The notes beneath the pieces are model-generated. The model was not told the DNA's origin. It saw only the letters and a program-made list of their open reading frames with translations, and ran no database searches. A DNA stretch of 51,839 nucleotides from contig CALWFV010000022.1 of assembly GCA_944377745.1 (NCBI GenBank), positions 1 through 51,839 on the forward strand, given 5' to 3'. The DNA comes from an uncultured Mediterraneibacter sp. (GTDB taxonomy: Bacteria > Bacillota > Clostridia > Lachnospirales > Lachnospiraceae). The translations under genes and the position numbers were made by a program. Within the stretch, counting starts at the first letter, position 1, and the number at the start of each line of letters is the position of its first letter. This document shows positions 1-51,839 of the stretch, one piece after another.

Positions 1-40
1 ACTGGCACCGATGCATAAAAGCATAGTGCCAGTTAATTTT
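1..40. terminator. stem-loop at window edge, probable terminator
   Basis: ACTGGCAC (1-8) pairs perfectly with GTGCCAGT (26-33), and inside it ATGC (11-14) pairs with GCAT (21-24) around a six-base loop. The right arm is followed by TTAATTTTATT, a broken T-run, so it could end plus-strand transcripts entering from outside the window. It also lies just past the end of the minus-strand regulator gene and may act for that gene too. Confidence 0.5.
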
Positions 41-99
41 ATTCAAGGTTCTGGCGTGGGTGTGAAAAGTAACATCCCTGCCATTTCTTATAAAAAATC

Positions 100-768
100 T
101 CACTCTCCAAACGTATATCCCAGACCGAACACATTCCGAATATAAACCGGATTCGCCGAATCCGGCTCGATCTTCTTTTTCAGACGGTTCAGCGTCACGT
201 TCACCGTATTCTCTTCCACAAAGGAGCCGTCCGCGTCCCATACCTGTTCCAGTATCATGATCTTTGTCACGACTTTTCCTCTGTTCCTCGCCAGCAGTTC
301 CAGAAGCGCATATTCCCGGGCGGAAAGCCGGATCTCCTCCCCATCCCGTAGGACCTGCTTCCGGTCCGGACGGATCTTCAGTCCCCGGTAAAGGATCCCT
401 TCCTCCTCCCCGGCCGTCCTTCTCAGAATCGCTTCCACGTGCTTTAAAAGAACCGGCATGGGAAATGGTTTTACAAGGTAATCATCTGCTCCCAGGTCAA
501 AGGCTTCGATCATGTCCTGCTCCTCATCCCTGGCTGTCAGAAAGAGGACCGGGATCGTGCTGTACTCCCGGGCCTGCCGGCAGAGCTCCGTGCCCTCGCC
601 GTCGGGCAGATTGATGTCGATGATCATCAGGTCCGGCAGCCGGGAGATCAAGGAAAGACCTTCCCTGAGAGTATGAGCCATCAGAGTCTCGTATCCTGCC
701 TTTGTGAGCATCCGTGAAAGTGCTTCGTTCAGGAGTTTGTCGTCTTCTATGATCGCTATGGTCTTCAT
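100..768 (-). CDS. OmpR-family response regulator (orphan in this window)
   Basis: Two-component response regulator. The receiver domain (about residues 1-118) has the acidic pocket EDD near residue 9, phospho-acceptor Asp51 in MIIDINLPDG, and the switch lysine in DDYLVKPF. A winged-helix DNA-binding domain follows and ends TVNVTLNRLKKKIEP...GLGYTFGE. The open frame extends to 819, but the paired ATG codons at 771 and 768 follow AAGGAAACAAG and fit the family start (MKTIAIIEDD). No kinase lies beside it here: upstream on the same strand is the broken Bce-type permease, and downstream is the window edge. It may be the last gene of the Bce-like operon or pair with a kinase outside the window. 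Confidence 0.85.
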   Translation of the reverse strand: MKTIAIIEDDKLLNEALSRMLTKAGYETLMAHTLREGLSLISRLPDLMIIDINLPDGEGTELCRQAREYSTIPVLFLTARDEEQDMIEAFDLGADDYLVKPFPMPVLLKHVEAILRRTAGEEEGILYRGLKIRPDRKQVLRDGEEIRLSAREYALLELLARNRGKVVTKIMILEQVWDADGSFVEENTVNVTLNRLKKKIEPDSANPVYIRNVFGLGYTFGE

Positions 769-930
769 CATCTTGTTTCCTTCCGTCTGTATTCCCGGCA
801 GTTGCCTCTGCCCGGGCACCCTTCTGTCTGAAAATTCTATCCCAATCTGTATTTAAATGCAATCTTTTTCAACTGCGGCTGCATGTTCGGCGCTGCGCTT
901 CATGACTGAACACCGCCCCATGCACGCTCG

Positions 931-1850
931 TCACACGGACTCCACATTCCGTTTAAATCCCAGATACGTAGCCGCGAAATAGATCACATACACTCCTGCG
1001 CAGATCAGCAGCGAGATGGCAAAGTAATAGAGCCCGTTTCCGTATGCTCCCGTCATCCTCACAAACGCATTCCCGGCATAGATCACGATCACAGAGCTGA
1101 ACACCGCGGCTGCAATGGCCGGGACAAGGTAGAACAGGGCAAGCTGCCGGAATATCACCCGATCCATCTCCCGCCTCTTCATTCCCAGTTTTTTCAGCAC
1201 GTCGTACCGGAACCGGTATTTCCCCGAGTCTGATAACTGCTGGACTGCCAGGATGGTAACTGCCACAAAAACAAAGATCAAAGCGATATATTCCAACGGA
1301 AATGTAACGGAAGTAACCACAAATTAAACATTTTCCGGTTGCGTCTCAGCGCGAACAGATAACAGGCATAGTAGCAGCACACTGTCATGAACAGGCACCA
1401 GCCGTTCATCTGGATCCGCAGATGGTAATCCTCGCTGAACACGGAATAGAATACCGTCATGATGATCTGCTGCAGCAGGGTTCCCAGTCCGATCCCGAGA
1501 AGGAGCGCCACTGTCCCGATCAGCAGATTCTCCTTCATATAAAGGCGGGACAGTTGCTTTTTCTTCAGTCCGATCAAGAGATAGGTGGCAAACTCCCTGC
1601 TCCTTTTTTCCAGCATGAAACGCGCCATATAGTTGATCAGCCATGCCACGATGAGCATGATAAAAAAGGTCGCCATCCCGAGCATCGCTCCCAGCACCAT
1701 GGCTTCTGAGCACATCTCCTGGATATCTTTGGAAAAGATCAGGGAATTAAAGGCGAACATCATCGCCGCCACCGCAATCATGGTGATCAGATAGACAAGA
1801 TAATCCCGCATGGATCGTTTTACATTACGAAGTGCCAGCTTATTTAACAT
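931..1850 (-). pseudogene. BceB-like ABC permease, internally deleted and frameshifted
   Basis: The first part (1850 to about 1325) begins MLNKLALRNVKRSMRDY, the typical start of BceB/VraG permeases, with four hydrophobic segments up to RRNRKMFN. The reading then breaks: about 15 nonsense residues run to a stop at 1278. In another frame TSVTFPLEYIALIFVF (from about 1314) continues as the BceB C-terminal FtsX-like domain and stops at 931. Family members are about 620-670 residues; here only about 300 are encoded, so the large extracellular sensing domain and several membrane helices are missing. The gene starts at the ATG at 1850, 11 bases downstream of AGGAGG, overlapping the end of the ATPase gene. 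A working permease is very unlikely. Confidence 0.8.
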
Positions 1851-2328
1851 AATTGCTGTCACCTCCTGTCAGGGCGAGTACATCCAGTATCTCGTTCAGG
1901 AATTCTCTCCTGCTCTTCCTGCCCCGGATCAGCTCATTGAAAATTCCCCCGTCTTTCAGAAACAGGATCCTTTTGCAGTAGCTGGCGGAAAATGCGTCGT
2001 GGGTCACCATCAGGATGGTGGCGCCCAGTTCCTCGTTCATCCTGCAGAACGTGTTAAGCAGCATCTGGGCGGAGCGGGAGTCCAGCGCCCCGGTGGGCTC
2101 ATCCAGTTCCGTGATATCCGTATCTCCGTAATAAATGTGCCCTGCAGTTACCCGATCGATGGTGGACAACAGATTCAGAAGGGTGGTCTTTCCGGATCCG
2201 GAAGGTCCCATGATCCCCGTAAACTCGCCCTTCTCCACAGTAAAACTCACCTGGTTCACTGCTTTCGTGATATTATTCTTTGTCCCGTAATACTTCTCTA
2301 CATCACAGACTCTTAAACTTTCATCCAT
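1840..2328 (-). CDS. BceA-like ABC ATPase with in-frame internal deletion (probably non-functional)
   Basis: This encodes 162 residues where BceA-type ATPases have about 250. The N-terminus is normal, with Walker A GPSGSGKTT near residue 40 and GHIYYGDTDITEL. It then jumps straight to DEPTGALDSRSAQ, the Walker B and D-loop region, followed by the H-loop histidine in MVTHD. Missing are the Q-loop, the helical subdomain and the LSGGQ-type signature, about 85 residues, yet the frame is kept. Without the signature motif an ABC dimer cannot hydrolyse ATP. The gene lies between the BceS-like kinase and the broken permease, so both transporter genes of this module carry deletions. Confidence 0.8.
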   Translation of the reverse strand: MDESLRVCDVEKYYGTKNNITKAVNQVSFTVEKGEFTGIMGPSGSGKTTLLNLLSTIDRVTAGHIYYGDTDITELDEPTGALDSRSAQMLLNTFCRMNEELGATILMVTHDAFSASYCKRILFLKDGGIFNELIRGRKSRREFLNEILDVLALTGGDSNYVK

Positions 2329-2400
2329 ATCTCGTCGTCCCTTTCTGTTCTTTGTTACAAGGTTAGTTCACACCTTACAGGAACAGTTTACCAGCCGCCC

Positions 2401-2465
2401 GGGACTCATGATATGAGACTCCCTTACGCCATTCTTTCATTTTTGTAAGTTTCACTGTTTGTAAG
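2401..2465 (-). promoter_or_regulatory. possible regulator-binding repeats before the Bce-like transporter genes
   Basis: Two direct repeats of TTTGTAAG (2442-2449 and 2458-2465; CTTACAAA on the coding strand) are 16 bp apart in the gap between kinase and ATPase genes. An inverted repeat follows nearer the ATPase (CTCAT 2405-2409 with ATGAG 2413-2417, extended by GGGA/TCCC). BceR-type regulators are known to bind TTACA-like half-sites ahead of the transporter gene they control, so this is a candidate target. No convincing -10/-35 pair was found. Confidence 0.35.
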
Positions 2466-2467
2466 AT

Positions 2468-3493
2468 TCAGTGTTCAGAAATCTTATTGTGGTCTGAATC
2501 GGGAAATGTCAGGATCATCCGGGTGTATTTCCCTTTTTCCGATTCGCAGGAAATCCCCAGTCCCAGCTTCCGGCAGAGCCTGCTGCACAAATACAGCCCC
2601 ATTCCGGTAGCGTGGCTGTCCTCTGTTCTCCCGTTGCTCCCGGTAAATCCCTTGTCAAAGATCCTTCCGATCTCCTCTTCGGGGATTCCGCATCCATTGT
2701 CCTCTATGATCAGGGATTTCTGCATTGGTCCCTCTTCTGTCCGGATCCGTATCTTCGCCTCCGTCTCTCTTCGGTATTTCATGCTGTTGGAGAAGATCTG
2801 CTTCAGGATAAATTCCACCCATTTCTCATCTGTGGACACAGAAATGTCTTCACCTATATCCAGATCGATCTGCATGCCGCACCGGATCAGATGACGCTTC
2901 TCCCCGCGGACGGCGGACAGGACGATGCTGCGAAGACTGACGGGCCGGATAAGATAGTCACGGTCCACCCGCTCCATTCTTGCATAGTACAGAACTTTCT
3001 CCACCTCATTCCCGATCTCGTCCAGTTCTGTCATGATCTGCCGGGTATGCCCGTCCTTATGGTTCTCGCAGATCAGATGAGCGGCAGTGATGGGCGTCTT
3101 TACCTCATGGATCCAGCTCTCGATATATTCCTTATATTCTTTCTGGCTATTCTCCAGTTCCCGGATCTTCTCGATCACAGATTTGTTGGATTTTCTCAGG
3201 ATTTCCCAGTACAGCCGGTCCTCCAGCCCGGGAGCGGGGCGCATCACCTCGGCGATCAGATACCGCTGGTCCAGTTCTTCCAATGTGTTGAAAATCTCCT
3301 GAAAATATTTTCTTCGAAAATGCCACCGCACCAGCAGCCAGACCGCCAGCACGCTGATCCATACCACGTCGATCAGAAACACCGCGGTTTCCGAAGTATT
3401 CAGCAGTAAAAGATATACAGACAGGACAAGGAGCCCCGCTGCGTTTGCAAGCAGGACTCCCGCCCTGTCTTTACAGTAATCCCGGAATTTCAC
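2468..3493 (-). CDS. BceS-like intramembrane-sensing histidine kinase
   Basis: A sensor kinase of 341 residues with two closely spaced membrane helices (about 13-31 and 36-57) and almost no extracellular loop, the hallmark of BceS-type intramembrane-sensing kinases that read their ABC transporter instead of a ligand. The phospho-acceptor is His129 in SWIHEVKTPITA. The ATPase domain shows the N box (QIFSNSMKY), G1 box DNGCGIP and G2 box GMGLYL. The start is a GTG at 3493, five bases after AGGAG. It follows its response regulator by 35 bases. The kinase looks intact although the transporter it should sense through is deleted. Confidence 0.9.
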   Translation of the reverse strand: MKFRDYCKDRAGVLLANAAGLLVLSVYLLLLNTSETAVFLIDVVWISVLAVWLLVRWHFRRKYFQEIFNTLEELDQRYLIAEVMRPAPGLEDRLYWEILRKSNKSVIEKIRELENSQKEYKEYIESWIHEVKTPITAAHLICENHKDGHTRQIMTELDEIGNEVEKVLYYARMERVDRDYLIRPVSLRSIVLSAVRGEKRHLIRCGMQIDLDIGEDISVSTDEKWVEFILKQIFSNSMKYRRETEAKIRIRTEEGPMQKSLIIEDNGCGIPEEEIGRIFDKGFTGSNGRTEDSHATGMGLYLCSRLCRKLGLGISCESEKGKYTRMILTFPDSDHNKISEH

Positions 3494-3528
3494 ACTGTCT
3501 CCTCTCTCTTTCTCAATGAACTTCTCCG

Positions 3529-4209
3529 CTAGATCCGGTATCCCAGGCCCCGTCTTGTCTCGATAAAGTCCTCCGCCCCGATTTCTTTCAGCTTACCGCG
3601 GATGCGGGTGATGTTGATGCTCAGCGTGTTGTCGTCGATAAAGACCTCATCGTCCCACAGCTCATCGATCAGGTCTGACCTTGAGACGAACTCTCCCTGA
3701 TGCCGGAACAGACAGTACAGAATCTTCACTTCATTTTTCGTCAGTTCTCTCTTTTCTTCTCCTTTTTGGATCTGAGCCGCAGCGGTATCCAGGATCACGC
3801 CTTTCCGCTCCTGCCGGACAGAGGATTCCTCCGCATGCGCAAAAGTCCGCCTCAGTACCGCCCCGATCCGTGCCATGAGGACCGGAAGTTCATAGGGCTT
3901 TGAAACGTAATCATCGCCGCCCCGCAGGATACAGTTCAGTTCGTCCATGGACGTGTTATTGGCCGTCACAAAAATGACCGGAACCTGAGAAGTCCTGCGA
4001 AGCTTCTCGCAGATGCTCAGGCCGCTCTCTCCCGGCAGGTTCACATCCAGCAGGACCAGATCCGGATCTGCCTGCCGGATATCTGCCGCCACATCTGAAA
4101 AATCCGACAGGGAAACAGCCTCATACCCTGCGCCGAAAAGGTAATGCTCCAGTTCACTGCGGATTTCTTCATCATCTTCTACGATCAGGATCTTTGCTTT
4201 ACGCTCCAT
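3529..4209 (-). CDS. BceR-like response regulator
   Basis: OmpR-family regulator of 226 residues. The receiver has EDDEE at 11-15, phospho-acceptor Asp55 (LVLLDVNLPG), the conserved Thr in IFVTANN and the lysine of DDYVSKPYELPVL. The C-terminal winged helix ends FIETRRGLGYRI, and DDNTLSINITRIRGKL is the recognition-helix region typical of the BceR/GraR group. It is the first gene of the regulator-kinase-ATPase-permease series. The gap to the preceding HipA-like gene is 30 bases, so it may share that transcript or have a promoter inside it; the ribosome site before the ATG is weak. Confidence 0.9.
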   Translation of the reverse strand: MERKAKILIVEDDEEIRSELEHYLFGAGYEAVSLSDFSDVAADIRQADPDLVLLDVNLPGESGLSICEKLRRTSQVPVIFVTANNTSMDELNCILRGGDDYVSKPYELPVLMARIGAVLRRTFAHAEESSVRQERKGVILDTAAAQIQKGEEKRELTKNEVKILYCLFRHQGEFVSRSDLIDELWDDEVFIDDNTLSINITRIRGKLKEIGAEDFIETRRGLGYRI

Positions 4210-4239
4210 ATCTTTTCATCCCGCTTTCTCTTATTATCT

Positions 4240-5136
4240 CTAAAGTTGTCCGCCTGCCTGAACAAAAGCAGGGAGCAGAAGTTTGTTGAAACGTGCCTCA
4301 ATATATTTCTGATAAAACTCCCTCTGCAAGTCAGAAAGATACGGTACATTTTCAATAAATCTTTCAATATTTTCTATTTTGATTCTGGGAACAATCTCTA
4401 ACAATGCCTCTGTACATTCCCGGTAATCGCCTTTCATCAAGAAATCATAGTAACGGATTTTCCGCCCATGTTCATGGATCGCTGATGTAGGAAATTGAAA
4501 AATACGGGCATTAAGTTCATCTTCATTTTCAAGTACTTTCCTCATAACAGATTCGTCAGCCTGAGGAAGCAGACAGCTTCCACAGTCAAAGACCGGAGCA
4601 ATCTCTGCTGCTTGCCTGGTATTGTCAATAAGAAAGCCCCAATTCCCGTTATGTCGGTCAAAGTTGCCGAGAAACGCATCTACTACAAACATCTTCCAGA
4701 AATGTTCTGTCAATTTTGTCGGATCCACGAACTGCTGCTTTTCCAAGGTATCTGTAATATCAGACAATTCTGTACCGGTCCCGCCATGCTCTGAATCTAT
4801 GACAGTGTTTTTGATAGAGCAGAAATCATACAAAACCTTTCCGCCAGCAGTAAAATCTTTACATGCACAGACCACTTTGACCTTATCAGATATGCGGTAA
4901 GTTCCAAGCATTGTCTCCTGTGCAGAAATACCAAGCATACCAAAAATGCTGCTCGCAATATGTTCACTGTAGCAGCTATTCGTATACGATAGTTCTGTTG
5001 GCTTCCTCTCTGCTGACGGCGGGAACTTCAGCATATAGATATTTCCTTCGTATTCTACCGCAATCTTTTTCCCATTTGCGCCGTTATAAGCTTTTCCAAA
5101 AACTTTATGGCAGTCTGTAAAATCAATCAGATTCAT
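4240..5136 (-). CDS. HipA/CtkA-like Ser/Thr protein kinase
   Basis: A protein of 298 residues resembling the C-terminal kinase half of HipA and the compact CtkA kinases. A glycine/lysine-rich N-terminal part (KIAVEYEGNIYMLKF) may hold the ATP-anchoring lysine. The catalytic loop is FLGNFDRHNGNWGFL, with the Asp and Asn of the HipA-type D-x(4)-N arrangement, and APVFDCGSCLL replaces the usual DFG metal-binding motif. It starts with ATG after GGAGGAGGACAAA and overlaps the small upstream gene by 14 bases, so the two are translationally coupled. The pair has the layout of a toxin-antitoxin or kinase-partner cassette. The substrate cannot be told; classical HipA targets glutamyl-tRNA synthetase, but this compact form may differ. 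Confidence 0.75.
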   Translation of the reverse strand: MNLIDFTDCHKVFGKAYNGANGKKIAVEYEGNIYMLKFPPSAERKPTELSYTNSCYSEHIASSIFGMLGISAQETMLGTYRISDKVKVVCACKDFTAGGKVLYDFCSIKNTVIDSEHGGTGTELSDITDTLEKQQFVDPTKLTEHFWKMFVVDAFLGNFDRHNGNWGFLIDNTRQAAEIAPVFDCGSCLLPQADESVMRKVLENEDELNARIFQFPTSAIHEHGRKIRYYDFLMKGDYRECTEALLEIVPRIKIENIERFIENVPYLSDLQREFYQKYIEARFNKLLLPAFVQAGGQL

Positions 5137-5410
5137 TTTGTCCTCCTCCCCATAAAAATTTTTTTCTCAGGTAATCAGCATGTTCTTGTGTGATCGTTCC
5201 ATCGCTGATTTCTGCTGAATTGATACTTCCATATAATTCCCCCCACAGACAGTCCAACAGAGAGGAACCATTTTTCAGTCCTTCCTTATAAGCATCCAGA
5301 TCATGTTGGAGATATTCCGGGAGCCCATTTTCATAAGACCGTTCCCTGAGTTCCTTTTCTTTTTTGGGGGCTTTGTCACTTACGGGAATCTTTTTCGCTT
5401 CCTTTTTCAT
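5123..5410 (-). CDS. small charged partner of the HipA-like kinase
   Basis: A protein of 95 residues starting at the ATG at 5410, which has a perfect GGAGG seven bases upstream; a longer frame to 5440 lacks such a site. The N-terminus is strongly basic (KKEAKK, PKKEKELRER), followed by an acidic helical part (YLQHDLDAYKEGL) and the end AEISDGTITQEHADYLRKKFL. There is no recognisable helix-turn-helix like HipB. Its last 14 bases overlap the kinase gene. By position it may be the antitoxin, an adaptor or a substrate of the kinase; I do not recognise the family with certainty. Confidence 0.65.
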   Translation of the reverse strand: MKKEAKKIPVSDKAPKKEKELRERSYENGLPEYLQHDLDAYKEGLKNGSSLLDCLWGELYGSINSAEISDGTITQEHADYLRKKFLWGGGQNESD

Positions 5411-5430
5411 AGAACGCCTCCTGCTTTCTC

Positions 5431-5850
5431 CTAAAACCACTTTGCCTTCTCATCCCGAAACCTCGGTGTTTCCCCTTTCTCATAGGGATCATACCGGTTT
5501 CGGTTGCATCCGAATTCCTGGAAGTAACACATCCGTTCCCCTGCTGCCCAGCGGATCAGGCTCATCCCGTCAAAGGCGTCCGCCGTCCCGTCGTTCATAA
5601 CATTCTCAAAATACCACTCCACGACTGTCTGATCCCTGTCATGAAAAAACTGCCGGATGTCCCACCTGAGCACCTTTCCCCGGGTGTTCCACTCCTCAAA
5701 CCAGTGCCGGATCGCCGCGGCTCCGTGGTACTCCGGTCCCCAGCTTTCGATGTAGACCGCGTCTTCGGTGAAGATGTCAGTAATGCCGGTATCCTCTGCC
5801 GTAAACCACATGCCAAACCATTTTCTTATGATATCCTCTCGAATGTTCAC
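5431..5850 (-). CDS. SnoaL/NTF2-like fold protein
   Basis: A cytoplasmic protein of about 140 residues with the pattern of the SnoaL/NTF2-like family: a first helix IREDIIRKWFGMWF, then TAEDTGITDIFTEDAVYIESWGPEYHGAAAIRHWFEEWNTRG, and the sheet segments WDIRQFFHDRDQTVVEWYFENV. Family members are often small-molecule-binding or isomerase-like proteins; no specific reaction can be assigned. The frame opens at an ATG at 5859, but that ATG touches its AGGAG, while the GTG at 5850 is nine bases away, so GTG is the more likely start. It lies 20 bases before the HipA-partner gene. Confidence 0.75.
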   Translation of the reverse strand: MNIREDIIRKWFGMWFTAEDTGITDIFTEDAVYIESWGPEYHGAAAIRHWFEEWNTRGKVLRWDIRQFFHDRDQTVVEWYFENVMNDGTADAFDGMSLIRWAAGERMCYFQEFGCNRNRYDPYEKGETPRFRDEKAKWF

Positions 5851-5906
5851 GATAGTCATCTCCTCTTATCTGCTTTGATCATTCTTCATTCCATTTTATC
5901 CACATC

Positions 5907-7481
5907 TCAAAATGTCGTCAAGCAGGGAACATATATCCTGACCTCGCCGCCTCCGGTTTCTTCAGAATTCCCAATCTCCAGCCCCCCGCCGTTTTCTTCC
6001 AGTACCGTCCGCGCAATGTAAAGTCCCAGCCCGTAATGTGCTGTTCCGGCGCGGCTCTTGTCCGTCTGATAGAACTGTTCCGTCCCATGCCGCAGCGCTT
6101 CTTTGGAGAATCCCTGCCCGCTGTCCGTGACTGTGATCTGAAGGAAGGTCCCGCCACCCTGTTTTTCCTCAGAAAACGTTTCCTGCCCGGATATTTCTTT
6201 CCGTCCTGGCCGGGCTCGCAGTTCTGCCCGGATCCACAGTGTCTGCTCCGCCGGAGAGTAATCCACCCCGTTGGATATCACATTCCCGACAGCACGCATC
6301 AGGTCCTCCCGAAATCCTTCCCTACCCCGGATCAGAAACTCCTCTTCCAGGAATGAACACTCGACCGCAAGCTTTTTCGTCCTTCCAAGAGCCTCCGCCT
6401 TCCTGCGCACCTCCTCCAGGAACAGGCCGGCAGGAAAACTTCCTTCCGGCTCCCGGATTTCGGAAGACTTCATTTTTTCTTCACGATGCTCTGCGGCCTG
6501 CCTCATAACTTTTTCCGCCGCCTGCACGTCAGACTGTCTTCCTGCAGCCCCTCTTCCTATAGTCTGCTGTCCCTGTTCCGACGTCCGGACCGTCTCCTGG
6601 AGCACCGCCAGATACCGTTCCAGTTCCTCCGCATTATCCAGGATCTCCTGGTCCCACGCCCGTATTTCTTCCATACTCTCCGTCTCCTGCATCAGTTCCG
6701 CATTTCCCCTGATGATCGTCAACGGAGTCTTGATGTCATGGGCGAGAGCCGCGATCTGTTCCTGTTTCTGCCTCCGGGACTCCCACTGTTCCTCCAGGGA
6801 TCTCTGCAGAGCCTCCTTCATCTTGAAGAGCGCTCCAAGGACGTCGTCCACCTCCCGGATATCTGAGTATTCCCGTTCAAAATCCAGATCTTCCTGCCCC
6901 ACTTTCGCTGCGATCTCCGTCAGTGTATCCAGACGTCTTTTCAGATATCTCCCGAAATTCCGTGCTGTAAGCACCGCCTCCGTCAGGAAAAGGAGTAGCG
7001 CGATGAACAGGATCAGGAACTCTGCGTTGGGGAAGATCTCCCGCAAAAACGGATCAGAGAATTTTGCCACCATCTGGTATCGGACGATCACCAGATTCCC
7101 GTCGTCTTTCTGTATACTCCGGTAAAAAATGTTGTAAAACGCCCCGGTATCTCCGTTCTTCCACCGCTCCCAGCCTTCCTGTCTCTCATTTTCCTCAAAC
7201 GTGCCATATAGATAGTTCCCGTCAGGATCATAGACTCCGAACTCACAGCTGTCCGGGAGCAGCGCTGCTTCGTCTCCTCCCTGCCGTATCTCATCCGCCG
7301 CTTCCTCGATCCGGCTCTGCTCATAAGTGGGCAGACGGACGATCCCGGTGTTTACGAGTACGGTATAAGCGACCAGCGTTCCTGCTGCCAGGATCACCGT
7401 CAGTACGCAGAACCGAAGCAGATACCGGATAAACACCATGTACAGACTCTGTTTTCTTGTCCTTTTTCTTCTCTGTCCCAT
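5907..7481 (-). CDS. sensor histidine kinase of the LanFEG-type module
   Basis: Membrane kinase of about 524 residues. There are two membrane helices (about 20-45 and 150-170) around a sensor domain of roughly 100 residues, then a HAMP-like linker, phospho-acceptor His248 in ALAHDIKTPLTII and an ATPase domain with N box (NVISNGVDYS), G1 box DSGQGFS and G2 box GLGLYIA. It resembles SpaK/NisK/CprK kinases that detect lantibiotics or other cationic peptides. The start at 7481 follows GAGGGAAGAAG; an upstream ATG at 7517 is also possible. A polar insert of about 90 residues (QGQQTIGRG to REEKMKSSE) separates the His domain from the ATPase domain, which is unusual. Confidence 0.88.
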   Translation of the reverse strand: MGQRRKRTRKQSLYMVFIRYLLRFCVLTVILAAGTLVAYTVLVNTGIVRLPTYEQSRIEEAADEIRQGGDEAALLPDSCEFGVYDPDGNYLYGTFEENERQEGWERWKNGDTGAFYNIFYRSIQKDDGNLVIVRYQMVAKFSDPFLREIFPNAEFLILFIALLLFLTEAVLTARNFGRYLKRRLDTLTEIAAKVGQEDLDFEREYSDIREVDDVLGALFKMKEALQRSLEEQWESRRQKQEQIAALAHDIKTPLTIIRGNAELMQETESMEEIRAWDQEILDNAEELERYLAVLQETVRTSEQGQQTIGRGAAGRQSDVQAAEKVMRQAAEHREEKMKSSEIREPEGSFPAGLFLEEVRRKAEALGRTKKLAVECSFLEEEFLIRGREGFREDLMRAVGNVISNGVDYSPAEQTLWIRAELRARPGRKEISGQETFSEEKQGGGTFLQITVTDSGQGFSKEALRHGTEQFYQTDKSRAGTAHYGLGLYIARTVLEENGGGLEIGNSEETGGGEVRIYVPCLTTF

Positions 7482-7537
7482 CTTCTTCCCTCTTTCATTG
7501 TCGGCAGGAGCCCGCATCTGCTAAAGTGCTCCGGCTC

Positions 7538-8209
7538 TCATGCCTTCCATCTGTATCCGATCCCCCACACGGTTTCCACCGGAGACAGTCCCAGTTTCCG
7601 GAACTTTGCCCTGATATTTTTAACGTGCTCCGTGATCGCGGAGTCGTCCCCATCTTTGTCATACCCGTACACGTGCTCGTAGATCTGCTCTCTTGAGAAC
7701 ACCTGGCCATGATGAAGCGCCAGATATTCACAGATCTCATACTCTCCTGATGTCAGAGGGACTGTATTTTCTTCGTACTCGATGCGTTTCTCTCTGAGCC
7801 AGAACCGGAGTTCTCCCACTGTGACCGCATGTTTCTTCTCCCGCTTTTCCCGTCTCAGATGCGCCGCTACTCTGGCACGGAGTTCTCCGATCCCGAATGG
7901 CTTGCGGATATAGTCGTCTGCCCCAAGGCCAAACCCTTTCATCAGGTCCTCCTCAGCGGTCTTTGCGGTCAGGAAGAGAACGGGACAGTCAATCTCATCC
8001 CGCATCCCGTCAAGCAGGGTGAACCCGTCGATCCCGGGCATCATCACATCCAGGAGGATCAGGTCATACTGATCCGTTCTTTTCTTTCCATCAAGGAGCT
8101 GCATCGGGTCCGACATCGTATCCACCACATTCCCGTCCCGCTCAAGCGCCCGTTTTAACAGCCGGAGGATTCCTTCCTCATCATCCACAGCCAGTATCCT
8201 TGCTCCCAT
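7538..8209 (-). CDS. SpaR/CprR-like response regulator
   Basis: OmpR-family regulator of 223 residues. The receiver has DDEE at 9-12, phospho-acceptor Asp54 (LILLDVMMPG), the Thr of LFLTAKT and the lysine in DDYIRKPFG. The winged-helix part ends VETVWGIGYRWKA. ITEHVKNIRAKFRKLG is close to regulators of lantibiotic immunity. It follows the transporter genes by 33 bases with a good AGGAG, and precedes the kinase. It likely drives the transporter promoter near 10.53 kb. Confidence 0.9.
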   Translation of the reverse strand: MGARILAVDDEEGILRLLKRALERDGNVVDTMSDPMQLLDGKKRTDQYDLILLDVMMPGIDGFTLLDGMRDEIDCPVLFLTAKTAEEDLMKGFGLGADDYIRKPFGIGELRARVAAHLRREKREKKHAVTVGELRFWLREKRIEYEENTVPLTSGEYEICEYLALHHGQVFSREQIYEHVYGYDKDGDDSAITEHVKNIRAKFRKLGLSPVETVWGIGYRWKA

Positions 8210-8242
8210 TTTGTCTTTCTCCTCCTTCTTTCTGTCACCGGT

Positions 8243-9004
8243 TCACTCAGACTCCGTCCTTCTCCCCTCATATCTCCAAAACCAGAGAAATGCCGCGGCA
8301 GTCAGGAGCAAAAGTATCACAAAGCAGATTCCCAGTTCATTTACGATCACCGGATTGATCTCAGCTTTTCCGTCTTTTCCCGCCATATATAATAGCAGAT
8401 AGAAACAGAACCTGCCACTCCAGCTCCACGGGAAAAACATCCAGATCCCGTCTCCCATTCCGGTCAGCATCAGAAAGGCGCTTAAGGTTCCCAGGATCCC
8501 GATTCCGATGGATATGCCCTTCCCGAAGGAAAACGCCAGCACGAGATGGATCAGATAGACCGCCGTCTGCCCCAGCCAGATAACTGCCGCCTCTTTCAGA
8601 TACACCGCCAGGCCATACACATCCCCGCCGGGGAACAGTCCGTAGACCAGTGCAAAGCCCATGACCGCGGCCAGACAGGCGAAAAATCCCGTCAGCATCA
8701 GCAGACACCACTTGGATAAAAAAGCCTGAAACTTTCTTCCCGGAAGGCAGAAAAAGTTCTGGTATCCGCAGTCCGCCTCCATTTCCTCCGCCATGCCGCA
8801 GACCGCTCCGGAGAGGAAGGGCCAGACACAGGAGACCACCTGCAGGTACATCCGTACTTTATCCACAGTGTCCCATTTTGCAAAACTGTAGTACCACAAA
8901 AAGAGTGCCGCCCCCGCTGCCGGCAGGATCAGGTGGATCCAAAACAGCGCCGTATGCCGGATACGCATCCACTCGCTTTTCATCAGACCTGCAAACCCTT
9001 TCAT
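8243..9004 (-). CDS. lantibiotic-immunity ABC permease, LanG/MutG-like
   Basis: An integral membrane protein of 253 residues with six hydrophobic segments, beginning MKGFAGLMKSEWMRIRHTALFWIHLILP. That start is characteristic of the ABC-2 type MutG/EpiG/SpaG subunits of LanFEG transporters, which expel lantibiotics from the membrane surface. It overlaps the preceding permease by four bases (ATGA) at 9001-9004, so translation is coupled. It ends with a short basic tail (RYEGRRTESE). Third gene of the operon. Confidence 0.85.
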   Translation of the reverse strand: MKGFAGLMKSEWMRIRHTALFWIHLILPAAGAALFLWYYSFAKWDTVDKVRMYLQVVSCVWPFLSGAVCGMAEEMEADCGYQNFFCLPGRKFQAFLSKWCLLMLTGFFACLAAVMGFALVYGLFPGGDVYGLAVYLKEAAVIWLGQTAVYLIHLVLAFSFGKGISIGIGILGTLSAFLMLTGMGDGIWMFFPWSWSGRFCFYLLLYMAGKDGKAEINPVIVNELGICFVILLLLTAAAFLWFWRYEGRRTESE

Positions 9005-9765
9005 ACTGTCTGCGCCCCCTTTCTCTCATACCAGAACCGGGACAGTCCCCACAGCACGGCAAGCCAGGCAATCGTCACCAGCACGCCCGGAAGGATGACG
9101 CTGTTGTCCGTGATGCCCGGAGTGTAGGTCATACTCCCGGGCACGGCCGTAAGCCCGTTGGGCAGGATCCCGATGATCCCGGTCATGAGCCTGGGAAGGA
9201 TCGCCCAGGGGTCAAGGATCCAGTAAGGCGTGACCGCTGCCAGCGGACCGGAACCGTTCAGGATCATATTGAGGATCAGCGCCGGAAGGAATCCCCATTT
9301 CTGACTCATCCAGAGACAGAGAGGAATCTGCCACAGCGTTGCCGCTGTCATCACCGCCCCGGAGGCGGCGATCTGCGCAGGAGAAATCTCCAGGACCTGA
9401 GGTATCCAGAACCTGGGAATGAGATACAGGCCCAGGATCAGGTTTGCCGCCGCGCCGAGCAAATTTGCCAGGAGCAGTGTCTTCATCCCCACCAGGATCT
9501 TGGCGTCCCAGACCTTTCCCGGACTCACCGGGAGAGAAAGGACGGCACGGTTCTTCCCCTTTCTGTCCTTCTCGATGATCATGCAGGCAGACAGGGTCAC
9601 CATTCCCGGCAGCATCAGTATATACCACCAGTTGTACGCCGAACTGATCCCGTTTCCCTGGGAGATCCCATAAGCCAGAAGCAGGGTGAGCGTCTGCATC
9701 AGGATCCAGAGTTTCCCTGTAACCGTATGTCTGTATTTTAAATTTTCCGCCCAGTACATTCTCAT
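9001..9765 (-). CDS. lantibiotic-immunity ABC permease, LanE/MutE-like
   Basis: A membrane protein of 254 residues with six predicted helices. MRMYWAENLKYRHTVTGKLWILMQTLTLLLAY matches the start of MutE/EpiE/SpaE permeases. It pairs with the next permease (LanG-like) to form the membrane pore of a LanFEG transporter. It overlaps the ATPase gene by four bases (ATGA, 9762-9765) and the following permease gene by four bases, so the three subunits are made in a fixed ratio. Confidence 0.87.
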   Translation of the reverse strand: MRMYWAENLKYRHTVTGKLWILMQTLTLLLAYGISQGNGISSAYNWWYILMLPGMVTLSACMIIEKDRKGKNRAVLSLPVSPGKVWDAKILVGMKTLLLANLLGAAANLILGLYLIPRFWIPQVLEISPAQIAASGAVMTAATLWQIPLCLWMSQKWGFLPALILNMILNGSGPLAAVTPYWILDPWAILPRLMTGIIGILPNGLTAVPGSMTYTPGITDNSVILPGVLVTIAWLAVLWGLSRFWYERKGAQTV

Positions 9766-10481
9766 GACAGGTCTCCTCCTCTCCTGTTCTTTGCCACGAT
9801 CTTCATGAACATCTCCTCCAGATGACCCTGAGGCGGCATCCCGCCCTGATAGCCCAGCCTCCCTCCGGAGAGGATCCCGATATGGTCCGCCGTCTGCTCC
9901 ACTTCACTCAGGATATGACTGGACACCAGCACTGTGATTCCTTTTTCCGGGAAGCTTTTGATCAGTTCCCTGAGTTCCTGTATGCCGAAAGGATCCAGTC
10001 CGTTGGCAGGCTCGTCGAGTATGAGGAAAGAGGGATGTGAGATCAGCGCGGCAGCGATCCCCAGCCTCTGTTTCATTCCCAGGGAAAAGTGTCCTGCTTT
10101 CTTTTTCCCCGTATCGGGAAGTCCTGCGATCTTCAGCACTTCCCCGATCCTGTCTTCCGGCAGCCCCATAGCCGTGGTACGGACGAGCAGGTTTTCCCTT
10201 GCCGTCAGATTTCCGTAGACAGGCGGCGTCTCGATCAGTGCGCCGGTTCTTTTCAGGCATTCCCTTGTCCAGGGCTTTCCCTGATAGAGCACTTCGCCGG
10301 AATCCGGTCTCATCATCCCGGTGATAATCTTTAATAACGTTGATTTTCCCGCTCCGTTAGGACCCAATAGTCCATAGACACACCCCTCCGGGATGCGAAG
10401 AGAGACCCGGTTCAGAGCCGGGTCCTGCTGCCCCCGGAACCTCTTTGTCAGTGATCTTGTCTCCAGTATGATATTTTCCAT
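9762..10481 (-). CDS. lantibiotic-immunity ABC ATPase, LanF/MutF-like
   Basis: An ABC ATPase of 239 residues. Walker A is GPNGAGKST near residue 40; the signature is SLGMKQRLGIA, the variant common in the LanF/BcrA group; Walker B is LILDEPANGLDP; the H-loop is VSSHILSE. The Q-loop position is occupied by glutamate (ALIETPPVY), matching the E-loop known from LanF proteins. It powers export of membrane-bound peptides by the two permeases downstream. Its ribosome site lies in one arm of a long hairpin (10492-10534). No lantibiotic precursor or modification gene is in the window, so this is immunity without production, like CprABC of C. difficile. Confidence 0.9.
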   Translation of the reverse strand: MENIILETRSLTKRFRGQQDPALNRVSLRIPEGCVYGLLGPNGAGKSTLLKIITGMMRPDSGEVLYQGKPWTRECLKRTGALIETPPVYGNLTARENLLVRTTAMGLPEDRIGEVLKIAGLPDTGKKKAGHFSLGMKQRLGIAAALISHPSFLILDEPANGLDPFGIQELRELIKSFPEKGITVLVSSHILSEVEQTADHIGILSGGRLGYQGGMPPQGHLEEMFMKIVAKNRRGGDLS

Positions 10482-10491
10482 GATAAAAATA

Positions 10492-10534
10492 CTCCTTCCC
10501 GCAGAGGAGATCTTTTTTCCTCTGCAAGAAGGAG
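10492..10534 (-). promoter_or_regulatory. 15-bp interrupted hairpin over the ribosome site of the LanF-like gene
   Basis: Reading the plus strand, CTCCTTC (10492-10498) pairs with GAAGGAG (10528-10534) and, after a 2x2 internal loop, GCAGAGGA (10501-10508) pairs with TCCTCTGC (10518-10525) around a nine-base loop. All 15 pairs are perfect. On the minus strand the arm nearest the gene contains GGGAAGGAG, the ribosome site for the ATG at 10481. The hairpin could hide that site in the mRNA, or act as a DNA operator. Confidence 0.6.
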
Positions 10535-10563
10535 TATAGGGGAGAAATATAAGGAATTTATAA
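10533..10563 (-). promoter_or_regulatory. candidate SpaR-type promoter of the LanFEG-like operon
   Basis: On the minus strand a -10 box TATACT (10533-10538) is preceded, nine bases upstream, by the direct repeat TTATA-N6-TTATA (10548-10552 and 10559-10563) instead of a normal -35 box. SpaR/NisR-type regulators are known to bind pentamer direct repeats with a six-base spacing in the -35 region, so this fits a promoter driven by the neighbouring response regulator. The transcript would begin at the foot of the hairpin. Confidence 0.45.
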
Positions 10564-10574
10564 TGAACTGTGGA

Positions 10575-12245
10575 TCATTTCTTCTTAACCAGACATCGTT
10601 TTTTGAAAAAAGAGATACCAAAACATAAGACCTGATCGTAATCGTCTTCAAACTCCCTGCTGTACATTTTTTCATCGATCTGAAGGAGCGCTTCTTCGCA
10701 GTCTTTTTCCAGTCTGTCAACTGTTCTTGAATACTTTGCCTCAAAGACCGCTGCCCGTCCTCCCCGGGAATCTATCACCACGACATCACTTCTGCCTTCC
10801 CCATGCTCCCGGTTTGATTCAACCATATATCCGGCACCGGTAAAGATCCCTGCCAGAAATGCATGATAAAAGTCTTCTCTATAGTCATGATAACTGATCG
10901 TCATTCGCAGAAGGGTATTCATCTCTACGGTCAAAGTTTCACTGTCCCCGTTCCAGACAGCGTCAAAAAGCTTCTTACGGTTCCATGACCTCGCACTGTC
11001 TGAAAACCAGCTCTGTACGGATGTCTCGAAGATCTCACGTATCTCTGCATTCGGGATTATCAAAGCAGAGACGCCGTCCGGCAGTCTTTCCGATAATTTC
11101 TCGTTCCCTGCCCTTGTGAGATATCCACTCAGATAAAGAATGCTCCAGAGATTATCTTCTGATGAATGAAGATAATCATAGGTCAGATCTTCTTCGATCT
11201 TCTGTGTGATATACCCGCCTGCCATAAGAGTTTCCAGCTTCTCCGTAATGCTGTTCCCGGCATAGTCAATAAACGAACGTATGATGGCATTATCACTTGT
11301 ATTTTTCCAATAACTTTTCGGCTCTGCCGTCCGGTCGATCTGAAGATCCCGCAGATAATTCATCACATCCCACGGGCAGTATACATCCGTTCTCCCGAAA
11401 TGATAGCCATCATACCATATTTTGATCTTTTCTTTTTGCTCCATCAGTCCTGCATCCCGCAGAAGCTTCTCAATATCGTGTTCTGTAAAACCAAAATATT
11501 CATTAAGCCCGGATGCGCTGATCGTATCGGAAACAAAATTATTCGTTCCAGTAAATATACTTTCCTTAGCAATTTTCAGACACCCGGTAAGAACGGAAAA
11601 CTTAAGGGACGTATTATCCAGCGTTGTACTCATCAGCGCCCTGACCACCTCCAGCATCTCCTCATAATAACCGTGGCTGCTGGCCTTTGCGACCGGGACA
11701 TCGTACTCGTCCAGAAGAAGGATAACCTGCTTTCCATAATGCATCCGCATAGCCGAGATCAAAAGGGACAGACTTTTCTTTATTTCTGTAGGTGAAGCCC
11801 TTCCTTCTATGATCCTGCGGATGATCTCTTTGTCATAGATATTTACCTTTTCACTGTCCAGCAAATACAGATGTTCTTTGTACAGATCCGTAAGCGCTGC
11901 TGCAAACATCCCATAAGCGCTTGAAAAAGTGAGCCCGTCAACATCTTTAAATGACAAAAATATCACAGGATACTGGTTCATCCACTTGCCGCACAGTTCT
12001 CTGTTCTCGCAGATTTCCAACCCTTGAAACAGGGAAGCGCTTTTTTCACGAATATCAAAAAAATTTGCCAGCATACTCATGCCAAGTGTTTTTCCAAAAC
12101 GGCGTGGACGGGTGATCAGTGTAACCGCTGTAGATTCTGTTCTGAGAATCTCAGCGATCATCCCGCTTTTGTCTATATAATAATAGTTATTTTCACGTAT
12201 CTGCTTAAAATCAGACACACCTACCGGAATATTCAAGTTTCTCAT
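10575..12245 (-). CDS. AAA-ATPase-like protein with C-terminal PD-(D/E)XK nuclease-like domain
   Basis: A soluble protein of 556 residues. It opens LNIPVGVSDFKQIRENNYYYIDKS, the signature of the 'predicted AAA-ATPase' family (PF09820). RPRRFGKTLGMSML is the P-loop and LLLDEYDVP the Walker B motif. The C-terminal part (RSDVVVID...AVFEAKYS) has the D...ExK residues of the PD-(D/E)XK superfamily domain usually fused to it (PF08011). These proteins are common in multiple copies in gut Clostridia and Bacteroidetes; their function is unknown and a defence or mobile-element role has been guessed. Start chosen at the ATG at 12245, nine bases after AGGAG. Confidence 0.85.
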   Translation of the reverse strand: MRNLNIPVGVSDFKQIRENNYYYIDKSGMIAEILRTESTAVTLITRPRRFGKTLGMSMLANFFDIREKSASLFQGLEICENRELCGKWMNQYPVIFLSFKDVDGLTFSSAYGMFAAALTDLYKEHLYLLDSEKVNIYDKEIIRRIIEGRASPTEIKKSLSLLISAMRMHYGKQVILLLDEYDVPVAKASSHGYYEEMLEVVRALMSTTLDNTSLKFSVLTGCLKIAKESIFTGTNNFVSDTISASGLNEYFGFTEHDIEKLLRDAGLMEQKEKIKIWYDGYHFGRTDVYCPWDVMNYLRDLQIDRTAEPKSYWKNTSDNAIIRSFIDYAGNSITEKLETLMAGGYITQKIEEDLTYDYLHSSEDNLWSILYLSGYLTRAGNEKLSERLPDGVSALIIPNAEIREIFETSVQSWFSDSARSWNRKKLFDAVWNGDSETLTVEMNTLLRMTISYHDYREDFYHAFLAGIFTGAGYMVESNREHGEGRSDVVVIDSRGGRAAVFEAKYSRTVDRLEKDCEEALLQIDEKMYSREFEDDYDQVLCFGISFFKKRCLVKKK

Positions 12246-12329
12246 ACTGATCCGCTCCTGCATTTATAATGATGTGGTTATCGGTTTTTCATTATTATAG
12301 TCCATAACTCCCGCAGGATACAACCCTTA

Positions 12330-14687
12330 TTACAAAGCACTGATCGTATCCACAATGGACATCTCCCGGATCCGTTTCGCCGGTCCCCTGACAGCCGCTG
12401 CCGCCGCAAGGGCCACCGCCGCGACGATCACCGCAAGCGCTCCTGCCGGCAGATACCAGGGCGTCCCCCACCTGTCAGTGACCAGTATACTGTAGATCTT
12501 ATAATTCAGGGACAGCCCGGCGGCACACCCGATGGCGATCCCCCACGCCACATAGGTCACCGCTTCCGCCGCCACCATGCGTATCATCTGTCTGCTGCTC
12601 ATACCGATGGCGCGCATTGCCCCGTACTCCCGGATCCGCGCCGATACGCTCATGGAAATACTGTTAATGATATTGAAGACGGAGATCAGCGCGATCACTG
12701 CGAGGAAGCCATAAAGGAACAGCGCGAAGGAATAATATCCTCCCTTCACCTCACTGTTTGACATCCGGTTGTCCGACACCGTCACGTTTTCTCCTGCCAG
12801 TTCCCGGATCTCTTCCACATCCTGATCCGTCACCCTGCTGTTGAACTGAAGGTCAATGATGGTGTAATCCGACTCCCCGGTCAGCTCCCGGAACAGTTCC
12901 TCCGAGCAGATCAGGTTTGCTGATTCGTCGGTGACATCAAACATGCTCTCGGCCAGACGTCCGGACACCTTCACTGTCTTCTCCTGGCCGCCGATCTCCA
13001 GCGTCAGTTCATCTCCTATGTCAAAGCCGCGCTTTGCATTCATGTAAACGGCAAGCACTCCGTCTCCTTTCTCCGCCTCTTCCAGAGACCCTTCTGTCAG
13101 ATCCGCCCGCGCCCAGTCAAACTGGTCCTCCTCATAGGAAATGAGCTGCACCTTGAAACTCTCCTCCCCGCTCCGCGCCGGGACACTGTAGGCATAGCTT
13201 CTCCCATATACTTTTTCCACCGCCGGGTCCTTCTCAAGCTCTTCCGCCAGATCTTTCAGAACAGAACAGGTATTATCCCGGCTGATGATCGACAGGTCCG
13301 ACGCCGACGGCTGGAGAGGCCGGAGCGCATGGTTCATAAAATCGATGACCGGACTGAAACTTAAAAACAGGATGATACTGAAGGCAAAAGAACCTGCCAT
13401 CAGGATATAATTCTTCCTGCTGCCCGAAGCGTGATGGATCCCCAGAGCAGTCTCCACGTGGAACATCCTGGTATTCGCCGCTTTCTTCGCCGCATGAGTG
13501 GTCCCGTCATTTCCTGACACAGCGGTCAGCGGGGACACTTTTGCCGCCTGTTTCGCCGGAGCGCGGGCCGCAAGGAGAACCGTGACGATCCCGACGGCTG
13601 CCCCGGCGATCAGCCCCGGAATACTGATCCCGAACACGGGCATATCACCGAAATAATAAGGACTTAAAAACCGCAGTACGGCACAGAGCGCCCACACCAT
13701 GACCAGACTTAAGATCAGTCCCACAGGGATCGCGCTCCGGCACCAGTTCAGGGCTTCTCTTCTCACATACTGCCGGACCTGTTTCGTATCTGCCCCGAGA
13801 CAACGCATCATCCCAAAGAACTGGGTCCGCTGGGAAACATTGCTGTTCATGCTGCTGGAGATCATCAGGATCCCCGCCGCCATGACCAGAACGGAGAGCA
13901 TCGCCGCCACCACATAGAGCTGCTGCATCTGTGAGTCGCTGGTCTGGAACATCAGCGCCATAAGCTGGGTATTCTCCTGCACCGAATCCCGGGAAATGCC
14001 GGTCTGCTCGCAGATATCGCTGATCGTTTTCTGGATATTGCAGTAAGGGCTGAACTCTACATATAGTTCAAAATCTTTGTCCTGCGTCGCGTCCATAAAA
14101 TACTCTGCATACGTCTCCACATTCAGGAACATCCCGAAGGCATCCTCGCTGGTGATCAGCGAAGTGTCTGAAGTGAATCCGCTGACCGTAAACTCGATTT
14201 CCTGCCCGTCAGGGGCAGCAAGTGTCACGGTATCCCCCAGGTCCACTCCCAACTGTCTTTTCACACTCTGGGTAAAAACCGCCTCTGTCTCATTGACAGG
14301 GAAATGCCCTTCCGGAACATCCGCCTGCACCATCATTTCCTGAAAGCTCTCATCAAATCCGCAGATCACCGTCTCTTTTCCCTCTACGGTGTATCCCTGA
14401 TCCAACCGGTAGTTCGTCGCTGCATACCGTGCCGATGCTTCCACCTCTGCCCTTTCCCCGACCAGGCGGACCTGTTCCTCGTCAAGCCCCCGGAAGACAG
14501 TGTGCCAGGAGCCGTAGTCCTGGATCGTCCTGTAGATCTGCGCCTGGATCTCCATGTCCGCCATACTGAATATGGATGCCACGAGAAACACCGCGAGGAT
14601 GATACAGAGCCTCGTCATCCGGCTCTGCCGTTTCCTCTGCCTCGCGGAGATTGGGATCAGATCAAGATAACGCTTCATCTCTCTCAT
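12330..14687 (-). CDS. MacB/FtsX-type ABC transporter permease, duplicated form
   Basis: A permease of 785 residues. A short N-terminal membrane helix (about 25-42) is followed by a large extracellular region, three helices with the FtsX core (about 255-385), a second extracellular region and another three-helix FtsX domain at the C-terminus (MSVSARIREYGAMRAIGMSSRQM). Such permeases work with LolD-like ATPases to export or extract peptides and lipids, or transmit mechanical force across the membrane. It overlaps the ATPase gene by four bases (ATGA at 14684-14687) with GGGAGG upstream. Last gene of the module with its own two-component system. Confidence 0.88.
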   Translation of the reverse strand: MREMKRYLDLIPISARQRKRQSRMTRLCIILAVFLVASIFSMADMEIQAQIYRTIQDYGSWHTVFRGLDEEQVRLVGERAEVEASARYAATNYRLDQGYTVEGKETVICGFDESFQEMMVQADVPEGHFPVNETEAVFTQSVKRQLGVDLGDTVTLAAPDGQEIEFTVSGFTSDTSLITSEDAFGMFLNVETYAEYFMDATQDKDFELYVEFSPYCNIQKTISDICEQTGISRDSVQENTQLMALMFQTSDSQMQQLYVVAAMLSVLVMAAGILMISSSMNSNVSQRTQFFGMMRCLGADTKQVRQYVRREALNWCRSAIPVGLILSLVMVWALCAVLRFLSPYYFGDMPVFGISIPGLIAGAAVGIVTVLLAARAPAKQAAKVSPLTAVSGNDGTTHAAKKAANTRMFHVETALGIHHASGSRKNYILMAGSFAFSIILFLSFSPVIDFMNHALRPLQPSASDLSIISRDNTCSVLKDLAEELEKDPAVEKVYGRSYAYSVPARSGEESFKVQLISYEEDQFDWARADLTEGSLEEAEKGDGVLAVYMNAKRGFDIGDELTLEIGGQEKTVKVSGRLAESMFDVTDESANLICSEELFRELTGESDYTIIDLQFNSRVTDQDVEEIRELAGENVTVSDNRMSNSEVKGGYYSFALFLYGFLAVIALISVFNIINSISMSVSARIREYGAMRAIGMSSRQMIRMVAAEAVTYVAWGIAIGCAAGLSLNYKIYSILVTDRWGTPWYLPAGALAVIVAAVALAAAAAVRGPAKRIREMSIVDTISAL

Positions 14688-15367
14688 GCGCGGACACCTC
14701 CCAGATCAGAAAGTTCTCCGTCCCGCACCTTCAGCACCCGGTCCACGTTGGCGGTCAGATTCTCGTTGTGGGTGATCATCAGGATCGTCTGCTGGTAATA
14801 TCTGGACGCCTTCATGAGCAGGTCCATCACGTCCTGGCTGTTCTTTGAGTCCAGGTTTCCCGTGGGTTCATCCGCCAGCACCAGCATGGGGCGCATGATC
14901 AGAGCCCTGCCGATAGCCACCCTCTGCTGCTGTCCGCCGGAGAGCTGTCCCGGCAGATGATGCCGCCGGTCAGAGAGCCCCAGCACCTCCAGGATCTCAT
15001 CCACCCGTTTCTTATCCGGCTTCTGATAATCCAGAAGAATGGGGAAAATGATATTCTGCTCCACGTTCAGCTCGGGGATAAGCTGAAAAGACTGGAAGAT
15101 AAATCCGATGTTCTGCCTTCGGAACACGGTGCGCTTATTTTCCTTCATGGCGAACAGATCCTGCCCGTCCAGCAGGACCTTCCCTGCTGTAGGCGTATCC
15201 AGCCCGCCCACACAGTTTAAGAGCGTGCTCTTTCCCGAGCCCGATTCCCCAACCACTGCGGCGAACTCTCCCTTCTGAAGAGAAAAACAGGCGTCTTTCA
15301 ATGCCTCCACCTTTGCCTCTCCTGTTCCATATGTCTTGCTGAGATGTTCTACTTTTAAGATTTCCAT
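14684..15367 (-). CDS. LolD/MacB-like ABC transporter ATPase
   Basis: An ATPase of 227 residues with all motifs: Walker [10 protein letters not shown] (about 39-47), Q-loop [12 protein letters not shown], signature [15 protein letters not shown], Walker [14 protein letters not shown] and H-loop ITHNE. It belongs to the LolD/MacB/FtsE group that pairs with FtsX-type permeases. It is coupled to the large permease by a four-base overlap. It is preceded by AAAGGAGG and by a promoter-like region with two copies of a possible regulator box at 15393-15449. Confidence 0.92.
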
Positions 15368-15392
15368 GTTCTCTGCCTCCTTTACACGGAAC

Positions 15393-15449
15393 AGTATAGC
15401 GGTACATCCTTACAGTCAGGTGAAAAATGCGGCTCTTCTTCCTTACAGT
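15393..15449 (-). promoter_or_regulatory. candidate regulator-activated promoter with two CCTTACAGT boxes
   Basis: The gap between the kinase stop (15460) and the ATPase start (15367) holds two identical nonamers, CCTTACAGT at 15408-15416 and 15441-15449, 33 bp or about three helical turns apart, and a -10-like TATACT on the minus strand (15393-15398). No good -35 is present, as expected for an activated promoter. A related inverted repeat CTTAC-N6-GTAAG (17524-17539) lies before the regulator gene, suggesting that the same protein acts at both places. Confidence 0.45.
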
Positions 15450-15459
15450 TCTGTCATCT

Positions 15460-16749
15460 TCAGGCTGATTTTTCTTCTCCTTTATCCACTCTTTTTCCCG
15501 CCTCTTTCCGGGATCTTTCTGACTGACTGATAGGAAAAGCCATGGTAAATATTGTTCCTTCTCCCAGACGGCTCTGCACTGAGAGGACCCCGCCCTGTCC
15601 TTCCACGATGGACTTCGCCAGAGGAAGCCCCAGCCCGATTCCCTGAGTATCCAGGGAACTGCTGCTCCGGTAGAACCGTTTGAAGATATGGTGGATCTCT
15701 TCCGGCAGGATCCCGCTCCCATCGTCTTCCACGCAGATACGAATCATAGCAGGAGAGGCCGCCCATGACACCCGGACGGTTCCGCCCTCCTCCGTGTGGT
15801 CCAGTCCGTTCTTGATCAGATTCCCAAGCGCCTCTGCTGTCCAGTCGGGATCACAGCCGACCAGGGCGTCCTCCTCCCCTTCGAACAGAAGCTGTTTTCC
15901 CTCCTTTTCTGCCCTTGTGATCAGATCCTCTGACGCCATCTCCGCCAGTTCTCCGACCCGGATCAGGCGATTTTCGAACGTCACGCTTCCCGCATCCAGC
16001 CGCATCATCTTAAGCAGGAGATAGATCAGACGCTCCATCCGCCCAAGGGAGACCGTCGCCTTCTCCGCGAACGCCTTAACTGTCTCCGGTTTCTCCGGCT
16101 CTGCGGAGATGATCTCGGCGTACATGTTCAGCGCTGCCAGCGGAGTCTTCAACTGATGGGAGATGTCCGTCACTGTATCTTTCAGAAACTCTTTTGACCT
16201 GGACTCATTCTCGCTTTTCGCCTGCAGCGCGGTGGCGAGCTGGTCTGTCTTTCCCAGCAGCCGCTGAAACGCGCCTGTACCGCCCCGGGTCAGCCGACTG
16301 CTGAAGTCTCCCGCCGCATACCTCTCTACCACCGCTCCGGCGCGTTCGATCTGTCGTTCCCGTCTCTCCATATAAAAGACCGTGCCGGACAAAAGGAGCA
16401 GAGAAAAGACCGCCCCAGCCATCAGGAACAATGGCACAGCCGACCGCACAGCCTCATCAGACACAGAAAAAAGGACCGGGACATTCTCCTTCGTGTGCCC
16501 GATCATCCGAAGCAGACTCTCCCCCTCCTCTGTGACCGTCTCACTGGCGAAAGCCTGCGCGACTGTTCCCCTGTCGACCCCCTGTTCCAGAAGAGAAGAT
16601 GCGGCAGTCCTCTCCCATTGAAACAGACTGTCTCTCACACGGACCCCCTGCATCCATCCTGACCACAGGCAGAAAATCATGAGCAGCAGACAGAATATCA
16701 CCGCAAATCCAAAATACCTCCGGTTCTCCCGGTCATTGATCCAGCTCAT
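15460..16749 (-). CDS. sensor histidine kinase of the MacB-like module
   Basis: A membrane kinase of 429 residues with an N-terminal helix (about 14-32), an external domain of about 65 residues, a second helix (about 107-126) and a HAMP-like linker. The phospho-acceptor is His198 in DISHQLKTPLAAL. The ATPase domain has N box (NLIKNGLDHT), G1 box DDGSGIL and G2 box GIGLGLPLA. The start is the ATG at 16749, which overlaps the stop of the regulator gene (ATGA); GGGAGGGAGAGG lies just upstream, and the apparent earlier ATG at 16764 is part of that site. Confidence 0.9.
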   Translation of the reverse strand: MSWINDRENRRYFGFAVIFCLLLMIFCLWSGWMQGVRVRDSLFQWERTAASSLLEQGVDRGTVAQAFASETVTEEGESLLRMIGHTKENVPVLFSVSDEAVRSAVPLFLMAGAVFSLLLLSGTVFYMERRERQIERAGAVVERYAAGDFSSRLTRGGTGAFQRLLGKTDQLATALQAKSENESRSKEFLKDTVTDISHQLKTPLAALNMYAEIISAEPEKPETVKAFAEKATVSLGRMERLIYLLLKMMRLDAGSVTFENRLIRVGELAEMASEDLITRAEKEGKQLLFEGEEDALVGCDPDWTAEALGNLIKNGLDHTEEGGTVRVSWAASPAMIRICVEDDGSGILPEEIHHIFKRFYRSSSSLDTQGIGLGLPLAKSIVEGQGGVLSVQSRLGEGTIFTMAFPISQSERSRKEAGKRVDKGEEKSA

Positions 16750-17441
16750 GCCTCTCCCTCCCATCGATAACCCATTCCCCGCACGGTCATCAGATGCTCC
16801 GGACGGGAAGGCTCCCTCTCAATCTTCTCCCGGAGCCGACGGATGTAAACAGAAAGCGTATTGTCATCCACATAACTGCCGTTTCCGTCCCAGAGCGCGT
16901 CCAGGATCGCGTTCCTCGTCAGCACCTGCCCGTCATGCCGGAGGAAAAAGCAGAGAAGCCGGTACTCCGCCCCGGTCAGATCCAGAAGCTGCCCCTCCAG
17001 ATATACCCTTCCCGCGAGCTGATCCACGGTCACCGGTCCCGACCGGAGAAGCCCGCTCTCCTCCTGTTTCCCCATCGCGCTTCTCCTGAGCAGCGCCCGG
17101 ATGCGGGAACAGAGTTCACCCAACCGGAATGGTTTCGTGATATAGTCGTCGCCCCCGCTGTCCAGCCCCCGGATGATACTGGTCTCCTCATCCGAGGCGG
17201 TCAGAAAGATGATAGGCGTGGTATCTCCGGCGGAACGCACTTCCTCGCAGATCATAAATCCCGTTCCGTCCGGAAGTGTCACATCCAGAAGGAGCAGGTC
17301 AAACGAATGTCCTTCCTTTAGGCAGGCGCGCGCCTCCCTCACGGTGCGCGCCACCTCCAGCTCAAATCCGTTCTTCTCCAGGGAATATCTCAGCCCGTCG
17401 ATCAGGCTCACATCGTCCTCCAGCAAAAGCAGTCTGCTCAT
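16746..17441 (-). CDS. response regulator of the MacB-like module
   Basis: OmpR-family regulator of 231 residues with acidic pair EDD at 8-10, phospho-acceptor Asp53 (LLLLDVTLPDG), IFLTASD and the lysine of DDYITKPFRLGEL. The winged helix contains DDNTLSVYIRRLREKIE and ends MTVRGMGYRW. First gene of the module, with GGAGG before its ATG. It is followed with a four-base overlap by the kinase and then by the ATPase and permease, whose promoter region carries possible binding boxes. Confidence 0.92.
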   Translation of the reverse strand: MSRLLLLEDDVSLIDGLRYSLEKNGFELEVARTVREARACLKEGHSFDLLLLDVTLPDGTGFMICEEVRSAGDTTPIIFLTASDEETSIIRGLDSGGDDYITKPFRLGELCSRIRALLRRSAMGKQEESGLLRSGPVTVDQLAGRVYLEGQLLDLTGAEYRLLCFFLRHDGQVLTRNAILDALWDGNGSYVDDNTLSVYIRRLREKIEREPSRPEHLMTVRGMGYRWEGEA

Positions 17442-17523
17442 AATGATCCCTCCGTATCCGCCATGTCAGCCGTTGTTTCGTCACATGGGTATTGTACCAC
17501 AACGCCCTGCTTCCCGGCCCAAC

Positions 17524-17539
17524 CTTACTGAATTGTAAG
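17524..17539. promoter_or_regulatory. inverted repeat upstream of the module C regulator
   Basis: CTTAC (17524-17528) and GTAAG (17535-17539) form an inverted repeat with a six-base centre, in the 132-base gap between the HAAS-type gene and the regulator gene. The half-site shares CTTAC with the nonamers before the ATPase gene, so it may be an autoregulation site. A TACAAT-like -10 lies nearer the gene, but no clear -35 was found. Confidence 0.35.
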
Positions 17540-17573
17540 AATCCCCACACCTCTTCTTTTGGCTATTTATTTC

Positions 17574-18668
17574 TTATGCCGCATCCTCGATCCCATAACG
17601 AAGCGTATGGTAAACTGTGGATCCTACCTCCAGGAGCGTGAGCACCAGACCGAACGCAAGGAGGCAATTAGACACAAAATCTCCGTTCCATCTCGTAACA
17701 ATCTCATTCAGCCCCGTCCCATTCTGACTTCCCAGATGCAGTTCCAGTTCTGTAGTAAAGTCCGGGTTCCAGAAGGGAAACGCCTTCAAAAGAAGGAACA
17801 GCAGGATCATCTGCAGTACCCCTGTGACAATACTGCTGATCATCACCAGCCGGCAGTAATGCCCTACCACAAGACGGAGCACTTCATCCGCCAGACCGAT
17901 CACAAGGCTCAGGATGAAAAAGGGAAGGATGATATTCCACTGGTCCAAATTGAACACCGGGATCGTCCGGATCACTTCCCCGTCCCGGAACACAGCGCCG
18001 AAAAACTGCGGAGCAAAAATGAGCAGGACTCCGAAGATCATGATAAACACGATCCCCGCAATACTGTCTCCTCTGCTGATCATCGCCTTCTTATGGGGAA
18101 TCGGAGACAGATTTCCGGGTGTCCATATCTTCTGCTTTCCTGTAAAGTTGTCTCCCAGATCCCTTACCGTCCAGTTTTTCTCCTTCTTCATCTCAAAGCG
18201 GATCTTTCTCCGTTCCATGACCGCAAAGGCAAGTGTGACCCCGCCGAAGGCAGACAGCCCGGCAAGGAAAATCCCGGTAAATCCATTGGCGATGCCAGTG
18301 CCCACGGCCATTATAGCAGCGCCTGTCATATCTCCATCCAACATTACAATCCCGTCCCGGATACCCTGGATCACTGATACAATAAGAACCGTAGCGATCA
18401 CACAGGTAAGTACGATCCGGAGCAGCCAGAGATAGTTGTCATAGTATTCCGGCCCGATCAGGCAATGGGTCCTGTCCTGATACTTTTCTGCAAATTTCGC
18501 CGGATCCCCCAGCTTTGACAGTACCTCCTCCGCAGAGCCGCCTGTTTCCAGCATATCGCCGATCAGCTCCTGGAGTTCCAGGCTCACTTCCCCTCTCTGG
18601 TCTCTCGGCAGGCGGCGCACCACCTGATAAATATAACGATTGATCAATTCCTGATCCTTCCCGCTCAT
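17574..18668 (-). CDS. HAAS/DUF1700-type membrane protein partnered with PadR
   Basis: A protein of 364 residues. The first 70 or so (SGKDQELINRYIYQVVRRLPRDQRGEV and LGDPAKFAEKY) match the cytoplasmic HAAS/DUF1700 domain that is usually encoded next to a PadR regulator. The rest has about seven hydrophobic helices in two groups separated by a polar cytoplasmic stretch. The ATG at 18668 overlaps the stop of the PadR gene (ATGA) after a GGAGG-like site. Such pairs are thought to work as membrane-linked regulatory switches; the signal is unknown. Confidence 0.8.
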   Translation of the reverse strand: MSGKDQELINRYIYQVVRRLPRDQRGEVSLELQELIGDMLETGGSAEEVLSKLGDPAKFAEKYQDRTHCLIGPEYYDNYLWLLRIVLTCVIATVLIVSVIQGIRDGIVMLDGDMTGAAIMAVGTGIANGFTGIFLAGLSAFGGVTLAFAVMERRKIRFEMKKEKNWTVRDLGDNFTGKQKIWTPGNLSPIPHKKAMISRGDSIAGIVFIMIFGVLLIFAPQFFGAVFRDGEVIRTIPVFNLDQWNIILPFFILSLVIGLADEVLRLVVGHYCRLVMISSIVTGVLQMILLFLLLKAFPFWNPDFTTELELHLGSQNGTGLNEIVTRWNGDFVSNCLLAFGLVLTLLEVGSTVYHTLRYGIEDAA

Positions 18669-19009
18669 TCTTCTTCCTCCTTCAACAGTTTTCCCATACT
18701 TTCCGAAAGTTCTTCCCACTGAACTTTAAGTTCTTCATAAATCTGTGTCCCGTAGTCCGTTCTGTGATAGTATTTTCTTGGTTTGGAGCCCCCTGTCTCC
18801 CACTGGCTTTTCAGGAGCCCCTGCTTTTCAAGCCGCCGCAGCAGCGGATACAATGTATTGGGATCAATATCAATCCCTTTCTCTTCCAGACTCTGGACAA
18901 GGGAATATCCGTATTTCGGCTCTCCCATCTGGCTGAGCACACTCAGCACCAGCGTCCCTCTTCTCAGTTCCATCAGCAGACTGCTGCGCAGATCCTTTTC
19001 CTCACCCAA
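18665..19009 (-). CDS. PadR-family transcriptional regulator
   Basis: A small regulator of about 114 residues. The winged helix (RRGTLVLSVLSQMGEPKYGYSLVQSLEEKGIDIDPNTLYPLLRRLEKQGLL) is typical PadR, followed by the wing (KPRKYYHRTDYG) and a short C-terminal dimerisation helix. An open frame reaches a GTG at 19018, but that GTG is part of AGGAGGTGG; a TTG at 19009, eight bases downstream of AGGAGG, is the better start. It is translationally coupled to the HAAS-type membrane protein and probably represses this pair. Confidence 0.88.
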   Translation of the reverse strand: MGEEKDLRSSLLMELRRGTLVLSVLSQMGEPKYGYSLVQSLEEKGIDIDPNTLYPLLRRLEKQGLLKSQWETGGSKPRKYYHRTDYGTQIYEELKVQWEELSESMGKLLKEEEE

Positions 19010-19100
19010 CGCTTCCACCTCCTGGTCTCACTATACTGTATATCATACACTATTGTCAATACAAAAATAAAAGGTCATAAAAGGACCTGCCTCTCTGCAA

Positions 19101-19200
19101 AGGGATTAGGCCCTTTGCAGAGGGGTCAGGCCCCTTGCAGAGGGGTCAGGCCCCTTGCAGAGGGGTCAGGCCCCTTGCAGAGGGGTCAGGCCCCTTTGCA
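19101..19200. repeat. five tandem 20-bp units, each able to form a hairpin
   Basis: Five exact-length 20-bp units run without gaps: 19101, 19121, 19141, 19161 and 19181. Three central copies are identical (AGGGGTCAGGCCCCTTGCAG); the first reads AGGGATTAGG at its start with the matching change CCCTTT, keeping its pairing, and the last ends CCCCTTTGCA. Each unit holds GGGG-TCA-GGCCCC, a self-complementary REP-like core. They lie between the kinase stop and the PadR gene and could block exonucleases or stop transcription. Confidence 0.85.
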
Positions 19201-20329
19201 CATTGTCTGTTTCAGAGACTGCCATATCTGCGGACGATCTCCACCATGGTATCCCATTTGTTCTCCATATCTTCCACCAGTTTGAACTGAGTCCTTGCCC
19301 GGCCAGGTTATGTCCCTCTCTGTGGATCTTGAAGTAGTGATCTCCCTCCAGATAATCTGTCAGGAACCGCATCCCGCACTCATAGGTCATCACCTTTTCG
19401 CCCATTGGAAGAAGTTCCACTTCTTTCGGCGTCAGGCTTCCCGCACATCCCTCAAGAAAGCCTTTCACGTAAACTTCAAAAAGTTCCATGCTGCAGGACA
19501 CTTTGCTGAGATCCTGTTCGTCCTCCGCTGCCGTGCTGGCGCCGAACCGGATGGAGTCGCCGAAATCGTTCATGGCAAGCCCCGGCATCACTGTGTCAAG
19601 ATCGATCACGCAGATCCCCTTTCCGGTGGCATTGTCGATCATGATATTGTTCAGCTTCGTGTCATTGTGTGTCACCCGCAGGGGCACTTCTCCATTTTCC
19701 TGAAGCTTTCCGAATACATTTGCCACATCCTCATGGGCGAGTACAAACTCGATCTCTTTTCGCACGGAATCCGCACGGCCGCAGATATCTTTGTCAACAG
19801 CCTGCCGGAACACCTCAAGCCTTGCACGTGTATCATGGAATCCTCTGATGGTCTCATGGAGCGTATCCGCCGGATAATCCGCAAGGAGTCTCTGGAAGTT
19901 ACCGAAGGCAAGCGCGCTTTCATAGAAATCCTCCGGCTTTTCCACCCGATCAAAGCATTTCGCATCTGTAATAAATTTGTAGGATCTCCAGTATTCCCCT
20001 TTTGAATCTACAAAATATGCCTTTCCGTCCTTTGCCGGTATGATATTGAGCGTCTCACGCTCCGGATCTCCTCCGTTTTCAATGATTCGTTCCCTGAGGT
20101 AAGAGGTCACACCAACGATATTCTCCATCAGTTCCACCGGTTTTTTAAAGATCTCCCGGTTCATTCTCTGAAGTATCACACTCGCGTCACCCATATCTTC
20201 GATCTCAAACGTGAGCAGATATGTATCATTGATATGTCCGCTCCCGAAAGGACGATATTTTTTCAGTTTCTCCGGGAATTCAAACCCGGCTGCCGCCTCC
20301 ATGATCTGAGATTTTTCTATTCGTTCCAT
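19166..20329 (-). CDS. nahK: N-acetylhexosamine 1-kinase, C-terminal frameshift
   Basis: Phosphotransferase-family (APH-like) kinase that phosphorylates GlcNAc or GalNAc at C1 after phosphorolysis of lacto-N-biose or galacto-N-biose. Visible are the catalytic loop VTHNDTKLNNIMID, the metal site VIDLDTVMPG, and DHYFKIHREGHNLA near the end. After that point the family sequence RARTQFKLVEDMENKWDTM appears in another frame and stops properly at 19212. One missing C on the coding strand near 19298-19303 shifts the ORF, which then runs through foreign residues into the tandem repeats and stops at 19166. The start at 20329 follows AAAGGAAGAAAG. The lesion removes about 33 native C-terminal residues; it may be real or a homopolymer sequencing error. 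Confidence 0.88.
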   Translation of the reverse strand: MERIEKSQIMEAAAGFEFPEKLKKYRPFGSGHINDTYLLTFEIEDMGDASVILQRMNREIFKKPVELMENIVGVTSYLRERIIENGGDPERETLNIIPAKDGKAYFVDSKGEYWRSYKFITDAKCFDRVEKPEDFYESALAFGNFQRLLADYPADTLHETIRGFHDTRARLEVFRQAVDKDICGRADSVRKEIEFVLAHEDVANVFGKLQENGEVPLRVTHNDTKLNNIMIDNATGKGICVIDLDTVMPGLAMNDFGDSIRFGASTAAEDEQDLSKVSCSMELFEVYVKGFLEGCAGSLTPKEVELLPMGEKVMTYECGMRFLTDYLEGDHYFKIHREGHNLAGQGLSSNWWKIWRTNGIPWWRSSADMAVSETDNVQRGLTPLQGA

Positions 20330-20352
20330 CTTTCTTCCTTTCCGTAAACCGA

Positions 20353-20380
20353 AAGCAGTCCTGTTCCCCACGGACTGCTT
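20353..20380. repeat. 9-bp perfect stem-loop in the leader of the hexosamine kinase gene
   Basis: AAGCAGTCC (20353-20361) pairs perfectly with GGACTGCTT (20372-20380) around a ten-base loop, in the gap between the divergent kinase and AraC genes. On the kinase side it would be an mRNA leader hairpin about 23 bases before the start codon; no T-run follows, so it is not a clear terminator. It may also be a binding site. Confidence 0.45.
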
Positions 20381-20450
20381 GCTTTTACCTGGAAATCTTT
20401 TATAATTATCGTAACAGATCAACATATATGACCGGAAGAGAGGAATCCCT

Positions 20451-21305
20451 ATGAGCCACCGCCATTATCCCATCAAAGAAAATGAAATCCCGGAAATCCA
20501 GCCCCGACTTCTCTCCATCACTCTGTCCAGAGATGAGAAGGACTGGACAAGCGTTCTCCACACGCACGCTTTTACTGAAATCTTTTTTGTTATCAACGGC
20601 GAAGGCCGATTTGTCTTTCAGCAGGAAATCCGGACGATCCGGGCCGGGGACCTTATCCTCGTTCCTCCTTATCTGGACCATACGGAGCAGTCTCTTCCCG
20701 GCAGACCGCTGGAGTATTATGTCCTCGGGATCGACGGAATCGCGTTCCAGAAAGAGGGCGCTACATCCTCCGCTCAGATCTTCTGCAATTTTTCCGATCC
20801 CCATCTGATCGAAGAGCTGTTTGATCAGATGTATTATGAAGTCAAGGCAAACGGATACGGTTCCGAACTCATCTGCCGGCATCTTCTGGAGATTCTGGTC
20901 CTCCGCATCCTGCGCACCTCCCGGGAACTGATCCCGGTTCCCATCAGCACTGCAAGGATGACCAAGGAGTGCGCCCGCATCAAAGAATACCTGGATGCGC
21001 ATTACGCAGAGCACATCACGCTGGATACACTGACGGATCTTGCTCATATGAACAAATATTACCTGGCACATTCTTTTACCAGATACACCGGCTTCTCCCC
21101 CATACAGTACCTTAACCGCCGCCGTCTGGAAGCCGCCTGTCAACTCCTCTGTGATACAGACCTTTCTGTCTCAGATATCGCAGGTTCCACCGGGTTCTCC
21201 TCACAGTCCTACTTTACTCAGGCCTTCCGAAAATTTTACGGGACCACTCCCATCAAATACCGTCAGGCCCATGAGGCAAAGCAGGTCAGATCTCATACCA
21301 GATGA
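20451..21305 (+). CDS. AraC-family regulator, probably of the GH112 module
   Basis: A regulator of 284 residues. The N-terminal cupin domain (HTHAFTEIFFVINGEGRFVFQ and RAGDLILVPPYLDHTE) senses a small molecule, probably a sugar. The C-terminal double helix-turn-helix (HITLDTLTDLAHMNKYYLAHSFTRYTGFSPIQYLN ... DIAGSTGFSSQSYFTQAFRKFYGTTPIKYR) is classic AraC/XylS. It is divergent from the hexosamine kinase gene and convergent with the GH112 gene, overlapping its end by 20 bases. Its place between the two enzymes suggests that it controls them. Confidence 0.88.
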   Translation: MSHRHYPIKENEIPEIQPRLLSITLSRDEKDWTSVLHTHAFTEIFFVINGEGRFVFQQEIRTIRAGDLILVPPYLDHTEQSLPGRPLEYYVLGIDGIAFQKEGATSSAQIFCNFSDPHLIEELFDQMYYEVKANGYGSELICRHLLEILVLRILRTSRELIPVPISTARMTKECARIKEYLDAHYAEHITLDTLTDLAHMNKYYLAHSFTRYTGFSPIQYLNRRRLEAACQLLCDTDLSVSDIAGSTGFSSQSYFTQAFRKFYGTTPIKYRQAHEAKQVRSHTR

Positions 21306-23448
21306 TCTCGTTGGCCTTCAGATCCACATCAAAGCTGCTCCCGTCCCCCCGGTACACAGTCGTGCTCTGAGGCTCATAAGTATTGTTGACAACACAGTAT
21401 TTGCCGTTCTTTACATAAGCATGTACTTCCACATTGAAATTCGTGCTGAACCATCTGTAGAGATTGTCTTCATCATGGGAAGACCAGATAATGGAACGGT
21501 ACAGGATCCTGCTGTTCTCGAAACTGTAGGGCAGCCCGCTGATGTATACGCAGCGCCCTTTTCCGAACTCCCGGACCGCCATCTGCACTTCCCTGTCCCT
21601 CTGGACCAGGATCTCTGTCCCGTCAAGGGCATACATGTTCTTCTTTCCTTCGCCGAAATCAATCTCTTTCGTACAGCCTTCCTTGATGAAATGGTCATGT
21701 TCTTCCCAGTTGTATTTATCCACATTTAATGTAAATCCTGTCTCTTTTTCCACTCCCATCACTGTTGCAAGCTGAAGGAAATGTCCCTGGTACTGATGTC
21801 CCGCCGGTTCCCCGACTCCAATGAAACCGCCGCCGTTGTAGATAAATCTCTTGACTGCGGTGACGATCCTGTCATCCGTCCAGTTCTCTCCTCCCGTGTA
21901 AGCCGTATCCGCGTCGCCCACATTGAGGAGCACATCGATGTCATCCAGGATTGCCGGATCCTGCCTGATATCATCAAAACTGATGAATTTCACATCAAAC
22001 GGAGCGCCGCTGAGAGCTTCGATGACCCCTGCGTAGGAATAGTTCTGCTTGTAGTAGATAGCATGGTGCACCATGTGATTTCCCCAGGCACGCATCTTTC
22101 CCCAGCAGTTGAGCACAGCCACCTTCTTGATGCAGTAAGGCGTCGTGCCTTTGATATTCTCATATAAAATGCGGAACTCATTGCAGACGCTCTCCACATA
22201 ATCAATGAATTCCGGGAACTGCATGGCAAGTTTCAAGTAACCGCCGTATCCGATCCGGTCAATGGGTTTTCTCAGGATCGCTCTTCTCGCAGTCATCCAG
22301 TTGATCTTTGCCTCCTTCACCGGATCCCCGCCTTCATGAAACACATCCGGGAAAAAGTACGGCAGGAGACGTCCCTCTCTGTATTTTACGCCTTCGATAT
22401 CACTGATCAGGCGGAGCGTTGCGCCGTTGCCCACGCTTCCCACGACTGCGTCCAGACCAATGGACTTAAACTCATCCATAAACGGCTCCATTCCGATCCA
22501 GTGATCTCCCAGGAACATCATGGCTTCCTTTCCGCACTCATGTGTGATATCCACCATCTCTTTGGCAAGCTTCGCCACTTCTCTTCTCTGGAATGCCTGA
22601 AAATCAAGGAATTCCTTTGACGGAATACGGTAGGTATTGTTCATATATCCCTGATCGATGATAAATTCCGGCCGGAACTTATATCCCGCTTCCTTCTCAA
22701 ACTGCTCCAGGATACAGGGGCTCACCGAAGCCGAATATCCGTACCAGTCCACATATTTTTCTCTCGCCAGCTCGTCGAAGATCAGGGTGAACTGATGGAA
22801 AAATGTAGTGTAACGGATCACGTCCACATGAGGATTATCTGCGATGAACTTTCTCAGTCTATCCATGGAATATCTGTGAGTTTTCGGCTGACGGACGTCA
22901 AAGGTGATCTGCTTTTCAAAATTCTTCCATCCGTTTGTCACCGCATTATACATGTGTACCGGATCCCACATAATGTATGCCAGAAAGCTCACTGTATAAT
23001 CATGAAAAGCCTGTGCTCCCCGGATCGTCACGTCCCCTGTCTCCGCGTCATAACTCCACTGCCCGCCCGGTACCACTTCGCCTGTCGTCCGGTCGATCAC
23101 TTCCCACCATCTTGTAATGTCGTCACGGTCATTCACTTTAAGCATATCCGGGTACAGATAATCCATAAGGTGGATCGACAGTTCCTCGCTGACAGCAGTG
23201 TAAAAGGTCGTCATGATATACATCTGCTGGATCTCGTCCGGGTTTGCCTTTGCCCAGGCATTGTCTTTTCTCGTCGTATAATATGTGGCGTAAACCTTTG
23301 CATCCACATTTTTCAGGTCTTCCGGATAGTCCGTACCGTCACAGTCGCGGATCGCGTCTGCTCCCCATCGTACCAGCAACTCCAGTGTCTCCGGAACCAC
23401 ATCTGTATCTGTGGGGATGGTCACTCTTCCTGTTGTGTTCTCTTTCAC
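21286..23448 (-). CDS. lnpA: 1,3-beta-galactosyl-N-acetylhexosamine phosphorylase (GH112)
   Basis: A cytoplasmic phosphorylase of 720 residues that splits galacto-N-biose or lacto-N-biose with phosphate into galactose 1-phosphate and GalNAc or GlcNAc. The opening GRVTIPTDTDVVPETLELLVRWGADAIRDCDGTDYPEDL and the barrel segment DEFKSIGLDAVVGSVGNGATLRLISD are strongly conserved in GH112. A glutamine-amidotransferase-like domain (VLLNVGDADTAYTGGENW ... GGGFIGVGEPAGHQYQG) and a beta domain end the protein. The start is a GTG at 23448, seven bases after AGGAG. The companion kinase supports GNB/LNB, not galactosyl-rhamnose, as substrate. No dedicated sugar transporter, GalT or GalE lies in the window. 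Confidence 0.93.
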   Translation of the reverse strand: MKENTTGRVTIPTDTDVVPETLELLVRWGADAIRDCDGTDYPEDLKNVDAKVYATYYTTRKDNAWAKANPDEIQQMYIMTTFYTAVSEELSIHLMDYLYPDMLKVNDRDDITRWWEVIDRTTGEVVPGGQWSYDAETGDVTIRGAQAFHDYTVSFLAYIMWDPVHMYNAVTNGWKNFEKQITFDVRQPKTHRYSMDRLRKFIADNPHVDVIRYTTFFHQFTLIFDELAREKYVDWYGYSASVSPCILEQFEKEAGYKFRPEFIIDQGYMNNTYRIPSKEFLDFQAFQRREVAKLAKEMVDITHECGKEAMMFLGDHWIGMEPFMDEFKSIGLDAVVGSVGNGATLRLISDIEGVKYREGRLLPYFFPDVFHEGGDPVKEAKINWMTARRAILRKPIDRIGYGGYLKLAMQFPEFIDYVESVCNEFRILYENIKGTTPYCIKKVAVLNCWGKMRAWGNHMVHHAIYYKQNYSYAGVIEALSGAPFDVKFISFDDIRQDPAILDDIDVLLNVGDADTAYTGGENWTDDRIVTAVKRFIYNGGGFIGVGEPAGHQYQGHFLQLATVMGVEKETGFTLNVDKYNWEEHDHFIKEGCTKEIDFGEGKKNMYALDGTEILVQRDREVQMAVREFGKGRCVYISGLPYSFENSRILYRSIIWSSHDEDNLYRWFSTNFNVEVHAYVKNGKYCVVNNTYEPQSTTVYRGDGSSFDVDLKANEIIWYEI

Positions 23449-23615
23449 TGTTCTTCTCCTTTCTCTGACCTCTCTGATACTCTCATCATAATTGGGAAGA
23501 AGGCGCCGCGTCTATCCACTCATTGCTCGCATTTTTATAATTCTTGCTGTTTATAGGATTCTTGTCAACAGTTCATCCATGCGCCCGGTTAAAAAAGGCG
23601 GACACAGAAGCTGGC

Positions 23616-24176
23616 TTATATCCAAAAAGACACCCCCACTTTCATCACTCCGGCAAGGAGCATCACCCAGATCGGATTCATCTGGAATTTTTTCAGGAGG
23701 ACAAGGCACAGAACAAAAATCCCCGCCATCACCCAGTCCGTATTGGCAAGTGAAATCTTCGAAGCGCTGTCCCAGATCGCCGGAACAAGGATATCGATCC
23801 CGGCGGCAGCGATCATCGCCACCACTGCCGGTCTCAGGGAATTCAGCACGCCGTCCATGATGTCCATGTTCCTGTATTTCAGATACATCTTTGCGATCAC
23901 TGTGACAATGATACAGGAGGGAAGGATGCATCCAAGGGTCGCCACTGCCGCCCCAGGTATCCCCGCAATCTTGATGCCCACAAACGTAGCGGAATTGATG
24001 GCGATCGGTCCGGGGGTCATCTGTGAAATCGTGATCAGATCCGTAAACTCTGACATGGAAAGCCACCCGTGGCCTGTCACTACCTGCCCCTGGATCAGCG
24101 GCATCGCCGCGTATCCTCCTCCGAAGCTGAAAAGTCCGATCTGAAGAAAGCTGAGAAAAAGCTGAAAATAGATCAT
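23616..24176 (-). CDS. chromate transporter subunit, short ChrA type (second half)
   Basis: A membrane protein of 186 residues with about six helices. SFGGGYAAMPLIQGQVV, the conserved QMTPGPIAINSATFVG and the later glycine/proline-rich helices mark the short-chain CHR family. Short ChrA proteins act in pairs of opposite topology. The gene overlaps the first subunit by four bases (ATGA, 24173-24176) after AGGAGGGGG, so both are made together. In Clostridia such pairs often transport unknown anions; chromate resistance is only the family name. Confidence 0.87.
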   Translation of the reverse strand: MIYFQLFLSFLQIGLFSFGGGYAAMPLIQGQVVTGHGWLSMSEFTDLITISQMTPGPIAINSATFVGIKIAGIPGAAVATLGCILPSCIIVTVIAKMYLKYRNMDIMDGVLNSLRPAVVAMIAAAGIDILVPAIWDSASKISLANTDWVMAGIFVLCLVLLKKFQMNPIWVMLLAGVMKVGVSFWI

Positions 24177-24739
24177 TTCGTCCCCCTCCTTTTTCCTGCC
24201 AGCGTGCGCACCGCCCCAATCAGCCCGCATATGATGACCACATAGATCACGTTCACATCAAAGAAGCAGACCGCAGCGAAAGACGCCCCCATGATCACAA
24301 GAGACGGAGCGCTCTTTCCCCGAACGATCCCCGCAGCCATGTCATATACAACGACCGCAATCACAGCCGCCACTCCCGCCTGCATTCCTTCCAGCATCTG
24401 ACTGATGATATAATTATTGCGGAATGCGTTGTAAAAGACCGAGATCAGGGAGATGATCACAAAGGGCGGGATGATGGTGGCAATGATCGCCGTAACCGCG
24501 CCTGCCATTCCCGCCAGTTTATAGCCCACCACGATGGCGCCGTTCACTGCGATGGCGCCCGGAGCCGACTGTGCGATAGCGGTCAGATCCAGCATCTCAT
24601 CCTCCTCGATCCAGTGATATTCATCAACAAATTTCTTCTTCATCAATGTCACGATCACATACCCGCCTCCGAAGGTAAAGGCGCTCAGATACAGCGTGGA
24701 AATGAAGATCTTTGCCAGCACTTTTCTCTTGTTTTCCAT
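24173..24739 (-). CDS. chromate transporter subunit, short ChrA type (first half)
   Basis: A membrane protein of 188 residues with TFGGGYVIVTLMKKKFVDE, the motif QSAPGAIAVNGAIVVGYKLAG and about six helices. It is the partner of the following ChrA gene. The first gene of a two-gene operon, divergent from a LysR regulator, with AGGAG before its ATG. The 142-base gap contains operator-like palindromes (24809-24839). Confidence 0.88.
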   Translation of the reverse strand: MENKRKVLAKIFISTLYLSAFTFGGGYVIVTLMKKKFVDEYHWIEEDEMLDLTAIAQSAPGAIAVNGAIVVGYKLAGMAGAVTAIIATIIPPFVIISLISVFYNAFRNNYIISQMLEGMQAGVAAVIAVVVYDMAAGIVRGKSAPSLVIMGASFAAVCFFDVNVIYVVIICGLIGAVRTLAGKRRGTK

Positions 24740-24808
24740 GATTCTCCTCCATTTGCGTTACAGTCCATACCGAACTTGTCCCCCTCTTTTTCACGATTAA
24801 GTATATTT

Positions 24809-24839
24809 CTTATTGATTCATAAGTAAAATAATATTATT
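24809..24839. promoter_or_regulatory. LysR-type operator candidates between chrA and lysR
   Basis: CTTAT-N6-ATAAG (24809-24824) is an interrupted palindrome of the T-N11-A form bound by LysR-type regulators, and AATAATATTATT (24828-24839) is a perfect 12-bp palindrome next to it. Both lie 43-73 bases before the LysR start codon in an AT-rich tract between divergent genes, the usual place for autoregulation and activation. Confidence 0.5.
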
Positions 24840-24881
24840 CTATTAAATATATAATATTTTCATTATGTAGGAGGAAATCCC

Positions 24882-25766
24882 ATGACACTTCGCCACATGA
24901 AAATCTATGTCTGTGTGTTCCGTCACAGCAGCATCACAAGAGCCGCAGAAGAACTCCACCTGGCCCAGCCGTCTGTGAGCCTCTCTGTGAAAGAACTTGA
25001 GGACTACTACGGCGTCCGGCTGTTTGAACGCATCGGCAGGAGGATCTATCCCACAGAATGCGGGAAACAGTTTTACGAATACGCACTCCACATTGTCTCC
25101 CTCTTTGACGAGATGGAACAGAAAATCCGGAACTGGGATACGCTGGGGACGCTCCGGGCAGGCGCCAGCATCACCATCGGAACCCATATCCTGCCGTCTC
25201 TCATCCGTCGTTACCAGCCTCTCTATCCGGATCTCCGCGTGGAAGTATCGGTAAGACAGTCTGCTTATATCGAGCAGAGCATCCTCGACAGCAGCATCGA
25301 TATCGGGCTGATCGAAAATACGCCGGAAGATCCCGACCTGAAATGCATCCCCTTTATGAAGGACTCCCTTTGCGCCATCGCATCCCCGGGACATCCGCTG
25401 ACCGCCCTGAAAAAAGTGACTCTCGCGCAGATGGCGGAATCCCCTTTTCTTATGAGGGAGAAAGGGAGCGCCGGAAGAGAGATCCTGGACGCCTGTTTCT
25501 CTCTGGCTCATCTCTCAGTCCGCCCCCTCTGGGAAAGCGCCAGCACACAGGCCATCGTCCGGGCAGTATCCGAGGGGCTCGGTGTAGCGGTCCTTCCCTA
25601 TCTTCTCGTAAAGAAAGACATTGAACAGGGGACAGTACAACAGCTCCGGCTCGACCACCCACTGGACCGGAATCTTAACATCATCTTCCACAAAAATAAA
25701 TTCCTCACGGAAAATATGAAGGCTTTCATCCGCCTCTGTCAGGATTACGGCAGGGAAAAAGCATGA
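24882..25766 (+). CDS. LysR-family regulator, likely of the ChrA pair
   Basis: A regulator of 294 residues. The N-terminal winged helix-turn-helix (MKIYVCVFRHSSITRAAEELHLAQPSVSLSVKELEDYYGVRLFER) is canonical. The C-terminal effector-binding domain (SITIGTHILPSLIRRYQP ... IDIGLIENTPEDPDL ... AIVRAVSEGLGVAVLPYLLV) resembles the CysB/CbbR-type fold. GGAGG lies eight bases before its ATG. It is divergent from the chrA pair and probably controls it in response to an anion or metabolite. Confidence 0.9.
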   Translation: MTLRHMKIYVCVFRHSSITRAAEELHLAQPSVSLSVKELEDYYGVRLFERIGRRIYPTECGKQFYEYALHIVSLFDEMEQKIRNWDTLGTLRAGASITIGTHILPSLIRRYQPLYPDLRVEVSVRQSAYIEQSILDSSIDIGLIENTPEDPDLKCIPFMKDSLCAIASPGHPLTALKKVTLAQMAESPFLMREKGSAGREILDACFSLAHLSVRPLWESASTQAIVRAVSEGLGVAVLPYLLVKKDIEQGTVQQLRLDHPLDRNLNIIFHKNKFLTENMKAFIRLCQDYGREKA

Positions 25767-25874
25767 TCGGCCCATTTCCGAATTACTTCCGAAACCATGG
25801 CAAAATATTGAAAACAGGTACAGAGGGCAGTATGCTTGATACAGCATGAAACTATTTTCAGAGTGTGGTTACAT

Positions 25875-25996
25875 ATGAAGAGCAAAACACAGAAGATCAC
25901 GACCATTGCCATGTTATGCGCCATCGCCTATATCGTGACGGCAGTCGGCAGGATTCCTGTCGTCCTGTTCCTGAAATATGATCCGTCCGATACAGA
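25875..25996 (+). pseudogene. N-terminal remnant of an ECF riboflavin transporter (RibU)
   Basis: The reading frame from 25875 gives MKSKTQKITTIAMLCAIAY then IVTAVGRIPVVLFLKYDPSD. The motif FLKYDPSD directly after the first helix is the hallmark of RibU, the riboflavin-binding subunit of ECF transporters. After about 40 residues the match stops and the sequence passes into a riboflavin kinase fragment in another frame. RibU normally has about 190 residues and six helices, so this is a deletion fossil. Confidence 0.6.
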
Positions 25997-26290
25997 GTTC
26001 AGCCTGGAACCAGGCAGAAAAAACTCCCGAAGCCGGGAGTCTATCTCTCAAAAGTGTCTGTGGACGGGCAGACCTGCTTTAGTATCACACACACCGGTTC
26101 CCGTCCCACGCTCTCCGAAGACGGAGATTATTTTAATGAAACACTGATCCTGGATTTCAACAGAGAAATCTATGACCTGCCAATGACGGTACAGTTGTTT
26201 CAGTTTCTCCGGCATACACAGAAATTCGATACACTGTCACTGCTGCTGGACCAGATCAGGCGGCACTGCATCGCCGCGCGGAAATTCTGG
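25991..26290 (+). pseudogene. riboflavin kinase domain remnant
   Basis: In the frame of 26054-26371, extended upstream to 25991, the translation reads KKLPKPGVYLSKVSVDG, then THTGSRPTLSEDGDYFNETLILDFNREIYDL and FLRHTQKFDTLSLLLDQI. This is the order of motifs in riboflavin kinase (the C-terminal domain of RibF or a stand-alone RFK): GVY, the TRPT-like segment, E in the metal/substrate region, and FLR...KF.S...L..QI. No start codon or N-terminal glycine-rich part is left. It is fused out of frame to the RibU remnant, so both belong to one decayed flavin locus. Confidence 0.6.
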
Positions 26291-26339
26291 GGATCACAGA
26301 GCCTCATCCCCGTCTTTCTATGGATCCGGGTTCCCGGAC

Positions 26340-26417
26340 AGTCGTCTGAGACCTTTTACAGATGGACATGATCCTGTCCGCACAGTCATCGGACACGGTT
26401 ACCGGTTCGACCCGTGA
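26340..26417 (+). pseudogene. C-terminal fragment of an OmpR-type response regulator
   Basis: One frame reads SRLRPFTDGHDPVRTVIGHGYRFDP and a stop at 26415-26417. SRLR and RTVIGHGYRF are the recognition-helix end and the terminal beta-hairpin of OmpR-family winged helices. Only about 25 residues remain, with no receiver domain upstream. It sits next to the riboflavin-gene remnants and overlaps the end of the convergent MerR-like gene. Confidence 0.4.
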
Positions 26418-26677
26418 ATACCGTCGCGGAGGATCTCCCTGATCTGCGGGATTGTCTTCCCCTCGTCCCGCAGGGAACGGATGTATGCGATCCGTTCCAC
26501 CGTTTTCTCCCTGGGATATCTGCGTGTCAGTTTCTCCTCCGCCTGTTCAAAGGGCAGGAATCCCTCTTCGGTATAAAATTTCAGAGTACTGTATCTGGCG
26601 CCTGTCAGGCGCACCAGTTCCCCTATCGTCACATACTCGGAGGCGAGGATCGCCTCCATGCTCCTCTGTCTGGACAT
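26399..26677 (-). CDS. MerR-like DNA-binding protein
   Basis: A small protein of 92 residues with a MerR-type winged helix: YVTIGELVRLTGARYSTLKFYTEEGFLPFEQAEEKLTRRYPREKTVERIAYIRSLRDEGKTIPQIREIL. It has the helix-turn-helix and both wings but lacks the long dimerisation helix and any effector domain. It starts at 26677 after GAGGGAAAGG, 18 bases after the GPP34 gene on the same strand, so the two form an operon. Confidence 0.75.
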   Translation of the reverse strand: MSRQRSMEAILASEYVTIGELVRLTGARYSTLKFYTEEGFLPFEQAEEKLTRRYPREKTVERIAYIRSLRDEGKTIPQIREILRDGIHGSNR

Positions 26678-26695
26678 AAGCCTTTCCCTCTTTCG

Positions 26696-27346
26696 TCAGG
26701 TTGACGCTACGATAAACATCATAAAGAGCGTATCGATATACTCCGCCACCTTCTGTATCATCTCACTCTGCGGACTCTCCTTGATTTCTTTCAGCCTGCT
26801 CCTGATCGACTTTTTCTCATAGGCGGAGAAATATCTCATAAGATCTCCGCTCTTTTCGAGAAGCGCTGTCAAAGCCACGATGTCCTCAGAGAGTTCCCCC
26901 TCTTCCAGAAGCTCTGCCCGGATATTCTGTACCACTGTGTCAAGCTCTTTCTCATCCGGAATATACACGTTCTTTCCTCCGAGTATCCCTCCCTTTTCTC
27001 TTACCGCACATCCTTCCTGAACCAGAGATTCTCCCACAGCGGTAAGAAGCTCATTGATGTTTCTGTCCGTAAACGTCACAGAATAATACTCGATCACTTT
27101 CTGGAACTTTACAGGCTGTTTCTGTACGATAAAGTTGTAGATTGAAGACAGATAACTTTTTTCGTTCGGAAGAGCGCCCTTCACTGACAGCTTCTTATCT
27201 TCCAGCTCCACGATCCCGTCAAGCAGCAGTTCCAGAAGTCCGGCTGTCGAAAGGCACATCACCTTCTCAATCTCGAATGTTGCAAATTTTCCCCGTTTTC
27301 CTAAAACACAGAGCAGGTATTGCTGTGTAACAGACAAATCTTTCAT
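26696..27346 (-). CDS. GPP34 (GOLPH3/Vps74-like) family protein
   Basis: A soluble protein of about 216 residues. LSVTQQYLLCVLGKRGKF, CLSTAGLLELLLDGIVELEDKKLSV and the helical remainder match the GPP34 family (PF05719). In eukaryotes its members bind phosphatidylinositol 4-phosphate at the Golgi; the bacterial ones have no settled role, though a membrane-lipid or secondary-metabolism link has been proposed. Two ATGs (27349, 27346) follow GAGGTG; the second has better spacing. A strong promoter and five heptad repeats precede it. Confidence 0.7.
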   Translation of the reverse strand: MKDLSVTQQYLLCVLGKRGKFATFEIEKVMCLSTAGLLELLLDGIVELEDKKLSVKGALPNEKSYLSSIYNFIVQKQPVKFQKVIEYYSVTFTDRNINELLTAVGESLVQEGCAVREKGGILGGKNVYIPDEKELDTVVQNIRAELLEEGELSEDIVALTALLEKSGDLMRYFSAYEKKSIRSRLKEIKESPQSEMIQKVAEYIDTLFMMFIVAST

Positions 27347-27373
27347 CATGACACCTCATCATTCCACAATTTA

Positions 27374-27408
27374 CTTATTGCTTAACACTTATTACTTACT
27401 ACTTACGA
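27374..27408 (-). promoter_or_regulatory. five 7-bp repeats (CTTANNN) at the start of the GPP34 transcript
   Basis: CTTATTG, CTTAACA, CTTATTA, CTTACTA and CTTACGA follow each other without gaps at 27374, 27381, 27388, 27395 and 27402; on the coding strand they read NNNTAAG. They begin right where the promoter at 27413-27441 should start transcription, so they may be an operator array or an mRNA leader element. Confidence 0.6.
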
Positions 27409-27412
27409 TTTA

Positions 27413-27441
27413 TTTATATCATACGCTCTCACGAATGTCAA
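27413..27441 (-). promoter_or_regulatory. sigma-A promoter of the GPP34-merR operon
   Basis: On the minus strand TTGACA (27436-27441), a 17-base spacer and TATAAA (27413-27418) make a near-consensus vegetative promoter. Transcription should begin near 27406, about 57 bases before the GPP34 start codon. Confidence 0.75.
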
Positions 27442-27470
27442 GAAATATCGCAGGAATAAATTTAGGGCAT

Positions 27471-27490
27471 CATGGCTGATTTCAGCCATG
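27471..27490. repeat. 20-bp palindrome between the GPP34 and tetR promoters
   Basis: CATGGCTGA (27471-27479) and TCAGCCATG (27482-27490) are exact inverted copies with a two-base centre. It lies about 30 bases upstream of the GPP34 -35 box and about 90 upstream of the tetR -35 box. MerR-type proteins bind such short-centred palindromes, but no direct evidence ties it to a regulator. Confidence 0.5.
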
Positions 27491-27577
27491 CGTCAAGCTT
27501 GTCTTTGATACCTTCATTGTACAGAATCCCTCTGAAAATGTCAGGTGGTATAAAAACTTTTACAAAACATTTCCCTC

Positions 27578-27606
27578 TTGACAATATCTTTTTAATGGTC
27601 TACTAT
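27578..27606 (+). promoter_or_regulatory. promoter of the tetR-ABC exporter operon
   Basis: TTGACA (27578-27583), a 17-base spacer (27584-27600) and TACTAT (27601-27606) form a near-consensus vegetative promoter. The expected start of transcription falls inside the perfect palindrome just downstream, so a bound repressor would block it. Confidence 0.75.
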
Positions 27607-27608
27607 AT

Positions 27609-27630
27609 AACAGTGTTATATAACACTGTT
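27609..27630. promoter_or_regulatory. 22-bp perfect palindromic operator for the TetR-type regulator
   Basis: The half-site AACAGTGTTAT is followed immediately by its exact inverted copy ATAACACTGTT, giving an uninterrupted 22-bp palindrome directly after the -10 box and about 20 bases before the coding start. Size, symmetry and position are those of a TetR-family autoregulatory operator. Confidence 0.75.
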
Positions 27631-27652
27631 ATCAGGAGAGGAGGCTCACATA

Positions 27653-28267
27653 ATAGGCGAAAACTTAACAACGTTAGAGCGTATCCACCAGGCGGCGGCA
27701 TCGGAGTTTTTAGAAAAAGGCTATAAAGACGCTTCTTTAAGAAATATTGTAAAAACAGCAGGCATGACTACCGGAGCCTTCTATGGCTACTATAAAAGCA
27801 AGGAAGAACTATTTGAAGCGCTGACAGGCAGACATTATGACTATATCCTGACCCGCTTCAAAAAAGCGCAGCAGGAATTTGCTGAACTTCCGCCCGAACA
27901 GCAGCCGGAAGTTATGAGCGATATTTCCGGGATATGTATGTTTGACATTCTCCACTATGCCTATGCTCATCTTCCGGAATGCAAACTCATCCTCTGCTGC
28001 TCGGAAGGCACAAAATTTTCCGGTCTCATTGACGAGATGGTGGAAATCGAAACAGAAGGCACGCACGCATATCAGAAGGTCTTACAGGAGCTTGGCCGGC
28101 CTTCTCCCAGGATCGACCCGGCGCTGGAGCATATTCTGATCACCGGCATGTTTCATACTTTCTTTGAGCTGATAATCCATGAAATGCCGCTGGAAGATGC
28201 CGAAAATTATGTAAGGGAAATGCGCTCGTTTTATACGGCCGGATGGATGAAAATTATGGGGCAGTAA
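27653..28267 (+). CDS. TetR-family regulator with an apparent ATA start codon
   Basis: A regulator of about 204 residues: helix-turn-helix GENLTTLERIHQAAASEFLEKGYKDASLRNIVKTAGMTTGAFYGYYKSKEELFEAL, then a helical ligand domain (HAYQKVLQELGRPSPRIDPALEHILITGMFHTFFEL). The family start would be at 27653, nine bases after the strong GGAGG at 27640-27644, but the codon there is ATA, preceded by another ATA. The first ATG (27764) lies inside the recognition helix and would give a non-binding protein. Either ATA is used as a rare start, an ATG has mutated, or the base is a sequencing error. It probably represses the two ABC exporters downstream. Confidence 0.8.
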   Translation: MGENLTTLERIHQAAASEFLEKGYKDASLRNIVKTAGMTTGAFYGYYKSKEELFEALTGRHYDYILTRFKKAQQEFAELPPEQQPEVMSDISGICMFDILHYAYAHLPECKLILCCSEGTKFSGLIDEMVEIETEGTHAYQKVLQELGRPSPRIDPALEHILITGMFHTFFELIIHEMPLEDAENYVREMRSFYTAGWMKIMGQ

Positions 28268-28290
28268 CGCCCTGTAATTTTTACCCCACA

Positions 28291-28312
28291 GGTTAGTTTT
28301 GTCTAACTTTTG
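28291..28312 (+). terminator. weak stem-loop with T-run after tetR
   Basis: GTTAG (28292-28296) pairs with CTAAC (28303-28307) and is followed by TTTTGT. The stem is only five to six pairs, so it would be a leaky terminator letting some tetR transcripts reach the exporter genes. Confidence 0.3.
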
Positions 28313-28406
28313 TAAGTATATGATAAATCCATATATCAGATGGAAGATGGCTCCCGCCTCTATGTGAGCCCCGAATCTCCAGACCATAGGAAAAGGAGGG
28401 ATTTTT

Positions 28407-30176
28407 TTGAAAAAACAGTCCAATTTATCACGCCTGCTCCAAATCGCAGGCAATCACAAATACTTCATCTATGCTTCATGGGTGCTTTCCGCCCTCAGCG
28501 CCATCATTGCCTTAATGCCTTTTTATTATATCTGGAAAGTCATTCAGGAAGTATTGGAGACCGCACCCGATTTTACCAGGGCGCAAAACATGACCCATAA
28601 CGGGTGGATGGCAGTGCTGTCTGCAGTCATCGCAGTACTCATCTACATATCCGGGCTTATGTGCTCTCATAAGGGGGCGTTTCGTATCGCTGCCAACCTG
28701 CGGCTGCTGACCATAAAACAGATCGTCAGGCTGCCGCTTGGATTTACAGAGAGCTTTGGCAGCGGAAAGCTGCGCAAAATTGTCAATGAATCAAGCGCTG
28801 CCACCGAAACCTATCTGGCTCATCAGCTTCCTGACCGCGCCAACGCGATCGCAACGCCCTGCGGTCTTCTGGCGCTGCTGCTGGTGTTTGACTGGAGACT
28901 GGGGCTCCTGAGTCTTATCCCGGTGGCGCTGGGATTTCTGATCATGATGACAATGACCGGGCAGCGGATGCAGGAAAAAATGAAAGAGTATCAAAATGCG
29001 TTGGATGATATGTCCAACGAAGCAGTAGAATATGTCCGGGGTATCCCGGTAGTCAAAACCTTTGGACAGACGATCTTCTCTTTCAAAAAATTTAAGGATT
29101 CTATCGACCGCTATAAGATATGGGTGATCGCCTACACCAGAGAACTTCGAACGCCTATGATGTTCTACACGGCGTCCATTAACGGAGTTTTTGCCTCACT
29201 GATCGCCGGCGGACTGCTGTTTACGCAAAACGGTGTGACAAAACAGTTCCTGATGGATCTGATCTTCTATATTATCATTACACCGATTATCTCTGTGACT
29301 CTGACGCGCATCATGTTCCAAAGTGAAAACGCCATGATCGTCGATGATGCTTTGCAGAGAATTGACAGCGTTTTGGATTTAAGGCCGCTGGACGAAGCAA
29401 AGCATCCTGAACATCCGAAAGATGCCTCGGTGGAACTGCAGAATGTCCATTTCAACTATAACGGGGAGACAGAAGTGTTGAAAGGAATTTCTCTTACTAT
29501 CCCCCAGGGACAGACTGTGGCTTTTGTCGGGCCATCCGGCGGCGGGAAAACCACACTTGCCAATCTGATCTCCCGTTTCTCTGATCCACAGAGCGGTATC
29601 ATAAAGATCGGCGGAGTCAATGTGAAAGATATTGCCAAAGAAGAACTCATGGACACCGTTTCCTTTGTGTTTCAGAACAGCCGTCTTATCAAGGCCTCTA
29701 TTTTGGAAAATGTGCGCATGGGCAGGCCGGATGCGACCCGGGAGGAAGTCCTGACCGCGCTTCATGATGCCCAGTGTGATGATATTCTCGAAAAGCTGCC
29801 TCATGGAGCGGATACCGTGATCGGCACAAAGGGTGTTTACCTTTCCGGCGGCGAGCAGCAGCGGATTGCCATTGCCAGGGTGATGCTGAAAAATTCGCCT
29901 GTCATTATCCTTGATGAGGCTACAGCCTTCGCCGACCCGGATAATGAAACCAGGGTACAGGCCGCTTTTTCAAGGCTCTCCGAGGGAAAGACCGTCATTA
30001 TGATCGCCCATCGGCTTTCTACCGTAACAGGTGCGGATAAAATCTATGTCATTTGCGACGGGCAGATCGCCGAGAGCGGCACCAGCCGTGAACTGCTGGA
30101 GCAGGACGGGATTTTCAGACGGATGTGGCAGAACTATCAGACTTCTGTTCAGTGGAAGGTTGCAAAGGAGGTATAG
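28407..30176 (+). CDS. ABC exporter half-transporter (first subunit)
   Basis: A fused membrane/ATPase protein of 589 residues. The N-terminal domain (about 1-310) has six helices of the type IV ABC exporter fold. The ATPase part has Walker A GPSGGGKTT, Q-loop VFQNSRLIKAS, signature LSGGEQQRIAIARVM, Walker B VIILDEATAFADPDNE and H-loop IAHRLS. It starts with TTG at 28407, six bases after AGGAGGG. DEATAFADPDNE is common in heterodimeric exporters related to IrtAB-type transporters. With the next gene it probably forms a heterodimer that exports a drug or small molecule under the TetR regulator. Confidence 0.9.
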   Translation: MKKQSNLSRLLQIAGNHKYFIYASWVLSALSAIIALMPFYYIWKVIQEVLETAPDFTRAQNMTHNGWMAVLSAVIAVLIYISGLMCSHKGAFRIAANLRLLTIKQIVRLPLGFTESFGSGKLRKIVNESSAATETYLAHQLPDRANAIATPCGLLALLLVFDWRLGLLSLIPVALGFLIMMTMTGQRMQEKMKEYQNALDDMSNEAVEYVRGIPVVKTFGQTIFSFKKFKDSIDRYKIWVIAYTRELRTPMMFYTASINGVFASLIAGGLLFTQNGVTKQFLMDLIFYIIITPIISVTLTRIMFQSENAMIVDDALQRIDSVLDLRPLDEAKHPEHPKDASVELQNVHFNYNGETEVLKGISLTIPQGQTVAFVGPSGGGKTTLANLISRFSDPQSGIIKIGGVNVKDIAKEELMDTVSFVFQNSRLIKASILENVRMGRPDATREEVLTALHDAQCDDILEKLPHGADTVIGTKGVYLSGGEQQRIAIARVMLKNSPVIILDEATAFADPDNETRVQAAFSRLSEGKTVIMIAHRLSTVTGADKIYVICDGQIAESGTSRELLEQDGIFRRMWQNYQTSVQWKVAKEV

Positions 30177-30180
30177 CAGA

Positions 30181-31914
30181 ATGATAAAACGATTGCAAAA
30201 ACGATACGCTCTCTCCGAGCAGGGAGCAAAGGACCTGATAAAAGGCTGTCTGGCATGTGTCCTTCAAAATCTCTCCTTCATGCTTCCGGTGGGGCTGCTC
30301 TATTTCCTGACAGGCGACCTGATGAACGGCGGTGTTCCGGATGAAAAGATCCCGGTTTATGCTGTCGGCTGTGTTGTGTGTATCGGGCTTATCCTGCTCA
30401 CCACTTACATCCAGTATAACGCCACCTATTTTGCCACTTATACAGAAAGTGGTGTGCGCCGGATCACGCTGGCCGAACGGCTGCGAAAAATCCCTCTGTC
30501 CTTTTTCGGTAAAAAAGATCTTGCGGACCTCACCAGTACGATCATGGCTGACTGTACATTTCTGGAGCAGAGTTTTTCTCACTTTATTCCCGAACTGGCA
30601 GGCTCCATCATCTCCACGATCCTCATTTCTGTCAGCCTGCTGATTTTCGACTGGCGCATGGCATTCGCAGCACTGTGGGTCCTGCCGGCTGCCTTTGCCA
30701 TTGTCGGTTTTTCTTCTAAGGTTCAGGAAAAACTTAATCAAAAAGCCATGGATGTTAAAATGACCTGTGCCGATGGAATCCAGGAGTGCATCGAAACAGT
30801 GCGGGACCTGAAAGCCAACAATGCCGAACAGGAATATCTTAAAGGATTGGAGAAGAAAATCCGCGCAGTGGAACACCGCTCTATCCTCAACGAATTTGGA
30901 CTGGCGGCCTTTGTGGTTTCCGCATCACTGGTCCTGAAGCTGGGGATCGCTACTGTTACACTGGCAGGCTCTGTTTTGTTGACGCAGGGGAGTCTGGACG
31001 TCATGACTTTTTTCCTGTTTCTGCTGGTAGTGTCACGGCTGTACGATCCGCTGCAGAGCGCGCTGCAGAATCTGGCGGCTGTGATCAGCACACGCACCAA
31101 TATTGCCCGCATGAACGAAATCCTCGAGCATCCCGTCCAACAGGGCAGCGACCGGCTTTCCAACAGGGGATATGATATCGTCTTTGACCATGTGGGTTTT
31201 GCCTACAATACCGGAGAGACCGTTTTAAAAGATGTTTCTTTTACCGCAAAGCAGGGAGAAGTCACAGCCTTAGTAGGACCTTCCGGCGGAGGCAAGACAA
31301 CGGTTTCCCGTCTGGCAGCAAGGTTCTGGGACGCAGATCAGGGCAGGATCACTGTAGGCGGTATGGACATCTCCAAAACAGACCCGGAGATTCTTCTGTC
31401 CCTGTTCTCCATTGTATTTCAGGATGTAACTTTATTTGACAATACTATTTTGGAAAATATCCGAATTGGGAATAAAAACGCCGACGACGCTCAGGTACTG
31501 GCAGCGGCAAAGCTGGCCAATGTAGACGAATTTGCGGAAAAACTGCCGGAAGGGTGGAATACCAATATCGGAGAAAACGGCTGTGAGCTTTCCGGCGGAG
31601 AGCGGCAGCGCATTTCCATCGCCCGCGCCTTCCTGAAAAATGCTCCGATCATCCTTTTGGATGAGGCCACCGCTTCACTGGATGTGGAAAATGAGACACT
31701 GATCCAGACTGCCCTCTCCCGTCTGATCGCGGATAAGACCGTTCTGGTGATCGCCCATCGGATGCGCACAGTAGCCGGTGCAGACAAGATCGTGGTGCTC
31801 TCAGACGGTATGGTCGCAGAAGAAGGGACGCCAGAGAAATTAAAGGAGAAAAATGGTCTTTATGCCCATATGGTAAAATTGCAGACTGAAAGCCAGAATT
31901 GGAAACTGGTATAA
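30181..31914 (+). CDS. ABC exporter half-transporter (second subunit)
   Basis: A membrane/ATPase protein of 577 residues. The frame is open from 30031, but the ATG at 30181, nine bases after AGGAGG and four bases past the previous stop, is the start. It has six N-terminal helices, then Walker A GPSGGGKTTVSRL, Q-loop VFQDVTLFDN, signature LSGGERQRISIARAF, Walker B IILLDEATASLDVENE and H-loop IAHRMR. Both halves keep full catalytic motifs, so the pair is not of the degenerate-site type. The substrate is unknown. Confidence 0.92.
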   Translation: MIKRLQKRYALSEQGAKDLIKGCLACVLQNLSFMLPVGLLYFLTGDLMNGGVPDEKIPVYAVGCVVCIGLILLTTYIQYNATYFATYTESGVRRITLAERLRKIPLSFFGKKDLADLTSTIMADCTFLEQSFSHFIPELAGSIISTILISVSLLIFDWRMAFAALWVLPAAFAIVGFSSKVQEKLNQKAMDVKMTCADGIQECIETVRDLKANNAEQEYLKGLEKKIRAVEHRSILNEFGLAAFVVSASLVLKLGIATVTLAGSVLLTQGSLDVMTFFLFLLVVSRLYDPLQSALQNLAAVISTRTNIARMNEILEHPVQQGSDRLSNRGYDIVFDHVGFAYNTGETVLKDVSFTAKQGEVTALVGPSGGGKTTVSRLAARFWDADQGRITVGGMDISKTDPEILLSLFSIVFQDVTLFDNTILENIRIGNKNADDAQVLAAAKLANVDEFAEKLPEGWNTNIGENGCELSGGERQRISIARAFLKNAPIILLDEATASLDVENETLIQTALSRLIADKTVLVIAHRMRTVAGADKIVVLSDGMVAEEGTPEKLKEKNGLYAHMVKLQTESQNWKLV

Positions 31915-31926
31915 AGTCCGGCTGTT

Positions 31927-31945
31927 CCGGAGCCGGGAGCTCCGG
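31927..31945. terminator. GC-rich hairpin between convergent genes
   Basis: CCGGAGC (31927-31933) pairs with GCTCCGG (31939-31945) around five bases, 12 bases after the exporter stop and 79 bases before the end of the opposing malQ gene. There is no T-run, so termination is only suggested by position. Confidence 0.35.
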
Positions 31946-32023
31946 CAGGCTGATCACAGAAATGCCACGCCTGCCAGAGTTCCTGCCCGAAAGCCCCATC
32001 CAAAGGATCCATTACATCCGGGA

Positions 32024-33535
32024 TCAGATAATCTCCTGGATGGCTTCTTCCTTCTCCGGCATCCTGCCGTACAGTCTCGTCACTCTCGCGATCTCCTCCA
32101 CAACTTCATCCGAGAAATCTTTCTTCTTCATTCTCCAGACCCAGTTGCCTCCCAGAGTGGACGGGGTGTTGATCCTCGCCTCACTTCCAAGGTTCAGGTA
32201 GTCCTGCATCGGGATCACGCACAGGTCAGCCACACTGCTCATTGCCATGGCGATAAAGTCATGTACAAGAGAGTCTTCATCCAGTCTGGGCTTGCACATG
32301 TATTCTTTTGCAAAGTCCCGCGCCTCTTTCCCGACTTCATGATACCAGCCTCTTGTCGTATCATTGTCATGGGTTCCTGTGTAAACCACACAGTTTGTGG
32401 GATAAGTGTGAGGCAGATAGTTGGAAGATTCTCTGGCGTCAAACGCGAACTGGAGCACCTTCATACCCGGGAATCCGCTGTCTTTTAACAGTTTCAGCAC
32501 GCTCGGAGTCAGGAATCCCAGATCCTCCGCGATGATCTCCGGTCTTCCGAGGGCAGCCTCGATCGCATGGAACAGGTCCATCCCCGGTCCCGGCATCCAC
32601 TTGCCGTTCACTGCGGTCTCATCGCCATAAGGGATCGCATAGTACTCGTCAAATCCGCGGAAGTGGTCGATCCTCACCACATCATACAGCTTCAGGCAGT
32701 AGTCGATGCGGCGGATCCACCACTGATATCCTGTCTCCTTGTGATACTCCCAGTTATAGAGCGGATTGCCCCAGAGCTGTCCGGTGGCGGAGAATGCGTC
32801 CGGCGGGCATCCGGCCACTCCGGTCGGGTTATTTTCCTCATCGAACTGGAAAAGTTCCGGAGACGCCCATGTATCCGCACTGTCAAACGCCACATAGATC
32901 GGGATATCCCCGATGATCTTTACGCCCTGTGCGTTCGCGTATGCGTGGAGCTGTTTCCACTGTCTGTCAAATTCATACTGCTGGAAACGATAGAAATCGA
33001 TTTCCTCAGCCAGTTCCTCTCTCGCCTCTGCCAGAGCGGATTCCTCCCGGTCACGGAGCGGAGCTTCCCACTCCTTCCAGCTTACGCCGTCATGGCTGTC
33101 CTTGATCGCCATGTAGAGGGCGTAATCCTCCAGCCAATATCTGTTTTTCTCTACAAAACTGTTATATTCTTCATTCTTCTCAAACCTGTCGTATGCCTTT
33201 TTCAGCACTTTAAAGCGGGAGCGGTAGATCTTCTCATAGTCGATCTCCTCTGCCCTGTCACCGAAATCACATGCCTTGCACTCCTTCTTTGTCAGGAGTC
33301 CCTCTTTGATCAGTGTCTTCAGGTCGATAAAATACGGATTCCCCGCGAACGTAGAAAAAGACTGATACGGAGAATCTCCATATCCGGTCGGTCCCAGGGG
33401 CAGGATCTGCCAGTAGCTCTGCCCTGCTTTTTTCAGTTTATCAACAAACTTATAGGCTTCTTTTGAAAAACATCCGATCCCGTATTTGGACGGAAGTGAA
33501 AATACGGGCATCAGAATCCCACTTGCTCTCTGCAT
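32024..33535 (-). CDS. malQ: 4-alpha-glucanotransferase (amylomaltase, GH77)
   Basis: A cytoplasmic enzyme of 503 residues that moves maltosyl and longer glucan units between maltodextrins. Seen are RASGILMPVFSLPSKYGIGCF at the start, the nucleophile Asp in VVRIDHFRGFDEYYAIP, the acid/base Glu in IIAEDLGFLTP and the third acidic residue in TGTHDNDTTRGWY. It follows glgP on the same strand after 138 bases, which contain a small GC hairpin but no full terminator, so the two are likely one maltodextrin/glycogen-degrading operon. Confidence 0.95.
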   Translation of the reverse strand: MQRASGILMPVFSLPSKYGIGCFSKEAYKFVDKLKKAGQSYWQILPLGPTGYGDSPYQSFSTFAGNPYFIDLKTLIKEGLLTKKECKACDFGDRAEEIDYEKIYRSRFKVLKKAYDRFEKNEEYNSFVEKNRYWLEDYALYMAIKDSHDGVSWKEWEAPLRDREESALAEAREELAEEIDFYRFQQYEFDRQWKQLHAYANAQGVKIIGDIPIYVAFDSADTWASPELFQFDEENNPTGVAGCPPDAFSATGQLWGNPLYNWEYHKETGYQWWIRRIDYCLKLYDVVRIDHFRGFDEYYAIPYGDETAVNGKWMPGPGMDLFHAIEAALGRPEIIAEDLGFLTPSVLKLLKDSGFPGMKVLQFAFDARESSNYLPHTYPTNCVVYTGTHDNDTTRGWYHEVGKEARDFAKEYMCKPRLDEDSLVHDFIAMAMSSVADLCVIPMQDYLNLGSEARINTPSTLGGNWVWRMKKKDFSDEVVEEIARVTRLYGRMPEKEEAIQEII

Positions 33536-33673
33536 CTTTTCCTCCCTTTCAGGAATACCCCCGGCTCATCCGCCGGAGGTTTCCAGATCACCATCTTTTT
33601 TTCTTTTCCGGGGATGTATCTCCGCATGAAACATATTTCCATACGAAATGTATCCCCATATCCTCAGTTCATT

Positions 33674-35926
33674 TTATAAATGCCAGATATCTCTGTTGTA
33701 TTCCTCGATCGTTCTGTCAGATGAGAAGAATCCTGCCTTCGCGATGTTCACGAGCATCATCTTTGCCCATGTTTTCCTGTCTGCGTATGCAGCAAGTGCC
33801 TTCTCCTTCGTCTCCTTATAGGAGTCAAAGTCAAGCAGCGTCATGAACCAGTCTTTGTTGATGAGCTCTTTCTGCAGGCGCTCCAGGTTCTCCTTCTGTC
33901 CGACTTCGAGCATCTCATCGCTTGTGATGAAGTCAACCGCTGCCTTGATCGCCGGATTGTTCTCATAGTAATTTCTGGAGACATAATCTGCTTTCGCATA
34001 GTGTTCGATGACCTCATCGCTTGATGCGCCGAATACGAAGATGTTGTCATCTCCCACCGCCTCGTGGATCTCCACGTTGGCGCCGTCCTCTGTTCCAAGC
34101 GTCACAGCGCCGTTGAGCATGAACTTCATGTTTCCTGTTCCGCTGGCCTCTTTGGAAGCAAGGGATATCTGCTCGGAGATATCGCATGCCGGGATCAGTT
34201 TTCCTGCTTTTGTCACGTTATAGTTCTCAACCATGACAACTCTCAGGTATTTGTTCACTTCTGGGTCGTTGTTGATGATCTCCTGCAGGCAGAGGATCAG
34301 GTGGATGATATCCTTCGCGATCACATAAGCCGGAGCTGCCTTTGCGCCGAAGATCGCAGTCACCGGTGCCGCCGGGATCTTTCCTGCCTTGATCTCAAGG
34401 TATTTGTCAATAATGTAAAGGGCATTGAGCTGCTGGCGTTTGTACTCGTGGAGACGTTTTACCTGAATGTCAAAGATCGTATCCGGGCTGACTTCGATGT
34501 CCTGCGTCTCTTTCAGGTATGCGCACAGAGCCTCTTTGTTCTTGTGCTTGATCTCGAGCAGCTTCTCAAGTACGGCGTCGTCATCCTTGTACTGGAGCAG
34601 CTTTTCCAGTTCCGTCGCATCTTTCTTATATCCTTCTCCGATCAGGATGTCGATGTAGTCTGTCAGGAGCGGATTGCAGTGGATCAGCCAGCGGCGGAAT
34701 GTGATCCCGTTTGTCTTGTTGTTGAACTTCTCCGGATAGATTTTGTAGAAGTTGTTCAGCTCAGAGTTCTTCAGGATCTCTGTGTGGAGAGCGGCAACAC
34801 CGTTCACGCTGAAACCGTAGTGGATATCAATGTGCGCCATGTGTACGGTATCGTTTCTGTCGATGACAGCAACGCTCTCATCCTCATATTTTCTTCTTAC
34901 CTTATCGTCGAGCACCTCAATGATCGGCATAAGCTGCGGAACTACTTTCTTCAGATAGTGTACCGGCCATTTCTCCAGCGCCTCTGCAAGGATCGTATGG
35001 TTCGTGTAGGCGCATGTTCTGGATACCACGTCGATGGCGTCGTCCATATCCATTCCTCTCTGCACGAGGAGACGGATCAGTTCCGGGATCACCATAGTCG
35101 GGTGAGTATCGTTGATCTGGATCACCGCATAATCCGGCAGGTCATAGAGATTACATCCCTTTGCGGTGCACTCATCCAGGATGAGCTGCGCGCCCGCGCT
35201 GACCATGAGATACTGCTGATAGATACGGAGCAGTCTTCCCTGCTCATCGCTGTCATCCGGATAGAGGAAAAGGGTCAGGTTCTTCTGAATATCCTCTTTG
35301 TCAAAATCGATCCCGTCTTTTACGATCGTCTCATCAACAGAATCCAGATCAAACAGATGGAGTTTGTTCGTCTTGTTGTTATATCCTGTCACCTCGATGT
35401 CGTACATTCTCGCGTTGACTCTCAGTCCCTTGAAATCAACCGGATAGGTGACGTCTGTCTTTTTCAGCCAGGATTTCTCCTCGATCCAGGGATTCGGCGT
35501 CTCTTTCTGAAGACGGTTTTCAAACTCCTGTTTGAACAGTCCCAGATGATAGTTCAGTCCGATTCCGTCTCCCGCCAGTCCGAGCGTCGCGATGGAATCC
35601 AGGAAACACGCCGCCAGACGTCCCAGACCGCCGTTTCCAAGTGACGGTTCTGGCTCTGCCTCCTCGATCTGGGCGATGTCCTTTCCGTTTGCCTCCAGGA
35701 TCTCTTTTACTTCTTTATAAATGCCAAGGTTGATCATATTGTTGGAAAGAAGCTTTCCGATAAGAAATTCCGCGGAGATATAGTAAAGCTTTTTCCTGCT
35801 GTCTGTGCGTTCCTTCTCGGAAGCCATCTCCTGTACGATCGTCATGAGCGCATGATAGATTTCCTCGTTGGATGCCTGTGCGATCTCTTTTCCAAGGATC
35901 TGTTTTAACTTTTCCTGAATGTTCAT
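33674..35926 (-). CDS. glgP: glycogen/maltodextrin phosphorylase (GT35)
   Basis: Removes glucose 1-phosphate from alpha-1,4-glucans using pyridoxal phosphate. The protein has 750 residues, the short bacterial form. [38 protein letters not shown] and the PLP-lysine region [28 protein letters not shown] are diagnostic. An ATG at 35926 with AGGAG eight bases upstream is the start; the frame itself is open to 35959. MalQ supplies longer glucans to this enzyme. A divergent AraC regulator lies upstream. Confidence 0.95.
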
Positions 35927-36055
35927 GGTGCTTCTCCTTTCAAAACCATCCATACTCATTTTTCATTTCAGCCATTCAGCTCGAATCCGCTGCTTCACAG
36001 TTCCTTCCCGTATGGCTTAACTGTTATCATTATAGTAAGCTATCTCCTGTATTTC

Positions 36056-36085
36056 TTGCAAAATACTTTCATTTTATTGTACAAT
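36056..36085 (+). promoter_or_regulatory. promoter of the AraC regulator
   Basis: TTGCAA (36056-36061), an 18-base spacer and TACAAT (36080-36085) make a good vegetative promoter about 55 bases before the AraC start codon. On the other strand TATAAT (36029-36034) may serve glgP, though without a clear -35. Confidence 0.6.
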
Positions 36086-36139
36086 ACTATCATTATCATA
36101 TATCCCCGGCTCAGCAGCCTGAAAGGAGTGCCCCATCCC

Positions 36140-37015
36140 ATGAACCTGAATGAATATCAGAACTACCACGAGACCAAGACCCATACCGCTGCGGACTTCC
36201 CCTACACCACCTATCTCTGCTCCATTCCCCTGGATTTCACCCAGGTTCCGACCCACTGGCACTCCGAGATCGAACTGATCGTCATCAAGAAGGGCCGCGG
36301 GATCGTCTCCGTGGATTTTCAGCGGCAGAATGTCTCCGCCGGGGACATCGTCTTTATCCGTCCCGGTCGGCTCCACTCCATCGAACAGGAAACAGGGCGC
36401 TTTATGGAGTACGAAAATATCATCTTAAAGCCGGATCTTCTGATGTCCGGTCAGAACGACCTGTGCGCGGTCCGATTCATCACCCCGCTCATGACAGGCC
36501 GGCTTCCCGTGGACACCTTTATCACTCCCGCCCTCTCCTACTATAAAGACGCCTCAGACTGTATCCGTCAGATCGATCTTCTCTGCGGGACAACTCCGGA
36601 AGGGTACCAGCTCGCAGTGAAAGGATATCTCTTCCAGTTCGTCTTCCTCCTGATCACTCACCGGCTCGAAGAGGAAGAGAAACCCGCCGTCCAGTCAAAA
36701 ACACTGGAAAAGCTCAAGACAATCCTGAAATATGTGGAAGAACATTACACGGACCGCATTACCATCGAGGATATGGCGGCGCTGACCTTCTACAGCAAAT
36801 CCCATTTTATGAAATTTTTCAAGGCGCATATGGGGAGCGGCTTTATTGAATATCTGAACGATTACCGGCTGACAATGGCGGAACGGCTTTTACGCTCCTC
36901 CGACCTGTCTGTCCTGGAAGTAGCGGAACAGAGCGGCTTCGACAACCTCTCCTACTTCAACCGGATCTTTAAGAGAAAATACGGAAATTCCCCCGGAAAG
37001 TACCGGGGGAGCTGA
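36140..37015 (+). CDS. AraC-family regulator divergent from glgP
   Basis: A regulator of 291 residues starting at the ATG at 36140 (MNLNEYQNYHET) after AAAGGAG; the frame is open further upstream across the promoter. The cupin domain has VPTHWHSEIELIVIKKGRGIVSVD and SAGDIVFIRPGRLHSIE; the C-terminal double helix-turn-helix is RITIEDMAALTFYSKSHFMKFFKAHMGSGFIEYLNDYRL ... EVAEQSGFDNLSYFNRIFKRKYGNSPGKYR. It may control glgP-malQ, from which it is divergent; the effector is unknown. Confidence 0.9.
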   Translation: MNLNEYQNYHETKTHTAADFPYTTYLCSIPLDFTQVPTHWHSEIELIVIKKGRGIVSVDFQRQNVSAGDIVFIRPGRLHSIEQETGRFMEYENIILKPDLLMSGQNDLCAVRFITPLMTGRLPVDTFITPALSYYKDASDCIRQIDLLCGTTPEGYQLAVKGYLFQFVFLLITHRLEEEEKPAVQSKTLEKLKTILKYVEEHYTDRITIEDMAALTFYSKSHFMKFFKAHMGSGFIEYLNDYRLTMAERLLRSSDLSVLEVAEQSGFDNLSYFNRIFKRKYGNSPGKYRGS

Positions 37016-37019
37016 TCCT

Positions 37020-37955
37020 TCAGACAGTGTTAGATTCTTCTTTTTCCAGATAGCGCTTTAACAGACAGACATACTGCTCTCCCATTTTAGAGAGGATCAC
37101 GTTTTTCCTCACGATATAACCGATCTCCATCGTACTGTTCTGATTTTCCTCGTCATCCCGGAAGGGAACCGCGGCAAATTCATTTCCGTTCAGTTCCTCA
37201 CAGATGATCCCGGAACAGAGGGTATACCCGTTCAGTCCCACCATCAGGTTAAGCATGGTCGCTCTGTCGTTTGCCCGGATGATCCTTGGATAGTCATTGG
37301 TAGAAAGGATCTCCTCGGCGAGATAAAAGGAACTGCTGTCCCCCTGCTCAAAGGCAAGACACGGATACTCTGTCAGCTGTTCAAAGCCGATCGACGTCTC
37401 TTTGGCCAGAGGATGTCCTTTCCAGAGATAGACATAGGCTTTACAGTCAATCAGATGATGAAAGGTCAGATTGGAGGACCTCAGAAGCTTTTCCATGCTC
37501 TTCCGGTTAAAATCTGAAAGATAAACAATCCCGATCTCGCTCTTCATGGTGCTCACATCACTGATCACCTCCGCAGTCTTCGTCTCCCTGATGGCAAACT
37601 CATATTTGGACATATCGAATCCCTTTGCCGTATCAACAAAAGCTTTCACTGCAAATGAATAGTGCTGTGTGGACACCCCGAATTTCTTCTTCTGTGTCCC
37701 GTTTTTTCCGTACCGTTCCAGGATTCCTTCATACTCACTGTAGAGCTGTCTTGCATAGAGGAGAAACTCCGCGCCGTCATTTGTCAGCGTGACGCCTCTC
37801 CCGCTGCGGTAGAACAACGTGATTCCCAGTTCTTTTTCCAGCTCCTGAACCGCACTAGTCAGGGACGGCTGAGAGACATAGAGACGTTCTGCCGCCTTAT
37901 TGATCGATCTGGTTTCTGCGATTGTAATAATATAGTTCAGCTGAGTAAGCGTCAT
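37020..37955 (-). CDS. LysR-family regulator
   Basis: A regulator of 311 residues with the N-terminal winged helix MTLTQLNYIITIAETRSINKAAERLYVSQPSLTSAVQELEKELGITLFYRSGRGV and a C-terminal effector domain. It ends four bases from the convergent AraC gene and is divergent from the HD-domain gene. AGGAG lies before its ATG. No target can be assigned with confidence; the HD-domain gene is the nearest candidate. Confidence 0.9.
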   Translation of the reverse strand: MTLTQLNYIITIAETRSINKAAERLYVSQPSLTSAVQELEKELGITLFYRSGRGVTLTNDGAEFLLYARQLYSEYEGILERYGKNGTQKKKFGVSTQHYSFAVKAFVDTAKGFDMSKYEFAIRETKTAEVISDVSTMKSEIGIVYLSDFNRKSMEKLLRSSNLTFHHLIDCKAYVYLWKGHPLAKETSIGFEQLTEYPCLAFEQGDSSSFYLAEEILSTNDYPRIIRANDRATMLNLMVGLNGYTLCSGIICEELNGNEFAAVPFRDDEENQNSTMEIGYIVRKNVILSKMGEQYVCLLKRYLEKEESNTV

Positions 37956-38053
37956 TTTCGTCTCCTGTTCTCAATCCACTTCAAAGTTTTACCTGAATAT
38001 TATAACCGATTCCCCGCCGATCTTCTATACACAGTTTTAGTTTTCGTTCTCTC

Positions 38054-38082
38054 TTGAAATACTGCCTGCCAGGTGGTATTAT
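38054..38082 (+). promoter_or_regulatory. promoter of the HD-domain gene
   Basis: TTGAAA (38054-38059), a 17-base spacer and TATTAT (38077-38082) form a good vegetative promoter. Transcription should begin near 38089, immediately before a leader hairpin. Confidence 0.65.
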
Positions 38083-38091
38083 AGAAAAGTC

Positions 38092-38131
38092 AAAGGCGAC
38101 GGAACTGGTTTCCGCTGCCTTTTATCTTTTT
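38092..38131 (+). terminator. leader hairpin with T-rich tail before the HD-domain gene
   Basis: AAAGGC (38092-38097) pairs with GCCTTT (38117-38122), and inside it CGGAA (38100-38104) pairs with TTCCG (38110-38114). TATCTTTTT follows. It has the shape of an intrinsic terminator placed only a few bases after the start of transcription and 27 bases before the start codon, so it may attenuate the gene. Confidence 0.5.
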
Positions 38132-38148
38132 GAAAGGGGAAATATGAT

Positions 38149-38643
38149 ATGACAGAAATGACCGCACAGATTGCAAAGCAAATGATTGCTTACGACAGCG
38201 GAGATATCCGCAGGATCGAGCATTTCATGAAAGTATACGGATACGCTGCGGCGATCGGAAGACTGGAAGGACTGGATCCCCGCACGCAGGAGATACTGGA
38301 AACTGCCGCGCTGCTCCACGACATCGGCATCAAAGTCAGCGAGGAGAAATATCACAGCAGCGCCGGAAAATATCAGGAGATCGAGGGGCCTGCCGAAGCC
38401 CGGAAACTTCTTGACGAGATTTGCTCTGACAACGAGCTGACAGACCGGGTGTGCTGGCTTATCGGACATCACCACACTTATTCCGATATACGGGACATGG
38501 ATCACCAGATCCTGGTGGAAGCAGACTTTCTCGTCAATCTATCAGAGGACTATGCCCCGGAAGATTCCGTCCGCCATACCCTGGAATATATCTTTCGTAC
38601 AAAAAGCGGGATCTGCTTTTTAAGGTCAATATGGAACTTATAA
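38149..38643 (+). CDS. HD-domain metal-dependent phosphohydrolase
   Basis: A protein of 164 residues. His in RRIEHFMKVYGYA, the HD pair in LLHDIGIKVSEEKYHSSAGKYQEIEGPAEA, then CWLIGHHHTYSDIRDMDHQILVEADFLVNL give the H...HD...H...D metal-binding order of the HD superfamily. The C-terminal FRTKSGICFLRSIW is typical of small stand-alone HD hydrolases of gut Clostridia. It may cleave a nucleotide or signalling phosphate; the substrate is not known. AAAGGGG lies upstream of the ATG at 38149; an earlier ATG at 38144 opens a two-codon frame. Confidence 0.85.
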   Translation: MTEMTAQIAKQMIAYDSGDIRRIEHFMKVYGYAAAIGRLEGLDPRTQEILETAALLHDIGIKVSEEKYHSSAGKYQEIEGPAEARKLLDEICSDNELTDRVCWLIGHHHTYSDIRDMDHQILVEADFLVNLSEDYAPEDSVRHTLEYIFRTKSGICFLRSIWNL

Positions 38644-38672
38644 GAGCACCATTCATCTTCAGGAAAGGGATG

Positions 38673-38735
38673 GAATGCGGGAAGACTCATATTTCAAGAC
38701 AATCTGCCGGAGATCCAATAACTCCCCCCGCATTC
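38673..38735. repeat. 9-bp inverted repeat between convergent genes
   Basis: GAATGCGGG (38673-38681) and CCCGCATTC (38727-38735) are exact inverted copies separated by 45 bases; ATTTT follows the right copy. They fill the gap between the HD-domain gene and the end of the urea operon and might act as a two-way terminator with a long loop. Confidence 0.4.
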
Positions 38736-38738
38736 ATT

Positions 38739-39356
38739 TTAAATGATGCTGAACTTTATCTTTGCGCTGTCGGTTATAATATCGGCCACTTTACCGAAAT
38801 CGTCCGCCATAGAGCTGTCTATCAGCAAATGCCGGAATTTAGTGCTGAAAAACCTGTGTCTTGTATAATGCTTATAAAAATCCTCACGAGCCTTATCGAC
38901 CTTTGTAAGATAAGTGTACGCTTCTCCCGGATCCTCCAGATTAAGTTCTTCCTTACAGTTGGTCAGCCTTTTCTCAATGGGCGCATAGATAAATACATTC
39001 AGCATATTCTCATTCGGAATTCCGTATTCCCGAAGGACGTAGTCCGAGCACCTTCCGACGATGACGCAGTTCCGTGAAGCGGCCAGATCGACCATAACGC
39101 TCTTCTCCATCTCGAAAAGGGCCTTTTTCATATTCGAATTTCCCTTTCCCAGAGGATACATCATTTTGTCAAAAGGTGAAGCAAGCTGACCGTCAAATGC
39201 GGACAGTTTTTCAATATCGCCACGCATTTCCCTGACAGCAAGTTCAATAATATCCCTGTCATAATACTCATATCCCAGATTATCCGCAACCTTCCTTGCA
39301 ATTTTGCGTCCCAGGCTGCCGAACTGTCTTGTTACGGTAATAACATTATACGCCAT
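38739..39356 (-). CDS. cytidylate-kinase-like protein at the end of the urease operon
   Basis: A P-loop protein of 205 residues. It starts MAYNVITVTRQFGSLGRKIARKVADNLGYEYYDRDII, the opening of the cytidylate kinase-like family (PF13189), where the usual P-loop GxxGxGK is replaced by RQFGSLGRK. VIVGRCSDYVL and the LID-like VDKAREDFYKHYT also fit. The ATG at 39356 overlaps the end of ureD by 11 bases and has GGAGG nine bases upstream, so it is translated with the urease accessory genes. True Cmk activity is doubtful; its link to urea metabolism is unexplained. Confidence 0.8.
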   Translation of the reverse strand: MAYNVITVTRQFGSLGRKIARKVADNLGYEYYDRDIIELAVREMRGDIEKLSAFDGQLASPFDKMMYPLGKGNSNMKKALFEMEKSVMVDLAASRNCVIVGRCSDYVLREYGIPNENMLNVFIYAPIEKRLTNCKEELNLEDPGEAYTYLTKVDKAREDFYKHYTRHRFFSTKFRHLLIDSSMADDFGKVADIITDSAKIKFSII

Positions 39357-40089
39357 AATCACTTTCCTCCATAATTATTTTTCTGATATAACTTTCTATC
39401 TCATCGCTGCTGTTTCCCAGAATTCTCATGACCTGTCCTTTTTTTGCCCTGCTGACAGCAGACAGCAATACATCACTCTCAACGGATAAGATTTCATCCA
39501 TACCATAAAAATATGCCATTCCCTGATGTGTATATCCCTCAAAATATCCGATCCCGCCCGGATGAAATTCTTTCGGCACAAGTCTCGTGTTATCCGCAAA
39601 AACAGGTTTCCCGTCTTCATAGACGGTCGTTCCGGAGTGATATTTTCGAAACGCAAAGACTTCTCCCATAGCTTTTCTTCCACAGGCAAGCACGTCCTGC
39701 ATGACAAAACAGGCACCTTTCTCAAGGTAAACCTCATTTACATTTATAAACTCACTTTCAGTAAAAGGTATCATCGGACAGGGCAGATAGTACAGGACAG
39801 CGCCTTTTTCAACCTTTATTTTTACTTTCTGCTCCGCCCGTCCGTCTTCCATTCTGAAAATCTTCGTATACGACTGTCCGGTTATGATCACATTGCTTCC
39901 GCTCCTTATTTTGAATTCCATTTCGTGACTATCACCCGCAAGAATACCAGCAGACGCCTGCATGATCACGATCTCAGCCGCTTTACCGCTCTCAAATGGC
40001 TTTGTTATCTTAAACGGCGCCGTAAAAAAGCTGTCCTTTACAACAGTTTTTCCGTTTTCCTGTGTCGTTTCTATATACAGCCTTCCCAT
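39346..40089 (-). CDS. ureD: urease accessory protein UreD (UreH)
   Basis: A protein of 247 residues, the scaffold that binds apo-urease with UreF and UreG for nickel insertion. TAPFKITKPFESGKAAEIVIMQASAGILAGDSHEMEFKIRSGSNVIITGQSYTKIFRM is the conserved core of UreD/UreH. Its ATG overlaps the ureG stop by one base (TAATG). UreD being last among the accessory genes matches the E-F-G-H order known from Helicobacter. Confidence 0.93.
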   Translation of the reverse strand: MGRLYIETTQENGKTVVKDSFFTAPFKITKPFESGKAAEIVIMQASAGILAGDSHEMEFKIRSGSNVIITGQSYTKIFRMEDGRAEQKVKIKVEKGAVLYYLPCPMIPFTESEFINVNEVYLEKGACFVMQDVLACGRKAMGEVFAFRKYHSGTTVYEDGKPVFADNTRLVPKEFHPGGIGYFEGYTHQGMAYFYGMDEILSVESDVLLSAVSRAKKGQVMRILGNSSDEIESYIRKIIMEESDYGV

Positions 40090-40697
40090 TACATCCCCTC
40101 AAAGAGCACATCACGTCTGATCCAGTTTATAACATCATCAACGCCTTCCATGCTCATCAGATTGGTAAACAGAAAGGGGCGGCCTCCACGCATCCGCTTT
40201 GAATCCGCCGCCATGACATCCAGACTTGCCCCCACCATCGGCGCAAGGTCTGTTTTATTGATCACGAGCAGATCCGATCTCATAACGCCCGGACCGCCTT
40301 TCCGGGGGATCTTCTCTCCCTGGGCGACATCTATGACGTAAATGGAAGCATCTGCAAGATCAGGGGAGAATGTGGCGCTCAGGTTATCGCCGCCGCTTTC
40401 TATAAAAATGATCTCCACATCCGGGAACTTCCCTGCCATCTCCTCCACGGCCTCCAGGTTCATGGAGCAGTCCTCACGGATAGCTGTATGCGGGCATCCT
40501 CCTGTCTCCACACCTGTGATTCTCTCAGCATGGAGAGCAGAATTTTTAATCAGGAACTCCGCATCCTCCTTTGTGTAAATATCATTTGTAACGACACATA
40601 TGCTGTATTCCTTCGACATTTTTCGTGTAAGGCGCTCTATAAGCGCAGTTTTTCCTGAACCTACGGGCCCGCCAACACCAATTTTTACATATGACAT
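40089..40697 (-). CDS. ureG: urease accessory GTPase UreG
   Basis: A SIMIBI GTPase of 202 residues that delivers nickel to urease using GTP hydrolysis. P-loop [15 protein letters not shown] at about 8-22; the metal-binding CPH is seen in [35 protein letters not shown] and [13 protein letters not shown] (NKxD guanine recognition) complete the motifs. AAGGAG lies before the ATG. It lacks the long N-terminal His-rich tail found in some plants and bacteria. Confidence 0.96.
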
Positions 40698-40709
40698 TTT
40701 CTGTTCTCC

Positions 40710-41375
40710 TTATGTTATATACAATCTTGAAAATAATTTTTCATGCTGCATGGAGCGTATATCAAATCCGCACCCCGACGCTCCGATATCCTCCATCTTC
40801 ATGCTCACTGCCCGTCTGATCGCGTCCGGGATTTTCTCTGCCACGGCAAACAGAGCCTTCTGTCCGTCAAACTGCCTGAGTGGCACCAGCTTTACCGCAT
40901 GATTGACCATGGAAGACAATAGACTGTAACAGTACAGCTCCAGCGCCTCGGAAAGATCAGCGTCCGTCTCTTTTATAAACAGTCCCATTGCTATGGCGTA
41001 ATGCCCGTCACACACTCCGGCTTCGATCTGCTTTTTATACTCTTCAAGCAGCGGATAACTGTCAAGCTCTGTGTGCAGTTTGAGAAATCTGATGCACTGT
41101 TTCATGCTTCCCGTCCGCATCTCAAAAGGTGCTTTCAGTGCGCTGCACAGCGCGTCAAACGATATGATATCATACCCTTCCCAAACCTTTGCCGCAAAGG
41201 CAAGATCATTAAAAGACAGCATATAGAGATATGCTTCAAGATGACTTTCCAGCTCCTCCCTGGTGCATACGACATTTTTCTGCACATATGTCTCCATTCC
41301 ATTAGATAATGTATAGCTTCCGATGGGGAATAACGGATCCAGGCTCTGGATAAGCCTGATAAACTTAGTATTCAT
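40710..41375 (-). CDS. ureF: urease accessory protein UreF
   Basis: An all-helical protein of 221 residues that bridges UreD and UreG. LIQSLDPLFPIGSYTLSNGMETYV is its hallmark opening, and the end is FDIRSMQHEKLFSRLYIT. The ATG at 41375, eight bases after AAGGG, is the best start and overlaps ureE by 11 bases; the frame is open to 41414. Confidence 0.94.
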   Translation of the reverse strand: MNTKFIRLIQSLDPLFPIGSYTLSNGMETYVQKNVVCTREELESHLEAYLYMLSFNDLAFAAKVWEGYDIISFDALCSALKAPFEMRTGSMKQCIRFLKLHTELDSYPLLEEYKKQIEAGVCDGHYAIAMGLFIKETDADLSEALELYCYSLLSSMVNHAVKLVPLRQFDGQKALFAVAEKIPDAIRRAVSMKMEDIGASGCGFDIRSMQHEKLFSRLYIT

Positions 41376-41844
41376 GGTGATTCCCTTCATGTGTATGGCT
41401 ATGTCCGTGCCCATCCCTGTGCGCGTGGCCTTTACATTCTGTATAATCCGTGAATTGCTCTACAACCTTTTTCGTATCAAATCCCATTTTTGTCAGATAT
41501 TCGTATGTCGGAGCGTCGTACGGGATTTTCACACAGTCCGGTTTAATAGATAAAGAAATATGCCGGTTTCCGATTTCAAAGCACAGCCTTCCCATTTCCA
41601 TAATATCTGATACATTGATCTTTATCAGTTCGCATTCTGCCATTTCCACCGCAATGATACTGTTTTCATCCTCGTACAGAATATCCCCGTCATTCAGCGG
41701 CCTGTCCGGCCTGATCCCGATTTCCGTCCCTTTCTTTGAAGTCTTTTTCAGAATCTTTTTATCTCGTTCAAACCATTCAATAGAAACAGTATCAACGTCT
41801 TTATCTGTTTCATGAAAGTGCCCCAGAATTTTTTCAACGACCAT
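41365..41844 (-). CDS. ureE: urease nickel metallochaperone UreE
   Basis: A protein of 159 residues: N-terminal peptide-binding domain (MVVEKILGHFHETDKDVDT ... DRPLNDGDILYEDE), central nickel-binding domain with RHISLSIKPDCVKIPYDAPTYEYLTKMG, and a His-rich tail (HAHRDGHGHSHTHEG) that stores nickel. It dimerises and passes Ni(II) to UreG. It follows ureC after 26 bases. Confidence 0.93.
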   Translation of the reverse strand: MVVEKILGHFHETDKDVDTVSIEWFERDKKILKKTSKKGTEIGIRPDRPLNDGDILYEDENSIIAVEMAECELIKINVSDIMEMGRLCFEIGNRHISLSIKPDCVKIPYDAPTYEYLTKMGFDTKKVVEQFTDYTECKGHAHRDGHGHSHTHEGNHHEY

Positions 41845-41870
41845 TCTTTTACACGCATTCCTTTCTTAGC

Positions 41871-43583
41871 TTAAAATAAATAATATCTTTGTGTCAGCGG
41901 CAGCTCTTTTGCCGGTTCACAGGTGATCTCATCTCCGTCAACGCTTACATGATATGTCTCCGGATCGACCTGGATATCTCCTGTCCTGTCATTAAATTTC
42001 ATATCTTTTTTCCCGATGTTCCGGCAGTTTCCAACCGGAAGCACCATTCTGGAAAGCCCCAGTCTCTCCTTTATCCCGCCTTCTGCCGCAGCTTTGGAAA
42101 CAAAGGAGATGCAGGTGCGCTTACGGGCAAGTCCGTAAGCTCCGAACATATTGGTATAAACAACCGGCTGAGGAGTTGGAATGGACGCGTTTGCGTCTCC
42201 CATTTTTGATGCCACAATAAACCCGCCCTTTATGATCATTTCAGGCTTCACTCCAAACATCGCAGGCTTCCACAGGACAAGATCTGCGAATTTTCCTGTT
42301 TCCACCGAACCGATGTATTTTGCAAGGCCATGAGTAATGGCAGGATTGATAGTATATTTCGACACATACCGTTTCACCCTGAAATTATCATTTCTGCTGC
42401 TGTCCTCGGGAAGTGTTCCTCTCTGATCTTTCATCTTTGACGCGGTCTGCCATGTCCGGGTAATGACCTCACCCACACGTCCCATGGTCTGTGAATCACT
42501 GCTCATCATCGAAAAGATCCCCATGTCATGCAGCACATCCTCAGCGGCAATGGTTTCGGGACGGATACGGGAATCCGCAAAAGCCACGTCCTCTTTGACT
42601 TTGCTGTCGAGATGGTGGCACACCATCAGCATATCAAGATGTTCATCGATCGTATTGACCGTATAAGGCATCGTCGGATTCGTTGACGACGGCAGAATAT
42701 GCGGAAATGACGCTGCCTTTATGATGTCGGGAGCATGTCCGCCGCCTGCGCCTTCCGTATGATAGGTGTGAATGGTCCGGCCGCCGATCGCATTAACAGT
42801 ATCCTCAACGAATCCTGCTTCGTTCAGAGTATCTGTATGAATTGAGACCTGCACGTCATAGTGATCCGCCGCCTCCAGAGCCTGATCTATGACTGCGGGA
42901 GTGGCTCCCCAGTCTTCATGTATCTTCAGCCCGCACGCGCCCGCCTCTATCTGTTCCGCAAGAGCGTCATAATTGGAGCAGTTGCCCTTTCCAAGGTAAC
43001 CCAAATTTACCGGATAATCCTCGGCGGCTTCTATCATTTTTTCTATATTGAACCGACCCGGAGTACAGGTGGTTGCATTGGTTCCGTCAGCAGGTCCCGT
43101 GCCGCCGCCGATCATGGTCGTGATTCCTGAGTAAAGAGCTGTTTCAATCTGAGTGGGACTGATAAAATGAATGTGTGTATCAATTCCGCCTGCCGTAATG
43201 ATAAGCCCTTCCCCGGCTATTACCTCTGTACCGGCTCCTACAATCAGATCAGGACTCACTCCGTCCATGATATCCGGATTTCCAGCCTTTCCTATGCCGC
43301 AGATCCTGCCTTTTTTAATTCCCACATCCGCCTTAATGATTCCCATATGGTCAATAATCACCGTATTCGTAATCACCATATCAGGACAATCTCTGTCAGA
43401 TACATTGCATGCCTGTCCCATACCGTCACGGAGTGATTTTCCTCCACCGAACTTTGCCTCTTCCCCCTTAACCGTCAGATCTTTTTCCACTTCGATGATA
43501 AGTGAAGTATCGGCGAGACGTATCCTGTCTCCAGTAGTAGGTCCGAACATGCCAGCATACTGTTTCCTGCTCATTTTAAACAT
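41871..43583 (-). CDS. ureC: urease alpha (catalytic) subunit
   Basis: The catalytic subunit of 570 residues, hydrolysing urea to ammonia and carbamate. Metal ligands are visible: HIH in [12 protein letters not shown], the carbamylated lysine in [15 protein letters not shown], histidines in [10 protein letters not shown] and [14 protein letters not shown], and the aspartate in [12 protein letters not shown]. The flap histidine is in [22 protein letters not shown]. Length and motifs are normal. The ATG at 43583 overlaps the ureAB gene by eight bases. Confidence 0.97.
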
Positions 43584-44268
43584 TTTCGCTCACCCCCCTG
43601 AATCCTTTTTCTTTTGCCTTTTCCATCGCTGTCTCTTTGACGGCTTCATCATCAAAACTGCCTTTCACGAGCCCATTTAAGCCGTATCCTTTCCTGTTTC
43701 CGCCTGTCTTGACAAGGCGCACCCTTTTTGTTTCCCCCGGTTCAAAACGCACCGCCGTACCTGACGGAATATCCAGCCTCATTCCATATGCCAGACGTCG
43801 GTCGAACTCAAGCTGTTTATTTACCTCAAAAAAATGAAAGTGAGATCCGACCTGACAGGGTCTGTCCGCCGTATTGGTAACATTGATCTCCACAGTATCT
43901 TTTCCTTCGTTGATAACAAGCTCGTCATCATCAAAAATAATTTCTCCCGGCGTTACCTTTCCGTTAGCTTTGACAGGAAAATGGACTGTTACCAGCTTCG
44001 TACCGTCGGGGAAAGTCGCCTCAAGCTGGATCTCACTGATCATTTCCGGGACCCCGTCCATCACATCCTCTGCTGTCAGCAGTTTTGTACCGATCTGCAT
44101 CAGTTCTGCTACGCTTTTCCCTTCACGTGCTTTTTCAAGAAGCTGGGCAGATATATACGCGACCGCTTCGGGATAATTCAGTTTTATGCCTCTTTCCTTT
44201 CTCGCTCCCGCAAGCTCTCCGGCATAGTGGAGCATCAGCCGCTCCTGTTCTCTGGGTGTTAAATGCAT
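43576..44268 (-). CDS. ureAB: urease gamma-beta fusion subunit
   Basis: A protein of 230 residues uniting two structural subunits. Residues 1-100 are UreA (gamma): [39 protein letters not shown] and [33 protein letters not shown]. From about 110 follows UreB (beta): [43 protein letters not shown] and [18 protein letters not shown] similar fusion is known as UreA of Helicobacter, whose urease forms a large dodecamer; here the fusion has an extra tail ([21 protein letters not shown]). AGGAG lies before the ATG. Confidence 0.95.
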
Positions 44269-44283
44269 CCTCTCGCTCCTTTC

Positions 44284-44982
44284 TTACTGTGTCATCCTGT
44301 CCTGCACTTCCGCAGCATCCAGTTCGGAAGTGTTTCCCTTAAGTATGATCTCTCCTTTTTCCATAATATATAAACAATCGGAGATACCAAGTACAAAGTC
44401 AAGATACTGCTCAACGATCAGCACCGTCAGCCCCAGCTCTTTGTTGATCTTTCCGATCACATCTCCTATATCCTGGATAACTGACGGCTGGATGCCTTCT
44501 GTCGGCTCATCAAGGATAAGTATCTTCGGCTCTGTCACAAGCGCCCTCGCAATGGCAAGCTGTTGCTGCTGGCCGCCTGACAGGTCGCCGCCTTTGCGTT
44601 TTTCAAAGCGCTTCAGTATCGGGAACAATTCATAGATATACTCCGGAAGTTTCCCTTTACCGCCTCTTGCCTGAATTCCCAGCATAAGATTCTCATATAC
44701 AGTCATCTGAGGAAAAATATCGCGTCCCTGGGGCACATAACCGATTCCTTTTCTTACTCTGTTATAGGTCGGCATTTTTATGATCTCTTCTCCATCAAGC
44801 CTGATGCTGCCCTTCGGGGTCCTTACCAGTCCCATGATACTTTTCAGCGTTGTACTTTTTCCCACACCGTTTCTTCCGATCAGGCAGACGATCTTTCCTT
44901 TCTCAACATCTATAGAGAGGGAGGGAATGATCTTGCTGTCTCCATAATAAGCGTCCATATCTTTAATCTTCAGCATTTCCAT
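44284..44982 (-). CDS. urtE: urea ABC transporter ATPase UrtE
   Basis: An ATPase of 232 residues of the LivF type. Walker A GRNGVGKSTTLKSIMG, Q-loop YVPQGRDIFPQMTVYENL, signature LSGGQQQQLAIARAL, Walker B ILILDEPTEGIQPSVI and H-loop IVEQYLD. DEPTEGIQPS(V/I)I is typical of UrtE. It starts at 44982 after GGAGGAG, overlapping the urtD end by 20 bases. Works with UrtD on the UrtBC channel. Confidence 0.94.
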   Translation of the reverse strand: MEMLKIKDMDAYYGDSKIIPSLSIDVEKGKIVCLIGRNGVGKSTTLKSIMGLVRTPKGSIRLDGEEIIKMPTYNRVRKGIGYVPQGRDIFPQMTVYENLMLGIQARGGKGKLPEYIYELFPILKRFEKRKGGDLSGGQQQQLAIARALVTEPKILILDEPTEGIQPSVIQDIGDVIGKINKELGLTVLIVEQYLDFVLGISDCLYIMEKGEIILKGNTSELDAAEVQDRMTQ

Positions 44983-45748
44983 TTCTCTCTCCTCCCCTTC
45001 CCAGATATACTGCCCGGACTGTTTCGTCGGCAAGCACCTCGTTGCAGGTCCCTTCCATGAGCACTTTACCTTCGTGGAGCACTGTCACGCGGTCCGAAAT
45101 CTGTTTCACAAAGTCCATGTCATGCTCCACGACTATGATCGTACATGATTCTTTGATCTTTTTCAGTATTTCACCTGATTTGAACGTTTCAGGTTTTCCC
45201 ATACCTGCTGCCGGCTCATCAAGCATGATGATCTCCGGTCTCTGCACCAGCTGCATTCCGATTTCAAGCCACTGTTTCTGCCCATGCGCGAGAGCCCCTG
45301 CTTTTTCATCTTTTTTGTCTAACAGCTCAATCGTTTTAAGCACTTCGTTTATATGCTCTTCCTCCTCCGGGGACAGCTTATAGAAAACAGCCTGCCATAC
45401 CCCTTTATTGCCTTTCAGAGACAGGATCATGTTCTCCATCACCGTAAGGTTGACAAAAACAGACGGCACCTGGAACTTTCGTCCAATCCCTTCTTCTACT
45501 ATTTTATATTCTTTCATTCCCGTAAGCTTGATAGGAGCTCTTCCCTCAGGATAAAACATGCATAGGCCGTCCGTGGGTTTTGTCTTTGCGCAGATAATAT
45601 CAAGCAGAGTCGTCTTTCCGGCGCCGTTAGGTCCTATAAAAAAATGGATCGTATGCCGTTTCACGTTCACATTTACTCTCAGAAGTGCGCAGAATCCATC
45701 AAAATCCACTGTAATATTCTTTATTTCAAGTACATTTTCATTTACCAT
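44963..45748 (-). CDS. urtD: urea ABC transporter ATPase UrtD
   Basis: An ATPase of 261 residues of the LivG type. Walker A IGPNGAGKTTLLDI, GIGRKFQVPSVFVNLTVMENMILSLKGNKG (a UrtD-typical Q-loop region), the unusual signature LAHGQKQWLEIGM, Walker B IIMLDEPAAGM and H-loop VEHDMDFV. The AHGQ signature in place of SGGQ is normal in UrtD. GGAGGTGG, inside the end of urtC, precedes the ATG. Confidence 0.95.
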   Translation of the reverse strand: MVNENVLEIKNITVDFDGFCALLRVNVNVKRHTIHFFIGPNGAGKTTLLDIICAKTKPTDGLCMFYPEGRAPIKLTGMKEYKIVEEGIGRKFQVPSVFVNLTVMENMILSLKGNKGVWQAVFYKLSPEEEEHINEVLKTIELLDKKDEKAGALAHGQKQWLEIGMQLVQRPEIIMLDEPAAGMGKPETFKSGEILKKIKESCTIIVVEHDMDFVKQISDRVTVLHEGKVLMEGTCNEVLADETVRAVYLGRGGERNGNAED

Positions 45749-45749
45749 G

Positions 45750-46829
45750 CTATTCCACCTCCCCGCGGATTAATTTTTTCGTCCATTCAGGCAGCTGATC
45801 TCTCACGATACCCACAAGTCCGCCCTTAAAGAACAGGATTGTCAGTACAAATATTGCGCCAAGGATATATTGCCATATCTCAACCATGGTTCCGGATGAA
45901 AAATTATAATCGCATATATTAATAAGAAACGCTCCGAGAACAGCTCCCACAAGGGTGCCTCTTCCGCCGACTGCTACCCAGATGAGCATCGTGATCGAAT
46001 ATGAGATCGTCATCTGCGCAGGTGTGATGGAACCGTTAAAGTTTACAAATACAGCTCCGGCTATCGCTGCAAAGACAGCGGAAAGTACATAGATAAAGTT
46101 TTTATAACGACTTACACAGTAACCGGAAAAATATGTTCTGTTTTCCCCGTCGCGTATCGCTATGAGCAGCTTTCCGAACTTCCGCTGCGTAAGGAAACCG
46201 GACAGTACGTAGATCAGTACAAGGATCGCCAGGGAGGAATAGAACATAATAAACATCTTCCCCCTGTTGGAATCTCCTTTGATACTTCCCAGAAGAGAGG
46301 TGATCTCTGTAATACCCACATTACCGCCCGTGTAGGACTGAAGTCCCGTAAACAGGGAGTACGCCGCCCATGTCAGAGCCTGGGATATGATAGAAAAATA
46401 AACACCTTTGATCCTGTTTCTGAAAATGAAAAATCCGATCACACCTGCCAGTACAGCCGGGACCGCTATAACAAGGATCATGGCAAAAGGAGCCGACAGG
46501 AACGGTCGCCAGATCAAAGGCAGCTCGGTCATTCCTCCAGTCTGCATAAACGAAGTGATATTTCCGTCTGTTGCCTTCAGTTTCAGAAACATCGCCATAG
46601 CATAGCCGCCAAGGGCGAAATACAGGCCGTGGCCAAGAGACAGAATTCCTGTATATCCCCAGATAAGATCAAGCCCGATCGCCACAATGGAAAACGCGAT
46701 ACATTTTCCCAGAAACAGTACAAAAGAACTGCTCGAGATCACTCCGGCCGATAATAAAAGAGGCGTAAGAGCCAGTATGATCACGATAACTGCAAAACAT
46801 ATATGATAGCCCCGGTTTTTTAATTTCAT
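45750..46829 (-). CDS. urtC: urea ABC transporter permease UrtC
   Basis: A LivM-type permease of 359 residues with about ten helices. DLIWGYTGILSLGHGLYFALGGYAMAMFL, the conserved IRDGENRTYFSGYCVSRYKNFIYVLSA and IWVAVGGRGTLVGAVLGAFLIN are UrtC signatures. It forms the channel with UrtB. AAGGAGGTAGGGG lies before the ATG, 14 bases after urtB. Confidence 0.95.
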   Translation of the reverse strand: MKLKNRGYHICFAVIVIILALTPLLLSAGVISSSSFVLFLGKCIAFSIVAIGLDLIWGYTGILSLGHGLYFALGGYAMAMFLKLKATDGNITSFMQTGGMTELPLIWRPFLSAPFAMILVIAVPAVLAGVIGFFIFRNRIKGVYFSIISQALTWAAYSLFTGLQSYTGGNVGITEITSLLGSIKGDSNRGKMFIMFYSSLAILVLIYVLSGFLTQRKFGKLLIAIRDGENRTYFSGYCVSRYKNFIYVLSAVFAAIAGAVFVNFNGSITPAQMTISYSITMLIWVAVGGRGTLVGAVLGAFLINICDYNFSSGTMVEIWQYILGAIFVLTILFFKGGLVGIVRDQLPEWTKKLIRGEVE

Positions 46830-46843
46830 GAGCCCCTACCTCC

Positions 46844-47755
46844 TTACTCGTCAAGCTTTCTGCTCTTTACTGTGAACAGTCCCTGCGGTCTGAACTGAAG
46901 GACCACGATAACGATTAAGAGCACTGCTGCTTTTGCGATACTTGCAGATGTATAGTTCTCGATTCCGATACTTGCAGATCCGATAATCGATGAGCCCAGT
47001 ACTGTACCGAGAAGTTTTCCGACTCCGCCCAGCACTACCGCGATAAATGAATTTACTATATAACTCTGACCGATGGTAGAGTCGATGGAACCTAGCAGCG
47101 CAACAGAGCATCCGGCAAGTCCAGCAAGTCCCGAGCCAAAAGAAAACGTAATCATATCCACCTTTCTGGAGTTGATGCCCATGCACTGAGCCATTGCTCT
47201 GTTCTGCATAACAGCACGCATCTGTTTTCCAAAATTTGACTGATACATGATATACCAGACCAGGACCATACAGAGAATGACCATGCACAGTATGAAAATA
47301 CGGTTATAGGAAAAAGTACATGAACCGATCGAAATACCACCATCAAGGAATGACGGCGCCTTTACGTTAACCCCCTGCATACCGAATACACTTCTGGCCG
47401 CCTGCTGAAGTATAATGCTTATTCCCCAGGTGGCAAGCAGGCTGTCAACCTCCCTCCCGTAAAGTCTGGATATAACAAATCTTTCCAGCACCGCTCCGAA
47501 AAAAAATGTTACCGCAAACGCTGCAATAAGAGAGAAAAAATAATATAAACTGAATATGCTCTCCGGAAAAAATTTTTCAAAAAAATTCTGCACAACATAT
47601 GTCATATAAGCGCCGATCATCAGGAATTCGCCATGCGCCATATTGATAACTTTCATAAGTCCGAATGTAATTGCAAGACCTAAAGAGGTCAGCAGTATGA
47701 TGGAACTGAGACTTACGCAGTTAAAAACTGTATTTACAAATTGTGTCATGCCCAT
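46844..47755 (-). CDS. urtB: urea ABC transporter permease UrtB
   Basis: A LivH-type permease of 303 residues with about eight helices. LTSLGLAITFGLMKVINMAHGEFLMIGAYMTYVVQN and the EAA-like RAVMQNRAMAQCMGINSRKVD with the UrtB-specific SGLAGLAGCSVALLGSIDSTIGQSYIVNSFIAVVLGGVGKL are clear. Two starts are possible, ATG at 47755 or 47749; the latter is better spaced from GAGAGG. A strong hairpin in the 103-base gap after urtA may lower its expression relative to the binding protein. Confidence 0.95.
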   Translation of the reverse strand: MGMTQFVNTVFNCVSLSSIILLTSLGLAITFGLMKVINMAHGEFLMIGAYMTYVVQNFFEKFFPESIFSLYYFFSLIAAFAVTFFFGAVLERFVISRLYGREVDSLLATWGISIILQQAARSVFGMQGVNVKAPSFLDGGISIGSCTFSYNRIFILCMVILCMVLVWYIMYQSNFGKQMRAVMQNRAMAQCMGINSRKVDMITFSFGSGLAGLAGCSVALLGSIDSTIGQSYIVNSFIAVVLGGVGKLLGTVLGSSIIGSASIGIENYTSASIAKAAVLLIVIVVLQFRPQGLFTVKSRKLDE

Positions 47756-47796
47756 ACCTCTCTTTCATTTATAACAGGATAGATCAAACTATTAAT

Positions 47797-47823
47797 ATAG
47801 AGCTGCCGCATTGACAGCTCTAT
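47797..47823 (-). promoter_or_regulatory. intercistronic stem-loop between urtA and urtB
   Basis: ATAGAGCTG (47797-47805) and CAGCTCTAT (47815-47823) make a perfect 9-bp stem with a nine-base loop. On the transcribed strand ATTAATAGTTT follows, a poor T-run. Such hairpins after binding-protein genes commonly stabilise the upstream mRNA or partly stop transcription, giving more binding protein than permease. Confidence 0.6.
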
Positions 47824-47858
47824 CCAGTAAATGTTCTGTCCGTACAGGAAATTTTCGT

Positions 47859-49085
47859 TTATTCCAGCGGCTGGAGATCTGCTTCTACAGCCCAGTTATA
47901 GGACTTCAGATATGGATCCGGAATAACCGGCGCTGTCTCTTCCACCGTATCAATCTGACCGTCTGCATTGATCACACCGATTCGTACAGGTTTTATAAGA
48001 TGATGATTTTCGGCGTCAATTTCTACAGTCCCTTCCGGGGCATCAAACGTAATCCCGCCTTCTTCTACTACCGCGATCACATCTTCCGGTTCAAAACTTT
48101 CCGCTTTTTCTACAGCAGCCTTCCACAGATATACTGCATCGTATGCCGCCTCTGCAGGATCTGATGTCACTCTGTCACTGCCGTATGCATTCTGATAAGC
48201 TTCTACAAATGCTTTATTTTCAGGTGTGTCAGTAGACATATAATAATTCCATGAAACCATATGCCCTTCAAGAATATCCGCGCCGATCGTTTTGACCTCT
48301 TCCTCCGCGATTGAGAAGGACATTGTCATGTAATCATCCGCCGTATAATTCTTCTCGCTCATCTGCTTGAAGAAGGACAGGTTGCCGGTTCCGTTCAGAG
48401 TATTGATGATCACGTCAGGTTTTGCCGCCTCGATCTTTGAAATGATCGATCCGAAATCCGTCTGATCCATCTGAGCGTATTCTTCGCCGACTACCTCAAC
48501 ACCTTTTGCGTCACACTGCGCATTAATGATCATATTTGCTGTTCTCGGGAATACATAGTCAGAACCGAGGAGGAAAAATTTCTTATAACCCTGGTCGATC
48601 AGATAATCGATAGCAGGAACGATCTGCTGATTCGGAGCCGCTCCTGTATACATGATATTGGACGAGGATTCCATTCCCTCATACTGAACCGGATACCATA
48701 AAAGGTTGCCATATTCCTCAAATACCGGCTTTACTGCCTTCCTTGAAGCTGACGTCCAACAGCCGAACACTGCCTTTACCTTGTCCTGATCGATCAGCTT
48801 TTCTGCCTTTGTAGCAAAAGTTGACGGTTCTGACGCGCCATCCTCCTCGATATATTCAATCTGCCTGCCAAGGATTCCACCGGCTTCATTTATTTCATCG
48901 ATTGCCAGCACTTCAGCATCTTTAACAGCTCCTTCGCTGATCGCCATGGAGCCTGTTGCCGAATAAAGGATTCCGACTTTTACTGTATCCTCTGAGTCTT
49001 CCTGCGAACCTGCTCCTCCGCATCCGGCCATTGATACAGCCAATATAGAACTTAAAAGTATTGCTGCAAATTTATTCTTCTTCAT
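47859..49085 (-). CDS. urtA: urea ABC transporter substrate-binding lipoprotein UrtA
   Basis: A lipoprotein of about 408 residues. A lipoprotein signal ([23 protein letters not shown]) puts the acylated Cys at about residue 22, followed by an acidic linker. The mature part [42 protein letters not shown] and [27 protein letters not shown] is typical of UrtA rather than amino-acid-binding LivJ. It captures urea (or short amides) outside the cell. Two ATGs, 49088 and 49085; the second is better spaced from AGGAG. A 36-codon ORF ends 25 bases upstream. Confidence 0.94.
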
Positions 49086-49110
49086 CATAATCTCCTATCT
49101 CCCTGAATAA

Positions 49111-49221
49111 TCAAGGGCCATCTGCCGGGAACTTCTTCCCGACAAATGACCCCATTGTCTTGTCTTTCCATATTGTGCACCCTATGATCAAAAAAGGAAG
49201 CCAATTACGGATCTCTCTCAT
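49111..49221 (-). CDS. 36-residue leader/small protein upstream of urtA
   Basis: The minus strand carries AGGAAG, six bases, then ATG at 49221 and an open frame to TGA at 49111-49113. The product starts MREIRNW, has a hydrophobic stretch WLPFLIIGCTIW long enough to dip into a membrane, and ends in a basic part GKKFPADGP. The ATG and ribosome site lie in the 5' arm and loop of a strong terminator hairpin, so translation of this ORF should open the hairpin. It could be a leader peptide controlling the urt-ure operon, a tiny membrane subunit, or both. Too short for standard gene finders; I know no family for it. Confidence 0.55.
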   Translation of the reverse strand: MREIRNWLPFLIIGCTIWKDKTMGSFVGKKFPADGP

Positions 49222-49232
49222 AATTGACTTCC
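49190..49232 (-). terminator. promoter-proximal terminator/attenuator of the urt-ure operon
   Basis: On the minus strand GGAAGTCAATTA (49221-49232) pairs over 12 positions (one G-U) with TAATTGGCTTCC (49196-49207) around 13 bases, and TTTTTT (49190-49195) follows: a complete intrinsic terminator. It lies only about ten bases after the predicted transcription start, ahead of the whole operon, so it must be regulated or leaky. Confidence 0.75.
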
Positions 49233-49247
49233 TCGTCTACGCAGGCT

Positions 49248-49276
49248 AGTATATCAATCCTTTTTTCGTTTGTCAA
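49248..49276 (-). promoter_or_regulatory. promoter of the urt-ure operon
   Basis: On the minus strand TTGACA (49271-49276), a 17-base spacer and TATACT (49248-49253), with TG one base upstream of the -10 box (extended -10), form a very strong vegetative promoter. Transcription should start near 49241, giving a leader of about 155 bases before urtA. Confidence 0.8.
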
Positions 49277-49606
49277 ACAAATTTCCTTTTAACAATTTAA
49301 TTTTGTAGGACTCTGACAATATCATCTGAAAATTCCCGCCATTTTCTATATTATTCACAAACATTCCACACCATACTTTGCAATCAAAACCGCCGGGGTG
49401 CTTAACAGATTTACAGACTGTCAGCCATGAATCAGTGTCCGATCCAATTTCCGTCCACATGCGGGGATCACATAGCCTAGTATAATAGGAAACAGGGATT
49501 TCGCTTTTATACAAAAGAAATAGGGGATAAAGCTTGAAAACGCGAAGGATCATCTAAAATAGAAAAACCTGAAAAAATTCTTTTTTGGAATATATAAATA
49601 CACAAA
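49277..49606. other. gene-free stretch between the urea promoter and the insertion sequence
   Basis: About 330 bases of AT-rich sequence. A 99-codon minus-strand frame (49254-49553) crosses it but has no ribosome site, overlaps the promoter and reads like no known protein. No RNA gene or strong repeat was recognised; a nitrogen-regulator site could lie here but none was identified. Confidence 0.5.
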
Positions 49607-49665
49607 AATGGCACCTTTTTCGGTATAATTATAGTATCCAAAAAAACAAGAAAGAAGGTGCCATT
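49607..49665 (+). repeat. 11-bp inverted repeat folding over the transposase ribosome site
   Basis: AATGGCACCTT (49607-49617) and AAGGTGCCATT (49655-49665) are exact inverted copies. The right copy contains AAGG, the ribosome site of the ATG at 49667. A -10-like TATAAT (49624-49629) lies between them, so transcripts made from the element's own promoter lack the left arm, while readthrough from outside would fold and hide the site, as known for IS10 and IS50. Confidence 0.6.
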
Positions 49666-49666
49666 A

Positions 49667-50892
49667 ATGAAAAGAAATTAGAGTTAAAGAAACTCCTCAT
49701 CTATGCTAAAAGTGTATATCACATTCTGAAAAAAATCAAGGAGTTGACAGATAAAAGAGCAAGAAAAACGATCCCATTTTTTAATCTTATTATGCCGGTG
49801 TTCCTATTTCTCCTGCTTCAATACGAAAGTTTCCATACTGTTTTTTCCGCACCAGAGAGTATGAGGAAACGCCTGAGGCACTGTATCCGCGGGAGAATCC
49901 CAAAAGTGGATGACGTCCGGGATGGCCTGAGTCTGACAGACCCGGAAGAAACAGAAAGGATCCTTGCTGATACTGTCAGCAGGATCCGAAAGAATGCGGT
50001 CTTGCGCGGCGGAACAATCGGCGGGTATGTAACAGCAGCGATTGACAGGGTGGAGCTTTTTTGCAGCAGGAAGAAAAACTGCGAAAGATGCCTGACCCGT
50101 AAAACAGCTTCCGGAGAGGTGGAATATTTCCATAAAAGTATTGTATGTACCACAATAGGAAACAATCCGCATCTGATCCTGGGGCAGGACATGCTTGGGC
50201 CCAGAGACGGGACAGAGAAAGATGAAGGGGAACTGACAGGCGGAAAACGTCTGATAGAAACTTTATACAGTCAGCATGGACATTTTGCGGACGTGATTGT
50301 TGCAGACGGCCTCTATCTGAATGCTCCGTTCCTAAAAGTAGTCCTGAATTGTCATATGGAGGCAGTCATCCGTCTGAAGGATGAACGGAGGCTGATATTT
50401 CAGGATGCAGAAAAGCTGTTTGGGAAAGGAGAAGGGAGAAAAGAGCCTTTTTACCGGGAAGGGAAAAAGATCGACTGCTGGGATCTGGATGGATTTGAAA
50501 TAGAAGGATTGGAAAAGGAACTGCGGGTTGCCCGATATTGTGAGAAAAACGAAAAGACAGGGGAAGAAAAATGGGTATGGCTGGTAACAACCAGCAAAGA
50601 GATCGATCATAAGATTTTATGGAAGATGATGCATAAGAGATGGGATATTGAAGAGAATGCCTTCCATCAGTTAAAGACATATTATCATGCAGATCATTGT
50701 TACTGTCATGAAGCAGTGGAAGTGATATTTCTATTAATGCTGATTGCATTTAACATACGGGAAATGTATCTGTACCGGCGGATCCATGGATTTGAAGGGA
50801 GTGGGATCACAAGGAAAAGTGTAACGCGGATCTTTCGGGATGACCTGCAGGCGGGGGATGTACGCAGAATCCTGTATCTAGAAGGCGGATAG
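49667..50892 (+). CDS. IS4-type DDE transposase with a frameshift at codon 4
   Basis: A transposase of about 408 residues. The catalytic triad can be placed at Asp (AIDRVEL, codon near 50044), Asp (VIVADGLY, near 50305) and Glu in RWDIEENAFHQLK (near 50650), the Y/R...E...K signature of the IS4 group. The ATG at 49667 reads MKRN and stops at once. Adding one A to the run at 49675-49677 would give MKRKLELKKLLIYAK and join the long frame, so the copy has lost one base. Alternatives are slippage on the A-rich run or sequencing error. Terminal repeats and target duplications could not be located. Confidence 0.8.
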
Positions 50893-51063
50893 AAATAGGA
50901 AAAAGAGAATAAGGGGTGGTGGAGTCTGAAAAAGGGGAGTTTTTCAGGCAGGATACTTTCTGCACGAAAAAGATGGCGAAATAAGAGTCGGGGGAGTTGG
51001 AAAGGGAAAACAACACAGATGAATATTTATAAAAGGGAAATCCCTGTTCCGGAGCCATTTTCC

Positions 51064-51092
51064 TTTTGTAAAAGTCTCGTTTCTGGTATAAT
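51064..51092 (+). promoter_or_regulatory. promoter before the IS66 transposase gene
   Basis: TTTTGT (51064-51069), 17 bases and TATAAT (51087-51092), preceded by TGG, make a fair promoter 26 bases before the start codon. The 225 bases between the two transposase genes show no other gene. Confidence 0.45.
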
Positions 51093-51117
51093 AAAGGTAT
51101 CAAATCCGAGGAGAGAA

Positions 51118-51839
51118 ATGATGGCTTCCAGTGCAAAAGATATCCAGCTTCGAGAGCTGAAAGATACAGTATCACAACTGAAAACAATGGTATCTGAACA
51201 GACTGAGTTGATTAAATCTCTCCGTCTTATTATTGACGAAAAATCCGGTCACGAGAAAGCGCTTCAGAAACAGGTCGATTATCTGACCAAAAAGCTTTTC
51301 GGCTCATCCAATGAAAGAAGATCCGATGACATTCCGGGGCAACAGAATCTTTTCGATGAAGCGGAAATGGAACAGGGTCCGTCCTTGCTGGAAGAAGAAA
51401 CTGTGATCAAGGAACATACCCGTAAAAAGAAGGCAACCCATGAGGATCTCTTCAAAGGCCTGAAGGTTGAAAAAGTAGTGATCCCTCTTCCGAAAGAAGA
51501 CCAGATCTGCCCGGTATGCGGCACGCAGATGGTCCTGATCGGTGAGGAGTATGTCCGCCGGGAACTGGAATTCATTCCTGCCACCTGTAAAGTGATCGAA
51601 TACTACAGCCAGAGTTACGGATGCCCATCCTGCAAGGAAGGACTCGGCGATACGGAAAAGCCTGTGATCGTAAAGTCTCAGGTGCCGGCGGCTCTGGTTG
51701 GGAAAGGTCCTGCCTCAGCATCCACTGTTGCATGGACCATGTATCAGAAGTATGCCAATGGACTTCCCCTTTACCGGCAGGAGAAAGACTGGAAACAGTA
51801 TGGGGATCAGATCAGCCGCACTACACTTGCCAACTGGAT
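51118..51839 (+). CDS. IS66-family transposase (TnpC), cut by the window end
   Basis: The first 240 codons of an IS66 transposase, running off the end. An N-terminal coiled-coil leucine zipper (IQLRELKDTVSQLKTMVSEQTELIKSLR) is followed by LTKKLFGSSNERR, the IS66 N-terminal domain; then the zinc finger CPVCGTQM...GCPSCKEG, and VPAALVGKGPASASTVAWTMYQKYANGLPLYRQEKDW, the start of the DDE domain. ATGs at 51118 and 51121 follow GAGGAG. No tnpA or tnpB is seen upstream, so the element may be tnpC-only or incomplete. Confidence 0.92.
   Translation, partial: MMASSAKDIQLRELKDTVSQLKTMVSEQTELIKSLRLIIDEKSGHEKALQKQVDYLTKKLFGSSNERRSDDIPGQQNLFDEAEMEQGPSLLEEETVIKEHTRKKKATHEDLFKGLKVEKVVIPLPKEDQICPVCGTQMVLIGEEYVRRELEFIPATCKVIEYYSQSYGCPSCKEGLGDTEKPVIVKSQVPAALVGKGPASASTVAWTMYQKYANGLPLYRQEKDWKQYGDQISRTTLANW

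Follow-up and report, generated by a model that had tools for sequence, protein, structure and literature searches.

A tandem hexaloop–terminator switch before a urea uptake and urease operon of Mediterraneibacter, probably worked by an ANTAR protein

What decides whether RNA polymerase enters the operon for urea uptake and urease of an uncultured Mediterraneibacter sp.? The stretch of DNA analysed here (51,839 nucleotides, hereafter the window) carries this operon with urtA as its first gene and the order urtABCDE-ureABCEFGD according to Pfam domains, the urt gene names being assigned from the domain order (Table 1). An initial annotation had proposed that the urtA leader gates the whole operon of about 10 kb, either by a ribosome that starts on a hidden leader ORF and melts a terminator or through a ligand or protein that acts on the leader. 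The gene order supported the reach of this proposal, and a promoter-proximal terminator probably gates all of urtABCDE-ureABCEFGD. The leader is a real, functional-looking double switch, and its probable kind is an ordinary one, namely ANTAR antitermination of a nitrogen operon. A protein identical to UrtA of the window was found at locus L036, whose record is titled Candidatus Mediterraneibacter norfolkensis. Some further features of the region were recorded. At the operon end, the next gene after ureD is cytidylate-kinase-like (Pfam PF13189; 38739-39362, minus strand), and in several related loci, as judged by eye, urtA is directly preceded by a gene with a similar-looking end. A pair of transposase genes (DDE_Tnp_1 and IS66; 49585-51837, plus strand) diverge from the operon, starting about 300 bp upstream of its promoter. 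A match to Rfam RF02514 (5_ureB_sRNA, 77 bits; 43139-43431, plus strand) runs antisense to ureC and perhaps merely reflects the conserved urease coding sequence.

Table 1 Features of the urtA leader, its operon and the ANTAR locus of the same genome
Feature	Position	Strand	Remarks
Sigma-70-type promoter	49248..49276	-	TTGACA-N17-TATACT with extended TG; 11/12 consensus bases
Hexaloop hairpin 1	49226..49237	-	GAC-GAGGAA-GTC, GACGAGGAAGTC; loop G1 A2 N3 G4 R5 R6; proposed ANTAR binding site
Intrinsic terminator T1	49190..49234	-	16-bp outer stem, six-U run; 5′ arm includes 3′ half of hexaloop 1
Hexaloop hairpin 2	49148..49159	-	GAC-AATGGG-GTC, GACAATGGGGTC; A1 and G4 both present
Terminator-like hairpin T2	49104..49153	-	18 bp, weak U tract TTGATTATTC; 5′ arm includes 3′ half of hexaloop 2
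36-codon leader ORF	49111..49221	-	Present; judged most likely fortuitous
urtA	47859..49088	-	Operon starts here; binding protein of a urea ABC transporter (Peripla_BP_5, E 3.6e-146)
urtB, urtC, urtD, urtE, fused ureAB, ureC, ureE, ureF, ureG, ureD	39346..47755	-	Pfam domains
ANTAR gene	L092:8172-8732	-	Directly downstream of glnA, between glnA and dapF
glnA	L092:8921-10276	-	Beside the ANTAR gene

The near-perfect promoter described in the initial annotation was confirmed. It is the top-scoring of 10 promoter-like sites in 47000-51839, while shuffled sequence yields 9.1 such sites at a looser 9-of-12 cut. Ten nucleotides past its -10 box begins a conserved motif that overlaps the first hairpin, and L036 and L037 share the same promoter, likewise 10 nt 5′ of the motif. 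The promoter-proximal intrinsic terminator was borne out as well, with a hairpin (49234-49194) running into six T (T1). Hexaloop 1, at about position +5 of the predicted transcript, retains G4 of the loop but carries G at loop position 1, where A is the usual base. After a spacer of about 30 nt, a second unit follows with hexaloop 2 and T2, and in both units an antiterminator hairpin thus overlaps an intrinsic terminator. As the 3′ half of each hexaloop doubles as part of the terminator 5′ arm, hexaloop and terminator are mutually exclusive. T1 folds with -22.8 kcal/mol, compared to -10.3 kcal/mol with hexaloop 1 held; holding hexaloop 2 leaves a 12-bp hairpin that is separated from the U tract of T2. 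Since the terminators are favoured over the held hexaloops by 12.5 and 12.2 kcal/mol, respectively, something must hold the hexaloops. The 162-nt leader as a whole folds with -60.7 kcal/mol, while shuffles reached -36.3 ± 3.7 (z = -6.5; 0 of 200 shuffles as good). A second hairpin noted earlier, CGGGAA/TTCCCG (49126-49141), does exist, but it is the tip of an 18-bp stem (49153-49114); the terminator scan lists this second hairpin only, because the loop of the first exceeds the limit of the scan. By eye, a stretch resembling GTGCACAnTGTGG was noticed between T1 and hexaloop 2 in L036 (1965-1977), and also in L037, L039 and L040. It ends about 5-10 nt 5′ of hexaloop 2, and no A1/G4 hexaloop was found in this stretch of the tandem leaders.

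According to the leader-peptide explanation, a ribosome would melt T1 by initiating at the ATG of the 36-codon ORF. This ORF is present, although its stop lies 22 and not 25 bases before urtA (49088), and it is nothing unusual, with 64 ORFs of at least 30 aa overlapping 44000-51839. The ATG (49221-49219) indeed sits in the hairpin, at the top of the first stem, where it is paired in the predicted fold, and a Shine–Dalgarno-like AGGAAG lies six bases 5′ of it. These bases, however, belong to the hexaloop consensus R-A-N-G-R-R-G, which resembles a ribosome site by composition. In the sister lineage L037 and L038 (UrtA 95% identical), the frame stays open with a two-codon insertion and tblastn matched the 36-residue peptide (E 6e-9 and 2e-8), but the start codon has become ACG. 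Moreover, the peptide identity of 20/36 stands against 15.9 expected for unconstrained DNA of equal divergence and is reached by 11.75% of simulations, so that the peptide is kept no better than neutral DNA. L039 and L078 gave weak partial peptide matches only (E 0.35 and 0.11). A GTG occupies a comparable place in L039, L078 and L041, whereas by eye the leaders of L045, L053, L058, L059 and L076 have no such start. No conserved short ORF across the terminator was thus found. We consider the ORF most likely fortuitous and control by its translation extremely improbable; action of a ligand or protein on the leader, the other possibility named in the initial annotation, fits the findings.

The comparison with other urtA leaders demonstrated that the conserved feature is the hexaloop–terminator unit and not the peptide. 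This element is a 12-nt hairpin, GRC-(RANGRR)-GYC, which merges into the 5′ foot of an intrinsic terminator; the terminator arms vary freely in sequence yet covary, while the 12-mer is constant. The motif GRC-RANGRR-GYC occurred within 450 nt upstream of urtA in 37 of 45 loci, or 37 of 43 when two loci with cut-off leaders (L046, L077) are left aside; loci without it in this interval are L055, L069 and L070 (titled Fibrobacter), L056, L061 and L065. Terminators found independently of the motif, 40 in the leaders of 41 loci, carried an R-A-N-G-R hexaloop at the foot in 31 cases, compared to 12 of 424 other terminators at the same loci (p = 1.6e-30). As the search pattern required motif positions 1, 5, 7, 10 and 12, only loops unselected by sequence measure conservation without bias, and in 35 such loops A1 was present 29, A2 33 and G4 32 times. 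Across 122 sites, A1 was found in 114 and G4 in all 122, G4 and A2 being required by the search pattern. The hexaloop stem was 100% paired in 37 sequences, which the search pattern favoured, and the terminator stem was 88.7% paired, with two-sided changes in 100 cells versus 32 in shuffles. L038 was excluded from these sets as a near-duplicate or for an unclear terminator, as were in some sets L044, L046, L050, L058, L067, L073, L077 and L078. Two complete units, as in the window, were present in 9 of the 37 loci (L036-L039, L041, L064, L078-L080). L040 and L067 have two copies each that are less clear; the first copy of L040 starts at 2786, has a stem of only 2 bp and is included among the 122 sites above and the 124 leaders below. 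One relative has two urtA copies (L002/L038 and L039; G027 and G458), both behind tandem hexaloop–terminator leaders.

The palindrome GAC-N6-GTC at the start site might instead be a DNA operator for a transcription factor, with the terminators coincidental, and in 38 of 124 leaders an inverted repeat is located just past the -10 box. The probability of this explanation is close to nil. The right half of the 12-mer lies within the left arm of a terminator in 45 of 48 urtA-leader sites (no terminator was found for L050 and the two motif copies of L067). Furthermore, pair 2/11 across the 122 sites was AT 79, GC 20, GT 20 and AC 3 times, so that G·T pairs far outnumber A·C. In addition, tandem leaders have their second copy away from the promoter, at a distance of 54-131 nt from the first (78 nt for the two window copies).

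A covariance model, R1, was built from 37 of 39 usable sites. Of these 37, 36 lie in urtA leaders (including both window sites as their L036 copies, and L032) and one, L060 at 2108, precedes the gene upstream of urtA. R1 matched both window units (49190-49239, E 7.3e-9, and 49107-49161, E 6.7e-5), whose identical L036 copies were in the training set. The third match in the same genome was the leader of the ammonium transporter gene amtB (L096, E 0.003). It comprises a single unit, in which the motif begins 9 nt past the -10 box. Two weaker matches (L097 and L098, E 0.15 and 0.73) look like chance. Across the family, 66 of 299 genomes had matches at E ≤ 0.001. We inspected the best 72 of 88 family-level places and 39 of 40 class-level places. 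The 85 downstream proteins from ANTAR-bearing genomes comprised 8 glutamine synthetases, 8 ammonium transporters, 7 CTP synthases, 6 P-II proteins (including a transporter fusion), 4 asparagine synthases, 2 glutamate synthases, 2 carbamoyl-phosphate synthases and 2 UrtA from training loci, the remainder being mixed and in many cases of unknown relevance. This set includes L097 and L098 and omits a duplicate (L095), 14 matches from ANTAR-less genomes and five proteins below 100 aa. Nitrogen genes account for 38 of the 85, a total in which P-II and Amt overlap in the fusion protein of L202; the share is 36 of 83 without the two training urtA loci and at least 35 of 80 without the genome of the window, with the training urtA locus L099 not counted. 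A nifH gene (L190, PF00142, E 7.8e-130) was among the class-level matches. Few genes follow the motif more often than that of CTP synthase (7 of 85: L108, L111, L112, L124, L127, L136 and L138), which suggests that hexaloop control reaches glutamine-using pyrimidine synthesis.

A conserved RNA that overlaps a terminator before the genes of one pathway might also be a small-molecule riboswitch, with the motif as an aptamer for glutamine or ammonium, for example, and in genomes like G262 and G611 such a switch would do without a regulator. However, just 12 nucleotides and a 3-bp stem are conserved while the rest of the unit varies, and the sequence is that of a known protein-binding hexaloop. 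At gathering score, Rfam covariance models matched neither the leader of the window nor those of 12 of the 45 related loci; seven leader matches below this score, at E up to 10, were chance-like and none was credible. We therefore regard a riboswitch as quite improbable.

The protein-binding hexaloop in question is known from eut terminators, which share AGCAANGRRGCUY at their 5′ foot; an ANTAR protein holds this sequence as a hairpin with a six-base loop in which A1 and G4 matter (PMC3369931, excerpts). The loop of the urtA leaders matches this published antiterminator sequence. The genome of the window encodes one detected ANTAR protein (G000:C11:42189-42326, 63.9 bits at a cut-off of 27.3), and its gene adjoins glnA. 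In C. saccharobutylicum, the ANTAR protein NitR induces the GS/GOGAT genes on nitrogen limitation (PMC6316151 in excerpt, citing Stutz 2007); the two proteins are likened by gene context, that is, an ANTAR protein tied to glutamine synthetase genes. A glnA-like ORF was found at 6 of 15 ANTAR loci with a narrow pattern. The closest solved chains are EutV (E 1.9e-8), Rv1626, NasR (4akk) and AmiR (1qo0). In the alignment, with residue numbers transferred by our own count, the phospho-acceptor Asp54 of EutV faces Gly, Met172 is kept, and Tyr164, which stacks on loop G4, faces His (AHRYLQK or similar), as it does in four other relatives caught by pattern at the 15 loci tried. Since Gly replaces Asp54, the protein is, as far as the alignment tells, probably not switched by phosphorylation. 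The signal is probably a partner protein rather than a kinase, with glutamine synthetase as a natural candidate. AmiC-AmiR, NasR and NasS-NasT likewise combine an ANTAR protein, a leader terminator and a nitrogen-source operon; they sense amide or nitrate, whereas the ANTAR gene here has no obvious sensor gene next to it (its neighbours are glnA, dapF and an AraC-type gene).

Co-occurrence of ANTAR protein and motif was only moderate. Among the genomes with urtA, 36 of 44 have an ANTAR protein, and the three titled Fibrobacter lack both protein and motif. At the class level, ANTAR proteins were detected in 22 of 30 motif-positive versus 164 of 341 motif-negative genomes (p = 0.012, with same-genus genomes not independent). 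Within the family, the numbers (61 of 66 versus 204 of 233) are uninformative, as ANTAR proteins occur in 265 of 299 genomes. ANTAR-bearing genomes with a motif-less urtA are represented by L056, L061 and L065. Motif-bearing urtA loci in assemblies without ANTAR are L036, L040, L041, L053 and L076; L036 shares its urtA with the window, and the genome of the window does have an ANTAR protein. Among the 14 R1 matches in assemblies without detected ANTAR, four precede nitrogen genes in genomes that are 81-100% complete, including G262 (gltB) and G611 (P-II) with 97 and 100%. The eight class-level matches in ANTAR-less genomes comprise two without a hexaloop, two in the same SpoIVB-type coding sequence, three without a recognisable nitrogen gene and that of G611 before P-II. 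Motif-bearing genomes of this kind would suit an RNA-binding protein other than ANTAR as the reader of the hexaloop, as would the unusual ANTAR protein of the window with His for Tyr164 and the lack of the upstream hexaloop discussed below. Against this, the loop matches the ANTAR consensus exactly, the ANTAR gene adjoins glnA and the regulon is one of nitrogen genes, so that a non-ANTAR reader appears unlikely.

In EutV, an upstream hexaloop, P1, is needed in vivo (PMC3369931, excerpts). It has been described as a recruitment hairpin that is needed because terminators fold fast, in a 2022 study that also took one hexaloop as the new minimal ANTAR site and called for work on such sites (PMC8934654, excerpts). 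Judged by sequence and covariation, the urtA leaders contain such a hexaloop as a candidate binding site. In our leaders, P1 was not enriched: it was seen in 13 of 124 versus 11.7 by shuffling, in 6 versus 5.5 with a linker of 3-14 nt, and in 12 versus 9.4 with a linker of 2-25 nt. A second hexaloop a short linker upstream, as in the dual-hexaloop class, was thus not found. The set of 124 combines 47 urtA-leader sites with 77 of 107 model-match loci; omitted were initially 9 loci (copies of the window, weak or odd matches), then 11 without the exact pattern and, by hand although the pattern was present, 10 others (L133, L134, L139, L158, L165, L174, L175, L177-L179). The positive control, 30 eutP-like loci of the same family, failed to reveal P1, with three pattern matches, none convincing and none with P1, and the negative result therefore rests on the shuffles and on promoter geometry. 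In 38 of the 124 leaders, including the first unit of the window, the motif starts 5-14 nt past the end of a promoter-like -10 box, compared to about 4 in shuffles. This leaves no room for P1, and the hexaloop would fall inside the first ~10 nt of the RNA, given the predicted start sites. The other leaders showed no such promoter, and for those within operons the transcripts could be longer. The second hexaloop thus appears to be absent, and this is the unusual feature of the switch.

Taken together, we propose that a NitR-like ANTAR protein works the tandem antiterminator/terminator pair of the urtA leader when nitrogen is short, a reading to which we assign a probability of roughly 0.8 on the basis of sequence comparison. 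RNA polymerase would start at about 49241 (predicted) and by default stop at T1 and T2. Nitrogen shortage would activate the one ANTAR protein found, which may then grip hexaloop 1 on its exit from the polymerase and block T1. The same action at hexaloop 2 would allow the urt-ure operon to be made together with amtB. Unlike in EutV, the antiterminator hexaloop would itself stand at the predicted RNA 5′ end, with no recognisable recruitment hexaloop upstream. Like the eut antiterminators (PMC3369931, excerpts), the leaders described here have G4, mostly A1, the loop AANGRR and a 3′ half within the terminator 5′ arm, along with an ANTAR protein in the genome and nitrogen genes downstream. They differ in that no P1 was found, in that the hexaloop is predicted at the very start of the RNA in the 38 leaders mentioned, and in that some leaders carry tandem complete units instead of P1-P2 and can have G at loop position 1. 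Counted against the ANTAR reading are the missing P1, the G at position 1 of loop 1, His in place of Tyr164, the moderate co-occurrence, the nitrogen-gene matches and motif-bearing urtA loci in ANTAR-less assemblies and the motif-less urtA genes in ANTAR-bearing genomes. In EutV, an A-to-U change at loop position 1 lowered induction (PMC3369931, excerpts).

This kind of switch is already known, since ANTAR sites were reported in 2012 before urea transporter, ammonium transporter, P-II, nitrogenase and glutamine synthase genes (PMC3369931, excerpts). In the open-access literature as seen in excerpts, the leader of this operon and single-hexaloop terminator sites were not found described, and a 2025 paper on Lachnospiraceae urease (PMC12001548) contains neither 'antiterminat' nor 'urta'. 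Single-hexaloop sites could have been missed, because two published target searches, according to excerpts, required two hairpins (PMC3369931; PMC8164766). There is about an even chance that a Clostridia-wide nitrogen regulon exists in which ANTAR antitermination operates at single hexaloops, often at the 5′ end of the transcript and without a recruitment hairpin. If true, the P1 step would be dispensable where the hexaloop is the first to emerge from RNA polymerase. R1 provides a searchable model, with dozens of candidate single-hexaloop terminator sites, some of them in cultured species by record title (L062, L074). Urease and urea uptake by gut Lachnospiraceae can supply nitrogen to the community, and the urtA leader offers a concrete, testable switch for this process.
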